Shown here one piece after another: positions 1-64,000 of a stretch of DNA of 64,000 nucleotides; position 1 is the first letter of the stretch, and every line of letters starts with the position of its first letter. A program made the position numbers and the translations under genes. The notes beneath the pieces were generated by a model that ran no database searches, was not told the DNA's origin, and saw nothing but the letters and a program-made list of their open reading frames with translations. The DNA is from Fragilariopsis cylindrus CCMP1102 (Eukaryota > Bacillariophyta > Bacillariophyceae > Bacillariales > Bacillariaceae), in the NCBI GenBank assembly GCA_900095095.1, contig FMBT01000316.1:186001-250000 (forward strand), read 5' to 3'.

Positions 1-552
1 TGCTGTTGTTGTTGTAGGAGTTGTGTCACTAGCTCCTCTTAACTTTTCTTCCTCTTCCAATATTGCATACCGTCCACTTCCTATAAAATATAATATAAGA
101 CCACTCGTTGTGAACCACAATGTAGCTGTAATGAACGCAGCGACGCCGTAAAATTGATCGTAATCATCATAAAAATCATCACTACCATCGGCATCGAATA
201 CAGTAAAAACAGAAAACTGGTCCTTCCAAGCACTGAACGTAACAATACCAGCAATAGTACATGTTATACCGGCTAATGTCGAAATTCCTACTGATACGAA
301 TAATCCAATTTTACTTTGTCGACAACACCAAACAAGTTGAAGGAATACTGAACTAATTAAACCAACAATTAATGTTAACCACCCACTAATAAAACCACAT
401 ACAAGTCCGAATGCTATAATAGAAATAATTTGTGCAGTGATCATAAAACCATCTTTGTATGGTAAACACATGCATATACGAGTTTCGCGTTTTGTTTGAC
501 CGCAACCGCAGCAGCAGCCACTACTGCTAGTATCCTCGGAGCAACAATTCAT
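1..552 (-). CDS. Partial Cys-rich multi-pass membrane protein
   Basis: An open frame runs from an ATG at 552 down to base 1 without a stop (184 codons), so the 3' part lies outside the window. The N-terminus is unusually rich in Cys (MNCCSEDTSSSGCCCGCG), which suggests palmitoylation or metal binding. Two or three long hydrophobic stretches follow (about residues 38-72, 79-102 and 136-158), with a short acidic loop rich in Asp and Tyr between the last two. The spacing is that of a small tetraspan-like protein, but I recognise no family. It reads away from the phosphatase gene, so the 1.1 kb between the two probably holds both promoters. Membrane topology is inferred from hydrophobicity only; function is unknown. 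Confidence 0.6.
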   Translation of the reverse strand, partial: MNCCSEDTSSSGCCCGCGQTKRETRICMCLPYKDGFMITAQIISIIAFGLVCGFISGWLTLIVGLISSVFLQLVWCCRQSKIGLFVSVGISTLAGITCTIAGIVTFSAWKDQFSVFTVFDADGSDDFYDDYDQFYGVAAFITATLWFTTSGLILYFIGSGRYAILEEEEKLRGASDTTPTTTTA

Positions 553-1712
553 TTTATCGTTTTGTAATGGATATGATATATATATATATTATGATAGTCT
601 CCGTCGTACTTTTTATGATGCTCTTCAGTACAGTACAGTAGTTGTTTGTTGCTGTCAAATACAGTACACCACGAATGTAAATTATAATATGTATCACTAC
701 TTCGTACTAGTACTTTACATGCAGAATTCTTGTTCTTTGAGCGTCGCGTCGCGTACGAGGTGTCACCGGCCGCCAGTTGGTTGTTCCAAGAACTATACTT
801 CTACAGTAATATTATGTTTATGCCGCTACAGTATTTGTCCGTCGATACTACTTCAATTCTTTTCACGGCTCGGCAAAATACAGGATTTTAATTTTAATTT
901 CAAATTCAAGACGGTGTGCGCGTGCGTACGATTATGTTTAAAAGAAAATAAGCGTGATTCGATTTATTCGAAGTAGTTAGTTAGTCACGAGTGAATGCAT
1001 CGGAATGGTTCTTTGGCGCTCCACGTGTTTTTGAACTATCTAAAAGTACACCATTCTTACGACGGCTACCGTAGCTACTATCGCAGTATGAGTACAGTAT
1101 TTTTTTATGCTTGTGTTGAAGAAGCACTGTGTAGAATAGATCCCTTTTTCAGGTCTAAGTTAGTTTTTATAAATGTACGGTCACTGATTAACACTAAGCG
1201 TCCCCGCGACTAGTAACTTGGAACTTGTTGGAATATTATTAGTACGGTAAGCAAAAAGCGGCTTTTTGTTCTAAAAAAGAATACTATGATGTAGCGTATT
1301 TGATTGATGATTTTATTACGTTAAACGTACAATAATGCGCATAGTAGAAAAAAAAGAACATTCAAGTTGAAATCAAGGCAGCGCCATTGCTCCTTTTCTA
1401 AATAAATCTTGAATTCTGCACATCAGATAGCAGCACATCATTCACTCACCTCTTGCTCGTCATCACATCTCACCACCAGACAACAAAGAAGTCAGCATTG
1501 CTTCAAGTTGTATTGGGTATTGAATCTCATTTATTATTCGAATTGATCTATCTATCTTCGCTCACCCGACCCGCCCCCCCCCAGCCAAGCAATTCAAAAC
1601 CCTTTGTTATATCTAGCAAGATCAGAATAGCACATACGCTAGCTAGCAACCAGTAAACGAAAAGGAAAGAAATACAAATACAAATTCAAAATACTGAAGA
1701 AGAAAGAATAGA
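553..1712. other. Intergenic region between divergent genes
   Basis: This stretch has only short ORFs with no recognisable product. A TATATATATA run near 578 lies just upstream of the left membrane protein gene. Pyrimidine- and A-rich sequence precedes the phosphatase ATG at 1713. It probably holds the two divergent promoters; no specific site can be supported. Confidence 0.5.
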
Positions 1713-3236
1713 ATGGGTAATTTATTAGGGTCACCAATTACAGAAAAAGAAACACATACCGGTGAAACTACTGGTGATGAAAAATTAAAATATGGATTAA
1801 GTTCTATGCAAGGATGGCGTGTCCATATGGAAGATGCACATATTGCCGAAGTTAATTTATATGCTCTTGACACTACCAAGAATGCTGAAACACAAATTAA
1901 ATTACAGGGACATTCCTTATTTGCCTGTTATGATGGACATGGTGGTACATTTGCTGCGATATATGCTGGTAATAATTTTTTACGTATCTTATCGAAACAA
2001 AGGAAATTTGTGGAATATGCGAAATTATGTGCTACTGAGACTACTACTACTACTGAAAGTAAAACAAAAAATGAGCGTGTGATTAAATTAGATTTATTAG
2101 AAAAAGCATTAAAACAAGCCTTTGTAGAAACGGATTATGAAATTGCATTAGCAATACGTGGTAAACCACATATCGATGCCAATACAATTTATCATTATGA
2201 CTCACAAGGCAATAGTAATAATAAAATAGTCAATGCACCAATTGATGATGAATCCGGTGATTCAGGAACCACCGCATGTGTGGTGATGATCACACCGGAT
2301 AGTATTGTCTGTGCCAATGCTGGTGATTCACGTGCTGTCTTCGCACGACGTGTGGATACGGTAGAAACTAATACTAATGACTCGTCTGATGATTCTAACA
2401 ACAACGATGATACAACTAACACTAACACCAGTACAAGTAATAAAGCAATACCATTAAGTTTTGATCATAAGCCTGAGGATGAAGAAGAAACATTACGGAT
2501 CCGGACTGCGGGTGGGTATGTGGCAGGTGGACGTGTCGAAGGTGATTTAGCGGTCTCACGTGGATTAGGTGATTTTCGTTTCAAACAAATGCCGATTGTA
2601 TTGAATAATACACAATTGTTTCCGGATGACAATGACGCAGTAGGAGATGCAGTCATGGCAACAGACGACGAGGGTGGCGATGATAATGATTCTGATGATT
2701 CTGATTCCGAAAAACCAATATTATTTTCACCAGGAAAACAAAAAGTATCACCCATACCTGATGTGATTGTACATACAAGACAACATTCGAAAGATGAATA
2801 TATTATAGTAGCATGTGATGGTATCTGGGATGTGGTATCCAATATACAATGTATCCATGAAATTGATACGATTATGTATACAGAAGGTGAAAAAGATTTA
2901 GGGTTAGTATCCGAAGAAATTTTAGATTCTTGTTTACAATTTGGATCCAAAGATAATATGACAGCTATTGTGATACAATTACCAGCCTGTGAACTTGCCT
3001 ACAATGATGCAAAAAATACAAAAAATGATAGAGCAAGTAAAACAAATAAGAAACAAGAAGGTGTATTAGGTAGACGTCGTGAAAGAACAGAAGGTGATGC
3101 TGCTGCGAACGGTACTGGTGATGGTGGTACTACTAATCTTACTGATGGTGGTAATAGGTATGCTGATGCATTTGATACTGCGAATGATAACGATGACGAC
3201 GATGATGACGTCGACGTCGAACCCAAATACATGTAA
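1713..3236 (+). CDS. PP2C-type (PPM family) Ser/Thr protein phosphatase
   Basis: This single-exon 507-residue protein removes phosphate from Ser/Thr using two metal ions. The PPM motifs appear in order: RVHMEDAH (E40, D41), DGHGG (D74, G75), SGTTA, AGDSRAV (D205), GDLAVSRGLGD, ACDGIWDVVS (D369) and SKDNMTA (D414). The metal-binding Asp residues are therefore all present and the enzyme should be active. It begins MGNLLGSP, a good N-myristoylation signal, so membrane attachment is likely. Two acidic Asp/Asn/Ser-rich inserts (about 220-245 and 310-340) and an acidic C-terminal tail enlarge it beyond a minimal catalytic domain of about 300 residues. An AATAAA-like signal follows near 3263. The ATG at 1713 is chosen because the myristoyl motif starts there. 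Confidence 0.93.
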   Translation: MGNLLGSPITEKETHTGETTGDEKLKYGLSSMQGWRVHMEDAHIAEVNLYALDTTKNAETQIKLQGHSLFACYDGHGGTFAAIYAGNNFLRILSKQRKFVEYAKLCATETTTTTESKTKNERVIKLDLLEKALKQAFVETDYEIALAIRGKPHIDANTIYHYDSQGNSNNKIVNAPIDDESGDSGTTACVVMITPDSIVCANAGDSRAVFARRVDTVETNTNDSSDDSNNNDDTTNTNTSTSNKAIPLSFDHKPEDEEETLRIRTAGGYVAGGRVEGDLAVSRGLGDFRFKQMPIVLNNTQLFPDDNDAVGDAVMATDDEGGDDNDSDDSDSEKPILFSPGKQKVSPIPDVIVHTRQHSKDEYIIVACDGIWDVVSNIQCIHEIDTIMYTEGEKDLGLVSEEILDSCLQFGSKDNMTAIVIQLPACELAYNDAKNTKNDRASKTNKKQEGVLGRRRERTEGDAAANGTGDGGTTNLTDGGNRYADAFDTANDNDDDDDDVDVEPKYM

Positions 3237-3837
3237 AGTATAGTATAAAATGTAGGATGATAAATAAAATTCAAAAGTATAGGACCAGCAATACTATAAT
3301 TAATTTTTGAATTGAAAAGGAAACGGAAAGAAATCGGAAAAAAAAAGGTTGAGTCACCAAAAACAAAACACAAAGCACGTTGAGTTGATTCATTTTTTGG
3401 TTTTTTCTGGTGTATTTGGTGTTAGTTAGTGTTCAAAACTTAAAAATAAACAGAAGATAATGTATATAAATAAATATTTCTATGTCATGTAAATTGCATT
3501 GCATTGCATTACACTCTCTAATCCTTACATAAATCAATTCGAAACTAAAACAACAACAACAGAGACTCTGCCTTAGATTCACTTCACTCGATTTGTTTTG
3601 GTTTCCGATTTTTTAGACCTTGCTTTACACATTTATTTATCTGTTGTCTATGTCATGTGTGTGTGTATGTATATGTGTGTGTGTTTGATTGTGTGTATGA
3701 AGCTGCGTACTAGCATACCATACATTCCTCAACTAAACCTAGCCACACCACACCACACCACACTTATTGATATGATATGATAGTGCTGCCATAAAATTGC
3801 AGTCAACTGACTAGACTATTATACAGAATACTCTATA
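3237..3837. other. Intergenic region, phosphatase 3' side to Gypsy element
   Basis: This holds the phosphatase 3' UTR with an ATAAATAAA signal near 3260, a TG-rich stretch at 3657-3700 and a short CACACCACACC run near 3745. No gene is visible. It ends in CTATA (3833-3837), one copy of the Gypsy target-site duplication. Confidence 0.55.
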
Positions 3838-4025
3838 TGCAGTGCGCACATTCAAGGGACTTAATTCACTAGTGATTCATCGCTAAATAACAATCAATCG
3901 CTAACAGAACTGCATCCATTACGATGGAAGCAGCTCTCTAGAATAGAACCCAATACTAATGCTTATAATATACATTATCTCACAATAGAAAGCCTCTTCC
4001 CTATATACTAGTCTAGGGCATGGCA
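3838..4025 (+). repeat. Gypsy 5' LTR
   Basis: 188 bp, begins TGCAGTGCGC and ends GGGCATGGCA. It matches 15414-15601 with no difference seen by eye. The 4026-4743 leader follows; I could not identify a primer binding site for a known tRNA. Confidence 0.93.
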
Positions 4026-4743
4026 TGATTTTAAAATCTTACTAATAAGTTATTGACAATAAGATAGGACGTAATATTTTATCTAAAAATGAAGTACTGC
4101 GTACCTCTTGTTCGAAACAAGTAGGCAAGATAGCACTACGAGTGATATCTACTGGGTAACAACCATGGTGGAGAGAAAGCTCCATATACCAGAACGTTAA
4201 CATGATAAGATATGGAGGAGACAGGACGTCCCAACGTATCAACTGAAAGCAATATCAACGCCATCGTTGATATATCATCTTTCTTTGAAAAATCACATGA
4301 TATGATATATCGAAAAGAGTTAGCTACTCTAATCGAATGAGTCAAATCAAAATTGAATCAAACGATGCGCGCAAGCGAAGCATCATTCAATAGAGCACAA
4401 CAGCCAAAATAGGGCATGTGCCAACTCGAAACGCTTAAGTAAGTTAAGTCGTTGAGAGTACTATACGGAATACATAACAATGTATGGATATAATAAAAGA
4501 AATAATTTGAGGATTAGCAACATGTGTAAGGTAACCATTACACAAGCCTACTAAGTAAATGTCAGTTTAAACGAACTGACACAAAGCTGACAGGTGCCCA
4601 ACGGGTTAAATATAGCGATCAATGTCTCAACACTGAGTATCGATATCGAATATTCAGTCGCACGAAATTATAGGAGTGTAATCGAATATTACAACCACAC
4701 AACAACACAAGTTAGATTTAATATTAAAAATATTGATTTGACC

Positions 4744-6069
4744 ATGGCAAAATCCAATCGTAACAGCACTGAAGTGCCAGCCAAGGAAGCAGCCAAGGTG
4801 AAGAAGACCCATAAGGTTACCGGTTATAAACCGTTCCTCTATGAGGCAGAAGGATGGGAGGTAAAAGCACCATCACAGATCCTGAAAACCACTGAAAATG
4901 GAAACAGGCTAGACAACAAGATGTATATTCTACAAGGTGACGAAACACCAGAACAACTCATGTTATGGATCAAGAACTACAATGACAAGATCAACGTATC
5001 TCTTGCACCAGCAGCAAGGCTTACATACCTCAGGCGCATCGTCGACAAGGAGGCACAAACCATTGTAAGCAATGTTGAAACAGCTTTTGAGTCCTATGAG
5101 GACGCAGAAGATATTGATAAGATTGCTGATAGCAGAATCAGAGATGAAATCAGAGATGCATGCCCTGATGATGCTACAATCGACGTCTACTTTAATGCTG
5201 GAACTGCAGCACAAAAGAGAGTGAAGATATCACATATCATCCGAGAATGTATGTATCATCTTAAACTCAAAATATTTGGTAATGAACGGCTTGGACGCTC
5301 AAGTTTTATTCAACTGAAGCGTGCAATCAGAAACATGAAGATCTCACCACAACTGGGAATAGCAGCATGGAGTAAAAGGTTCGATACCTTCCAACTCTAC
5401 CTACCAATGTGTCTTTGGGATGCCGGAGCCAAAAGAGGACTATATCCTCACAAGTATAATGAAGAAGATTGTCGCGAAATATTAGAATTTGCACTATCCC
5501 CAGCATACTTGATTGAATTGCATGATGATGGCTGGTGCCTTCAAAGCAATCCTTATGCCCAATCAATCGCCAAGCTCAAGGAGATTGAACCCGGAATTCT
5601 TAGGCAAGTAAAATTTGCAAAAGAACAGTTACAACAAGCTAAAGATATAGCTGAACTGCAAAAAGGAAAAGGAAAACCTTCCAATACTGCTTCTAAAGAT
5701 AGAAAGCAGAATGGTGGAGGAAAGCGCAAACGCGAATGCGGCACCTGTGGCAAGAACCATGCAGGTGAATGCTGGAAACTCCAGAATGGAGGAGGAAACA
5801 ATAGTGGTCGTAAAGGCAACAACTATAATACCTTCAACAAGGAAGCCAAGCAATACATGAAAGCCATGTTTGCAAGGCAAGCATCAGGCGCAAGCTCCGA
5901 TTCAAGTGATTCCGATGATGAAGACTCTTGGAAGCAAGGATTGAATCAAAAAGAACAGATGCATGTATTGGCATCAGCTGGCTTCGATCCTAGCGAAAGG
6001 AATATCAATTTCGATCCTTCAGATCTTAAACGATACAAGAAGCAAGCCAAGAAGTACTTCAAAAGATGA
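4744..6069 (+). CDS. Gypsy gag
   Basis: This frame encodes the capsid/nucleocapsid protein of the outer element, about 441 residues from the ATG at 4744 (context ACCATGG). The open frame extends further upstream but lacks an earlier ATG. The middle part is helical and capsid-like. A basic Lys/Gly-rich segment carries a zinc-knuckle-like Cys/His cluster (CGTCGKNHAGEC) at about 5734-5775, followed by a Ser/Asp-rich tail. Pol follows in the same frame after a short gap. Confidence 0.85.
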   Translation: MAKSNRNSTEVPAKEAAKVKKTHKVTGYKPFLYEAEGWEVKAPSQILKTTENGNRLDNKMYILQGDETPEQLMLWIKNYNDKINVSLAPAARLTYLRRIVDKEAQTIVSNVETAFESYEDAEDIDKIADSRIRDEIRDACPDDATIDVYFNAGTAAQKRVKISHIIRECMYHLKLKIFGNERLGRSSFIQLKRAIRNMKISPQLGIAAWSKRFDTFQLYLPMCLWDAGAKRGLYPHKYNEEDCREILEFALSPAYLIELHDDGWCLQSNPYAQSIAKLKEIEPGILRQVKFAKEQLQQAKDIAELQKGKGKPSNTASKDRKQNGGGKRKRECGTCGKNHAGECWKLQNGGGNNSGRKGNNYNTFNKEAKQYMKAMFARQASGASSDSSDSDDEDSWKQGLNQKEQMHVLASAGFDPSERNINFDPSDLKRYKKQAKKYFKR

Positions 6070-6135
6070 AGTACAACACCAACAAAGAAGCCACGTAGGA
6101 TCCTTCACAGGCCTACGCCGGTACTAGTTGGTACT

Positions 6136-7099
6136 GTGGATGGTACACTTTATCCAAGTCGAGCACAACCATTACATGGTTCAAGACGCTTCTGTGAAGT
6201 GCTGCTCTCAATAGTTAATGACAATGGTCAAGAAACTATGGCTAGATGTCTCCTAGACACTGGATGTACCAAGTCAATGATACTGAAACAGTTTACAGAA
6301 AAGAAGCGACGAAACAAGTTGTCAAAAGAGAATACTATCAAGTATGAGACGTATGGAAGTACGTTCTCCTCTTCAATGACAGCTAGCGTGGGCTTCAAGA
6401 TGATTGAATTCGAAAATCAGAAGAATCAAACCATCGAATACAAGTTCCAAGTGGATGAAACATCTAACCCAAGAAAACAGCAGTACGATGTTATTATTGG
6501 GAATGATCTCCTATGGAATATGGGAATCAATATCTTATTCAAGGAACAAGAGATTCATTGGAATGAAGATAAGATCCCCCTAAAGACTATTGGTCAGTTG
6601 CGCAGTCGCGACACCTGTAACATGCTCTATAGCATGCACACCGATAGCCCTCTCCTACAAGAAGCAGAAGAGAGACAAAACAAGATGCTGGAATGCAACT
6701 ACTCCAAGGTCAACATAGATGCTATGGTAAATGACCTAGATATTGATGCTACCAACAAAGAAAAACTGAAAAAGACCCTCCGAAAATTCGAAAAGGGTCT
6801 CTTTGGTGGAGGTTTGGGTACGCTCAAACACTGTAAGCCTGCACACATCAAGCTAAAATCTGGTGTGGTGCCTTATAAAGGAAGATACTTCAATCTTCCA
6901 AAGGCTTACGAATATATTGCTAAGAAGGAAGTGGAACGTATGGTGTCTATTGGTGTACTAGAAGAACTACCATGGCACGACGATAGCCCTTGGGCTTCCC
7001 CATCCTTTGGTGTATCAAAGAAGACTGGAGATATTCGTATCGTAACAGACTTCCGCGAGTTGAACAAGTGGGTTGAAGTGGATCCATTTCCACTACCCC
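6136..7099 (+). CDS. Gypsy pol, 5' part (protease and start of reverse transcriptase)
   Basis: The retropepsin-like aspartic protease is marked by LLDTGCTKSM near 6250. The beginning of the reverse transcriptase follows, with the Ty3/Gypsy pattern in which a variable residue precedes IRIVTDFRELN near 7032. The Copia element is inserted at 7100; the rest of the reverse transcriptase lies beyond 12933. Confidence 0.87.
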
Positions 7100-7335
7100 T
7101 GTTGAAATCTTAACACGCACGACGGACAGACCACAAATACCGTTACTATCGCGCACCAATTCAAACAGTAACACAAGCCAGTCAAACACCAATTCAAACG
7201 ACAAGTGCCTATCGCCACTAACACAAGCAACACAGCGTCTCAAGGACAGCCTAACAGCCTAAGATAGAACTCATAAATCGTTTAGAACAACCTTAACAAC
7301 TCAACTAATCTCTTATCTAAACTAGAATCTCAACA
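7100..7335 (+). repeat. Copia 5' LTR
   Basis: 236 bp, TGTTGAAATC to ATCTCAACA, matching 12698-12933 with no difference seen. A short leader (7336-7403) separates it from gag. Confidence 0.93.
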
Positions 7336-7403
7336 GTTCTAAACAATATTGTCGCAGGACACGAAACTAGACCTACGAAATAGTCAAAGGCAACAGCAAT
7401 ACC

Positions 7404-8702
7404 ATGACAAAAGTCGAAATTGAATATGATTACTCAGGCGTCGACCGAGTAATTGGAATACCAACAACAGGACAGTTAATAACGTTCCAAAAACAGATGG
7501 CAAAGGTTCAAACCAGCTATAAATGCAACATCGCTGAAGCAAGAGATCATGGATGGTCATGGATAATGTGCACTCAAGCACAATGGATATTAAAAAAGGG
7601 AATCACAGCACAAGTACCAGTGCCAGTCGACCCAGGTCCATACATCGGAGACACCAACATACTCAATGCAGCACACAAGCAAGCCCTCAAACTCTATGAA
7701 GAATACGAGGAACACAAGCGCAACACGAACAAAGCAATCCAAGCATGCTTTGATGAGGATTTATTTATCGAACTAGAAACTGATGGATTATTACTGGGAG
7801 TATCACCACATGAAGTATATCAACACATGTGGACAAATTTCATCCTAACCGTCGACAAGGATCGCGAAATCCTACATGCAAGAGAGCTACTCAAAGTCGA
7901 CTATGATCCAGATCGAATCGTCCAACACTACTACAAAGCAATCAATGAAGCAAGAGAGCTACTAACTGGACTAAGAGAAACAGTAACGGATGCTGAAGTA
8001 ATGAGAAATGCATATGCCACATTTGAAAAGAATATTGACTTGAAAGATGCATGCAGAGAATGGAACAGAGGAACATTAACCACATGGGAGGAGATGAGAA
8101 AGCACTTCAGCAAAGAAATCCAGATGAATAAGACTGATCCAGCCATCATGAAACGAGTGGAACTGGCAAATGCAGTACTAGCACAAACCAAGGAAGATGA
8201 AAACGCCCAAAGACAAGCATCAGAAGTGCTGGTCCTACAAACACAGAAGATTCAAGAACTAGAGGCAAGGATCGAACAACAACAACTAGCAAATAGTGCA
8301 ACCAACCAGGTCCCCGGACGGATCCCAGCGTCAATCAGCACAGGCAGCAGCAATGGCAGCGCCGGTGGCAGTAGTGCAACAAGCACTGTTACCAAAGAAG
8401 AAATGATGCAGATGTTCGCACAATTCACTCAAAACAACAACCAAGGTGAAAACAATACAGGGGCAGCTAAGAAGAAAAAGAACAAGTTTGGAACTGAGTA
8501 TATCCGAAATGATCTAGGAAATGGTGAAAGATCGAAACGCAGATACCCAGATTCCACAAACTACTGCCCATCGTGTGGGTATGATATCAAACCAACACAC
8601 ACCCCAGGAACTTGCACCAACCGAAAGGACTGCCACAATGAAGCAGCCACACTCGCTAACAAGATGGGAGGTGTCACTACCAACTGCCACTTTGCCACTT
8701 GA
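7404..8702 (+). CDS. Copia gag
   Basis: This 432-residue frame starts at an ATG. It has a helical capsid-like region, a Gln/Asn/Ser-rich linker and a C-terminal Cys/His cluster (YCPSCGYDI, then CTNRKDCHNEA) that fits a nucleocapsid zinc finger. Pol follows in the same frame after the gag stop, a layout that fits read-through expression. Confidence 0.83.
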   Translation: MTKVEIEYDYSGVDRVIGIPTTGQLITFQKQMAKVQTSYKCNIAEARDHGWSWIMCTQAQWILKKGITAQVPVPVDPGPYIGDTNILNAAHKQALKLYEEYEEHKRNTNKAIQACFDEDLFIELETDGLLLGVSPHEVYQHMWTNFILTVDKDREILHARELLKVDYDPDRIVQHYYKAINEARELLTGLRETVTDAEVMRNAYATFEKNIDLKDACREWNRGTLTTWEEMRKHFSKEIQMNKTDPAIMKRVELANAVLAQTKEDENAQRQASEVLVLQTQKIQELEARIEQQQLANSATNQVPGRIPASISTGSSNGSAGGSSATSTVTKEEMMQMFAQFTQNNNQGENNTGAAKKKKNKFGTEYIRNDLGNGERSKRRYPDSTNYCPSCGYDIKPTHTPGTCTNRKDCHNEAATLANKMGGVTTNCHFAT

Positions 8703-11700
8703 CAAGGTGGGGAGGTGAATAGTAAGATAAGTCAAAATAAAATAAATAGTACTGATTTAAACAATTACACATCATCTTCGCGTACCAACAAGCATATATC
8801 ATATGCAGCAGCAGTAACAAGCAATAGTAGATCAACGCGCTTGTCAACCCTCACAAACAACCTCAAAGCACTATTAGTCACAACACCACAGGGTCACCCG
8901 GATTCAGCAGCAACCAGCATGTTCCTGGCGAACAAACACAAGTATCTAGGAGAACCACTACATCACGAAGAAATCAACGTAGGAGTGGCCAACACAAACA
9001 CAATGAACTCTGTAACAACCAGGCAACTACAACTAGCACCAGAACTGCCAAGGGAAGCACAGAGAGCACACGGATTCAATGAGATGGACCGATCGTTAAT
9101 ATCAGTACCAGTACTATGTGATGCCGACTGCACAGTAGTATTCAAAAAGAAAAATGTACAGGTAATCAAAGAAAACAAAATAATAATTGAAGGACCAAGA
9201 GACGCTGAAACAAACTTATGGTTGATGCCACTAGAAAGCAACAACAACAATACCGTGAAGCCGATCAAGAGACCATTTGTAATCCAACTAAAGCACACAG
9301 CCAACAGTGCCTACCAACAAAAATCAGCATCACAGCTACAAGCCTGGCACCATGCGACATTAGGAGCTCCAGTTGTCACAACACTAATCAAAGCAATTGA
9401 CAAGAATTGGTTAACATCATTTCCAGGACTAACATCCAATGGCATCAGAAAACACCTACCAAAATCAATCCAGACAACTATGGGGCATCTACACAAAGTC
9501 AGAAAGAACCTACGTCCAACAGACAAAGTAACAACGGACGACATCATGGAAGATGAAGAAGATGATCCAGACTACCTACCACCAAGAGAAATAAAGAATC
9601 GGGAGCACATTGTACAGATAACAGCAGTAAACTTTGCAGACCTGAAAGGAATGACCTCAAGTGATCAAACAGGTGCTTTTCCAAACACATCGTCAAGAGG
9701 AAACCGATATATCATGGTAATGGAAGATAGTGATTCAGGAGCAATACTTGCAGTGGCAATCAAGTCAAGAAACAAAGAACACCTACTAGCAGGGTTCATC
9801 GAAATGCATGAAACCCTGAAGAAGGCAGGAATCAACCCAGTACTGCATCGTATAGACAACGAATTTTCGAAGGAACTCATTGCAGAGATAGAATCAAGAG
9901 GATTGAAATACCAAATAGCACCAAGAGGCAACCATCGAACCATACCTGCAGAAAGGGCAATACAGACAGTCAAAAACCATTTTGTATCAACACTATATGG
10001 ATGCGATCCATCATTTCCAAAAAGCCAATGGGATCGGTTACTACAAGTAGCAGTACTAACACTAAACATGTTACGACCGTCAAGAATCAACCCACTAAAA
10101 TCAGCATACAACGAGTTATGGGGAAATTTTGACTTCAACAAGACACCACTAGCACCCCCGGGATGCCTCATCGTAGCACACGAGAGACCACAAGATAGAA
10201 AAACATGGGCGGATCATGGAGTAAAAGGTTACTTCATAGGACCAGCCAAACATCACTATCGGAATTATAGAGTATACATACCAGCAACAAGAGGAGAAAG
10301 AACAACAGATACAATTGAATTCTTCCCTGAACATGTACAAATGCCAAAGACATCATCAGAAGATAGACTAGCGAGTGTAACGGAAGATTTAGTAGCAATA
10401 CTCCAAAAACCACATCCACCCACGCCATTCCTTGATCAAGGAACAACAACTAATGACGCCATCGACAAGTTAAGGGAAATCTTCACTCCTAGACAACAGA
10501 ATAATGAATCTACAAGGGTGCCGGCATGGGCAGCTACAAGGGTGGTGGGTAATCCAGTGGAAAACCAACAACAATTCTTCGCAAACCAAGATCCGAACCG
10601 AGTAGGTGATCCAGTGGAAAACCAACAACAAAACTTTCCGAACCAAGGTACGAACCGAGTAGCTACAAGGGTGGCATTACCAACAATTACCGAAGATGAG
10701 ATAGGAACCAAAATTATGAAGAGCTACAACAACACCATCCAACGAGGAGAAGTCACCCACTACAATGAAAATGAAAGATTATATTTCATTGAGTATGAAA
10801 GTGGAGATAACGAACAAGTTAGCAGTAGAACACTCAACCAGTTTCGATGCATTGATACAGACAAAGATCTAACAAGACGAATGACCAGACTATCAACAAG
10901 ACTACAAAGGGCCAACATCGTACGACAAAACAAGAACAATCCATCAGCAGCAGGAGGAAAACTACCAGGACACTTTGCAATGACAGTATATGATGAAGCA
11001 ACAGGCAAAATGATAGACTACAAACAACTAGTCAACCACTCAGACAAACAAACACGGGAATCATGGCAAAAATCAGCAGCAAATGAATTTGGCAAACTTC
11101 TAAAAGGAGTAGGAAAGAAAGCAGATGGTACACAACGAGTCAAAGGATCAGACACATTCCACTTCATCAGAAGAAAGCAAGTACCAATAGGAAAGAAGGT
11201 AACATACGCAAGATTCTGTTGTGATGTACGACTACAGAAAGATGATATCAACCGAACAAGACTAACAGTAGGAGGAGACCGACTACAGTATGATGGCAAA
11301 ACAAGCACAGAAACAGCTGGACTGGAAACAATCAAGATACACCTCAACAGTACCATATCAACCAAGAATGCGCAGTATGCAGCAGCGGATATAGGAAACT
11401 TCTACACAAATTCAAAACTCAAATCATCTGAATACATGAGAATTCACCTAAGCCTTATTCCAACAGAAATCATAGAAGAATACAATGTAATGCAATACGT
11501 GGAAGCAGACGGATATGCCTATGTAGAAATCACAGGAGCCATGTATGGATTAGCACAGAGTGGTCGTATCGCTAATGAAGACCTCCAAGAACACCTGGCA
11601 CAGTATGGATATCATCCAACCAAACGAACACCAGGACTATGGAAACATAAAACAAGACCAATCAGCTTCACACTAGTAGTGGACGACTTTGGAGTCAAAT

Positions 11701-12860
11701 ACACCAACAAAGACGACATTGATCACTTATTCGCAGCAATCAAAGAAAAATATCCACTCAAAATAGATTGGACTGGATCCAAATATATAGGAATTGATCT
11801 TGAATGGAACTACGAGAAAAGAGAAGTAAAACTATCTATGAAAGGGTATGTTAAAAGAGCACTACAACAATTTCAGCACCCAACACCATCAAAACATCAC
11901 TATGGACCAACGAAATATGTACAACCTGAATATGGAAAGAAAGTACAATATACTACGGAAGATACAACGCCGGAACTCACCCTATTACAAAAGAACCACA
12001 TCCAGAAAGTATGTGGCAAATTCCTATATGATGGAAGATCAGTCGATAGCACACAGTTACACGCACTCAACGAACTAAGCATCAAGGCAACAACAGCAAC
12101 AGAGGACACTCAAGCAGCACTAATACAATTCCTAAACTACTGTGCCAGTAACCCAGATGCAACCATCATTTACAGAGCCAGTGACATGATATTATCATGT
12201 GACAGTGATGCAGCGTACTGTGTCGCACCAAAATCAAGGAGCCGAGCAGGGGGCTACCACTATCTAGGCAACAAAAATGGAACCCAATTCAACGGACCAA
12301 TATATGTACTAGCCAAAATAATCAAAGCAGTAATGGCATCAGCAGCAGAAGCAGAAGTGGGAGCACTATACATGAATGCACAGGAATTAGCACCAATGCG
12401 AACAACGCTAGAAGAACTAGGCCATCCACAACCACCAACGCCACTACGAACAGATAACAGTACAGCAGATGGAATAATGAATAAAACAATCAAACAAAGA
12501 CAAAGTAAAGCAATGGACAAAAGATTCTACTGGGTACAGGACAGAGTGGAACAAGGAGAATACAGAGTATTCTGGGCTCCGGGCAAAGTTAACCTCGCCG
12601 ACTACTACACCAAATACCACTCACCAGCCACACACAGAAAACTAAGACCTATCTACACTTATATTGAAGGTAAGAGCCCAACTAACTTGCAAGGGTGTGT
12701 TGAAATCTTAACACGCACGACGGACAGACCACAAATACCGTTACTATCGCGCACCAATTCAAACAGTAACACAAGCCAGTCAAACACCAATTCAAACGAC
12801 AAGTGCCTATCGCCACTAACACAAGCAACACAGCGTCTCAAGGACAGCCTAACAGCCTAA
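8703..12860 (+). CDS. Copia pol polyprotein
   Basis: A frame of about 1385 residues. An aspartic-protease-like segment lies near 8900. The integrase core (about 9615-10000) has its acidic positions in NFADLKG, RIDNEF and AERAIQTVKNHF. The reverse transcriptase (about 11150-11850) has VVDDFGVKY as active site. RNase H (about 12190-12620) includes CDSDAAY, AEAEVGALY and RTDNSTADG. The last 54 codons lie inside the 3' LTR, where the stop also sits. The start is uncertain because no early ATG is present; expression by read-through from gag is the likely route. Confidence 0.9.
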   Translation, partial: QGGEVNSKISQNKINSTDLNNYTSSSRTNKHISYAAAVTSNSRSTRLSTLTNNLKALLVTTPQGHPDSAATSMFLANKHKYLGEPLHHEEINVGVANTNTMNSVTTRQLQLAPELPREAQRAHGFNEMDRSLISVPVLCDADCTVVFKKKNVQVIKENKIIIEGPRDAETNLWLMPLESNNNNTVKPIKRPFVIQLKHTANSAYQQKSASQLQAWHHATLGAPVVTTLIKAIDKNWLTSFPGLTSNGIRKHLPKSIQTTMGHLHKVRKNLRPTDKVTTDDIMEDEEDDPDYLPPREIKNREHIVQITAVNFADLKGMTSSDQTGAFPNTSSRGNRYIMVMEDSDSGAILAVAIKSRNKEHLLAGFIEMHETLKKAGINPVLHRIDNEFSKELIAEIESRGLKYQIAPRGNHRTIPAERAIQTVKNHFVSTLYGCDPSFPKSQWDRLLQVAVLTLNMLRPSRINPLKSAYNELWGNFDFNKTPLAPPGCLIVAHERPQDRKTWADHGVKGYFIGPAKHHYRNYRVYIPATRGERTTDTIEFFPEHVQMPKTSSEDRLASVTEDLVAILQKPHPPTPFLDQGTTTNDAIDKLREIFTPRQQNNESTRVPAWAATRVVGNPVENQQQFFANQDPNRVGDPVENQQQNFPNQGTNRVATRVALPTITEDEIGTKIMKSYNNTIQRGEVTHYNENERLYFIEYESGDNEQVSSRTLNQFRCIDTDKDLTRRMTRLSTRLQRANIVRQNKNNPSAAGGKLPGHFAMTVYDEATGKMIDYKQLVNHSDKQTRESWQKSAANEFGKLLKGVGKKADGTQRVKGSDTFHFIRRKQVPIGKKVTYARFCCDVRLQKDDINRTRLTVGGDRLQYDGKTSTETAGLETIKIHLNSTISTKNAQYAAADIGNFYTNSKLKSSEYMRIHLSLIPTEIIEEYNVMQYVEADGYAYVEITGAMYGLAQSGRIANEDLQEHLAQYGYHPTKRTPGLWKHKTRPISFTLVVDDFGVKYTNKDDIDHLFAAIKEKYPLKIDWTGSKYIGIDLEWNYEKREVKLSMKGYVKRALQQFQHPTPSKHHYGPTKYVQPEYGKKVQYTTEDTTPELTLLQKNHIQKVCGKFLYDGRSVDSTQLHALNELSIKATTATEDTQAALIQFLNYCASNPDATIIYRASDMILSCDSDAAYCVAPKSRSRAGGYHYLGNKNGTQFNGPIYVLAKIIKAVMASAAEAEVGALYMNAQELAPMRTTLEELGHPQPPTPLRTDNSTADGIMNKTIKQRQSKAMDKRFYWVQDRVEQGEYRVFWAPGKVNLADYYTKYHSPATHRKLRPIYTYIEGKSPTNLQGCVEILTRTTDRPQIPLLSRTNSNSNTSQSNTNSNDKCLSPLTQATQRLKDSLTA

Positions 12861-12933
12861 GATAGAACTCATAAATCGTTTAGAACAACCTTAACAACTC
12901 AACTAATCTCTTATCTAAACTAGAATCTCAACA
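12698..12933 (+). repeat. Copia 3' LTR
   Basis: This copy is identical by eye to 7100-7335. A purine tract (CAAGGG) lies just upstream. The first 163 bases encode the pol C-terminus and stop codon. ACCCC, the target duplication, follows at 12934-12938. Confidence 0.93.
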
Positions 12934-15370
12934 ACCCCGAATCAATGAAACACTGCAGAAACTTGAAAAATTCAAGTCTGCTACAGCCCTTGACCTATCA
13001 CTTGGTTTCTATACGATTCCACTTGATGAAGAGAGTCAGAAGCTATGTGCAACTATACTGCCCTGGGGGAAGTATAGATACCTTAGGATGCCTATGGGTG
13101 TTGCATGTGCTCCTTCTATGTTTCAGTCTATCATGACGGAAACACTTAGAGGTCTAGATGTACTAGTGTATATCGATGATATACTGGTGATTCAACGAGT
13201 GAATGAATCTACAGAAGATCACTTACAAAAGGTTGAGCAAGTGCTCCAGCGTCTCCAAGATGCAGGGTTCAAAGCTAATCTACGAAAGAGTTTCTTCATG
13301 CAAAAGAGTGTAGAATATCTTGGCTACCAACTAACAAGTGAAGGCATCGGTCCACAGCCAAAGAAAATTGAAGCAATGGATCGAATACTACCACCAACTA
13401 GTGGAAAGCAACTGCGAAGGTTCCTAGGAATGATCAATTTCTACAGAGACCTATTCCGGGGTAGAAGCCATATTCTAGCCCCATTAAATGAATTAGCAGC
13501 AGCTTCAACAAAGAAAAAGAACAGTACCAAGCGTCCTATTCCATTTCTTATGTTGGAAAAGCATCTAGCTGCATTCAACAAAGCCAAGGAAATGATCAAA
13601 ACAGATGTGCTGTTATCATTTCCAGACTTTGACAAGCCATTTCATCTGTACACAGATGCAAGCGACATCCAACTGGGCGCCACTTTAGTACAAGATGGCA
13701 AGCCACTTGGATTCTATACAAGAAAACTCAGCGATCCACAATTGAACTACACTGTAGGTGAAAAGGAACTCCTTGGTATCGTGGAAGGCCTAAAGGCATT
13801 CGCGGGTGTTATTCGTGGTCAGGACCTGACAGTCCACACCGACCACTTAAACCTATTATATGCCAAGTTGCCTAGTCAAAGAATGATGAGGTGGAGAAAT
13901 CTTGTAGAAGAATACAATCCAAAAGTTGTTCACATTGCAGGCATCGATAATGATGCTGCTGATGCTCTATCAAGATTAGATCTTACAGAAAAGACTGATG
14001 ACTTGAGAGTGTGGGAACAGAAACAGAAGCGACTACAGTATGTAGATGTAAAGATGATGAATCTTTGCACCTTCATGTCCGAATCAAACTTCACTGAAGA
14101 TGGTTTTGACTCTGATAATAACATACTGATGACTGCATCAAACATCAACAACGAATCATCATACCCATTAGATCTACAATCAATGCAAACAGCACAGCTG
14201 GATGATGAAAGCTTAGTAAATATGGTCGACAGCCACATAAAAAGCAGTACAAGTTCAACAACCTACACATATAAATCTGTGGAAGGAATTGAACTGATAC
14301 ACAAGAATAACAGAATATTGGTACCCCAATCAAAACAACAAGTTGTATTAGAGTGGTATCATAAAATCTTAATTCATCCAGGTGAAAAACGCATGATTGA
14401 AACAATCAAGCTAGTATTCACTTGGAGCGGTCTCAACAAGCAGGTGAAACAGCTTGTCAAGACCTGTCATGAATGCCAGATGTACAAGAAAGCTGGCAAG
14501 AAAAAGTACTCACTACTACCACCCAAGACTGCAGAATCTATCCGATGGAATAGAGTTAATGTAGACCTTTGGGGACCAAAGTCAGTAGTGAACTCAAATG
14601 GCTTTACGTATGAAGTACACGTAATGACCATGGTCGATCCAGTTACTGGCTGGTTTGAACAACAGCAGTTATATGGTCCTCCAACAGCATACAGATGCCA
14701 ACAAATCCTTGACAGTGTGTGGTTAGCAAGATACCCACGCCCAAAAGAAATTGGATTTGATAATGGAACTGAATTTAAAGCAGAGTTTGCGGAACTCTGT
14801 GATAATATGGGTTTAAAACAAAGACCAAGCAATGCTTGGAACCCTCAATCAAATGCTATACTAGAACGTATACACCAAGTGTTAGGTGATGGTTTAGCAA
14901 CATTTGATTTAGAAAATACACCAATCGATCCGGACAATGAAGATCCATTCGATGAATATCTTTCTTCAGTAGCCTACGCGATTAGATCATCGTATCACCA
15001 ATCGCATGGTCACTCACCAGCCCAGCTTGTGTTTGGAAGAGATATGTTTTCACCAGTGTCAACAGAAATTGACTGGAATGAAATCAAAAATAATAAACAA
15101 ATAAAAATAAACAAAAATAATATTAGAGAAAACTCAAAGAGAGTACCTCACAAATATCAAAAGGGTGACCTCATCACCCTGAAAAAGCCAGGCATCCTTC
15201 GCAAGCTAGCAATACCTCGTGAAGGGCCTTATAAAGTTATAAAACATAACAACAATGGATCAATATTAATTGAAAAATCCCCAACAGACATCAAAAATGT
15301 GAACGTTAGAAGGGTTATTCCATACTATCGCAAAACTGAAACTCCTACCATCATTAACAACAGTGAATGA
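12934..15370 (+). CDS. Gypsy pol, 3' part (reverse transcriptase remainder, RNase H, integrase)
   Basis: This is the part of the outer element's pol beyond the Copia insertion. It has MPMGVACAPSMFQ and the YIDD active site near 13170, RNase H signatures (LYTDAS near 13650, TVHTDHLNLLY, DAADALSRL near 13955), the integrase HHCC zinc finger (HPGEKRM to CHECQMYK, about 14375-14490) and the integrase core with VDLWG, FDNGTEF and NAILERIHQ. The C-terminal tail carries a GPYKVI-type segment common in Gypsy integrases. Confidence 0.9.
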
Positions 15371-15413
15371 CAATAGAAGACTATTTGAATACTTAATATA
15401 GATCGGAGGAGAA

Positions 15414-15601
15414 TGCAGTGCGCACATTCAAGGGACTTAATTCACTAGTGATTCATCGCTAAATAACAATCAATCGCTAACAGAACTGCATCCATTACGA
15501 TGGAAGCAGCTCTCTAGAATAGAACCCAATACTAATGCTTATAATATACATTATCTCACAATAGAAAGCCTCTTCCCTATATACTAGTCTAGGGCATGGC
15601 A
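15414..15601 (+). repeat. Gypsy 3' LTR
   Basis: 188 bp copy of 3838-4025, preceded by a polypurine tract at about 15405-15413 and followed by the target duplication CTATA at 15602-15606. Confidence 0.93.
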
Positions 15602-15606
15602 CTATA

Positions 15607-16165
15607 CACATGACATAAATTATCTTTTCTGTATCCTGGCTAGTTAGTAGTAGGTATGAGAAGAGTACCTTCTACACTGCACTCTACTACGACTGCACTT
15701 TATTACCACCGCTATCTAGCATAGCCTAGCCTAGTTAGTTTGGTAGTTACAAAGTAAAGTGGGTATGGTACGTTATTCTTCTACTTACAGTACTGTAGGT
15801 GCTAGTAAGTAAAGGTACATTATTTTGTTGTGGAAAAAGGAGAACGTGCGTACGCCACACGTGCGCACGCACACCTGCCTAAATTCAAAATTCAAAAAAT
15901 CTAACACTAATTTCACAAAAAGATTACAAGATAGATCATGATAAGGAAGTAGCTAGCTAAGCCTATGAGTCACAGCTCAGTCGTCAGTCGGCAATGATGG
16001 CGAAGAATCGAATCGAATCAATCTAATCAATCAATTCTCAATAATTCACCTCCTGCTCAACTCAACTCAACTCAATTCAACTCAACTCAACTCAACAATA
16101 CCGATCGATTGGCGCCAACACTACTGTCACTACTACATATACTCAAGCTTCAGGTATCCTCGAAT
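15607..16165. other. Intergenic region upstream of the protease gene
   Basis: No gene is seen. A pyrimidine/A-rich run of repeated CTCAACTCAA units (about 16053-16096) lies just before the protease start, and a GC-rich patch with CGTACGCCACACGTGCGC lies near 15850. It probably contains the promoter. Confidence 0.45.
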
Positions 16166-17918
16166 ATGACAATGACAATAATAATAATAATAATACTATC
16201 GCTACTATTTCTGATGATTCTATCATCATCATCGTCGTCCGTAATAGCGGCGTTGGTGGTAACAATGCATCGTTGTCGTCAACGTATAATAATAATAATA
16301 CTATCATTTCTTATTATTCTAACATCATCATCATCATCATCATCGTCATTGTCGTCGTCGTCGTCGTCGTCCGTAGCGGCGTTGGTGGTGGCAACACAGC
16401 ATCGTTCTCGTCAACGTAATAATAAAAATTACTGTCATCAATACAAGTACAAATACTCCAGCAGACGACACAAACAAGGACAAGGACGACGTTTATTGTT
16501 ATCATTATCGTTGTCGCAGAGAAGAAACAGCATCGACGACGAGGATACTAACAATGGTGCTGATAATAAAAATAACGATGTCAACTATTGTGATGCAGAT
16601 TCCAATAATAATTCCAATAACAACAATAATGATTATCTTAGTATGAGTCGACGAAAGTTTATACCACAACAATTTTTTGCTGTGTCTGTACTAACAAATT
16701 CAATGACAATGAATAATGTGGGGGCTACTGAAACTGAAACTACGACAACGATAATGGAAACATCGTCTTCATCTTCGATGACGGCTGTAACAGTACCGCC
16801 GCAACCCAATTCTGACAGTGAAAGTGACAGTAGTGATGATGATATCATTGTTGTTGTTCCACTGGAATATATATCCACATTAAATGCTTATATTGTACGG
16901 TATACATTATTTGAGGAAAATTTTGCAGCAATCATTGATACTGGTTCACCATTTTTAACAGTACCAAATTATTGTAAACAATACCGTAGTAACAAATTCA
17001 ATTGGGGATGTTATCGTCCCGAAAAGACTACAAATAGTGGATATGAAAATACAATAGAAGGGTTTGATAATGCCTATGGTACAGTCGTTCAACAATAATA
17101 CTAATACTAATACTAGTAGTAGTAGTAGAATAAGCAGCGATGGTAGTGGTGGTAGTGTTAATATCAATGCACTTCCTGTTGTATTTGGTGTATTAGATAT
17201 ATCATTATTAAATGGACCAGGGGGTGTCAATTTTGGTTTAATTAAAACAACTCGACGTGGGATACGTCCATCATTTTTAGAACAAACGAATTATAAAAGT
17301 TTTTGTATTGATTTACGACATAATAATAATAATAATATTGACAATAATCATAGAAGTCCAAAACTAATACTATCCAAACGATCCATGATTATTGATAATA
17401 ATATATATTACATACCATTGGTACAAGATTTATATCGTCGTTTTAAGGCACCTGTTATTCACTATACAGCATTAGCATCCAAATTTGTCGTCAATGGTAG
17501 ACCATTATTAATCAACTCAAGTAATCCATTATATGTGATATTTGATACAGGTGTAAGTGGTATGATTGTATCACAAGAATTATTTGATGGAAGATATTTA
17601 CAAGCAAGAACAAATCATGAAAAATCATTATGGGGTACAGTGGATGTGACATTTGAAACTATTACAAGTAACACTAATACTAAAAGTAGATCAAAATCAA
17701 AATCAAATAGACAACAACAATACAGTAATAATAATAACGAAGATTCGAATAATACTATTACTCTATCTGCAATAAAACCTGTTACGACACCATTAGGATT
17801 AGCAACACCATGGAAAGGTTTTGGTAAAAAGAATCTGATTGTAATTGGTTTAGCATTTTTAGATAATTTGGCTATGACAATTGATATTGATGATGGGAAA
17901 ATACTCTTTACGAAGTAA
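16166..17918 (+). CDS. Pepsin-like aspartic protease, probably thylakoid-lumen targeted, with a frame break
   Basis: Two active-site motifs of an A1-type aspartic protease are present: AAIIDTGSPF (D258) and VIFDTGVSG in the second half. The ATG at 16166 begins a hydrophobic Ile/Leu leader. Ahead of the protease fold comes MSRRKFIPQQFFAVSVL ... NNVGA (from about residue 160), a good twin-arginine signal, so I infer plastid import followed by Tat transport into the thylakoid lumen. The N-terminal leader is tandemly duplicated (Ile/Leu run, Ser run, AALVV, RQR; residues about 4-40 and 41-84). The two halves lie in different frames: the first runs to a stop at 17098, the second is open from 17058. 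No plausible intron spans the overlap, so this is a real frameshift, a recoding site or an assembly slip next to AAT/ACT/AGT repeats. Confidence 0.72.
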
Positions 17919-18838
17919 GTAAAACAAAGTAAGATCAGATCAAATCAGATCAAATCAGATGTAGAATTATCGAATTATTAATCCGTTATTAGTAGAGTGC
18001 ACGGGTTCGGAACCTCGGCTCTAGCTAGTAGTACAGGAGAAGCACAATTGTGGCACATACTTTCAGCACACTGCTACAGTACCCAAATAGAAACAGCTAC
18101 ACTACAAAGATAGATGTATCATTTTAAGTATGAAATCCGTTAAATGTCTTCTCGTTCAGTTTGTTTCTATAATTTACTCTACTTTTTTAAAATGGTGCAA
18201 TGAATGTTATATTATATGTCTCATTCCGTGTGCTTTTGCATTGCTAACTTGGTCTTAATTTTTTTATTTCGTGTTTGCGATCGTTTATTGTGTTCGGATT
18301 TGTTTGTTCCGAATTTGTTTGTTCCGAATACTAACATACACCAAAAATGATTGCGCTAGCTGGAAAAAGGATCTTACCATAATATATTATAATTTTGGTT
18401 GGCATTTTACGGACGCGACGACTATATCAACTGGTAAACGCGATATATATATGTATATAGTCCTATATAATATATGTCTTTAGAAGACGTCTATTTAATC
18501 TTTCAGTTATTGATATAGAGTTAGGATTGCGGACCCCCCCCCCCCCCCTTGTAACTTTCGATGTGTGTACTGAGCATATAAAAGGACCACTACTGTACTA
18601 TTTGTGCAATCCCGGCGGCCCGTTAGTAGAGGCAGCAGTAGCAATTCGTCTTTTCAGTATAAATTCTCTGTGATCAACGAGAATGGACAGGAACTGGATG
18701 ACTACATATAAGTTCTTTTTATTGTGGTAGATTTCTATACTATTTTCGTTCTGTATCAATCTCTGTTGTGGAATTTCAATCGAGCTATTTCGAGAGATTT
18801 ACAACAACAACAACAAAAAATGCATGATACGTTTCTAC
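17919..18838. other. Intergenic region between convergent genes
   Basis: The protease gene and the receptor-like gene converge here. A repeated GATCAGATCAAATCAG stretch (17932-17960), a C homopolymer (about 18534-18548) and AT-rich sequence are present. ORFs are short and featureless. Presumably two 3' ends; no clear termination signal stands out. Confidence 0.45.
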
Positions 18839-20392
18839 TTATATATGATCTTGAATAGCAGCCCAATGCTCTGTTATTCCATTATCATATTGTTCATCAT
18901 CCGAATCACCATCATTAATAAAGTCAGCGAAAGCTCCAGATGCATTAGTCCCATCAAAGATATTAAAACTATATTTAGGCTGATGTGATGGTGCTACCAT
19001 CGTTGGAATTGAGCTTGGATTTTCTTGAGTTTCAATTTCTCGGCTTCCGAATATAAAGACGTTATTTACTTCTTGTTCTGTCATATCAGCCTCCAATTCG
19101 TTTTCCGCATTATTTGTGTTATTGTTGATATTGTTGTTGCCTTCAGTTTTTGACGACCGAGTTTTCATTTCAACCGAGAAGAATAGATAAGACAGCATTA
19201 TCCATAGACCAAAAAGACTGTAATTCAGTATTGCAAAAACGAATGAAGAATGGGCATTATCATGGGTTACAATAATTGACGACCACTGTAGTACGTAAAT
19301 TATCAAAAAGGGCAATATCGCCCAAAAGAGAGCGAATAAATAAATCACCTGTACAGAAAAATGCAAGTTAATGAAAAATATTGTATCGTAAGTACGCATA
19401 TTATAGTATTAAGTTCCACACGACAACTTCCAAGCATATCCTTACCGCCTGCTTTGCAACTGTCTTCCAATTCACTAATATCTTTTCTTGGCGTTGTGCA
19501 ACCATGAAAACGAGCACGGTCATAACGACTGTTGGAAAAAACAAATTCAGTAATATTGGAATTACCAATAACGTCTGTGTTTTACCACATTTTGTATTAT
19601 CGGAAGGAACATCGGTGGGATCATCATCACAACTCAAGGAGGCATTATGGAGGTAGCAAAAACCATGTGACGAATCAGTAAAACCAATTTGACTCAAAAT
19701 GTAAAATGCCGAAACAATAGGATATATATGTACCAAGATGTGTATATATTTTTCGACCCACATATATTTTTCTTTCTTAAAGTTGTGCAAAACGCCAACA
19801 AAGCTATACACCGAGAAACTGCTATAATAGAATATGGCCATGCTACTAGTCACATATATGAAGAAGCCTTGGGTGGTACAGGTTGCTAAATTCCCATAGC
19901 TTCCTGATACATCAACACTTTGAGGAATGGCTGCGGCTCCATACATCATAAATCCACCACAAACCAATAGATAAAACGACATTCCTGTTATATCGAAGAA
20001 AAAATATAAAAATAAATCAAGAAAAGTGAGAGTCTAGTGTAGTGTAGTGTAGTGTAGTGTAGCTTAGAAATCAAACAACGGGAGTTTATTTTTGGTAGAC
20101 GTTATTATCTGTTTTAAGAAAAAAAAAACCTACCCAATACGAGACGGTGAAATAATCGATCACGTCTTTTCCATGCCATCCACAACATACAGATTGAACT
20201 TAAGAATGTAACTACGCCACCTATACGTGGTACCCATTCATTGGCCTTCATTTGTCGCATCGAAATCGTCGCCTCCTCGTATATTTGATCCTCCTCCTCT
20301 TCTTCTTCTGTCATTCTGCTGATTGCGTAGAAGAAAGAGATGACAACGGAAGAAGAGTCTGTCATACTGGATATTACCGAGTCATTATACAT
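18839..20392 (-). CDS. Seven-transmembrane GPCR-like receptor, three exons
   Basis: Exons 20392-20134, 19984-19446 and 19348-18839 join cleanly at GT-AG borders (donors GTAGGT and GTAAGG, acceptors ACAG and ACAG) to give 435 residues. Seven hydrophobic segments can be counted: one in exon 1 after a Glu-rich N-terminus, four in exon 2 with the second straddling intron 1, and two in exon 3. A Cys-rich loop (CYLHNASLSC) lies between TM4 and TM5. The cytoplasmic C-tail of about 100 residues is acidic and Asn-rich. The pattern fits the cAMP-receptor-like or orphan GPCR group seen in stramenopiles; ligand unknown. Each intron contains in-frame stops, which supports splicing. Confidence 0.77.
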
Positions 20393-21043
20393 GTGCTAAT
20401 CGTAGCTGAAATATCTTTCTTACGTGTAATGCTAGTTTCGAGTACAATTGTATGTCGAGTATAATTGCATGCAACTGATGCTGCTTGTGATGGGGTTGGT
20501 GTATGTGTACACTGTGTCATCTAACAACAACATATTGATAGCCCACTAGTAGCTATGACTATTTACTTGCACACGTTCGTCGCAAGTGAAAAAAAGTAGT
20601 ATCATACGTACTGTACTACTGCTGTACTAAGATAGAGCGAAGAATTAGATCATTAATGAATCAATCAATCATGAGAAGATAAGATTTTATTTATTAGGAG
20701 TTTTTCGCGCTCATTCTTTTAAGCTTGAAAGTGGGGCATAAGCAGAAAAAATATCAACGGAAGCATGATTTTCAAAAATAGACATCCGGTACGAGTCGGA
20801 ACGAGTCGAGGCGAACATAATTTTTGCAAGATTCAAATTTTCTCACGGTTATACGGATGAACGGAACAAAACAAGAAATCGAAGGAAGGAAGAAAAAGAA
20901 TTGTAGAATTGTAGAAGCAAAAAACATATCATTATATCAACATCAACATCAGAATGCTTATTGGCATCAATTTAGATACAGTAGCAGAAGAGGGGGTCAG
21001 AATAGTATAAGGAGGGTTTACAGCTTAGCTCAGCTACTAAAGG
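20393..21043. other. Divergent intergenic region
   Basis: This lies between the receptor gene (-) and the PPxY/NPF gene (+). No coding sequence recognised; probably two promoters. A TAGTGTAG microsatellite (20035-20062) lies nearby inside the first receptor intron. Confidence 0.4.
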
Positions 21044-22342
21044 ATGTTTGCTCCTACAACTACTCGTAACACTACAGTAGGATGTAACGAAGGTAATAAT
21101 AATAATGGTGGTATCAATGGTTCAACAACAATAAGCAGTCCTACTGCTGGTAATAGTGCAACACTAATATTTCGTGATGCTCAAACAGACTTACTATCTG
21201 TATTTCAACGCAGTCATTATGACTTACTTGTTGGTAATCCACCATCCTACAATCCTGATTTTATTCTAACAACATCAACAAGTAGTAGTAGTAGTAGTAG
21301 TAGTGCAGTGCAAATAACTACACAACAACAACCTACAGTAGTCACCAGTAATTTTATTAATCATGCCAGCAGACGAAGCAGCAATCACACTACTACTGCA
21401 AGAAATCCATTCGACGATGACGATGACGATAACGGCGACACTGATGAAAATACTACAGTAAGAAGAGGTAGTAGTAGTACCATAAATCCTTTTGAAGTCA
21501 ATAACAACATCAATAACAATTTCAATGTCAATAACAATAACAACGTTGTTATAAGTGCTGCTGCAGTCAATGATCATTATTCGGATAATGTTGTAGCTAC
21601 TACTGGTGGTACTACTATTAGTACTACTACGATCCCCTTCGTAACAGCTGTACAAATAATTGAGCATGACGACAACAACTGTAATATAGAAGAAGATTCA
21701 ACAACAACAATAGTCGAAGTTTTAACAGTAGAAGAAGATCGGCGACCACCACCATCGACATATTTTCCTACTTTTGATATTGATGATAATAATAATAATA
21801 ATAGTGACGGTAGTGGTCAAAGAATGAATTTATTATTTCCAGTTGTAGCGGAACGAATAATTATAATACCAGCACATGACGATGATGGACTGGATTTTGA
21901 TAATAATAATGGAGTAGCGCGATCAAATTCATCATCATCATCGTCATGCAGACGTCCTCCCCCCTCATCGTATTTTCCATCATCACCTGTTGATGAGAGC
22001 AGCGGTCATAGTAGTAGAATCAATAGCTCAACTGATGGGACGACGCGTACAAGTATAAGCACTATCATTCGTCGTATGTCAGTTGATGCAGATATAGCAA
22101 TACGACGTTCAATAAAAACACTATCATCAAAAAAGATTGTACAATCATCAAACAAAATTATTCATGAACACAAGACAAAAATTAATAATATTATTATTCA
22201 TCAACATATCATTAGACCTGATGCTGCAGATATCGTTGTACAAAAAATTAAAAACCAAATACAACAAAAAACAAAATCATTGCAGTCCATAAACAACAAG
22301 TTATGGAATAAGAAGAAGAAGAATACCTATAAAGAGAAATAA
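21044..22342 (+). CDS. Disordered Asn/Ser-rich protein with PPxY, PPPSxYFP and NPF motifs
   Basis: A 432-residue single-exon frame that starts at an ATG, with no globular domain that I recognise. Recurrent short motifs stand out: NPPSYNP (a PPxY ligand for WW domains), NPF followed by acidic residues twice (NPFDDD, NPFEVN, typical EH-domain ligands), and two near-identical RRPPPS(T/S)YFP blocks. The C-terminal 110 residues are basic and predicted helical, ending KNTYKEK. The motif set resembles endocytic adaptors or NEDD4-type ligase substrates, but this is inference. The length and steady codon pattern support a real gene in spite of the low complexity. Confidence 0.6.
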   Translation: MFAPTTTRNTTVGCNEGNNNNGGINGSTTISSPTAGNSATLIFRDAQTDLLSVFQRSHYDLLVGNPPSYNPDFILTTSTSSSSSSSSAVQITTQQQPTVVTSNFINHASRRSSNHTTTARNPFDDDDDDNGDTDENTTVRRGSSSTINPFEVNNNINNNFNVNNNNNVVISAAAVNDHYSDNVVATTGGTTISTTTIPFVTAVQIIEHDDNNCNIEEDSTTTIVEVLTVEEDRRPPPSTYFPTFDIDDNNNNNSDGSGQRMNLLFPVVAERIIIIPAHDDDGLDFDNNNGVARSNSSSSSSCRRPPPSSYFPSSPVDESSGHSSRINSSTDGTTRTSISTIIRRMSVDADIAIRRSIKTLSSKKIVQSSNKIIHEHKTKINNIIIHQHIIRPDAADIVVQKIKNQIQQKTKSLQSINNKLWNKKKKNTYKEK

Positions 22343-22868
22343 ATAGATAATAAGTCACGTCATTCTGCTGTTGTTCTCTATTTGCTCAAGTTCAGCAGTT
22401 GCAGCTACGTCTTCTTCTTTCGAAGTTCTACTGAACTTGGTCTCTGCCATAGTTGCTACGTCTCTGCTACTTTCTTCTGCTGTACTGAATGTACACTTCC
22501 GCAGGTAACAGAAAAGTAAATTCAATAGGATTGATTCCAACAATAACCAATAGAGGAGTGGCTATAAAATATCCGATAGGAAGATTATCGTAAATGCCAA
22601 TGGAGTGGTTCATGAGGAACGACCATAAGGTGAAAAGACGATTCCATGAACTAAATATACTCTCTCTCTCTCTCTCTCTCTCTATTTTGTCAAGTCTCAG
22701 GTGATCATAGGTTAGCTAGTTCGTTTTGCATAGTTTCTTTTTCTAAATCAATGAGCTATTATTTTAACTTTGTAAATTTTTGAAAGATACCAATAGTTAT
22801 ACCAAAGGTGTTGCCAAAATTGATATCTCAGCAACTGAGATTGAGCATGGCGCTGCAGTCATAGATTT
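22343..22868. other. Intergenic region with a CT microsatellite
   Basis: It contains a (CT)n run at about 22661-22683. No coding sequence recognised. Confidence 0.45.
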
Positions 22869-23389
22869 CTAATCGGGAATAGCATCAGGATCATCGCCTC
22901 CAACCTTCATTAAGTGTTCTAATAGCTCACATAGTTTGGATCCATCCCAACTATTGTCTATTTCCTCATAATTCTTAACCGTAATTTCTAACAACTTACA
23001 TTTAGTTTGTATAATTCTGTGACTTTTATCCCTAACACTGAATATTTTTGGACCAATTTGTGTCACTACGAGGTCACTTGCTTTGAGGATGCCAAGCCAA
23101 CGATTGGTTCTAAAATTGCTATCAACTGAACAGCTGTTCAATGGATTTTGTTTGTCAATCATTATTCCGTCCGTTGGGCGTATCAGCGATTGATTTCTCC
23201 TGTAGATAGTTTGCGAGTTACAGCCAAGATCCTATTGTCACCCCGTCCCTCAACACCCTTATTGATTCCAGCAGCAGCGAATGATTCTGGTCCCCGCATT
23301 CTAGTGATCTTTCCAGTTAATGAATAATGGTAAGTGACATCAGCGCAAGTTATGTATTCGAAATCTCCACTCTCCTTCATTTCTTTCAC
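22869..23389 (-). pseudogene. Broken or mis-framed ORF pair, unknown protein
   Basis: Two adjacent minus-strand frames, 23389-23183 (68 residues) and 23162-22869 (97 residues), lie back to back. The second frame stays open upstream of its ATG and overlaps the end of the first, so a single frame change near 23180-23230 would account for both. Composition is balanced rather than repetitive (for example KITRMRGPESFAAAGINKG and RWLGILKASDLVVTQIG), unlike random intergenic ORFs. I recognise no family. It may be a decayed gene, a fragment of a dispersed one, or an assembly error. Confidence 0.35.
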
Positions 23390-23868
23390 TTTGTTCTTCT
23401 ACATTTCTGAGGTTGCTGCTCTAATCATATTGTTTGTTGCTTATGTTGTTTTGTTTTATTGACTGTATTCGTGCTTATTGCTTGCGAGAAGAGAGATAGA
23501 GAGAGAGATCAGATTTAAAAGGGATCGCGCCATGATGCGAGAAGAGAGAGAGAGAGTTCAGATTTAAAAGGGATCGCGCCATGGGGCCCCCAAAACAAAA
23601 CGCCGTGAAGGATCTTCGACATTTATCCGTAAAATCGCGGGACTCGCTTAATTTAAAAGATGCGTTACTTAAGGTACGAGTGTAAGACAACATATCGCGT
23701 TGGAAGCGCTGTGCACAATTGATTCATTCACTCATTCACTCATTCGATTGATTCCTTCATACAGGCGTAGAAAATAACAGTAGTAAGAGCTCACAAAATC
23801 AAAACGCAACAAAATAAAAAGCAACAAAACAAACTTAAAAACCCCTCTACAAATAAATAAATACCATA
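23390..23868. other. Intergenic region with a short tandem duplication
   Basis: A block of about 55 bp containing GCGAGAAGAGAGA, GATTTAAAAGGGATCGCG and CCATG is present twice in tandem (about 23483-23584). A CATTCACTCATTCACT run lies near 23725. No coding sequence is recognised. The 3' part is the likely promoter of the small secreted protein. Confidence 0.45.
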
Positions 23869-24399
23869 ATGAAGATCTCCCACAATAATCCACTTGTTCT
23901 CATGGCCTTGACTTGGGTCTCTAGTTCTGTTATTAGTGACGCTCGCATCATTGGTGGAAACAACAGCAACATCCACGATCATCGTGGACTATCTGACAAG
24001 GATAATGGCAAATACATAGTATACGCCTACAATCCATGCAGCCAGGAGGTTTTTGCGGATTTCACTTTCCTGAATGATCAAGTCCGTGTCAATAAGGATA
24101 AATGCAAACAGATTGGGGACCGCACACCCGGCAAGGAAATCAAATATAGCGCCTTCACCAAAAACGGAAGTGATAGCAACCACGACACCATCAATCTCGG
24201 AGGAGTTAGTCTACAAGAAGCTTCGGACTTCGAGAACGAATGTGATTTCGATGATAGCACACCCAGCAATGTCCGTGTCGTCAAACTATCATGTCCCGAG
24301 GGCACACCTAAAAAGCGCGACCGTGCTTTGTCGTCCTCCTCCAACGACGACAACAATAAGTCCCAAGTCTACGCCTGTTTTATCCCGTTTTTTTGTTAA
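23869..24399 (+). CDS. Small secreted cysteine-containing protein
   Basis: A 176-residue single-exon frame from an ATG in AT-rich context. The N-terminus is a good signal peptide (MKISHNNPLVLMALTWVSSSVISDA), with likely cleavage after about residue 25. The mature part is polar with few hydrophobic runs and holds six Cys (NPCSQ, KCKQ, NECDF, LSCPE, ACF, FFC), consistent with up to three disulfides in an exported protein. It ends FIPFFC with no ER-retention motif. No family recognised. Codon use has more C-ending codons than the Asn/Asp-rich neighbours, which may reflect high expression. Confidence 0.6.
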   Translation: MKISHNNPLVLMALTWVSSSVISDARIIGGNNSNIHDHRGLSDKDNGKYIVYAYNPCSQEVFADFTFLNDQVRVNKDKCKQIGDRTPGKEIKYSAFTKNGSDSNHDTINLGGVSLQEASDFENECDFDDSTPSNVRVVKLSCPEGTPKKRDRALSSSSNDDNNKSQVYACFIPFFC

Positions 24400-24717
24400 C
24401 GTACATTTAGTAATTTTATCACGTCCGTCCAATGATAACGAAAGTTGAATCCAAGATTTTAACATCAGGATAGACGACGCCTTTCGTTGAAAACCTAGTG
24501 AAGATGCGAGGCAAGAAAAATCACAAGAAGAAGTAGCAGAAGGAAATTTAGTTAAATATAAATCGTTATTTACTGTAACTTAAGTACTGGTTCTAGTTTT
24601 TTTTTCCACATCTTTAAATAACTTATTCTTCTCTTTTACTCTCTATATAATTTTCATTCGTGAGAGAAATTAATTTCCTTCTTCATTTTGCTTCTAAAAG
24701 TATTTTCTTTTTCAAAT

Positions 24718-25071
24718 CTAAAGTTCATCATCACCAAAATCACCGGCATCGTCATTATCACCTCCACTAGCACCTCCGGCGTAAACATTCCGCATGATAG
24801 GGTTGGCAACTTGTTCAACATCCTTTTGCTTTTCGTCGTAACCTTCCTTGTCGGCTTCAGGATTTGCATCCATCCAGTCAAGAGTTTCGTCGATCATATC
24901 TTGTAACTCCTTCTTGTCCTCGACAGAGACATTATTTGAACGGGTGTCGCCTTCCATACTGTTCTTCAGGTTGTACAAGTACGATTCTAATCCGTTTCGG
25001 GAATCGATCTGATCTTTGATAATTTTGTCTTCTTCGGCATATTCCTCGGCTTCCTTTACCATACGTTTAAT
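24718..25071 (-). pseudogene. BiP-type HSP70, detached C-terminal fragment ending in DDEL
   Basis: This is the lid and tail of an ER HSP70: IKRMVKEAEEYAEEDK begins at 25071 and the frame runs to a TAG at 24718, ending GDFGDDEL, an HDEL/KDEL-type ER-retention signal. It belongs with the BiP-like part at 28090-29841 on the same strand. About 48 residues normally found between the two parts (after the GIPPAP region and before ERMVKEAEE) are missing, and roughly 3 kb carrying another gene sits between them. Homology starts within five bases of the stop codon of the neighbouring HA-domain gene, so 25071-25076 is a sharp junction. Confidence 0.85.
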
Positions 25072-25075
25072 ACAT

Positions 25076-27361
25076 TTACCAAACAAAATTGATGGAATTT
25101 AGAAGCTCAGTGCGTTTATTTGATAATTTATTCTTCTTGTACAACCCTCGTTGAGAAGCTACCCACTGTCCAAGTTGCAGATCTACGGTATACCGACGTG
25201 GCACTTTGGTTGACATATACTGTTTCTTGTACACCACAAGTTTCTGATACCTTTCCATCCATTTTGAATCTTGTGCATTCCAAACAAAAGCAAATTGGCA
25301 TCGCTTTCCGTTACAGCTAAGCGAATTAATATACACACGTTTGGATCCGACCAGCTTGTCTTCAAATTCAACCGTAGCCCTCGCTGGAATCGTTTTACCA
25401 GGTTTCATGACACTCTTTACGATTCCAGTTCCAAAGTTCGCTTGGATGACCGGATCATGCATCGCTAGATCATGCATAGTAACATTAGTAATGGTAGGTG
25501 GCGGACAATAGTATTTCGTCAATGCCAAAGATTTTGCATGATTTTCCAGTCGTTGTTCATACGTCAGTAATGCTAAACTCTTCTCGTATCCTAACAAACC
25601 ATTTGCCTGTCGTTGTTCGTACGTCAGTAATGCTAAACTCTTCTCGTAATTCGCTAGACGTTGTTCGGGGGTCAGTAATCCTAAACCCTTCTTGTATCCT
25701 AACATACCATTTACCTGATGTTGTTCCTTGGTCAGTAATCCTAAACTCCTTTCGTAATGCGCAATTTGCATTCGGTGGATCTTTTTTTCTAATGCTCTTG
25801 ATTGATCACTTGTTCTATTATCATATAAAGTTACATTTTTCGCTGCCATGAATGTTGATTCTTTCTTTCTATTACTCAAACGATGGAGCACTGGTTTCAG
25901 CTTTGAGGGTTCTTCGATGTTAATTAATAGTAAGACAAGTTTCCCATTAGATCCATTATTGAAGATGGGGGTGTTCAAAATCCTATCTACACCATCTTGG
26001 GTGTTTAATCCAAGAACACCAGTAGTTAATTTTATTTCTCCATTCATAGCGTCTTTGGTCGGTGCACCAAATGCTAGATGACAACCATTAGAAGCAAGAA
26101 TCAAACATTCCACATTTTGCTGTATACCGTGGACTAACGGTGCTCTATCCACTGGACCAGCTCGTTTGCGACTACACATTTTGAACAACCACTTGTCTTC
26201 AGTAAGAAATGAATCTTTCTTCTTAGGACCTATACAAATAGTAATGGAAGATTAGAATGATAATAAATAATTCATGAACAATACAATTGAATTACATTAG
26301 ACGACATATGTATACGTAGAATAAACAACAAGAAAAAACCTACCACCGTTATACAGTTTGTGGTTCCTCTGTGATGGACTGCTCTTTTCGTTCACCCATG
26401 ATGATCGTGTAGTTTTGTGATGACCTTCAATCCCACTACATTTACAAATTTCCAAAACTCGACTGTCATCATCATCCTGTAGCACCCACCGTGCTAGGAG
26501 ACCATGTTGGCATAGACGCAGGACTTGTTGTTGTAGTTCTTTCCTTGTACTTGCGGACAGATCACTTTTTTCGGCCAAACGGATACTAAAACCGGGTAAT
26601 GCAACTTGTGTAGGCGTGACTAAATCGAGTTCCAGCATTCGTTTTATGACATCCTTCATTTCCATAGCAGTATTGGGTTGAAACTCTACCATTGATGGAA
26701 TGTCCTTGTGCTCGTCTTTGTCTGAATCTAGTTGAAGTTGTTTTTTGGCACTCCGATGTGGTTGTCGCCTGGTACTAATGCCTTTTAGCTTCTTTTTTGG
26801 TGGTGGTTGAATGATGTCGTTCTCTCGACGTTTTTTGCCGATGTCGTTCTCTCGACGTTTTTTGCCACTCCGATGTGGTTGTTGTCGCTGGGTACTAATG
26901 CCTGATTTGATCATCTTCTGTGCACCTTTTTGCTTCTTTTTGGTTGGTTGTTGAAGATTAAATTGATGCAATCCAAGTTGTTGTAACAGTGTTTGATTCC
27001 GTTGAATACGTTCTAAACGAAGACGTTCATAATTAGATAGTCCATCATTGGGTTGATTAGTATTATCTTCATTGTCATTGTCATCGTCATCGTCGTCATC
27101 AGACGATGATGCTGAATCTTCTTCTTCATCATCATCATCATCATCATCGTTGTCATCATCATCCTCATCATCGTTGTCATCATCATCCTCATAATCATCA
27201 AGGTCATGGTATTCATTCGTCATTGACAGTGGCGGCTGCAGTGGCGGCGTTGTGGTAGCATATGACGCTCGGTTACGAATTGGTGAAATTGATGCCCAGT
27301 ATTTTGATTCTGTACAGTGCGCTTGTAATTCTTTTGGTATCTCGTATGACGGTGTGTCCAT
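25076..27361 (-). CDS. Two-exon helicase-associated (HA) domain protein with LLTxEQR repeats
   Basis: Exon 1 is 27361-26344 and exon 2 is 26229-25076 (donor GTAGGT, acceptor TATAG), 723 residues in all. The first half is low-complexity: an Asp/Glu run, then Lys/Arg-rich stretches with two KKRRENDI repeats that resemble nuclear localisation signals. Exon 2 holds about five units of the type YEKSLALLTYEQR, alternately 16 and 20 residues apart, then a segment FGTGIVKSVMKPGK. The C-terminus is a helicase-associated domain (WMERYQKLVVYKKQY, KVPRRYTVDLQLGQWVASQR, LLNSINFVW), a module frequent in diatom nuclear proteins. DNA or chromatin binding is inferred. The frame ends exactly after the domain's final Trp, at the junction with the HSP70 fragment, so the native C-terminus may have been longer. 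Confidence 0.75.
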
Positions 27362-27406
27362 TGTACGACGGAATTCTTGTTGTTCTTGTGTTGTCTCTCG
27401 CTTCAA

Positions 27407-28038
27407 TTTTGAAATTAAGTTGCTGTACAGTGTACAATTAGTTGACGATTAAGTTTTGTGAGAGTATTAAATGAAGATGTGAAAAACAATGAATTGATGA
27501 TTTGTTCATTTGATTATTTTCCTCTCGTCTTTCCCTTCTTAGCAACGTAGACAGAGTACTAGATCCTACGTGAAATCATTTCCATAATGGAAAGATGACT
27601 CAGGAGTCATCTTTCAATTCCCATCGCGTTGCTAGGTCACTCCCACCGTCGTCTTAATAATGCAACACGGACATTATATTCGCCGTGCTTCTATTAGCAA
27701 TGTTAACTCCCATTCCACTCTTGTCTTGTCGGACGGTACGATTTTCATGTTTTTATTCACTGCGCGATGAAATCGCGTATTCACTCTTGTCTTGTCGGAC
27801 AGTACGATTTTCATCATAAGAATGATACAAAAAGATAATAACATTTATTTCATAATATACGCATGTAAGAATTATCATAATAATAATACAAAAAGATAAT
27901 AAAATTTATTTCATAATATACGCATGTAAGAATTATCATAATAATAATAATAATAATATAGTAACTACTGTAGTACCTACTGTAGTAACTACTGTAATAA
28001 CTACTGTAGTAACTACTGTAATAACTACTGTAATAACT
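27407..28038. other. Intergenic part of the insertion, with hairpins and tandem duplications
   Basis: Upstream of the HA-domain gene. It holds a perfect 12-bp-arm palindrome at 27590-27615 nested in longer partial inverted repeats, a 33-bp direct repeat (27716-27748 and 27782-27814, containing CTTGTCTTGTCGGAC), a 61-bp tandem repeat (about 27825-27945) and a minisatellite of TAATAACTACTGTAG units (about 27958-28038). No coding sequence and no trace of the missing HSP70 segment was found here. Confidence 0.6.
27590..27615. repeat. Perfect palindrome (12-bp arms)
   Basis: GAAAGATGACTC, AG, then GAGTCATCTTTC. It is flanked by a second imperfect palindrome (ATTTCCATAATGGAAA, 27578-27593), and by TTAGCAACG at about 27539 with CGTTGCTAG at about 27627, so a multi-stem structure is possible. 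The function is unknown; it could be a terminus or recombination relic. Confidence 0.6.
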
Positions 28039-28089
28039 AGTGCTGTCATTACCTCCTATTTTCATCATATCAGTATTAATAAGAAAGCG

Positions 28090-28091
<2 letters not shown>
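28039..28091 (+). repeat. 53-bp patch copied from the FUSC-like gene
   Basis: 28039-28091 matches 35450-35502 at 51 of 53 positions, the first 43 without any difference. In the FUSC-like gene the sequence is ordinary coding sequence ([14 protein letters not shown]). Here it sits exactly where the BiP-like reading frame loses homology. It looks like templated filler at a break-repair junction. Confidence 0.88.
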
Positions 28092-29841
<1,750 letters not shown>

Positions 29842-30720
29842 GCTGCAGTTTTCTGTTGAGAGTTTTGTGTTGCTGTTGTGGGTTTTTGCTTGTATAGATT
29901 ATTTGAAAGCTTTGTACTTGTATTGTGGTATTGTTGTTTATGGTCTTATTAATTTGTGAGCTGAAAAGAAAAGGAAAGATAGATTACCGTACTGTATTTA
30001 CTATTGAAACTCATTGCGTCGATTTGAAACCCAATGAATATCTACAGCACGTTTGAAATCAACACGCGTAGTTTCCTCATTAATCTCCACGAGTACAATA
30101 TTTCAAGCGATTAAAAATAATAATAGAGTGAAATACTCAACGCTAACCTCTATGATACTGTTGCTAATTCTCAGCGTGACACTTAGAGTATCTAAAAATG
30201 TCCAGAACAGACACTTTGGTACTAATTCTACATATGCAGTTTCATCCAGTGTCCATTGATATCTAAAAGAAAGTAGCTTTTGAGTGTCCTAGTATCATAG
30301 GTCGGAATCTTATAAGTTAGTGCGGAGTGTAGAGCTGTTAGCTAGCTACAACAAACAAACAAGGAATCGCAACAAAAAAAACAATCTCAACAGATAGAAA
30401 CGAAAAGAATAATGATATGATTTTTAGGCAATGGAATTCTAATTGATTCAAATCTATACAGAAAAAAGGCAATTACACGAAGTCACTTGATATATAGTGG
30501 AATGACATAGGAAGAAATTCTTTTTCTTTTGTGTGATGCCAGCAATAATAACATAACTATCAACTCCCTAAATTAAAGAATGATGACACGGATGACAAGA
30601 ATTCATTCATACTATTATTTCTCTACTAGCTAGCTAACAGTAGTAGCTAACTGGGGTCTACCTTTCAGTCATTATTATTTGAACGCACATGGTAACTGAC
30701 TCCTTCCTTCTCAACCAAGA
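29842..30720. other. Intergenic region with MITE copy A
   Basis: Upstream sequence of the BiP-like gene and downstream sequence of the TPR gene. Apart from the inverted-repeat element at 30136-30326 I see only short spurious ORFs. Confidence 0.5.
30136..30326 (-). mobile_element. Small inverted-repeat element (MITE-like), copy A
   Basis: Reverse-complemented, 30136-30326 aligns along its whole length with 54781-55003. Both copies start CTCCGCACTAAC, and the other end is an imperfect inverted copy of the start (CTMAMRCTAAC ... GATACT). About 190 bp and non-coding, it fits a non-autonomous DNA transposon. No clear target-site duplication was resolved. Divergence between the copies is considerable, so the family is not very young. 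Confidence 0.68.
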
Positions 30721-33242
30721 TTATGAATGCGTGTACTGATACTGATACTGACTGTTTCGTTTTGCAGTATATGCTTTGTTTGGATCTTGGTAATTCTCAA
30801 TACAAAATAGTTGGTATTGTATTGATACAACATTCTTATGACGACAATGCTGTTGCTGTTGTTGCGTACTATTTGTATTTGTATTTGTTTTATCATTAGC
30901 ATTATTATTCCCTAATGCATGGATCATCCAGTACAATGCTTGGTTTGTAACTTGGTGTGCTCTTTTGTATTCCCCTTGAAGTAAAAAGATCCATCCAATA
31001 CTAGCAAGGACTGTAGCTTCATCAGCAATAATAGCAGCAAAATAACAATCATTCGTTGCTGCTGCTGTTCTTCGATTGTTATTATTGTCATAAGAAGTAT
31101 TCTGATTATGATGATGCTGTCGCAAATTTTGATACAAACGAAGTGATTCATTATAATAATGAATAGCCAATGGTAAATAGAGTTGTGATGTATATATGTT
31201 ACCAATCCGATACATCGTTTCGGCTATTTGAACGACAACATCGCCGTATTTCTGGTTTTGTTGGTGAGCGTGAAGTGTTCGAAGTACTTCTTGATAATAT
31301 CTCATTGCAATATCTGGTCGACGACCACGTTGATGATGATCATAATATTGTCCTAGTAAAATTTGTGCTCGTGTTGCAAGTAATACCCAAGATGTAGATG
31401 AGTCGTCATTAGTAGGGTTGAATTGCTGCTGCCACCATTTTAATATTTGTTCAGAACAAAGTTTTACATCATTCCATAATCCTTGTGCTGCATAGATTTT
31501 ACCCTGTACAATAACTAAATTACCAATCAATATCAATGCTGGATTAGATAGATGATGTGGCGAAACTTCATTTAATGTAGGAAACAATGAATGATGAATA
31601 CTAATTTCGGCAGCAGTAGCAGCAGCGTCGTGAATACTGTTATGATTATCAGTGTTTTTGTTTTTAATCAAAAGCACTTCAATACCAGAAGAAATTACAT
31701 TCCTTGCAGTTACATACCGACCTTGTTGATAATGTATTAGTCCCATTTGATGATATATTTCTGCTATTTGTATTGATACTTCTTCATTCCTCGCTCGTTG
31801 TTTAAGTAAACGAATAGTTTGTCGAAACATTCAGAGAGTTTCTTCTGCTCTATCGTTATTGTTAATGTTAATGTTAATGTTGCTATTGCTGGAAGTACCG
31901 GTACAAGAATTGTCGCTTCCAGCAGCAGCAGCAGCAATAGTAGCAGCACTCGTTTTAGATATAGAGCAGGTACTATCAATATCAACCGAAGAAGGATGAT
32001 GTTGTTGCGATCTATATTGCTGTTTATGATGTTGATCATGCTCTTTCTCCTGTTGCATTCGGTGGTTGTGGTGGTGGGAGTGGTGCCTACTTTTACTTCG
32101 ACGATGTTGTTGTTTACGATGGTGATGATGATGATGATGATGATTATAATGATCCTCCATTATTGTTCTATTAGTATCATCCAGCATTACAGTAGTTATA
32201 GATCGAACGGACAGTAAATCGACGTGGTTGCTGTTGCCCTTGTCTTTATTAGCATCATCGTAATCATCAAAATTGATACCTTCATCTTCATCCAATAATA
32301 AAGATTCTTCCGATAATAAGAAATCGATTTCATCGTTAAATCCTCCACCACTATTGTCGTCAAAGGAAGTTGATGGTATTCCTCCTGATGATTTAGATGG
32401 TACAGTTTGCTTTTGTTGTTGTTCATCAACGAGATCTTCCGAGCGATATCTTGATCTCCTACAACTACCACCACTCTTCGGTAGTTCAGCAGCATTCGCA
32501 CTGTTACTATTCCTTCCTTCTTTATTTGTTGTTGTTATTTTTGTTGTTGGTCTGGATGGTGGGAGCAATAATCGTCGTTGAAAGAAAGGCGATGGTGGCC
32601 GTGGTAATAATCTATTGCTACTACTCCTGCAAGTACTTGAACTACCAGCCGGTATAACAATTTTTGTACCCATTGATGATGTAGCATACACACCCTTCTC
32701 AACATAATCTTCTGATCGTCCTCGCAGTCTTGTTTTCGTCGTCTTTGGTTTACTACTGCTGCTGCTGCTGTGGCTGCTGCGGCTGCTATAGCTGGAGGAC
32801 GTCGTTGTTGGTGATGATGACAGTTCTGCAGTCGTTACAGTTCTATCGTCACCATCATCCTCGTCGTCGTCACCGTCGTCGTCGTCACCATAATCATTTA
32901 GGTTCTTCTTTAATTTATTATTTGTGTTGCAGTTTCCTCTTCTTTTTCTTCCTGTTGCAGATTCTGTTGTTCTGACAGATGTTGCTGACATTATTTCGTC
33001 ATCATTGTTGATGATTCTTTCACATACTACAGGACTATCATTGTTGCTGCTGTTGTTGCTGTTGCTGCTGTTGTTGCTGTTGCTGCTGTTAGGAACTACG
33101 TTATTACTTTTATTATAACAAGAACAATTCAGATTGCGACATTTCCGAAAGGGAATTCCTGTTCGTTCCAATGGAACCTTTTCTTTTTCGTGGATACGTT
33201 GTGGTTTTAATTGAGTTGTTCGTGTTTCGTAGATGTCAATTA

Positions 33243-33284
<42 letters not shown>

Positions 33285-33918
33285 GTCGTCCATTCTCTTT
33301 CTTTTTATGGTTATAATTAGAGTCGAAGATTAGATGTTGTAAATCTATATACGACGATGATGATGAAGATGATGATGATGAAAAAGACGAAGTCGATGAG
33401 GGCATAGCGATACTTCTGCTTGTGCAATCATCTATACGCTTTTCGTCGTTGCCGTCGCCATTTTTTGTTGCTGCTTCTCCTCCTACCAAATTTTCGGGTT
33501 GGAACGACTGTTGTGGTAACTGTAACTGTAATTGTGGCTGTGACTCCATTGAAGTGATGGTACTAAAATCATTTGTAGGATTATTCCGAGAAGAAAAAAA
33601 TGAAGACGATGAAATATGATGATGAAGCGACGATGGAACCAAGTTAAGAAAGGGAATAGAAAAACACCGACAATCGTTGTCGGTGTAATCGTTTTCTTGC
33701 TCTTCCTGTTCTTCGCGGTTGTGATGATTAAAGATGTCAGTGTCATTTTCTTCATCCTCCTCGTCGATAGCATCATCATTGGCATCACCATTACAGCAAT
33801 TGTACTTGCTCTCACACTTATTCTGGTCTGATGTTGCTGCTACTGCTGCTGCCGATGCCGATGGCGACAATTTTATCTCCCTCGTCAGAGAATCACATGA
33901 TGAGATTGTACCTCCCAT
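30721..33918 (-). CDS. N-myristoylated disordered protein with TPR-like C-terminal half, interrupted by one in-frame UGA
   Basis: The frame starts at 33918 with MGGTISSC, a strong N-myristoylation plus palmitoylation signal. About 690 residues of Ser/Asn/Asp/His-rich disordered sequence follow, with two related blocks RGRSEDYVEKG and RYRSEDLVDEQ that could be phosphorylation or docking sites. At 31831-31833 a single UGA occurs, and the same frame continues without a gap into 369 residues of TPR-like helices (for example IAEIYHQMGLIHYQQGRYVTARN, VAETMYRIGNIY, PLAIHYYNESLRLYQNL, LLQGEYKRAHQVTNQALYWMIHALG). TPR proteins with disordered N-termini are common in diatoms. The UGA may be a recent nonsense change, a read-through site or an assembly error; an AUG follows it directly, so a separate downstream product is also possible. 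Confidence 0.7.
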
Positions 33919-33969
33919 CTTATATTTGGATAAAGGTTCTCAGTAGCACCACTCTCAAACAGCCTCTAT

Positions 33970-34005
<36 letters not shown>

Positions 34006-34792
34006 GCTTTTCTGTCTATCGTTTTTCATTGTCGTATGGTAAAAGGTATACTAATTGTATCCGATACTACGATACGTGAAGTACAGTACGTCCGTTGTTG
34101 TGTAATAAATCTCAACAAAAAAAAGGAAGGAAGATGATTTTGATTTTCTTTTATTATGTGAACATAAACTTTTTTGTACTCCGCGCCTAAAGATACGTCT
34201 TAACAAAAAATGATTCGGCGTTCTAATTAAATCTGAATTCCGTTGAAGATATTGTTTGGATTTATATTTAGTATAAAATAAGGCGGGGCGCGTGCATGTG
34301 GGCCAGATTTTTATCGTCGGAGAGGACATTCAAGATTTTTTATCTCCTGCTTACCAAAAACGCGCTCGGGCACGGTTTTCGCGTGCGCGTATTAGGTATG
34401 TCACATCATTCACACACACACAAGGGCCATTTTTGGTTGATTCCATTAAAGGGCTAGCTAGCCAACTTACTGTTTAGTGATGCCTGAAGACATTGAAGAA
34501 CCTAATGTTTTTACGACTCATGGAGGGAAATAATGTACATGTATACCATAAATAAATGTTTTAAAATTAAGGCTTGTTAATTAAGTTCTCTCTATTTATT
34601 TATTTATTTATTTCATACACACTTGACTTTAGGCCTATCTCGTGCTTCTTGCATGCCGATACAACAGATTATGAATACGTTACTATTATCATTATAATTT
34701 ATACAGTTGTTAATAAGTTCCCAAAGATATTAAAGCATTGAATTGTTAACAAATGTCATCTCCAATTTCTTCTTTCAAAATAATAAATCATC

Positions 34793-34834
<42 letters not shown>

Positions 34835-34945
34835 GTATCGTTACATGTATGTAAACTTATATTTTTCTTTTCTTCTTCATATACATAACTTTTGGAATCT
34901 CTCTGACAAACCCCTCAGAACAAGAAATACAAAAAATAGAGAGAG
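33919..34945. other. Divergent intergenic region with GT and CA runs
   Basis: It lies between the TPR gene (-) and the FUSC-like gene (+). A (GT)n run lies at 33974-34004 and a (CA)n run at 34795-34833, roughly one at each promoter side. A TTTATTTATTTATTTATT run lies near 34595. No gene recognised. Confidence 0.5.
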
Positions 34946-37900
34946 ATGGCATTGAACAAGAACAACAGCAACAACAGCAAACAAGGATGGACGGTGCCGC
35001 GTGATCCACCCTATACGGGGATGCTCCGTGATTTGATGATGAACTTGCTTGGTGCTGCGTGTTATTATTTTGGTCGGCAGTATTATTACGGCAATATTCT
35101 GCATATTACCGAAGCAGGAACGACTGAGACTACTACGACGAGTAGTAGCGACGACGACTTACTACGACCGCCGGTCTATTATTTTAATAATTTATGGTGG
35201 GTCGCCTTCGTACCCTTATTTTCTTCACGGTTTCCACAACACCGTGGTTTGGGCCTAGATATGATGCTCAAGGGATGGATCGGTGCCTCCTGTGCCTTGA
35301 TTTGGTTATGTATCACCATGGGGATCAGTCCGACGAACTGGTCGTGGTTATTGGTGGCAGTCTTTTTGGATGGCTTCGGTACCCATATGGTGCATGTCCG
35401 TGATCGAACCTGGTTGGCTTTTAATGTCTTCCATTTAATGTTATATTGGAGTGCTGTCATTACCTCCTATTTTCATCATATCAGTATTAATACGAATGCG
35501 GATACTGAGAGTGGAGACCGGGTCGATTGGGACTATGTCACGTTGTTAGCATACTCCTTCTTTGTACCGTATTCGATCGGAACAATCATTGCGATTGGTT
35601 GTCATTTATTGTTTTGTCCAATATCATCAACCAAGATACTACAAACAACGTTACACCAAACAGGACACGACGTGGCAACAATATTTCGTACGTTTCGTGA
35701 CAACATGATCTCACCAGCAACGTCATCGTCATCATTTAGTCAGCGTCAGCGTCTGGAACACACGATACAAGGACTACAAGAGGGTGGTACAAAAGTATTA
35801 ACAAAACGGAATCAGTATCGGCAACAGGTTGCCCATGCGTATTTGGAAACACGGTGGAAATTTTCGAATTTCGGCTATATCTTAGAACAGCGTGCCGCCA
35901 ATCAAGCCCGGGTTGCGATGACCGTGAATGCCTTTTGTGATGATGTGACGTATCGATTACAACGTGTCTTAAATTTAGTAGTACTCCCACAAGTAGAAGA
36001 CGAATCCAACAACAACGACGATGTCAACAACAACAAGATGGATGACTTCAAATTCCCGGAGGAATTAGAAACTGTAATCCATGACACGGAAACTTTTATT
36101 GATGACTATTCCAAAACACACCTGGTCAACCATATATCACACATGACGGGACAGAAGAAGCCGATGGGAGGACGGAGTGTATCAAAGACTGATGAGGGCG
36201 AAAAAAAAGACACTGCGAAAGTCCAAAATGATGACGAAGAAGAAGCAGTACCACCATCGTCATCGACAGCAATGCCCAAACGTGAAGAGGGTGAACGTAT
36301 TATTCATAACATCAACGTACTGTTACAACACTACACAACTGCGAATGATCAATGGTTGGATATTGCATCCCATGATACTACTAATACCATGGTGAACGGT
36401 GGTGGCATGGCATCGTCGTGGACGGAAGATCCTATTGTAGCAAAAGAACGGGCTGTAGTGGATCGATTATTTGTCACAATCTTGTATAGTCTACGGAATG
36501 TTATACTGTCATTGATTACGAATGATACATTATTTATAAATACTACACAAACGGGGGGTGGGTACCAAATGTTTGAAGATTGGCGACACCATGATCCGAT
36601 CGGGATGCAGGGTATCTTGAGTTGGTCGTCACATACCGTACGCTCTTCAATCCAACAGGGGGTCGGCTTAGTCATCTTGACCACGATTTTAGTCTACATG
36701 TACGGAGCCGAAGCCGGTACCACACCCGGTTCTTTTGCAATCAATACGTATTGTAGTGTCTTACGACAAGTCTTTGTGGGATGGGCCTGTTGTCGTGTCC
36801 TTGTCCGATGTGGGTACGTTCTACCTATTACCCCTGTGACGTGGTATCAATACTAATGTATCCATGCTTTGTGTACTTATTTTTCTTTTGTCTTGTCTTG
36901 TTTCTCGTCTACAACACGCTTGCACTCACTCACTTTGATGGATTTTTTGTATTTCTCTTTCTATCTTATCCAAATAAACGACAAAAAAGAGGTTTTTTCT
37001 TAGGGTGGTTAGTTGCTGGTATTGTTTATGCCATTGCTAAATATGGCTTCGAGAAGAATTTGGACGACGAAGGTAGTAACAGTCCTCCGGTAACGGTCCT
37101 GTTTTTTATCGTCCATATGATCTTATGTTTGTTTATGACGAGTCAAAAATTCCGTGTGTTCAAAGGGATATGCGGGAAAGAAAAAGTTCGAGATACAGGA
37201 GAAGGTGATCCGCATATGTACGTCTCATATTCGATGGTGGTTGCGTGGATCGTAATTAGTAACGGTTGGTACGGCAATCAAATCGAACCGATAACGATGC
37301 ACGATTTATGCCTTGTTGGGATCGGCGTTTGGACGGAACTCTTCCGTGATTTAGTCGTCCAGGCCTTGTTGGCAAGTGGCGTGGCGGTGTTCATATTGGC
37401 ATTCCTGTTCCCATCGTTCGCGATCGATTACTTGCGTCAACGATTAGGAATGATGTTGGACGTGTACCAAACCTGGTAAGTTAGCTACTAGCGACTATTT
37501 TCCTCCGAATTAAATTTTTCCTTCGACTGTCTCCTCATTTTATATATCTCACTTTTTTGTTCTAAATTGATTCCGTTTATCGTTTTCGTTTTTCACAACG
37601 TTACAAGGTTCAACATCACGACAGTCGTGGATGGGAAACACAAATTGACCGATCTGCATCATAGGGTGTTGCATGATATTGCCCATCAAAGTGATTTGTT
37701 ATTTTTAAAAATCCAACGGAATACTACGAAAAGTCTGATGGTAGAATTATGGTTCCAGCGTGTTTGGACGTTGCTCAAAACATTCAACTTTTTGATCCCC
37801 GAAGAACGGAATCGGGAATTGCAATACCACGAGACTGCCGTGGCGCATTTGCACGCATTGGAATTTTCCCGTCGAATTTGGATATCGTTATGGGAATTAT

Positions 37901-38412
37901 CACCAGGTACGTCTATAAAGGCAACCTTAATTTACAAGTCCCGTACTTTTGTTTCTCATAATTCAATTAACGTCTTTCTTTTATAGAAATCGGCCCACAG
38001 GGAAAACATTTCGGTTTGCCCGATAGTCATTATCAACCCCACAGCGTCCTGAACAATGATTATATTTCTGCGATTGCCGAATTGTGTAAGGCATATTATG
38101 GTGCACCGTATTCAAATGTGTATCGGTTTGCGCTGCCAGCTCGCCTACCCAATAGCTTAGCAGGTGGACGTCCATCCGACGTACCGATTTTTGCACCGGA
38201 ATCATTCACATTGGAGGGTTTGATGTTAGAAGGTTCCACAACACGATTAGGGAATGCGTTGTATGATTGGTACGTAACATGACAAGCATTATTATATCGA
38301 AGCAGGAAGAGCATATTTGAATCGAATCCTCATTTCTTTTTCCAGGGTCTACAAGTCGTACTTGTCGTTCCATTTTCTATTCTCGTTTCTCTTTTCTTTC
38401 ACTTACGTATAA
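34946..38412 (+). CDS. Multi-exon FUSC/ALMT-type membrane transporter-like protein
   Basis: Exon 1 starts at 34946 and ends at about 36809-36813; later exons are about 37004-37475, 37608-37906, 37987-38269 and 38346-38412, with donors GTAAGT, GTACGT and GTACGT for the last three introns. The first intron has several possible borders. The N-terminal half has paired hydrophobic segments (LWWVAFVPLF, GWIGASCALIWLCITMG, WSWLLVAVFLDG, FNVFHLMLYWSAVITSYF, LLAYSFFVPYSIGTIIAIG), then a long hydrophilic helical region with a disordered acidic insert, then a second membrane block around exon 2 (TPGSFAINTYCSVLRQVFVGWACC, FFLGWLVAGIVYA, VLFFIVHMILCLFM, SGVAVFILAFLFP). Two repeated membrane blocks around a soluble region are typical of the FUSC/aluminium-activated malate transporter superfamily. 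Substrate unknown. A further open stretch near 38565-38740 could be one more terminal exon. 35450-35502 is the source of the patch at 28039-28091. Confidence 0.7.
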
Positions 38413-39330
38413 TTCTATTTTTACTGCCTGTGTATACGTATATAGGATGCATCTTGTAAATGGATTGTATGGTTATCCTGGATTGACATGGCCTTGCCTT
38501 CATCAATCAAATAGAGAAAAGAAAGCGTTGGTGCATCTAGAATGAGTTTATGACCGAAATTGGTTTTAATAAAGAAATCCGACAGCAATATGCACAGCAA
38601 CTGTGACAAAGGCGGTTGCGGCAACGTTTGATGATGACTTTCGTCATCTCTGTAACCATCGTAACCATATCAACAACGATGATGATGGCAGTTTAGACAA
38701 CGATGGCATGATACAAATTTGTTACTTTATCATATAGATAGCTATCAAGTTCTTTTTATGCATTTTTGTATTGAATGCTGCTGCTGAGTTTACATCCATT
38801 GATTCTATCATATGGGAGTTTCACGTGCAAGCAAGTTCCCTGTTACCATTGATATCTTTATGGTAGAAGGGTTGGGTAGTCAGTCCGTATCTCTGTTGAT
38901 ATAGGGTCCACTGTGTATTGTGTTGAGGAAGCTAGTTACACCTATCTACATTCAACAAGTAATACTGTGTTGGGCGGCGCCCGTTTATAACTAATTTTGG
39001 TGAGCTTTTTTGGTGAGCCAAAGTTAGCCGCCGCGCGCGCATAATGGTATATTTCGATGCCCCAAAATGAAATTTTCAATATAAAGACTAAATCATGCCC
39101 ACATTTTACAAGTATTTGTTAGTCTAGTATATAATAACAACTTTAGCATCAAGTACATGCAACTAAAGGGTCATTTTTTTTGGTAAAAAAGTTATGGAAT
39201 TTACAACTGACCTATTTGATGGAGAACTGTTACATTCCTTGGTCTCCTAAGCCTACTGGTATCTCACAATGTAGGCTCACACACAGCACACATTTTAGGG
39301 ATTTAAAATGTATGTGTACATACAACAAAA
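38413..39330. other. Gene-poor region downstream of the FUSC-like gene
   Basis: A frame without an ATG (about 38565-38740, ATVTKAVAATFDDDFRHLC) could be a last exon or remnant of the FUSC-like gene. A GC-rich patch (GGGCGGCGCCCG near 38974, CCGCCGCGCGCGC near 39030) stands out from the AT-rich surroundings. No other gene recognised. Confidence 0.4.
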
Positions 39331-40062
39331 TATCTCATTTGAAAGTGTTGCAGAGGACAGCTCCTTCTAGGTCGGGTGCACTAGCATTCTTATAGTATAC
39401 TAGAACATTGCAGTTGCCTCCTACCACTTTTTTGTTCCTGTGGTTGTTGAACAAATTACAATCCGCTGTTGAGGAAGGCACACAAACAAAATGATTTTTG
39501 ACCAGAAATGAGCAGCAATACATCTCATTTGCAAGGGTTGCAGAGGACGGCTCCTTCTAGGTCGGGTGCACTAGCATTCTTATAGTATAATAGAACAATG
39601 TAGCTGCCTCCTACCACTTTTCTTTTGCTGTGGTTGTTGAATAAATTACAATCCGCTGTTGTGGAAGGCACACAAACAAAATGATTTTTGACCAGAAATG
39701 AGCAGCAATATATCTCATTTGCAAGGGTTGCAGAGGACGGCTCCTTCTGGGTCGGGTGCACTAGCATTCTTATAGTATACTAGAACATTGTAGCTGCCTC
39801 CTACCACTTTTCTTTTGCTGTGGTTGTTGAATAAATTACAATCCGCTGTTGTGGAAGGCACACAAACAAAATGATTTTTGACCAGAAATTAACAGCAATA
39901 TATCTCATTTGCAAGGGTTGCAGATGACGGCTCCTATTGGATTGGGTGCACTAGCATTCTTATAGTATACTAGAACATTGTAGTTGCCTCCTGCCACTTT
40001 TCTGTTACTGTGGTTGTTGAATAAATTACAATCCGCTGTTGATGATTTTTGACCAGAAATGA
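39331..40062. repeat. 190-bp tandem repeat array, 3.9 copies
   Basis: Units start at 39331, 39521, 39711 and 39901, exactly 190 bp apart, each beginning with (T/C)ATCTCATTTG; the fourth lacks about 30 bp before the conserved end ATGATTTTTGACCAGAAAT. The units differ at a few per cent of positions. Short minus-strand ORFs in them are by-products of the repeat. It resembles a local satellite or minisatellite. Confidence 0.9.
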
Positions 40063-42857
40063 CCAACAGTACTACTACTCATCAATACAACTACACATTC
40101 CTCATTGTTTTCTTCTTCTGCCATCATAGCTTTTTCTATGCTACGACACTCTATGTGATGGTGGTGGAGTTCATAAGTCTAGCAAGCTTTCTTGGCTGCT
40201 GCATATTATTTGGCACGTCATGGAAGGAGAGGGCGAAGAGTATTATTCCAGCACACTGCTCAAAATAGCTACCTGCCAGACCCCCCCCCCCCATGCTTAC
40301 CTTTAGCAGTAGGGATGGTGCTAGCAAACCTTCAATACTGTGGCGTGGCTCATACCAATAGAATTTAAATTCTTGCCTACTGAATAACTAAGATAGCGGT
40401 GATGGTGATGGCGACAGTTGATGATGCTACAGCAGTAACAACATAACAACAACAGTATTTTAATCGGGGGGGGGGGGGGGGAAGGGGGTCAGTGGTGTGC
40501 TGTGTGCCAATGATACAGCAACACAAACAACAGTATCCATTCATAACAACATAAGCAGAAGATTGTGGCAGTGGTGGGCTTATTATTCAATCCATAACAT
40601 CCACTGGGAACACCACCACCTATCATCTGTAGAATTTACAACTGTAATAATAATTGATTCATTACTTGTTGAACTAATGATGCTATTACAGATGGGGGAA
40701 TTGTTTACAAAGAGAAAGAGCTAGCCTATAGATACTCACAAATAACATGCACACATCATGTACACACACAAACACATACACACAAAGGGCCATGCAGTAG
40801 CTACAGGAAGGTTCAATTCCTAATAATTCCTGATACCCTACCCCTAGATAGGTATTACATCATAGTGCAAATTGTTGCATGCTAAACAATGCACCTAGCT
40901 CAATGTGACAGTTTTTTGTCACACACACTTATTTAGTTGATTGTGTGTCACTTGCCAAAAGCCGGTAGTAATAAAGCAGGTTAGTAAATCCCAGCGGTAT
41001 GGTGTGGGCATAGATGTAACTACAGGCATAATATATGTAAGGAGCAGCTGCCAGCGGGAGCTAAGAGCTCAGTCTAATACAGTCAGCGTACAATCAAAAC
41101 TATCAACAATCAGCCATTTAATTGCCGAAGCATTGAATGGAAGCAAGCTAACAAAAAAAACAGATATCATAATAATCTAAATATAACACAGAGCAGTTGA
41201 TAATAATACTCAGATCTATCTCTCCATTGTAGCTCATTGCAGATTTCTGATAACGCTAACTTACTGCATATCATTTTTATCTTTTACTGGTGGTTGGACT
41301 GAGGGATTAACAAAATGGCAACTGACACTATATTCATCATGCTCTGAGGTTCCAAAGAAGTACTACCATAATTTCAATATCGTAGCATACAGGAATTTTG
41401 ATGGCATTAGCATGTGTTGACCCCATGGTTGGAGGGAACTAGATATCCATATATCACCATCAAAATAGTACAAACATGCAATGCAGCTTCTTTATAAGTA
41501 CAAGGGAATGGGGGAATTTTTAATTTCATGGCTGTTGCGTGTTCAATTTCGTCTATGAATGGAACATTTTGTATTCTGTGAAGGTGCAAATGCTGGATGG
41601 CAAGCATGTTTGATGTGGTTTTACATATCAATAATATAAATGCACAGTGCCACAATGGTATATTTGAAAGTTTGATGAGTGGCAAATCATATCTGCAGAT
41701 CTTGAGTTGATAGTAAATTGATGGTGTCATGGAGATGTGTCATACTACTACCCCTCCTAGTACTTCCAGTAGAATAACTAACAATAATAACATATATAGA
41801 CTAGGAGCTAAAAAGTCTGGATTGATACCATATTAAAACAAGGAGAGCCTATTATAAGGAGCCAATAATAATAGTAATAATAATAATTATTACTATTGAG
41901 AAACAACAAGAGGGCTACCACATATTTACAGCAGCAAGGATGCGGCTGATGTCTCACTATTTCATTCTCTCCTATCATATAAGGGGGTGACTGTTGTAGT
42001 TGTGGATTTGAAATGTTGCATGCTCAATTCCTTCTCAAAAAAGAGGGAACAATACAGGTACACGACACATCAAATTGGTTCACAAATATATAATAAGTAT
42101 CTTTTAGCAGTGTAGTGCAATGCATTGCACTGCATGCCTGGTAAAACACAGTACTAGGAGGAGACATAACAGGCGTAAGGCCTAATTGGTTCACAAATAT
42201 ATTATAGAATAAGTCTCATTTTAGCAGTGTGTATGTAGTGCAGAAAACACAGTGAGGAGATAGACATACTAGATGTCTGTAGCCTGATCTGATACTAACA
42301 AGTAGTGATAGAATGATATACAATACAATACAATACAATGCATTATTAGCTGCTATCAATAAGAATATTTTCTGGGTGAAAAACAGAGTAGGAAGGCATG
42401 CGATGCAATGCACACCTGTTACTAACTACTAATGTATGCCTTGCCTTATACTTCTTATCTTACTAGCGAATAGATGGTGAATCAAAATGAGTCTTCATTT
42501 GAAAAATCAGCCTTGTTGTTGTGTTGTGTTGTGATGTGATTTATTCATTTCATTTAATATATCTTGTTGTTCATCCCTTGTACTCGACCCACTACTGCCT
42601 TAACAAGTTGCATTTTTAAATTATTGTACAGTAGTTCAAAACAAAGTGAGGCGGAGGGAAGAATGACGCACGTGTACCGTACGTTCGTCGCTCGTGTACT
42701 GGTACCGTACGTTCGTCGCTCGTAAGCTACGAATAGAGTATATAGGATGGAAGTAGTTAGGTTGATGATGTATGTTAATGATCTGTATTATATATTATAG
42801 TTCTATAGTTTAGTTCTCGTTTCTATGTATTATTCCCAGTTTGATTGATTGTACTTC
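40063..42857. other. Gene-poor region with homopolymers and degenerate duplications
   Basis: About 2.8 kb without a supportable gene. It includes a C run at about 40280-40293, a G run at about 40467-40482, a short TAATAATAAT run near 41870, and an imperfect duplication of about 110 bp (AATTGGTTCACAAATATAT at 42064 and 42184, each followed by TTTTAGCAGTGT and AAAACACAGT). A duplicated CGTACCGTACGTTCGTCGCTCG occurs at 42675-42723 just before the ankyrin gene's 3' end. Dispersed-repeat debris is the likely content. Confidence 0.4.
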
Positions 42858-43715
42858 TTATTGTGACAAGATTCGTTGACGTTTATTTTGTTGTTGCGAT
42901 TGTTGCTCTTCGGTTGAATCCTCGGTTACTGATGTTGATGCACGTAAGATATGTTTTCGTTGCCATAAAAAATGTAACCATTTCGATCGATGTTCAGACC
43001 GTGCATAATCTAATGGTGTATAGCCACGGACATCTTTTAACAGCAATAGTTCTACCACATTTGGATCGGATTGTAATAAAAAATCAATCACATCCGGTGA
43101 GGCCGAGGTTGTCCAAAAGGCATCATGTAAGGGTGTACGATGATAATCATCACGGATTTCATTGACTTTCAATCCAACTTCATTAATTAAAAATTGTACC
43201 ATTGGTAATGATCCACGTCGACATGCGATATGTAAGATCGATTCCTGAAATTTATTACAAGCATTGGTACCATTATAACTTCCATCTGCATATAATTGAC
43301 GTGCTTTTTCCACATTATTCGATCGTACTGCTAAAAGAATATCGGTACTATAGGCTTCTAATTGTTGTGGTGTGGGTGTGGATTGAAATCTTTTAATACA
43401 TTGTGTTGTAATAGCATCCAAATCTTTACATCCATTCGCTTTAAATGCTGCTTTGGTATAATCCGTTGGATGGATGGTACGTAACATAGTTAATATATTC
43501 TCTTTTTGTGTCGATGAGACACGTTGACGTTTCTTACTACTAGTTGATGAGAGTAATGCAATAATGGGTTTGCTGGGTGATGATAAACACGATGATGAAT
43601 TGCTAACACATCCGGCAATACTACCGGTTGTAACAGTAGATGATGAGTGCATGATGGCCATATTGTTGCTGTGATAATGACGATTGTTTGATAGTAAGGA
43701 GATTGATTGGAGCAT
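42858..43715 (-). CDS. Ankyrin-repeat protein
   Basis: Start taken at the ATG at 43715 (285 residues); the open frame continues upstream but has no earlier ATG. A Ser-rich N-terminus with a basic KKRQR patch is followed by a helical segment (ENILTMLRTIHPTDYTKAAFKANG) and then ankyrin repeats: TDILLAVRSNNVEKARQLYADG, ESILHIACRRGSLPMVQFLINEVG, RTPLHDAFWTTSASPDVIDFLLQSDP, and GYTPLDYARSEH. The C-tail is Gln/Glu/Arg-rich. Proteins of this layout form a large family in diatoms; ankyrins mediate protein binding, and no partner can be inferred. Likely nuclear because of the KKRQR and NKRQR patches. Confidence 0.82.
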   Translation of the reverse strand: MLQSISLLSNNRHYHSNNMAIMHSSSTVTTGSIAGCVSNSSSCLSSPSKPIIALLSSTSSKKRQRVSSTQKENILTMLRTIHPTDYTKAAFKANGCKDLDAITTQCIKRFQSTPTPQQLEAYSTDILLAVRSNNVEKARQLYADGSYNGTNACNKFQESILHIACRRGSLPMVQFLINEVGLKVNEIRDDYHRTPLHDAFWTTSASPDVIDFLLQSDPNVVELLLLKDVRGYTPLDYARSEHRSKWLHFLWQRKHILRASTSVTEDSTEEQQSQQQNKRQRILSQ

Positions 43716-46569
43716 TACTATTGTTGTTTTGTAAATTTGTGAGTTACTCAAGTCTGATGGGTTGCTTGATGGATTGATTGTGTGAGTGATGGGTTGCAAA
43801 GGTTTTGTGTATACCGTTGTACCAGTGGTACAGGTTTGTGCTGTGCTGTGCTGTGGTGGTAATCTCTGTTGTGAAGAAACAAGAATGCTTTTTTGGTGTT
43901 CGCGTTGATTTATCGTGGTGGCTGTGAGCGATGTGAGTGAGTGATCGATTCAATCGGCATTCCGATTAAACTTGCGTGTTAGGATGTGCCACGTAATACA
44001 AACAGCACCACACCATCTGTGCTCTGCTCCTCGGACACATTTTATAACATATTATGCGAGTAGTGCGCGTGCCAACCTGAGTGCGGTGTAAATAATGCAT
44101 ACACGAGCGACGTAGGAATGCGAGTGAACGCGTGCGGTTTTGGAAGTGGCAAACAAAAACACGTCTTTTCGCTGTGTTTGACGCGTTTTAAAAAGAAGAA
44201 TATGTCATTTAATGGGAATTATATATTATATAACGAACAAGTAGTTTTTCCGATTGTATTTGTTAAACGGATAAAGTCGCACATCAATTAAAAAGCTTGC
44301 AAGCTGTTTCTGTGTTCGTCAAATCACACTTCTTGGTCAATGCACTGTAAACACTAATAGTATTAAGTCAGCACATGAAACACGTGTATTGTTGACATTT
44401 AAAAAGAAGAAGATGACGAAATTATTATATAATGAACAAGCCAAGAAATTAGTCGCGCGTGGTTTGTCAAATCACACTTTGGACTAATACTGTAGCACTA
44501 TTCTATTAAGTAAGTAAGTAGTAAAAAAAGGTATTTGACGAATTACGTACGCGATTAAAAGATGATGCATTCCCTCACATTTTAATTCTTCTTTTTCAAA
44601 GAAGTAAATTCTGTACTGATGACACAGTCGTCGCTCCTGCATACCTTTTTCCAATCTTCTTCAAGCCTGAGTAAATTCTACTGATGCATGAGCGATAAAA
44701 AAATAGTAATAATGTCAGATTATGTCTCTGACGATGAGAACAGCTGAGCGACATCCATGACGCACAACAATAACTTACTGATAGTAATCCCGTGCGTCAT
44801 TTGCTTTTGACGTACTTGTGTACTTGTAACAGATGCATATTTTATTCTACAGTACAGTACCTACAAAATAATCTTAATGTTTTGACGCACAATCATATTA
44901 TTATTACCGTTGTATGTTCTTCTAAATTACAGATCAATGACAGTGCCACGCCGTAGTGTTGAGTACGCACGAAACGACCAAGCATGCAATGACGAAGCAA
45001 AACGACCACCTCACGCACGATACACACGGTACGTTTGCTGCCTATAGAGCGATTTAGACGACTCGACACGACTCGACTCACTCTACTTGTTACCAGCACA
45101 GCTATTGTACAATTAATTGTTTCTTTACCACGACTGTACATGGCTGACATGAAGTTTGTGATGGCGACATCACCAATCCAAGTTTGTGACTTCGAATATG
45201 AGTGTACGAATGAGGAAATCCCAAACGAAATATTTTAAAAAGATATCATCATCATCGAATTGTCAATCAGGGACTGCGACAACAACGTCATAATCATCAC
45301 CATCACCATCACCATCGTTATCGTCATCGTGAGATATTGTTGACGAGGACGTCGGCGGCGGTGACTATTCTATTCCCCTAGTTTTCTAATACAAAACAAT
45401 TCACCTGCTGGGAGATAGAATGAATACAATACAATCCACCTACTGGAACGTGCGATTTACGGTGGAGGTGTAGGAACGAATGATTCAAACAAAAAACAAA
45501 CACTCGTAGTCGTTGAAACTAAGGGTACTAGTTCTACTGCAGCCGATAACAATGATAACAACGAGGATGATGATGCTGACGCTAGTAGAGAAACTATCAG
45601 CGAGAATGATGGCATAACAGCACAGTTGATGTGATGGTACAGACTCTGATATCACCGATGATAGTTATGCTTACGGTGAAGAGGATGATAGTAATAACAA
45701 GTAATGATTACAACGGCGTATCAAATTACCATGCAATACTCCTGTACCCGTATGCGTAGACTCACTTTCTCGTTTTTTCGCTCGAAGATTATTCTATCTT
45801 CTAGTATAGCTGTAGCTGTCTATCTCAAAGGCTCTTAGCCATTTTAATCTCGTGAAGATCTTTTGTTCTTCTAGCTACAGACACGTTTAGTCGGAATTAA
45901 TGCAGTTTCATTGCGCGCGTGTGTATATTTCTGTGTGAATTCCATTTTGGAATGACAAAAGTCAATGATATATATCGTTACATGCTGTTATACCTGGTGC
46001 GTCCAACATACTGTACGGTAGGATATCTTCCCGACGTGGATACAAATTTCTTGCAACATTTTTGAAAAATAGCACCCCCCCATCTTTTTATTTGGAGAAT
46101 GACTACAAGTAAGTGACTACTGATGTTGTTGCGATAATGTTTTCAAGTGTGGAAAGCAAACGGAAAAAGACACAAAAATTTTAGCCTAGAACAACAAAAC
46201 ACCCTGACTTTTTCATTTTCCACTAGAGGGTTGTATATAGTTTTTGATCCACCTTTCGTCCAAAGATTAAGCGATAGATTTCGCACATCCTTTGACGAAA
46301 TTTTCCCTGAGAAAACTGCTTATCAATTCTTTTTTAAAGAGTCCGTGTGAGGCAACTCCAAAATATACTGATATTACATCACTCTTTTATCTTCAGGGAG
46401 ATTTTTTTGTGGTGGTAGGAGTAGTATAATGCTACTACTGTACTTAAATTCAGTTAGGTTTAACGAACTTTTAGTTGAGTGCATTGGAGTGGCAAGTCAT
46501 GATTATTCGTTGCAGAAAATGAAAGGTAGAATAATATGTAGCAATAATAATTTACTAGTAAGTTGATGA
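43716..46569. other. Long intergenic region with a diverged tandem duplication
   Basis: No supportable gene in 2.85 kb. A segment of about 200 bp is duplicated in diverged form (about 44148-44365 and 44372-44510; shared blocks AAACACGT, TTTAAAAAGAAGAA, GTCAAATCACACTT and TATTAAGT). A frame without an ATG near 45400-45634 has Asn/Asp-rich, coding-like composition (TAADNNDNNEDDDAD) and may be a gene remnant. A small ORF at 46147-46350 has no recognisable feature. Confidence 0.4.
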
Positions 46570-47592
46570 TTACGCTGCATTAGGAAAGCATTCTCGTTGT
46601 TGTGACGTTACAAGAGATATATTTTGTAGGAATCCTTCTTTTATATCAATTAAACCTGTAGCCATATACGAGAGTGTCATCAACATCGAGTCGTATACAA
46701 ATTCTCCTTCTTCTTCTTGTTCGCTTTTGTCGCCATCATCATCATCATCATCATCATCATCTGATGATACACCCACTGGACCATCGTCGTCATTGTCGTC
46801 GTCATTATCACTATCATTACAATACTCGAAAAACTCGATATCAGTATCGATGCTTCGTTGGACATGATGATGATGATGATGATGATGATGTTGCTGCTTA
46901 TTGTGATCAACTGCAAGCATTATAGTTGAATGCAAACGATCTAAACACTGTTGATATCGTTCCTCGTGCTGCTGTAGCTGCCCTTGTTTATGATAACGAT
47001 AGATGTTACTTAAATTATTATAAACAATCATATCGAGACGAAGACTTTTTCTGTTATGTGGTTGTAGTCTTTGATGATATTCATTGGCAAGTTCGTAAAA
47101 TCGAAGTGCGTTGTCGACGATCCTAGCATCGCTGCCCTTATCAGACGACGACGACGCAATGGCTTTTAAATGATGTGCTATTGCTAAATTGAATGTAATG
47201 ATAAGAGATAATGTCGAACCCATATTATGGAATTGATACATAGTCCGTGATGTGACACAGATCGGTTGTCGATAAATGAAATTGCCACGACCGTCGCTTA
47301 TTCCGCTATCATTGATGCTATCGTATTCCGAAAACACAATAGAACTATCAATGGAACAACATTTATGACTATGACATTCGGCAGTAGTAATCAATAGTAG
47401 TTGTTCCTCATCCGTTTGTTGTATTTCACTTAACTTTAAAGCTTTAGCAAGAAAAGTTATAGCTTGGTCGTATTGTCTAATATTGATGCAGTTAGCAGCG
47501 CCATTATTCAGTCTTTGTGCATACCGATGATGAACAGAAGCAGAAGCAGAAGCAGATGAGTTTGAGGAGGTAGGAGAAGATAAAGGAGACAT
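46570..47592 (-). CDS. TPR-like protein with His and Asp runs
   Basis: A 340-residue single-exon frame starting at an ATG (MSPLSSPTSSNSSAS). TPR-like helices: AANCINIRQYDQAITFLAKALKLSE, TLSLIITFNLAIAHHLKAIA, ALRFYELANEYHQRL, and LDMIVYNNLSNIYRYHKQGQLQQHEE. A His run of nine and an Asp run follow, then a hydrophobic C-terminal helix. This layout (variable Ser-rich start, FNLAIAHHL motif, ELANEY, YNNLSNIY) is a widespread diatom multi-copy family of unknown function. The His and Asp runs come from CAT/GAT trinucleotide expansion and probably vary between strains. Confidence 0.8.
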   Translation of the reverse strand: MSPLSSPTSSNSSASASASVHHRYAQRLNNGAANCINIRQYDQAITFLAKALKLSEIQQTDEEQLLLITTAECHSHKCCSIDSSIVFSEYDSINDSGISDGRGNFIYRQPICVTSRTMYQFHNMGSTLSLIITFNLAIAHHLKAIASSSSDKGSDARIVDNALRFYELANEYHQRLQPHNRKSLRLDMIVYNNLSNIYRYHKQGQLQQHEERYQQCLDRLHSTIMLAVDHNKQQHHHHHHHHHVQRSIDTDIEFFEYCNDSDNDDDNDDDGPVGVSSDDDDDDDDDGDKSEQEEEGEFVYDSMLMTLSYMATGLIDIKEGFLQNISLVTSQQRECFPNAA

Positions 47593-48999
47593 GTTCGATG
47601 GATTTGTATTGTTTGCTTTTATTAGATTATGTTGTATGTACTTTTTTTCAACAATGATCGCTTTCTTGGAGCTCTCCCTACTAGCACAATTTATAAGCTA
47701 GTTTCGAGCGATTTATTATCTTGTGTATTTACGGTATTCCCCTAACTACTGTAGAGTACAGTACATTTTTGTTCTACATTATTCGCTGCTTGCTTTACTT
47801 ACTCAGTCGTTCAAAAAGTGCGTACCACAATAGTTGAAGCTATTTTGTGTTCGCTTTTTACTTTTTACATTGGTTGGTCGTACCAAAAAGTATGTATCCT
47901 TTTTTTAGTTTGTTAAACATCGGCGATAATGCTGTGGTGAGGAGCGAAGTCTAATCTAATCATGCATTGATACTGGTACTGTCAATAAGTGTTCAATCCC
48001 ATGTTTCATGATTTGTGTACTGTAGGCTGTTAAGTATTTTGCTTTTGTTTAATTGCATCCATGAGGGCAATACTAAATAAATTCGATTCACAAAGCAAAG
48101 CACTTAAATCTAATCCCATGCGAATTAACCAAATCATGATTGATACTTTTATTTAACAAAAGCCACATCAAACCTTCAACTCACGTCTACATCTCTCTCT
48201 CTCTCTCTCTCTCTTGCGAACAATGTGTGCACCCTGACAATAATTTGGTTGTACAGTAACCACTTCAACTTACGTTTTTACCTACACACCTACAATACCT
48301 ACTATTATGGTTGATACTTTTGCTTCCTTTAAAAGCCACACCAAACCTTCAACTCACGTTTTGCGAACTGTGCACCCTAACAATTTAGTTGTGCCTGTCC
48401 AATCATGATGATTCTTTCCTTTCCCGGCGAAGGCACTTCACCCAAAACTTACAACTTACGTTATGACCTACATGTACCTAGTAGTATCTAGTATGACCTA
48501 CTTGTCACATCATCACACTATTCCTACCATGCGTGTCATGCTATATATAAAGTATTGGCGTAAAACGAGATCTATATACAGTCTATAACTTTCTTTCTCT
48601 TTTAATATATATATATTATCGTTTTGTATAGTATTTCCTTTCTCTACATCACTTACTTACGTACGTACGAGTATTACATGACACTGCTGCAGTCCTACAA
48701 TGCATTTCATTTCATTTCATTTCATTTCATTTCATTTCATTTCAATCATGGTCTACTACAACACCAACGACGACAATGACAATGACAATGACGACAACGA
48801 ATTATTTAATTATTTTCCATGTATTCCTTATTATTTGGTAATTCTTTTTGATTTTTATTCGTATTTTCCACTTACACTACCGTACTTCCACGTTTTAATA
48901 CTTTTGTTTTCACTCACTCACTTACTCACTCACCTATTCACTCACTCACTCAGTAATTCATGCAGTACTACTCACTCATGCAGTACTACTCATACTCAC
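47593..48999. other. Intergenic region with a duplicated block and microsatellites
   Basis: A block of about 160 bp occurs twice in tandem (about 48148-48309 and 48311-48492; shared words TTGATACTTTT, AACCTTCAACTCACGT, TTGCGAAC, TGTGCACCCT). A (CT)n run at 48191-48213 interrupts only the first copy. An ATTTC pentanucleotide run lies at 48703-48743, and CACTCACTCA runs near 48915. No gene recognised. Confidence 0.5.
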
Positions 49000-50505
49000 T
49001 CATGCAGTAGTAGTATCGTTATCCATAAATTTGATAATAGCATTTAAACATAAATCTTGTTTTTGAATATATAAATAATGTCCAGCATCTTCGACTGGAA
49101 TAACTTTTGATTTTGATAATTGTAATTTTTCCTCTCGTTCCAGTAATGCAATAGAGGTATAATCATGAAAATTACACTTCTTTTTTGTACCATACATATA
49201 TAATATTGGTGTTCGTTTCCAATCCGAATGTAACACAAATTCATCTATAATACTATTATTACTTGACTTATTATTATTAACTATTGTTGCAAATATTTCT
49301 TTAAATAGATACCAATATGGATAGGCCATATAAATTACATTAGAGATTGATTTAGTACGATTATTTTGTTGATATATGGATAAACTGGATTGTAGATCCC
49401 ATTTATATAATGGATCTAATTGAAATATACTTAAAAACTTAATACCAAATATATAATTCAACCATGCTATATGTTTCGATATATAACGTTGGATTAGAAA
49501 TGATATTGCTAATACAATTTTATATAATAATTCACATAATAATTGTTTAATTGTTGGTTTTTTTGTATCAACTACTAGTTCTTCTTTCTCCTGAGTAGAT
49601 AACTCTTTTAATTTTGATTTGGAGGAACCTACTAATACATCCAAATATATCACATTATTTGGTTTAAATAATAATAATGATATATCATCCTCATCACATG
49701 ATGACGATCCGTCTTGATTAATTTCTTTCAATAATTCTTCATATTCCTTCAAAGTACGATTTAACCAGATTGTACCACCCAACACACCCCAATCATGAAA
49801 TATACCGGTAAATTTTGTGTTTCCAATTCCACCAATAAATGTGGATTCATTTCGTATTGTTTTCACAGCATCACGTATTGAATTGGACCAATCATTATAA
49901 GAATATCCATCCTTATTATGAGATATTTCCCATGACGATACACCATCGTCTGGACTTGGATTATCATATCCTGGTAAACAGATCACACCGACAAACGTGT
50001 TACCTTGTTTTGCTAATTTATCAGCAAATGATTGAAATATGGTCTGATCATCGGCATAGCCAGCACAACATATTGCAATTTTTTCACAGGAAGAATTACC
50101 ATATAAATAGATTACATTACTATGATTATCACCGTATTTCAAAATTTTATCTGGTTTTGGTACAATTAAGGAGCCATCAGTAGTAGCGTCGTCTACGTCT
50201 ACTGCAGGATCAGCAGGATCGGTTGCGGTTGCAGCGTCTGCGGGACTATTACTTGAACTAGTACTCATCTCGTCGTCGTCTTTGATTATTCGTTTTATTG
50301 ATTGCAGCTTGTTATTTGTTTGTGCTGTTGTTGCTTTTAGAGTTTTATTACTGACGATTCGATTCGTACTAAACCCAACGACTACCGGCACTGTACTACT
50401 TGTAATTGTAGTTGTTATTTGGTTTGATTGGAATTGGAATTGTGAAGTAAACAATAATAGAACGAAATAGAAACAGAATGCAGAAGAATTAAGAATGCGT
50501 GACAT
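49000..50505 (-). CDS. Alpha/beta hydrolase with a plastid-type signal
   Basis: A 501-residue single-exon frame with an N-terminal signal peptide (MSRILNSSAFCFYFVLLLFTS). A second possible processing point, VPVVVG/FSTNR, resembles the A-F type diatom plastid-targeting site, so plastid import is inferred but not certain. The hydrolase fold begins near residue 130: a strand with CCAGYADD, then LPGYDNPSP, then FHDWGVLGG with D238 at the position of the nucleophile in epoxide hydrolase and haloalkane dehalogenase relatives (HDWG). A cap region with a hydrophobic helix (LLYKIVLAISFLIQRYI) follows; the catalytic His is in DAGHYLYIQ (H476). Substrate unknown. The sequence is strongly AT-rich with many Asn and Ile codons. 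Confidence 0.78.
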   Translation of the reverse strand: MSRILNSSAFCFYFVLLLFTSQFQFQSNQITTTITSSTVPVVVGFSTNRIVSNKTLKATTAQTNNKLQSIKRIIKDDDEMSTSSSNSPADAATATDPADPAVDVDDATTDGSLIVPKPDKILKYGDNHSNVIYLYGNSSCEKIAICCAGYADDQTIFQSFADKLAKQGNTFVGVICLPGYDNPSPDDGVSSWEISHNKDGYSYNDWSNSIRDAVKTIRNESTFIGGIGNTKFTGIFHDWGVLGGTIWLNRTLKEYEELLKEINQDGSSSCDEDDISLLLFKPNNVIYLDVLVGSSKSKLKELSTQEKEELVVDTKKPTIKQLLCELLYKIVLAISFLIQRYISKHIAWLNYIFGIKFLSIFQLDPLYKWDLQSSLSIYQQNNRTKSISNVIYMAYPYWYLFKEIFATIVNNNKSSNNSIIDEFVLHSDWKRTPILYMYGTKKKCNFHDYTSIALLEREEKLQLSKSKVIPVEDAGHYLYIQKQDLCLNAIIKFMDNDTTTA

Positions 50506-51212
50506 TCAAGATGAAAGAGACGAGACGAGACGATGAAAGAAATAATAATACATGGAGTTGTACAGCATGTGTACTATGTCATGTCATGTAATGTCGTTGA
50601 AGTTCTGATTGAGAGAGAGAGAGAGAGAGTGTGTGTGTGTGTGACAGCGAACAAGAAGCAATAATATCTTATTTTGTGTCGTGTGTTACAAGTGTATGTA
50701 TGTATGTATGTATGTATGTATGTATGTATGTATGTATGTATGTATGTATGTATGTATGTATGTATGTATGTATGTATGTATGTATGTATGTATGTATGTA
50801 TGTATGTATGTTGATGTTGAAGGTAAGTACAGTAAGTTATTTACCTTTGTGAAGGTTACCGTAACGTTAAGTTAGTGACATATATTATCATGACACGTTC
50901 CCACGCCGTACGAAGAGATCGTGACTAAAAATAGCTATGTGTTTGTGGCAGGCAAGTCGTAAATGTGAATGGAATGAGATGCAACGCAATATTATTTTAT
51001 AATATATGATATATAGTTTTTGTTTCTTTTTCTTGATTGATTCGATTGATTCATTCATTCGATTTTTCGATTCTGATGAAATTTTTCCTTTGAATATAAT
51101 AGTCCATCCATTGTATTTCAACATACGTACAATAATACTGTAGATCTTCTTCTGATATGAGTGACGACGACGACCAGCATCGAAACTAAACTAAACTAAT
51201 CTAAACTAAACT
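50506..51212. other. Intergenic region with a long GTAT microsatellite
   Basis: Besides the tetranucleotide run at 50693-50811 it holds a GA run followed by a GT run (50613-50642) and a CTAAA-type repeat near 51185-51210. No gene recognised. Confidence 0.5.
50693..50811. repeat. (TGTA)n microsatellite, about 30 units
   Basis: An uninterrupted TGTA/GTAT tetranucleotide run of about 119 bp. ORFs across it (CMYVCMYV...) are artefacts of the repeat. Confidence 0.97.
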
Positions 51213-52697
51213 CTAATTAAACGGATGAAAATATTTACCAAGTGCCTTGATCATATCATTAATACCGAGTGTTTTACATCCTTTCTTTAAATGTCCTTGC
51301 TTCATTGATTCGTCACCATCTACATGACCAAAATGATTTTCGTTTTCACTTTCACCTTCAATTTCTTCTTCTTCGTCATCATCATCATCATCATCATCCT
51401 CATCATCATCATTCGAATTGGAATTGGAATTCGAATTCGTTTCTGTGGTGAAGTTTTTGAGATTTTCCTTTAATTTTTCCAAGTCAACATTTACAAGCCA
51501 TTCTTTATCTCTTGCATGATTGATACGTTTAACCTCGTACTCAATTTCATTGTGATAGTAATCTATATCATTATTTTCGGCAACGACGACATTATTGACA
51601 TCATCCATGGTGATGATTCGTTTTCGTTTTCCGACAAGTCCTAAGGTTTTATCAATTTCATTCAAAACTGTTCTATCTCTTGCAGATACATCTATTTCAA
51701 TATAAGGTTCATCTGATATACTTGGTGGTTCACAATGACCAGACGTACCGAATTCTCGTTCAAATTTACAGAAATTAGTGTAGTTGAATTCACCCTTTAA
51801 TCCAGGAGTGAATATTGCACCCTCTTCCATAGATAAATCACCAGCTTCTATAAAATGAAGTGTTCTTTTCCATTTCGATTCAAGTAATACATCCATTGTA
51901 CAATGTAAAAATAAAAAGGTGACGTCTACAGCACCAGCCTTACGTAGTTTCATTTTTGTATAGTCTCTCATTTCACGTCGAATCATCGCAAAAGATAATA
52001 CAACATTATTCTTATTATTCCCACCACTATCGTTGTTATTGTTGTTAGATGATTTTTGTTTTTCTGACGACGTGACCGTCGCCATCTCTAAAGTAAGTCT
52101 AACTAATTCATCAGTATACGGTTGCCATATTTCTTTTGGTGCATCCTTCTCCTTCATCCAATATTTACCAAATGCCTTTGTCATATCACTACTGAGTGTT
52201 TCATATCCTTCCTTTAAATGTCCTTGCTTAAATGGTTGGTCACCATCCACATGACCGAAATTCCAAATGTGTTGTAAGTAATCACCTGTGAATGTCTTAC
52301 CTATATTACAATAAAAATATCATTAGTAAAATGCAGCAATACATAAAAATAATAATAATCAAAAGATGTGAGATGATTCTTCGATTAATCATAATATAAT
52401 ACTCTGAGACTGACGGCATACTACTGTACACCGTCTGATACTATAGAAGGAAGTGACACTTATCGATCGGTAGACTGGTAGATCGAGGGGCGTATAACGA
52501 AATAGTAGATTGCCCATACATGTACACACATACGCGTACATACACACATATACACACAGACAAATACCGAACCGACATATTACACGCACATACTACACTA
52601 GTAGGTTTACGTTACATTTCTTACCCGTTCCCGGATCAGCAACTACGATAATAAATTTAGTCGCATTGATTTTCTTATTGCTCCATTCTGTTGACAT
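51213..52697 (-). CDS. P-loop kinase-like NTPase with duplicated terminal segment, two exons
   Basis: Exon 1 is 52697-52625 and exon 2 is 52300-51213, joined at GTAAGA and TATAG, 386 residues. The intron falls inside the Walker A motif: ADPGTG|KTFTGDYLQ reads A-x4-GKT only after splicing, which strongly supports the gene model. WNFGHVDGD follows, as in small-molecule kinases of the gluconate/shikimate-kinase-like group where HxDGD binds substrate or metal. The middle part (MRDYTKMKLRKAGAVDVTFLFLHCTMDVLLESKWKRT) fits a Rossmann-type kinase lid and core. An acidic run precedes a C-terminal copy of the N-terminal segment (FGHVDGDESMKQGHLKKG). Substrate unknown. It is divergent from the EF-hand fragment at 53184. 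Confidence 0.75.
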
Positions 52698-53183
52698 TTT
52701 GTTTTGATTGTTTTTATAGCTTTTTTTACTTTATGTTATTTGATTTTATGAGCGTGATTTTACTGGATTTCAATGCTTATAAGCTAGCTACAAAATACGA
52801 TTTTAAGTCGCTCAAAAGCGACCCCGACACCGACGAAGACTTCATACGTGAAGTGACTAAATATTTTACGCGAGTAAAGAAAGCGCTCTAGTGAAACCCG
52901 CGTGTATTCAATCCTACGTGATGCATTGCTGAGATGAGAAAGCGCTGTGAACTTCAATGATTGTTTTATGCAAAGAAAACGCGATGCCATAAGTAAAATG
53001 CATGATTTTTAGAAAAGGTGGTGATGAAGTTGCCGGAAAGCTCGTAACAATATTTTAAACATTTTCCACTAAAACAGATCAACAGCGATCACAAAGTGAA
53101 AAGCTACAACACATAAACTAGAAATAAACAAATATTGAAAAACGAGTACAGTATAATAATACCAAGACCAAGATCAAGTCAAG
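52698..53183. promoter_or_regulatory. Shared upstream region containing copy 1 of a duplicated block
   Basis: This lies between the P-loop gene (-) and the EF-hand ORF (+). 52781-53118 is the first copy of the block repeated at 53734-54000. Highly conserved words include GTGAAGTGACTA, AAGAAAGCGCT, AGTGAAACCCGCG, AAAGAAAACGCGATGCCATAA, ATGCATGATTTTTA and AGTTGCCGGAAAGCTCGT. Promoter activity is inferred from position only. Confidence 0.5.
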
Positions 53184-53438
53184 ATGTCTACTACAGATAA
53201 AATGAAGATTCGTGTTTCATCATTACCAGCGTCATTGCGTGGAACTATTGCAACACTTAAGTTAGATAAATATGGTGATGGTGCATTAGATGAAGAAGAA
53301 TTTGCTGTGGCTGTTGATAGTTTTGCAAATGAAACAAAGGATAATTTTAAGCTTAAAAAAAAAGTTAGGGCGCTATGTGCCTTTTCTTTTTTTCTTATTA
53401 AGTCATTTTCGTTACATATTTATATATACCGCACCTAA
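53184..53438 (+). CDS. Short EF-hand protein or truncated EF-hand gene
   Basis: An 84-residue frame from an ATG. It has one canonical calcium-binding loop, DKYGDGALDEEEF (loop positions 1, 5, 9 and 12 acidic, Gly at 6), preceded by SLPASLRGTIATLKL and followed by a basic KLKKKVRAL stretch, then a hydrophobic tail (FSFFLIKSFSLHIYIYRT) that looks like untranslated or intronic sequence read through. EF-hand proteins starting this way are usually much longer in diatoms, so this is probably exon 1 of a gene or a truncated copy. No convincing next exon was found before the second copy of the upstream block at 53734. Confidence 0.5.
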   Translation: MSTTDKMKIRVSSLPASLRGTIATLKLDKYGDGALDEEEFAVAVDSFANETKDNFKLKKKVRALCAFSFFLIKSFSLHIYIYRT

Positions 53439-53733
53439 ATATAGTTCTTCCTGTAGTAGTGCTAGTGTTAGTGTTTGTTGTGGGGGTTGTGGTTTTTGTT
53501 GCTCTTGTTGCTGTTGTTGACCACAAGCATGCCATGCCATATTCGATCACCCAAGAAGAAGACGAGGATTATATTATAGTAGTACTGTATAGTAAAAGCG
53601 CGATGGTTTAAAATATGAAGTTTTCCTTCGCGCGTAAGAAAAGAGATGATATGATCAGTTCGATCTGTTCGACGATCGACGATCGACGACGAGGCATCAT
53701 GTATCATAACGCGAAAGGGATGTCATACGTTAA

Positions 53734-54000
53734 AAGCTAGCTACGAAATGAAGACTTCGACGTGAAGTGACTAGATATATTTTACTCGAGTTAAGAAAGC
53801 GCTTTAGTGAAACCCGCGACTCAGCGCAGTGAGGATTGTTATGCAAAGAAAACGCGATGCCATAATTAAGGAAAGTATGCATGATTTTTATAGAAAAGGT
53901 GGTGATGACGAAGTTGCCGGAAAGCTCGTCATAATATTATAAACATTTTTCACTAACTCAGATCAGCGATCACAAAATGAAAAGCCATCCTAACACACAA
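53734..54000 (+). repeat. Second copy of the upstream block
   Basis: This aligns with 52781-53118 in the same orientation, with a central gap and several small indels; long exact words such as GCAAAGAAAACGCGATGCC are kept. It ends two bases before the ATG of the DUF6824-like gene, whereas the first copy ends about 65 bases before the EF-hand ATG. Confidence 0.85.
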
Positions 54001-54002
54001 AA

Positions 54003-54580
54003 ATGGATTCAGAGGAAATGCATCGGTATTTCATTAAACTAGACGATCTTCGGCCTATGATGTTCTTTGTGGTCGAGGCAGGTAAGCTATATATACCTAA
54101 AATTATTATTGTTATTATTGTTATTATTATTATCTTTTTATGATATCGATATAAAAGAGCTTACTTTAAAACAAATCTTTCCTATATTCCAAATAAAACA
54201 GAAGCGCCTTCAATAATGTAGGAAATCGTAGGTTCCACGTTTTGATCAGTTTAAATATCCAACGATATGATGCGGCAAAGTCCAAAACAAGTAAAGCAGC
54301 GGTGATAATGTCTATCTGCAATAGATTAAAAAGAGATATAGGGGTGAGATTTCTGAAGGAAAAGAACAAAGGAGGAGGAGGAGCGACCCGCCCCCATTAC
54401 GTCGAATTGCACCATAAGGACGAAAGAAAGAAAGTTGGACACGCATTACGAGATATGTCGGTCGCTCGACAACGACTCAATAAGCAACGACAGTCGCTTA
54501 CCTTGATGAATGGCAAACGAAAGAGCGACAATAAAGAGGACGACCACCAGCCAAAACACGTCGTCATATTTGGCTGGTAA
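54003..54580 (+). pseudogene. DUF6824-like gene with a one-base frame problem in exon 1
   Basis: Exon 2 (54202-54580) carries the diatom-typical domain, which I take to be DUF6824: NNVGNRRFHVLI, KAAVIMSICNRLKRDIGVRFLK, HYVELHHKDERKKVGHALRD. The domain's hallmark opening, DVLCGRG, is in exon 1 (54003-54081, donor GTAAGC), but in a frame without an ATG. The ATG frame gives MDSEEMHRYFIKLDDLRP, then shifts against the homology at the CCTATGATG position (near 54055). One base too few there explains everything. The domain is abundant in diatoms; its function is unknown. Either a fresh pseudogene, an assembly error or a non-standard start. Confidence 0.62.
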
Positions 54581-55772
54581 CAATGAATCTCTCCTAGTAA
54601 AGAAAGGAGTGACAGTAAACCATGGTCTTGATAATTCGGTATATCGTCATGCAGCCACAGCTATCTCCATCACGACCAGAGAATGAATGTTCTATATGGA
54701 TGTCTTTCAAATTATTGGAAGAGCGACTCTCATAAAACAATCATCAAGATTGACAACGGTATTATATCTTGACTACGCAACTCCGCACTAACGTATAGGA
54801 TATCGACTTATAAGATACTCGGACACTTCAAAAAAGCTAATTTTCTCTTCAGATATCAATAGACACTGGACGGACCTACGTATGTAGAATTTTAGAACTA
54901 GTATCTTAGCTGAGTGTCGTGTGTTCTGGATTTTTTCAAGATACTCTTTGTAATCTAGCTGCTAGCTGAAAATTAGCAGTATCTTATATAGGTTAGTGTG
55001 TAGTGTACACTATAATATACTATACATCTGGGTTTTTATCAATACACTACTATGGATGATTATAGTCAGATCGTAAAAAAATAATATAGTATAAAAACTT
55101 ATCTTAGTTAGGGTATCAACTGATCTTCTATATTGACGAGTGCATTGCATGGTTCAACGCGCAAAAAGTCTCATACTAGTAGGATCATTGCTCCGAATCA
55201 TCTAGTTTTACAGATACCGCTTTTCAAGCGTTGTAAAAAAACCAGAACTTTGGGGGTAGAATCGTTTCTAGTAGGGGCCGGGGGAAGGACGATCGACGAC
55301 GACAAGGGTACTAGTATGCGAAATAAGTGAAGATCAGCACCACAAAGAAAAAAGAAAGGAGAAATAAATAAGACAATCCAACAATATACACACCGTAATA
55401 ATCAATCAATACTAACAAAACAGATGATCTATCTCAGATCTGATCTGATCTTCTTCTTTTTCTTCTTCATATCGCAATAACATATCACACGACATCTTCA
55501 TCGCGTATAATAGTTCACCGTCGTCGATCACATCGCCGTCTGTTATTGTATGTAAACAGTTGCCGCAAACCAATCAACCACGCACGCACGCACGCACACT
55601 ATAAATACTACACACACCACCGAGAAAACAGATTGAAGCAATAATAATATTAATAAATAATACAGTAAATCTTGAGACTAACAGTACAATACAGTAACTT
55701 ACAGTATAGGTCCTAGCTAGCTACGTCCGTCCTACAGTCTGAGTAGTACTGTAGTAAGTTAGCTAAATTAAA
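54581..55772. other. Intergenic region with MITE copy B
   Basis: Apart from the inverted-repeat element at 54781-55003 no gene is recognised. A GCACGCACGCACGCAC run lies near 55583 and a CTAGCTAGCTACG stretch near 55712. Confidence 0.45.
54781..55003 (+). mobile_element. Small inverted-repeat element (MITE-like), copy B
   Basis: This aligns over its length with the reverse complement of 30136-30326. The left end CTCCGCACTAACGTATAGG and the reverse complement of the right end, CTACACACTAACCTATATA, are an imperfect terminal inverted repeat, with GATACT slightly further in on both sides. It is non-coding. No target duplication was resolved. Confidence 0.68.
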
Positions 55773-56836
55773 ATGAGTAGTAGTTTGGAATCATCATTGG
55801 AATTATTTGAATACGAATTCAATCAAAAACGTGGTTTGATCTGTGAAAGAAGAAGAAAAGAAGGGCGAAGCAACAACATCATCAGCAGCAGCAGCAACAA
55901 CAATGACGATGACGACAAATACGACAACGATGTGATTCCATCATCATTAATAATCGTCGTCGTACCATTATTATCAACAACGGAAATACTTTTAAAAAGA
56001 TTTGGATATAATATTAATGACAATGACGATGACAATGACAATGACAATAATGACAAAGAATTGCATTCCCAACATGACCTAATAGATATTTTTATGTTCG
56101 CATTAGATGATATTCGTGATATGAGACATCGTTTCGATGAAGATGAGGAGGAAAAGGAGGAGGTTACTACTACTACTGATGGTGTTCAAATTAAAAAAGA
56201 GAATAACAAAAAAACAAGAAGAAGTAATTTTCAAATTGAGAATCTGGAACGTCAAAAATTAAAATTACAACAACATCAAGAAGAACAGAAGAAACAAAAA
56301 CAACAACAACACCAGAAACACAAACAGGGAGGAGAAGAAACTGATGCTGCAACAACTACTGAACAAGCAACAACAGCAACCACAAAAGAATGGAGAAGAA
56401 TTGTACAAACCTATAATTCAATACGTCTCCTATTAGATCTGTTATCAAATCCAAAAATGTTAACAGCACCCACCATAATAACAACGAATCCGTACTTGTT
56501 ACCCAATTTCATAAATAAATTAACAGAATCCTTAGCATGTCTGACACGAACTACTGCCACCGCTTCGTCGTCGTCGTCCAGCAGCAGTAGTGGTGGTGAT
56601 GGTGATTATGATTCTGATTGTCTACCTTCGACGTCCATGAAAGATAATTGGGTGAAATACATTACTACTGTGATAATAATTCAGCAGAATAGTAGTCAGA
56701 TTCAAAATAATGTTCCAATTCAAAATAATGATAGTATTATTTGTCTCACTGATGATTCTTCGGATGATGATGATGATGACGATGATGATGATGATGAAAC
56801 TACTGCTAAAAATACTACTACTGTCGAAATGGAAGT

Positions 56837-56868
<32 letters not shown>

Positions 56869-59658
56869 TGTTGGAAGAAGTACTGAATGATAATGACACT
56901 GACACTGACACGACGACGAAAAAAGTTGATGGTGATGCTGATGCCGATGCTGATGCCGATACTATTGTTGTTCCTATTGTTCCTCCTCGTTCTTATGACT
57001 ATTACTGTACCATATGGAATGAACGTCTGGATGAGATAATGAAAGAATTATTGTCGGCAATGACAATGACGATGGATAGCAGTAACAACAACAACAGTAA
57101 CAACAACAACAACAGTAACAACATACCATTGCTGGAAAATGCATTCGGTAATCTAGCTATTAACACTGCTACAGCTACTACTAAAAAGATGTCGGTCATT
57201 ATAAGAGCAAAAGCAAGAGCAAAGAAACTTGATGAGAGATTTTCACTTCTTGTAGAAGGACGCGATAATAATGATAATGATAATAATAAGAATAATAATA
57301 ATCGTCAACAGGAACATCAACAATACTTACGATCCATTGAAAAATTACGTACAAAAATTGAAGATTGTATTCGTAGAGGACCTAAAATATATCATGATGC
57401 ACAATTAGAAGTATATGGTAGTTGCTTATCTGGCTTATCTTTAGGTATGTTAAAAAATAAAATGTATACATGATATTTGTTTTTCTCATACTCACTTCAT
57501 CCTCTTCTATCTGTCTCTCTCTCTCTCTCTCTCTCATTTTCATTCTACTTGCATTAAGGTAAAAATGCTGATGTCGATTTATCATTATCATTTCAAGATG
57601 CGATTGATAAACGTTATAAATTTTTATTTGGTGGCAAAGATCATCAGAAGACGAAGAATTCTAGTAATAATAAAAGCAAAATGAATAGTATAACAGCTAA
57701 AAAGTATAATAAATCAATAACAGAAAATATATATAGTATTGGTCGACGATTAACTGTACGTGACAGTGATTTTAAAAATATTGAAACTATACCACGTGCA
57801 AGAGTTCCTGTTATCAAAGGTATATACAAGAATGCAAATAATCCTCATTCTATTGATGGTTCATTACAGTTTGATATATGTTTATTAAATGATATTGCTG
57901 TTGCAAATTCATCATTAATTAAAGAATATTCTGAAATTGATCCAAAAGTTAGATCATTAATGATATTAATCAAAAAATGGACAAAGTTTCATTCAATTAA
58001 TTCAGCACAAGATAATTATCTATCAAGTTACACATGGATGAATTTGGTTATATTTTATTTACAATGCATAGGGTTTGTCCCTAACCTACAATGTTCCAGA
58101 TTAATGAATCAATGTGTTTATGATGGATTTCAATATGATTCAATTAATAATAAAAAGCATAATATAAATAATTTAAATACATCATATTTAAAATGGAAAA
58201 ATCAAGCAGAAAAATATTGGAAACGATCAAATGATGTTGATGAATATTATAGTTCCGTTAGTATACTATTATATGGATTCTTTCAATTTTATGCAAATGA
58301 ATTTCCATATCATTTATATATGATATCAATTAAACGGGGTGGTAATAGTGCTGCTGCTGCTGGTGGTGGTGGTGCTGGTGGAGCGGATAATACTAACAAT
58401 AATTTGTTGCCAAAAACTATGTTTATGGATCAAAGTACATCATTATCATTTTGTATCGAAGATCCTTTTGAAAGTATGTTGTTTTGTTTTGTACATCTCG
58501 TTGTCCACTTTTTTTACGATGTTTCTCATCTCAATCCCAAATCCTTGCCTGCCTGTTGTCTCTCTCTCTCTATCTCAATTTTATAAACTTTCAACAAATG
58601 CAGCGTACGATTCACATTTTCCACATGATCTAGCTTCCCCGCTGGATGAAAAAGGATCTATATTCATAAATCGTTGTTTCCATGATTCTGCAAAATACTT
58701 ACACAGGATTTTATTTGAAGATAAGCATAACGATGGCATGGATATGGATGATGATGTCAATACGTTATGGCAGGACGTAAAGATTATAGAAACAAGATCT
58801 TCTAATGAAGGAAGAAAAAGAAGATCTAAACGTAGTAATCCAGATTGTACGTTGCTTATCAAAAATCTAAAAGTTGATGATAACAATAGGAATGGCAATG
58901 GCAATGGCAATGACGACAGCAATGAATATTATGATGCGATTGAACAACAGCTGGCGAAAATGTTCCAACCATTTGCTGTGCAAACCAATACAAATTTTGT
59001 TCGTACAAATTTAAGTAGAGGAGATCGTACTTTAGCATACGTCGATTATGATTCTGTCGATCCGGTATTAGCCGTATTGAAACGACATGAGAAAACACCA
59101 TTAGTATGGAATGGAAATAAGTTAGAGATTATGCAAAAATCCAATCAAATAAAACAAAAGTCTACTACTGGTGGACGGAAGAAAAACAAGAAGAACGAAA
59201 GAAAGCAGAATAATAAAGACAATAATGACTCAGCAGCGAATGATTCCACTACTAGTATCAAAAACATCAACAACGGTAGTAAGAGGAAGACTCTCCCGGC
59301 GAAGGGTTCTCAACAGCAAAAGGTTCCATCGTCGTCGGTTGGTGTAGACAGAAGCGCAAATTCTCGCAAGAAGCCTTTAAAGACAACGGAAATTCACAAG
59401 GATAAAGAGGATAAGACTGTCGCATGTCGTGCTTCTAAAAAGAAGAAGAGATCGAACAATCGACAGTCAGATACTGTTGGGAAGAAATCTGGAAATACCA
59501 ACGACAACTCTCGAAGGGAAGTAAAAGGCAAATGTCACAGTTGTGGAAAGTCTGGACACTACTTTCGTGTATGTCCTAATAAAAAAACCTTCGATGACGA
59601 AAAAGTAAAAGCAACAACAACTACAGACGCACAACATGCAGATGGGTGCGGCGGATAG
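55773..59658 (+). CDS. Terminal nucleotidyltransferase (poly(A)/uridylyl transferase type) with RRM and CCHC zinc knuckle
   Basis: Exons 55773-57444, 57559-58473 and 58604-59658 (GT-AG) give 1213 residues. The long N-terminus is disordered (Asp, Gln, Ala, Asn runs). The DNA polymerase beta-type catalytic site spans intron 1: YGSCLSGLSLGKNADVDL, with G549-S550 and D562, D564; the third Asp is D663 in LQFDICLLN. The central PAP-associated part includes LMILIKKWTKFHSI and SSYTWMNLVIFYLQ, then FCIEDPFE. After the core comes an RRM-like fold (about 943-1050, CTLLIKNLKV to LAYVDYDSV) and a Lys-rich stretch, and at 1173-1186 a zinc knuckle CHSCGKSGHYFRVC. Such enzymes add A or U to RNA 3' ends; the RNA-binding modules suggest specific RNA targets. 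Cytoplasm or nucleus. Confidence 0.88.
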
Positions 59659-61357
59659 AATACACAACATACAGATGGATGCTTGGCGTCAAGAACACAT
59701 CATACACATGGAAAAGGAACGTATTCGGATTGAGAGGGAAGCCCTAAACCCAACAAAAAGATTTAACAAGTCGATTTCGACTCGACTCGTCCTTTTTCTC
59801 CTCTAGCTAAAGGTCTTCTTTAATAGTGCATACGATATACGTAGTATCATACTCGACTCGACTCGACTCGACTCGACTCAATGCGTTTGCAGTAGCTGTA
59901 GCTGTGAGTATCAAATTAATATGTATAAAATGGTAATCCTATGTATATTAGGACTATTTTAAAAAATATAGTTCCTACTATTGCTTACTATTACTAGCTA
60001 GCTAGCTCTCTCTATTCTTTATATATTCCTGTAGTTAGTTTTTATACCTTGATCATTCGTTATCTTCGTTCTAGTTCCTCTTCAACGAGCATTATCTCCT
60101 CCTGCACGACAGTGTGAGGCTTTTTGCAATGGTTTTCATGATTTCAACATATTCTCTGGATCTCGCCTGTCACTAGAATATTTCATATCAGCATCATCCG
60201 TGTTAGTAAGTTGCTCGAGCATAATGCTCGTGAACAGTGCCAAATGGACAAGCCCTGCCTCGTCAATCCTTAAAAGATGGGTTAAAATCAGCGTCTCCGC
60301 CAGCAGACATTGCCTGCGATTATAGAAGGAAGGTTATCTCGGATGGATGGATTTTACTAATGGGAATCATGACACAGCAACATTCAGAGACCACACATCT
60401 CATAGCTAGTCTGCTTATCGTCGATTCCTCCTCCTGATTTTTGTCGAAACTCAATTGATAAAGGCAGTAGTTTACACGGACAATAAAGGCGTCATTCATG
60501 AGTATAGGATGCAGAAAAGTCAATTACTTCACTTAGTTCCTCCATGCAGCAGCTTTCCCACTCCCATACAATGCCGGCAAATCTCTTTTTGGGTGCCACC
60601 AATTGGATTGCGGCACCCTTCGCCTTTTCTTTCTCAAGAAGTAGTTAGTGGCAGCATCGAAGAAATTGTGAATACCGTGCATAATAATGCCATTCGAAGG
60701 TTCGGAAAGTAACTTGTGCATATTACCTCGGTATGCCTAAAAATGCCCTTCCGTTACTTCCTTATTGGTCTTCAGCATCATTTCCGAGCTTCAGCTTCAA
60801 TATTTTAATAAAGTAATCCCTCTTAATATTCATCGTTTCCATATTATTCCAGACTTCCGCCGCTGCATCCTTCGAATGTGGGATACCGTTGCTTGGTGGT
60901 GTTGTTATAGGGTACGTGCTGTTGTTGTATTGGCTTTCTTGGTTCGACTCTGTTTCGATATATGGGCCATTGCAATTTGATATTACTTACTTACATATAC
61001 ACTAACTGTGTATGTTGCGAATGCATCGAATGAATGAATCGATCGCGCAGCACGCGCGCTTCTGGATTTCTTTTTTTGCTTTTTTTTCGCACCGCAACAA
61101 TAAATGATAAAGTTGCCATAAGAAACAAAGATCTAAAAAACCTCAAACACTACTAGAGGATATTACATTCGACACAAGAACAACAACACAAAGCACACAA
61201 TAAGGCAACTGTCTATTACTTATAATATATAACAGTACGCAACTGTACATCAGCGCATCTACAGTAACGGTACTGTACCAATACGAATACGAAATCGAAT
61301 TCTAGTAGTTCCCGCAATCGCCGTAACAGTAATCGTAGTAGTTTATCATTATTGGCA
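59659..61357. other. Intergenic region, no supportable gene
   Basis: About 1.7 kb. It has an ACTCGACTCG run (59851-59880). Two ORFs, 60237-60437 and 60455-60712, show balanced composition (for example KAVVYTDNKGVIHEY) and could be remnants of a decayed gene, but no family is recognised. Confidence 0.4.
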
Positions 61358-63970
61358 ATGATGAAATCGTCGTCGTCGTTGTCGTCATCGTCACCGCTGT
61401 TAGTGATCATTTTCGGACTACTACTACTATCATTATTGACATCATCATGCAACAACAACAATAATGATAATAATAATAATAATAGCAGTTTTTTCTTCTG
61501 TCAAGCACAACAAATGCGACAGCAAATGCAAATGCAACAACAACAGCAAATGCAAAATCAGCAACAGCAAATGCAACAGCAGCAACAACAGCAACAACAA
61601 CAAATTCAACAACAACTAAAAATGTTTGAAAATGCTGTGATACAAAATCCAACCGATGCAGGAGTACTATACATGTTAGGCTGGTTTTTACTCACAGTGA
61701 CTGGTGACGACGCACCACGTGCCATACAAACATTACAAGATTGTTTTAATTCGACTATTGTATCAAAAACTCTGGATCAATATGATGTCCAATATTCGAA
61801 AATATATTTAGCATCCAGTATAATTGGACGATATTTACAAGAACAACAAGATTATTGGACGAGTCAAAAATATTTAAAAATTGCTTATGATATCTCGAAA
61901 AATAAAATTAATCAAGAAGGTGGTTATCCAGAATTATGTGTCCAATTACAATTAGCAAGTCAATTGGATTCCTTTCCATTATCCAATGACAATACTGATT
62001 TATCTTTGCAGAATATCGAATATTATCAAACTGAAATTCTAGATTATATGAATCAACATCCAAATCAACCATCGACATTCAATGAACAATGGTTAAGTAC
62101 GAATGTACCAGGTGTGGCCAATGATCCATACGTACATTGTATGTTAACATTATTTCCATTATCATTTTATTATAAAGCTGATGTAGCGAAAATTACATCT
62201 AATGCTTATACAATTACCTCGTATATCTGGCCCGAATTAAATTATATTGCACCGCATGTTCTACAATACGAACAAGAAAAACAAATCAGGAATATTGAAA
62301 AGGATGAAATATATCAAAAATGTATTACTACTAGTACTAATGGTGGTCAACAACGTAAAATACGGTTAGGTGTGATTAGTGCAACTATTAGTGAAGGACA
62401 TTCAGTAAGTGAAGATTTTGGTGGTATACTATCTGGATTAGACCGAACCAAATTTGATGTCACCTATATCAATGTCCATGAAGGATCGTATTCCGATCCC
62501 AGTACATCTGCTAAATTTTTAACGATGAATAAAGAAGATTCTCTTCATCATTATTTCAAAAATCCAATGGAACAAAATTCTGGTTCGACATTTATAAAAC
62601 GAATTGCTACAGATATATTACAAGACCATGCACCATTTGATATGATACTATATTTAGATTTAACCATGTCTACATTTATCAGACGGTTAGGGATGATGAG
62701 ATTAGCACCAATACAAATTAATACACATGGTCATCCCGGTACGTTTATATACGTTTATAATCACTCACTCACTCACTCTGACCCGGTTCGACTCGATTCG
62801 ACTCGACTCTAACTCAACACGGCTCTAACTCGACTCTAACTTCATTATTTACTTTTCCTTTCTTCCTTCCTTCTTTTTTTTCTTTCTTTCCTCAATTCCA
62901 ATGTTTTCACACGAAACATAAAAACAAATAATACGTACAAAGTAACAAGTGGTCATCCATCATCTGTGATACAATATTTTATATCATGGGCCGAAGCTGA
63001 ATTACCTATAGAGGAAAGTCAAAAGCATTATACGGAACAATTACAATTAATACCAAATGGTAAGATACATCAATATTATACACCACGTGTACTAGTAGAA
63101 GTTACAGAAGAAAAGAGTGGCAGTAAAACAACACAATTACGTGCTCGTTTAGATGGTAGAAGATTTGACCATTTAACTCGAAATGATTTTCATGAATTAC
63201 CTACCTATATTAAAAGTAGTAATGAAATTGATACCTATGTCTCTAATCTTAATAACAGTAACAATAATAATGGTATCAATAACGAATCATCATCGGATGA
63301 TCCTAATGATGATAAGTCTAATAATATTAATTTGTATGTCTGTATGCAAAAACCATTCAAGGTATTTCCAGAATTTGATGAATTAGTTTGTGGTATACTA
63401 AAAAAAGATCCAAAAGGACATGTGATACTACACAAACCAGAATCAAAATCAGGAGGATATAATCATCATGAATTAACATTTGTACAACGAATGATAAGTG
63501 CTGGATGTGATATGGAACGGATACATTTTATTAGTGCACAACCACCACATAAATTATTAAAATTATATTCTACAGCCAATGTTGTATTAGATTCATATCC
63601 CGCTGGTGGATGTACCACAACACGTGAAGCATTAGAATTAGGTAAGGCAGTGGTGACATGGCCAGCACGTTTATTAGGTGGTCGATGGACATTAGGATTA
63701 TATACTATAATTGGTATCACAGAAAAAATCAAATCCAAATTAATTGCATCGAATGTGAATGAGTATATTACAATGGCGGTTAATATTGGTACCAATCATA
63801 CATTACGTCATGAAATTGAAGTTGAAATTAAATCAAAAACAGAATCTAATTTATTTTATAGAAAAGAAGCTATTGCTGAATGGGAAAAGATTTTATTAAA
63901 AGTAAGTCCAGTCAAACAATGTAATAATGATAATATTGATAACAATGACGATGTGAAAGACGAATTGTAA
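61358..63970 (+). CDS. GT41-like (O-GlcNAc transferase family) glycosyltransferase, ER-retained
   Basis: Exons 61358-62738 and 62943-63970 (donor GTACGT, acceptor AAAG) give 802 residues starting MMKSSSSLSSSSPL. The N-terminal signal peptide (LLVIIFGLLLLSLLTSSC) is followed by a Gln-rich stretch and TPR-like helices (MFENAVIQNPTDAGVLYMLGWFL and on). The GT-B fold of the GT41 type then appears: KIRLGVISATISEGHSV, INTHGHPVTSGHP across the intron, VCMQKPFKVFPEFDEL, and DSYPAGGCTTTREALELGKAVVTWPARLLGGRWT, which is the UDP-sugar binding and acceptor region. The protein ends VKDEL, the canonical ER-retrieval signal. A luminal ER or secretory-pathway glycosyltransferase is therefore likely, unlike cytosolic OGT. 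The sugar donor and acceptor proteins are unknown. Confidence 0.85.
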
Positions 63971-64000
63971 AATTTGAAAAAAAAGAAAGAAAAAAATAGT

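What the first reader, a model, noticed from the sequence alone, without database searches (positions are those of the whole stretch)
28039..28091. Break junction carries a 53-bp copy of a gene 7.4 kb away
28039-28091 equals 35450-35502 at 51 of 53 positions. At 35450 it is normal coding sequence of the FUSC-like gene; here it abuts the point where the HSP70 frame ends. This is what templated filler from polymerase-theta-like or template-switch repair leaves behind.
Basis: seen in the sequence. Interest (0 to 1): 0.75.

Follow-up and report, generated by a model that had tools for sequence, protein, structure and literature searches.

The report
Copied patch at a repaired break
In a diatom genome, a broken chaperone gene carries a 53-letter patch copied from a gene about 7 kilobases away, the kind of scar that error-prone DNA repair is known to leave.

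Summary
Window 28039-28091 equals 35450-35502 at 51 of 53 positions, same orientation. Three whole-assembly searches find only these two places in 67.9 Mb. The donor copy lies in frame in a single-copy, probably membrane-protein gene. The patch joins a 12-bp minisatellite (1 base shared) to a truncated BiP-type HSP70 gene whose homology to its paralogue stops at 28086; GCGGA is shared at that junction. Templated, microhomology-primed repair is the best explanation. Polymerase theta is not shown: no clear POLQ gene was found, though the search is not conclusive, and the copy is longer and farther than the usual theta filler. The short donor distance is partly an effect of how the pair was noticed (inside one 64-kb window). 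No sister allele is in the assembly, so the empty-site test could not be done. Known kind of scar; modest interest.

The parts
28039..28091 (+). 53-bp patch copied from 35450-35502; certain tract 28039-28085 (46 of 47 identical), with 28087-28091 (GCGGA) shared by donor and HSP70 side
35450..35502 (+). donor segment, in frame (codons 169-186) of a single-copy gene
28086..29841 (-). 5' part of a BiP-like HSP70 gene (PF00012), with a 32-bp gap against its paralogue and a frameshift near 28800; ends at the patch
24721..25067 (-). 3' end of a BiP gene, RMVKEAEEY...GDDEL then stop; 85% identical to the C651 BiP
25068..27448 (-). HA-domain (PF03457) multicopy gene; ORFs 25076-26188 (holds the HA domain) and 26297-27406, taken as one gene by inference because relatives on C596 and C610 match both; relatives 73-90% identical
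27448..27949 (.). dispersed repeats upstream of the HA gene, including a 61-bp unit (2.2 copies, 27813-27949)
27948..28039 (.). 12-bp minisatellite, related arrays on seven other contigs; abuts the left end of the patch

Best explanation
The 53 bp is a templated patch (filler DNA) made while a break, or a collapsed fork, at this BiP-like gene was joined to the minisatellite at the edge of an HA-gene-bearing segment. Inferred mechanism: the HSP70 3' end (minus strand, ending TCCGCT) paired by 5 bases (TCCGC) with the donor gene about 7 kb away, was extended for about 47 nt copying the donor, came off, and was joined to the minisatellite with 0-1 base of homology. Shown: copy, uniqueness in the assembly, boundaries, and the shared bases in today's sequence. 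Inferred: the ancestral HSP70 sequence, the direction of synthesis, copying in cis, and that the 3.0-kb insert and the patch arose in one event. Which polymerase acted is unknown.
For: Unique donor and acceptor. Sharp ends: minisatellite ends at 28039, HSP70 homology ends at 28086. GCGGA shared at the right junction. Base 28086 follows the HSP70 Ala codon (GCT, as in C651) rather than the donor, as expected if HSP70 was the primer. About 49 HSP70 codons missing at the same place. No terminal direct or inverted repeat of 8 bp or more between the insert ends; two 7-mers shared, about one of each kind expected by chance.
Against: No allele or relative without the patch was available, so the order of events is inferred. 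The left junction has no clear microhomology; the 9-of-12 likeness of donor and minisatellite is found near 6% of donor positions. One internal mismatch (28082) needs a copying error or later mutation. The 5-bp homology assumes that the Ser-Ala codons in today's sequence are HSP70-derived; C651 reads CCT GCT there. The closeness of the donor is weak evidence: against the whole assembly P is about 2e-4, but the pair was noticed only because both copies lie in one 64-kb window, and given that P is about 0.23. The two BiP parts differ in divergence.
Confidence: 0.75

Rival explanations
1. Specifically polymerase-theta end joining.
For: Microhomology, a templated copy and a mismatch next to the presumed primer fit the pathway; both mismatches lie in the last 10 bases by the primer (chance 0.033, or 0.065 for either end). 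In Arabidopsis, fillers can come from other molecules nearby (PMC10923293 passages).
Against: No clear POLQ gene: the PF00476 search gave 4 matches at 3 places; one C299 frame is nearer to bacterial Pol I (E 2.7e-47) than POLQ (3.4e-21), and C576 and C83 look by eye like 5'-exonuclease-bearing Pol I-type proteins. HTH_61: 0 of 1, with 3 of 14 control genomes positive, all archaea, so no eukaryote control. The POLQ_helical search is uninformative since its control failed. Introns could hide a gene. C. elegans theta inserts are described as copied from close to the break (PMC4490562 passages).
Confidence: 0.2
2. Replication-based template switching (MMBIR/FoSTeS type) that visited the donor gene and then the repeat array.
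For: Distance of 7.4 kb, copy length of about 50 nt, microhomology with a tolerated mismatch, and a neighbouring insertion of another segment; mismatch-tolerant junction homology is reported for such events (PMC8421209 passages).
Against: Static sequence cannot separate it from end joining; that paper's tool looks only for inverted copies within 100 bp.
Confidence: 0.37
3. Captured fragment: a short DNA or cDNA piece of the donor gene was ligated into the break (class 2 templated insertion).
For: The donor is protein-coding, presumably transcribed, and the patch lies within one ORF, so cDNA cannot be excluded. Once the way the pair was noticed is allowed for, donor closeness says little against capture.
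Against: The 5-bp homology at one junction points to priming, though captured fragments show microhomology too (PMC5110952 passages).
Confidence: 0.2
4. Remnant of a larger local duplication of the donor gene, trimmed later.
For: Other local duplications occur in the window.
Against: No further donor-gene sequence around the patch, and both ends are sharp.
Confidence: 0.08
5. Gene fragment captured by a transposon, or assembly artefact.
For: Dispersed repeats lie beside the patch; the C651 BiP gene shows single-base gaps that look like read errors.
Against: No shared repeat of 8 bp or more at the insert ends examined; the patch itself is not repeated; single-base indel errors do not create a 53-bp copy.
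Confidence: 0.05

Closest known systems
Filler DNA / templated insertions of theta-mediated end joining (C. elegans PMC4490562; Arabidopsis PMC10923293; passages read)
   Same: short templated copy at a deletion junction with microhomology
   Different: about 50 nt from 7.4 kb, where those passages mostly describe inserts from immediate flanks; no clear POLQ gene found here
Class 2 templated sequence insertions (human; PMC5110952, passages read)
   Same: patch from elsewhere, no long target-site duplication, deletion and microhomology at the junction
   Different: here the donor is nearby on the same contig; the paper speaks of distant regions and RNA or cDNA templates
MMBIR templated insertions (PMC8421209, passages read)
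   Same: short copy primed at microhomology with a tolerated mismatch
   Different: that survey takes inverted copies within 100 bp; this one is direct and 7.4 kb away
Filler DNA at maize p1 rearrangements (PMC3014980, passages read)
   Same: natural filler beside a foreign segment at a gene break
   Different: fillers in the passages are 9-13 bp from nearby sequence; here about 50 bp from 7.4 kb

Membership tests
Templated insertion at a repair junction | insert matches one identifiable donor | tested here: met
Templated insertion at a repair junction | insert lies at a rearrangement breakpoint with loss of sequence | tested here: met
   HSP70 homology stops at 28086 and resumes at 25067, about 49 codons missing; judged against a paralogue, not an allele, and the two parts differ in divergence
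Templated insertion at a repair junction | microhomology at junctions | tested here: inconclusive
   5 bp at the right, 0-1 bp at the left
Templated insertion at a repair junction | absent from the unrearranged allele | not testable with these tools
   no second haplotype found with 1801 bp and 2601 bp of the two loci
Polymerase-theta end joining | POLQ gene present and required | tested here: inconclusive
   requirement not testable
Polymerase-theta end joining | template in the immediate flank of the break (usual, not strictly defining: other nearby molecules are reported in PMC10923293) | tested here: not met
   donor 7.4 kb away
Dispersed repeat or transposon | many copies of the 53 bp | tested here: not met
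   2 copies
Transposon insertion | terminal repeats or target-site duplication of the 3.0-kb insert | tested here: inconclusive
   no shared 8-mer, direct or inverted, between 25040-25140 and 27951-28110; one 7-mer of each kind, as expected by chance; shorter duplications not excluded

The most novel reading that the evidence does not exclude
A diatom that may lack canonical polymerase theta nevertheless makes long (about 50 nt), distant (about 7 kb), microhomology-primed fillers while placing whole gene segments into breaks. That would be a theta-independent filler pathway in stramenopiles that moves genes.
Probability: 0.12. Interest if true: 0.55.

Novelty: new member of a known kind. Interest (0 to 1): 0.27.

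Why it matters
It is a well-bounded natural example of a templated patch in a diatom. My searches of the open-access library found no study of such patches in diatoms: 'diatom' with 'templated insertion' gave 1 paper, on cancer genomes; 'diatom' with 'polymerase theta' gave 3, of which I read passages of one, on organellar polymerases; 'Phaeodactylum' with 'double-strand break' and 'microhomology' gave 13, of which 10 were listed and none opened. The locus also shows an HA-domain gene sitting between two parts of a broken chaperone gene, so repair scars may help explain how that gene family spreads.

Tried and rejected
Rejected: dispersed repeat (2 copies only); long transposon ends (none of 8 bp or more); homeology between the donor and the minisatellite as the cause of the left junction (about 6% of donor positions do as well). 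Withdrawn on checking: donor closeness as strong evidence for copying in cis; against the whole assembly P is about 2e-4, but both copies had to lie in one 64-kb window to be noticed, and given that P is about 0.23. For this I raised the captured-fragment rival from 0.15 to 0.20, lowered template switching from 0.40 to 0.37 and the best explanation from 0.77 to 0.75. Two models of the split HSP70 could not be separated: the two parts differ in divergence from the C651 BiP (4-fold sites differing 5 of 30 for the 3' part, 63 of 121 over four aligned stretches of the 5' part, Fisher P = 0.0004), so the 3' part was either overwritten by gene conversion or came from a different BiP copy. A planned count of similar patches over about 1 Mb of other contigs could not be done, so the base rate rests on 84 kb. 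PDB and Pfam searches did not firmly identify the donor protein.

Full report
Observation. 28039-28091 and 35450-35502 agree at 51 of 53 positions in direct orientation; the first 43 bases are identical. The match cannot be chance (E 1.8e-18). In the 67.9-Mb assembly (818 contigs) the patch was found only at these two places: DNA search with 131 bp of the acceptor (75 rows, of which 73 match only the minisatellite end), with 2601 bp of the donor gene (2 rows) and a 43-bp pattern with 3 mismatches allowed (2 forward, 0 reverse, control 0). In 84 kb of this contig, pairs of 28 bp or more at 88% or more that lie over 1 kb apart are this one, two LTR pairs, and three pairs of 30-37 bp of triplet-like simple sequence.

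Organism. The genome holds 27 silicon-transporter rows over the family cut-off, several of them pieces of one gene (control: 1 of 14 rings, 0 of 14 over the cut-off), so it is a diatom; the species was not determined. The C651 BiP gene shows frame breaks in its 3' half and single-base gaps against the window copy that I read as uncorrected indels.

Donor. 35450-35502 lies in frame, codons 169-186, of a 636-aa ORF found once. 'FUSC-like' is only weakly supported (ArAE_2_N, E 0.043, under its cut-off); a hydropathy scan shows a few membrane-like stretches.

Acceptor. On the minus strand a BiP-like HSP70 gene (PF00012) runs from 29841 down. It has a 32-bp gap near 28800 against the C651 BiP gene, and its DNA similarity to that gene ends at 28086, after the codons for GIPSA (paralogue: GIPPA). 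A BiP C-terminus was found 3.0 kb away: 25067-24721 encodes RMVKEAEEY to GDDEL and a stop. About 49 codons are missing between the parts. Between them lie an HA-domain gene of a multicopy family, dispersed repeats, a 61-bp repeat and a 12-bp minisatellite ending at 28039. The patch is thus the HSP70-side edge of a 3.0-kb disruption.

A result against the simplest story: the 3' BiP part is far closer to the C651 BiP than the 5' part (4-fold sites differing 5 of 30 versus 63 of 121 over four aligned stretches). Either the 3' end was overwritten by gene conversion or it belongs to another BiP copy. The patch does not depend on this, but 'one gene split by one insertion' is an inference.

Junctions. 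Right: GCGGA (28087-28091) is in both the donor and the HSP70 side; base 28086 fits HSP70 (GCT as in C651), not the donor. So the sure donor-copied tract is 28039-28085, 46 of 47 identical. Read leftwards, the HSP70 strand ends TCCGC-T: five paired bases with a mismatched last base, then copying, with one further difference at 28082. Both differences lie within 10 bases of the presumed primer (chance 0.033 or, for either end, 0.065), which is only suggestive. Left: one shared base with the minisatellite.

Mechanism. A copy from a unique template, with primer-type microhomology on one side and loss of target sequence, is what templated repair leaves (passages of PMC4490562, PMC10923293, PMC5110952, PMC8421209 and PMC3014980). 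So copying in cis is plausible, not shown, and fragment capture stays open. The enzyme is open too: PF00476 gave 4 matches at 3 places; the C299 frame is nearer to bacterial Pol I than to POLQ, and the other two look by eye like Pol I-type proteins; HTH_61 gave 0 of 1, its positive controls being 3 archaea; the POLQ_helical search had no working control. Template switching fits the length and distance at least as well as theta end joining.

Limits. No allele without the patch is held: searches with 1801 bp of the HSP70 side and 2601 bp of the donor found no second haplotype. No related eukaryotic genome was searched.

Verdict. Real, well bounded and reasonably read as a templated patch; polymerase theta unproven; a new instance of a known kind of scar.

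Noticed in passing
window 3837-4025 / 15413-15601 and 7100-7335 / 12698-12933: Two pairs of 100% identical direct repeats (189 and 236 bp), one pair nested inside the other, with long ORFs between: looks like a recent LTR retrotransposon inside another.
   Followed up: no
window 24721-25067: BiP 3' end much less diverged from the C651 BiP than the neighbouring 5' part (4-fold 5 of 30 vs 63 of 121): gene conversion or separate copy.
   Followed up: partly
L034-L040, and window 27948-28039: Related 12-bp minisatellite arrays on seven other contigs (C518, C412, C337, C52, C324, C182, C139), longer than here.
   Followed up: no
window 39322-40192: Tandem array with 190-bp spacing, four copies; 89-95% alike in BLAST pieces, the last copy only 60% over the full 300-nt reference.
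   Followed up: no
window 51230-53985: Several pieces repeated about 0.9 kb apart (84-90%), an old local duplication.
   Followed up: no
window 30224-30328 and 54780-54891: Inverted pair, 81% over 112 bp, 24 kb apart.
   Followed up: no
L029 (C651) about 4600-5600: The main BiP gene shows frame breaks and single-base gaps that look like uncorrected read errors, so frameshifts elsewhere in this assembly need caution.
   Followed up: partly
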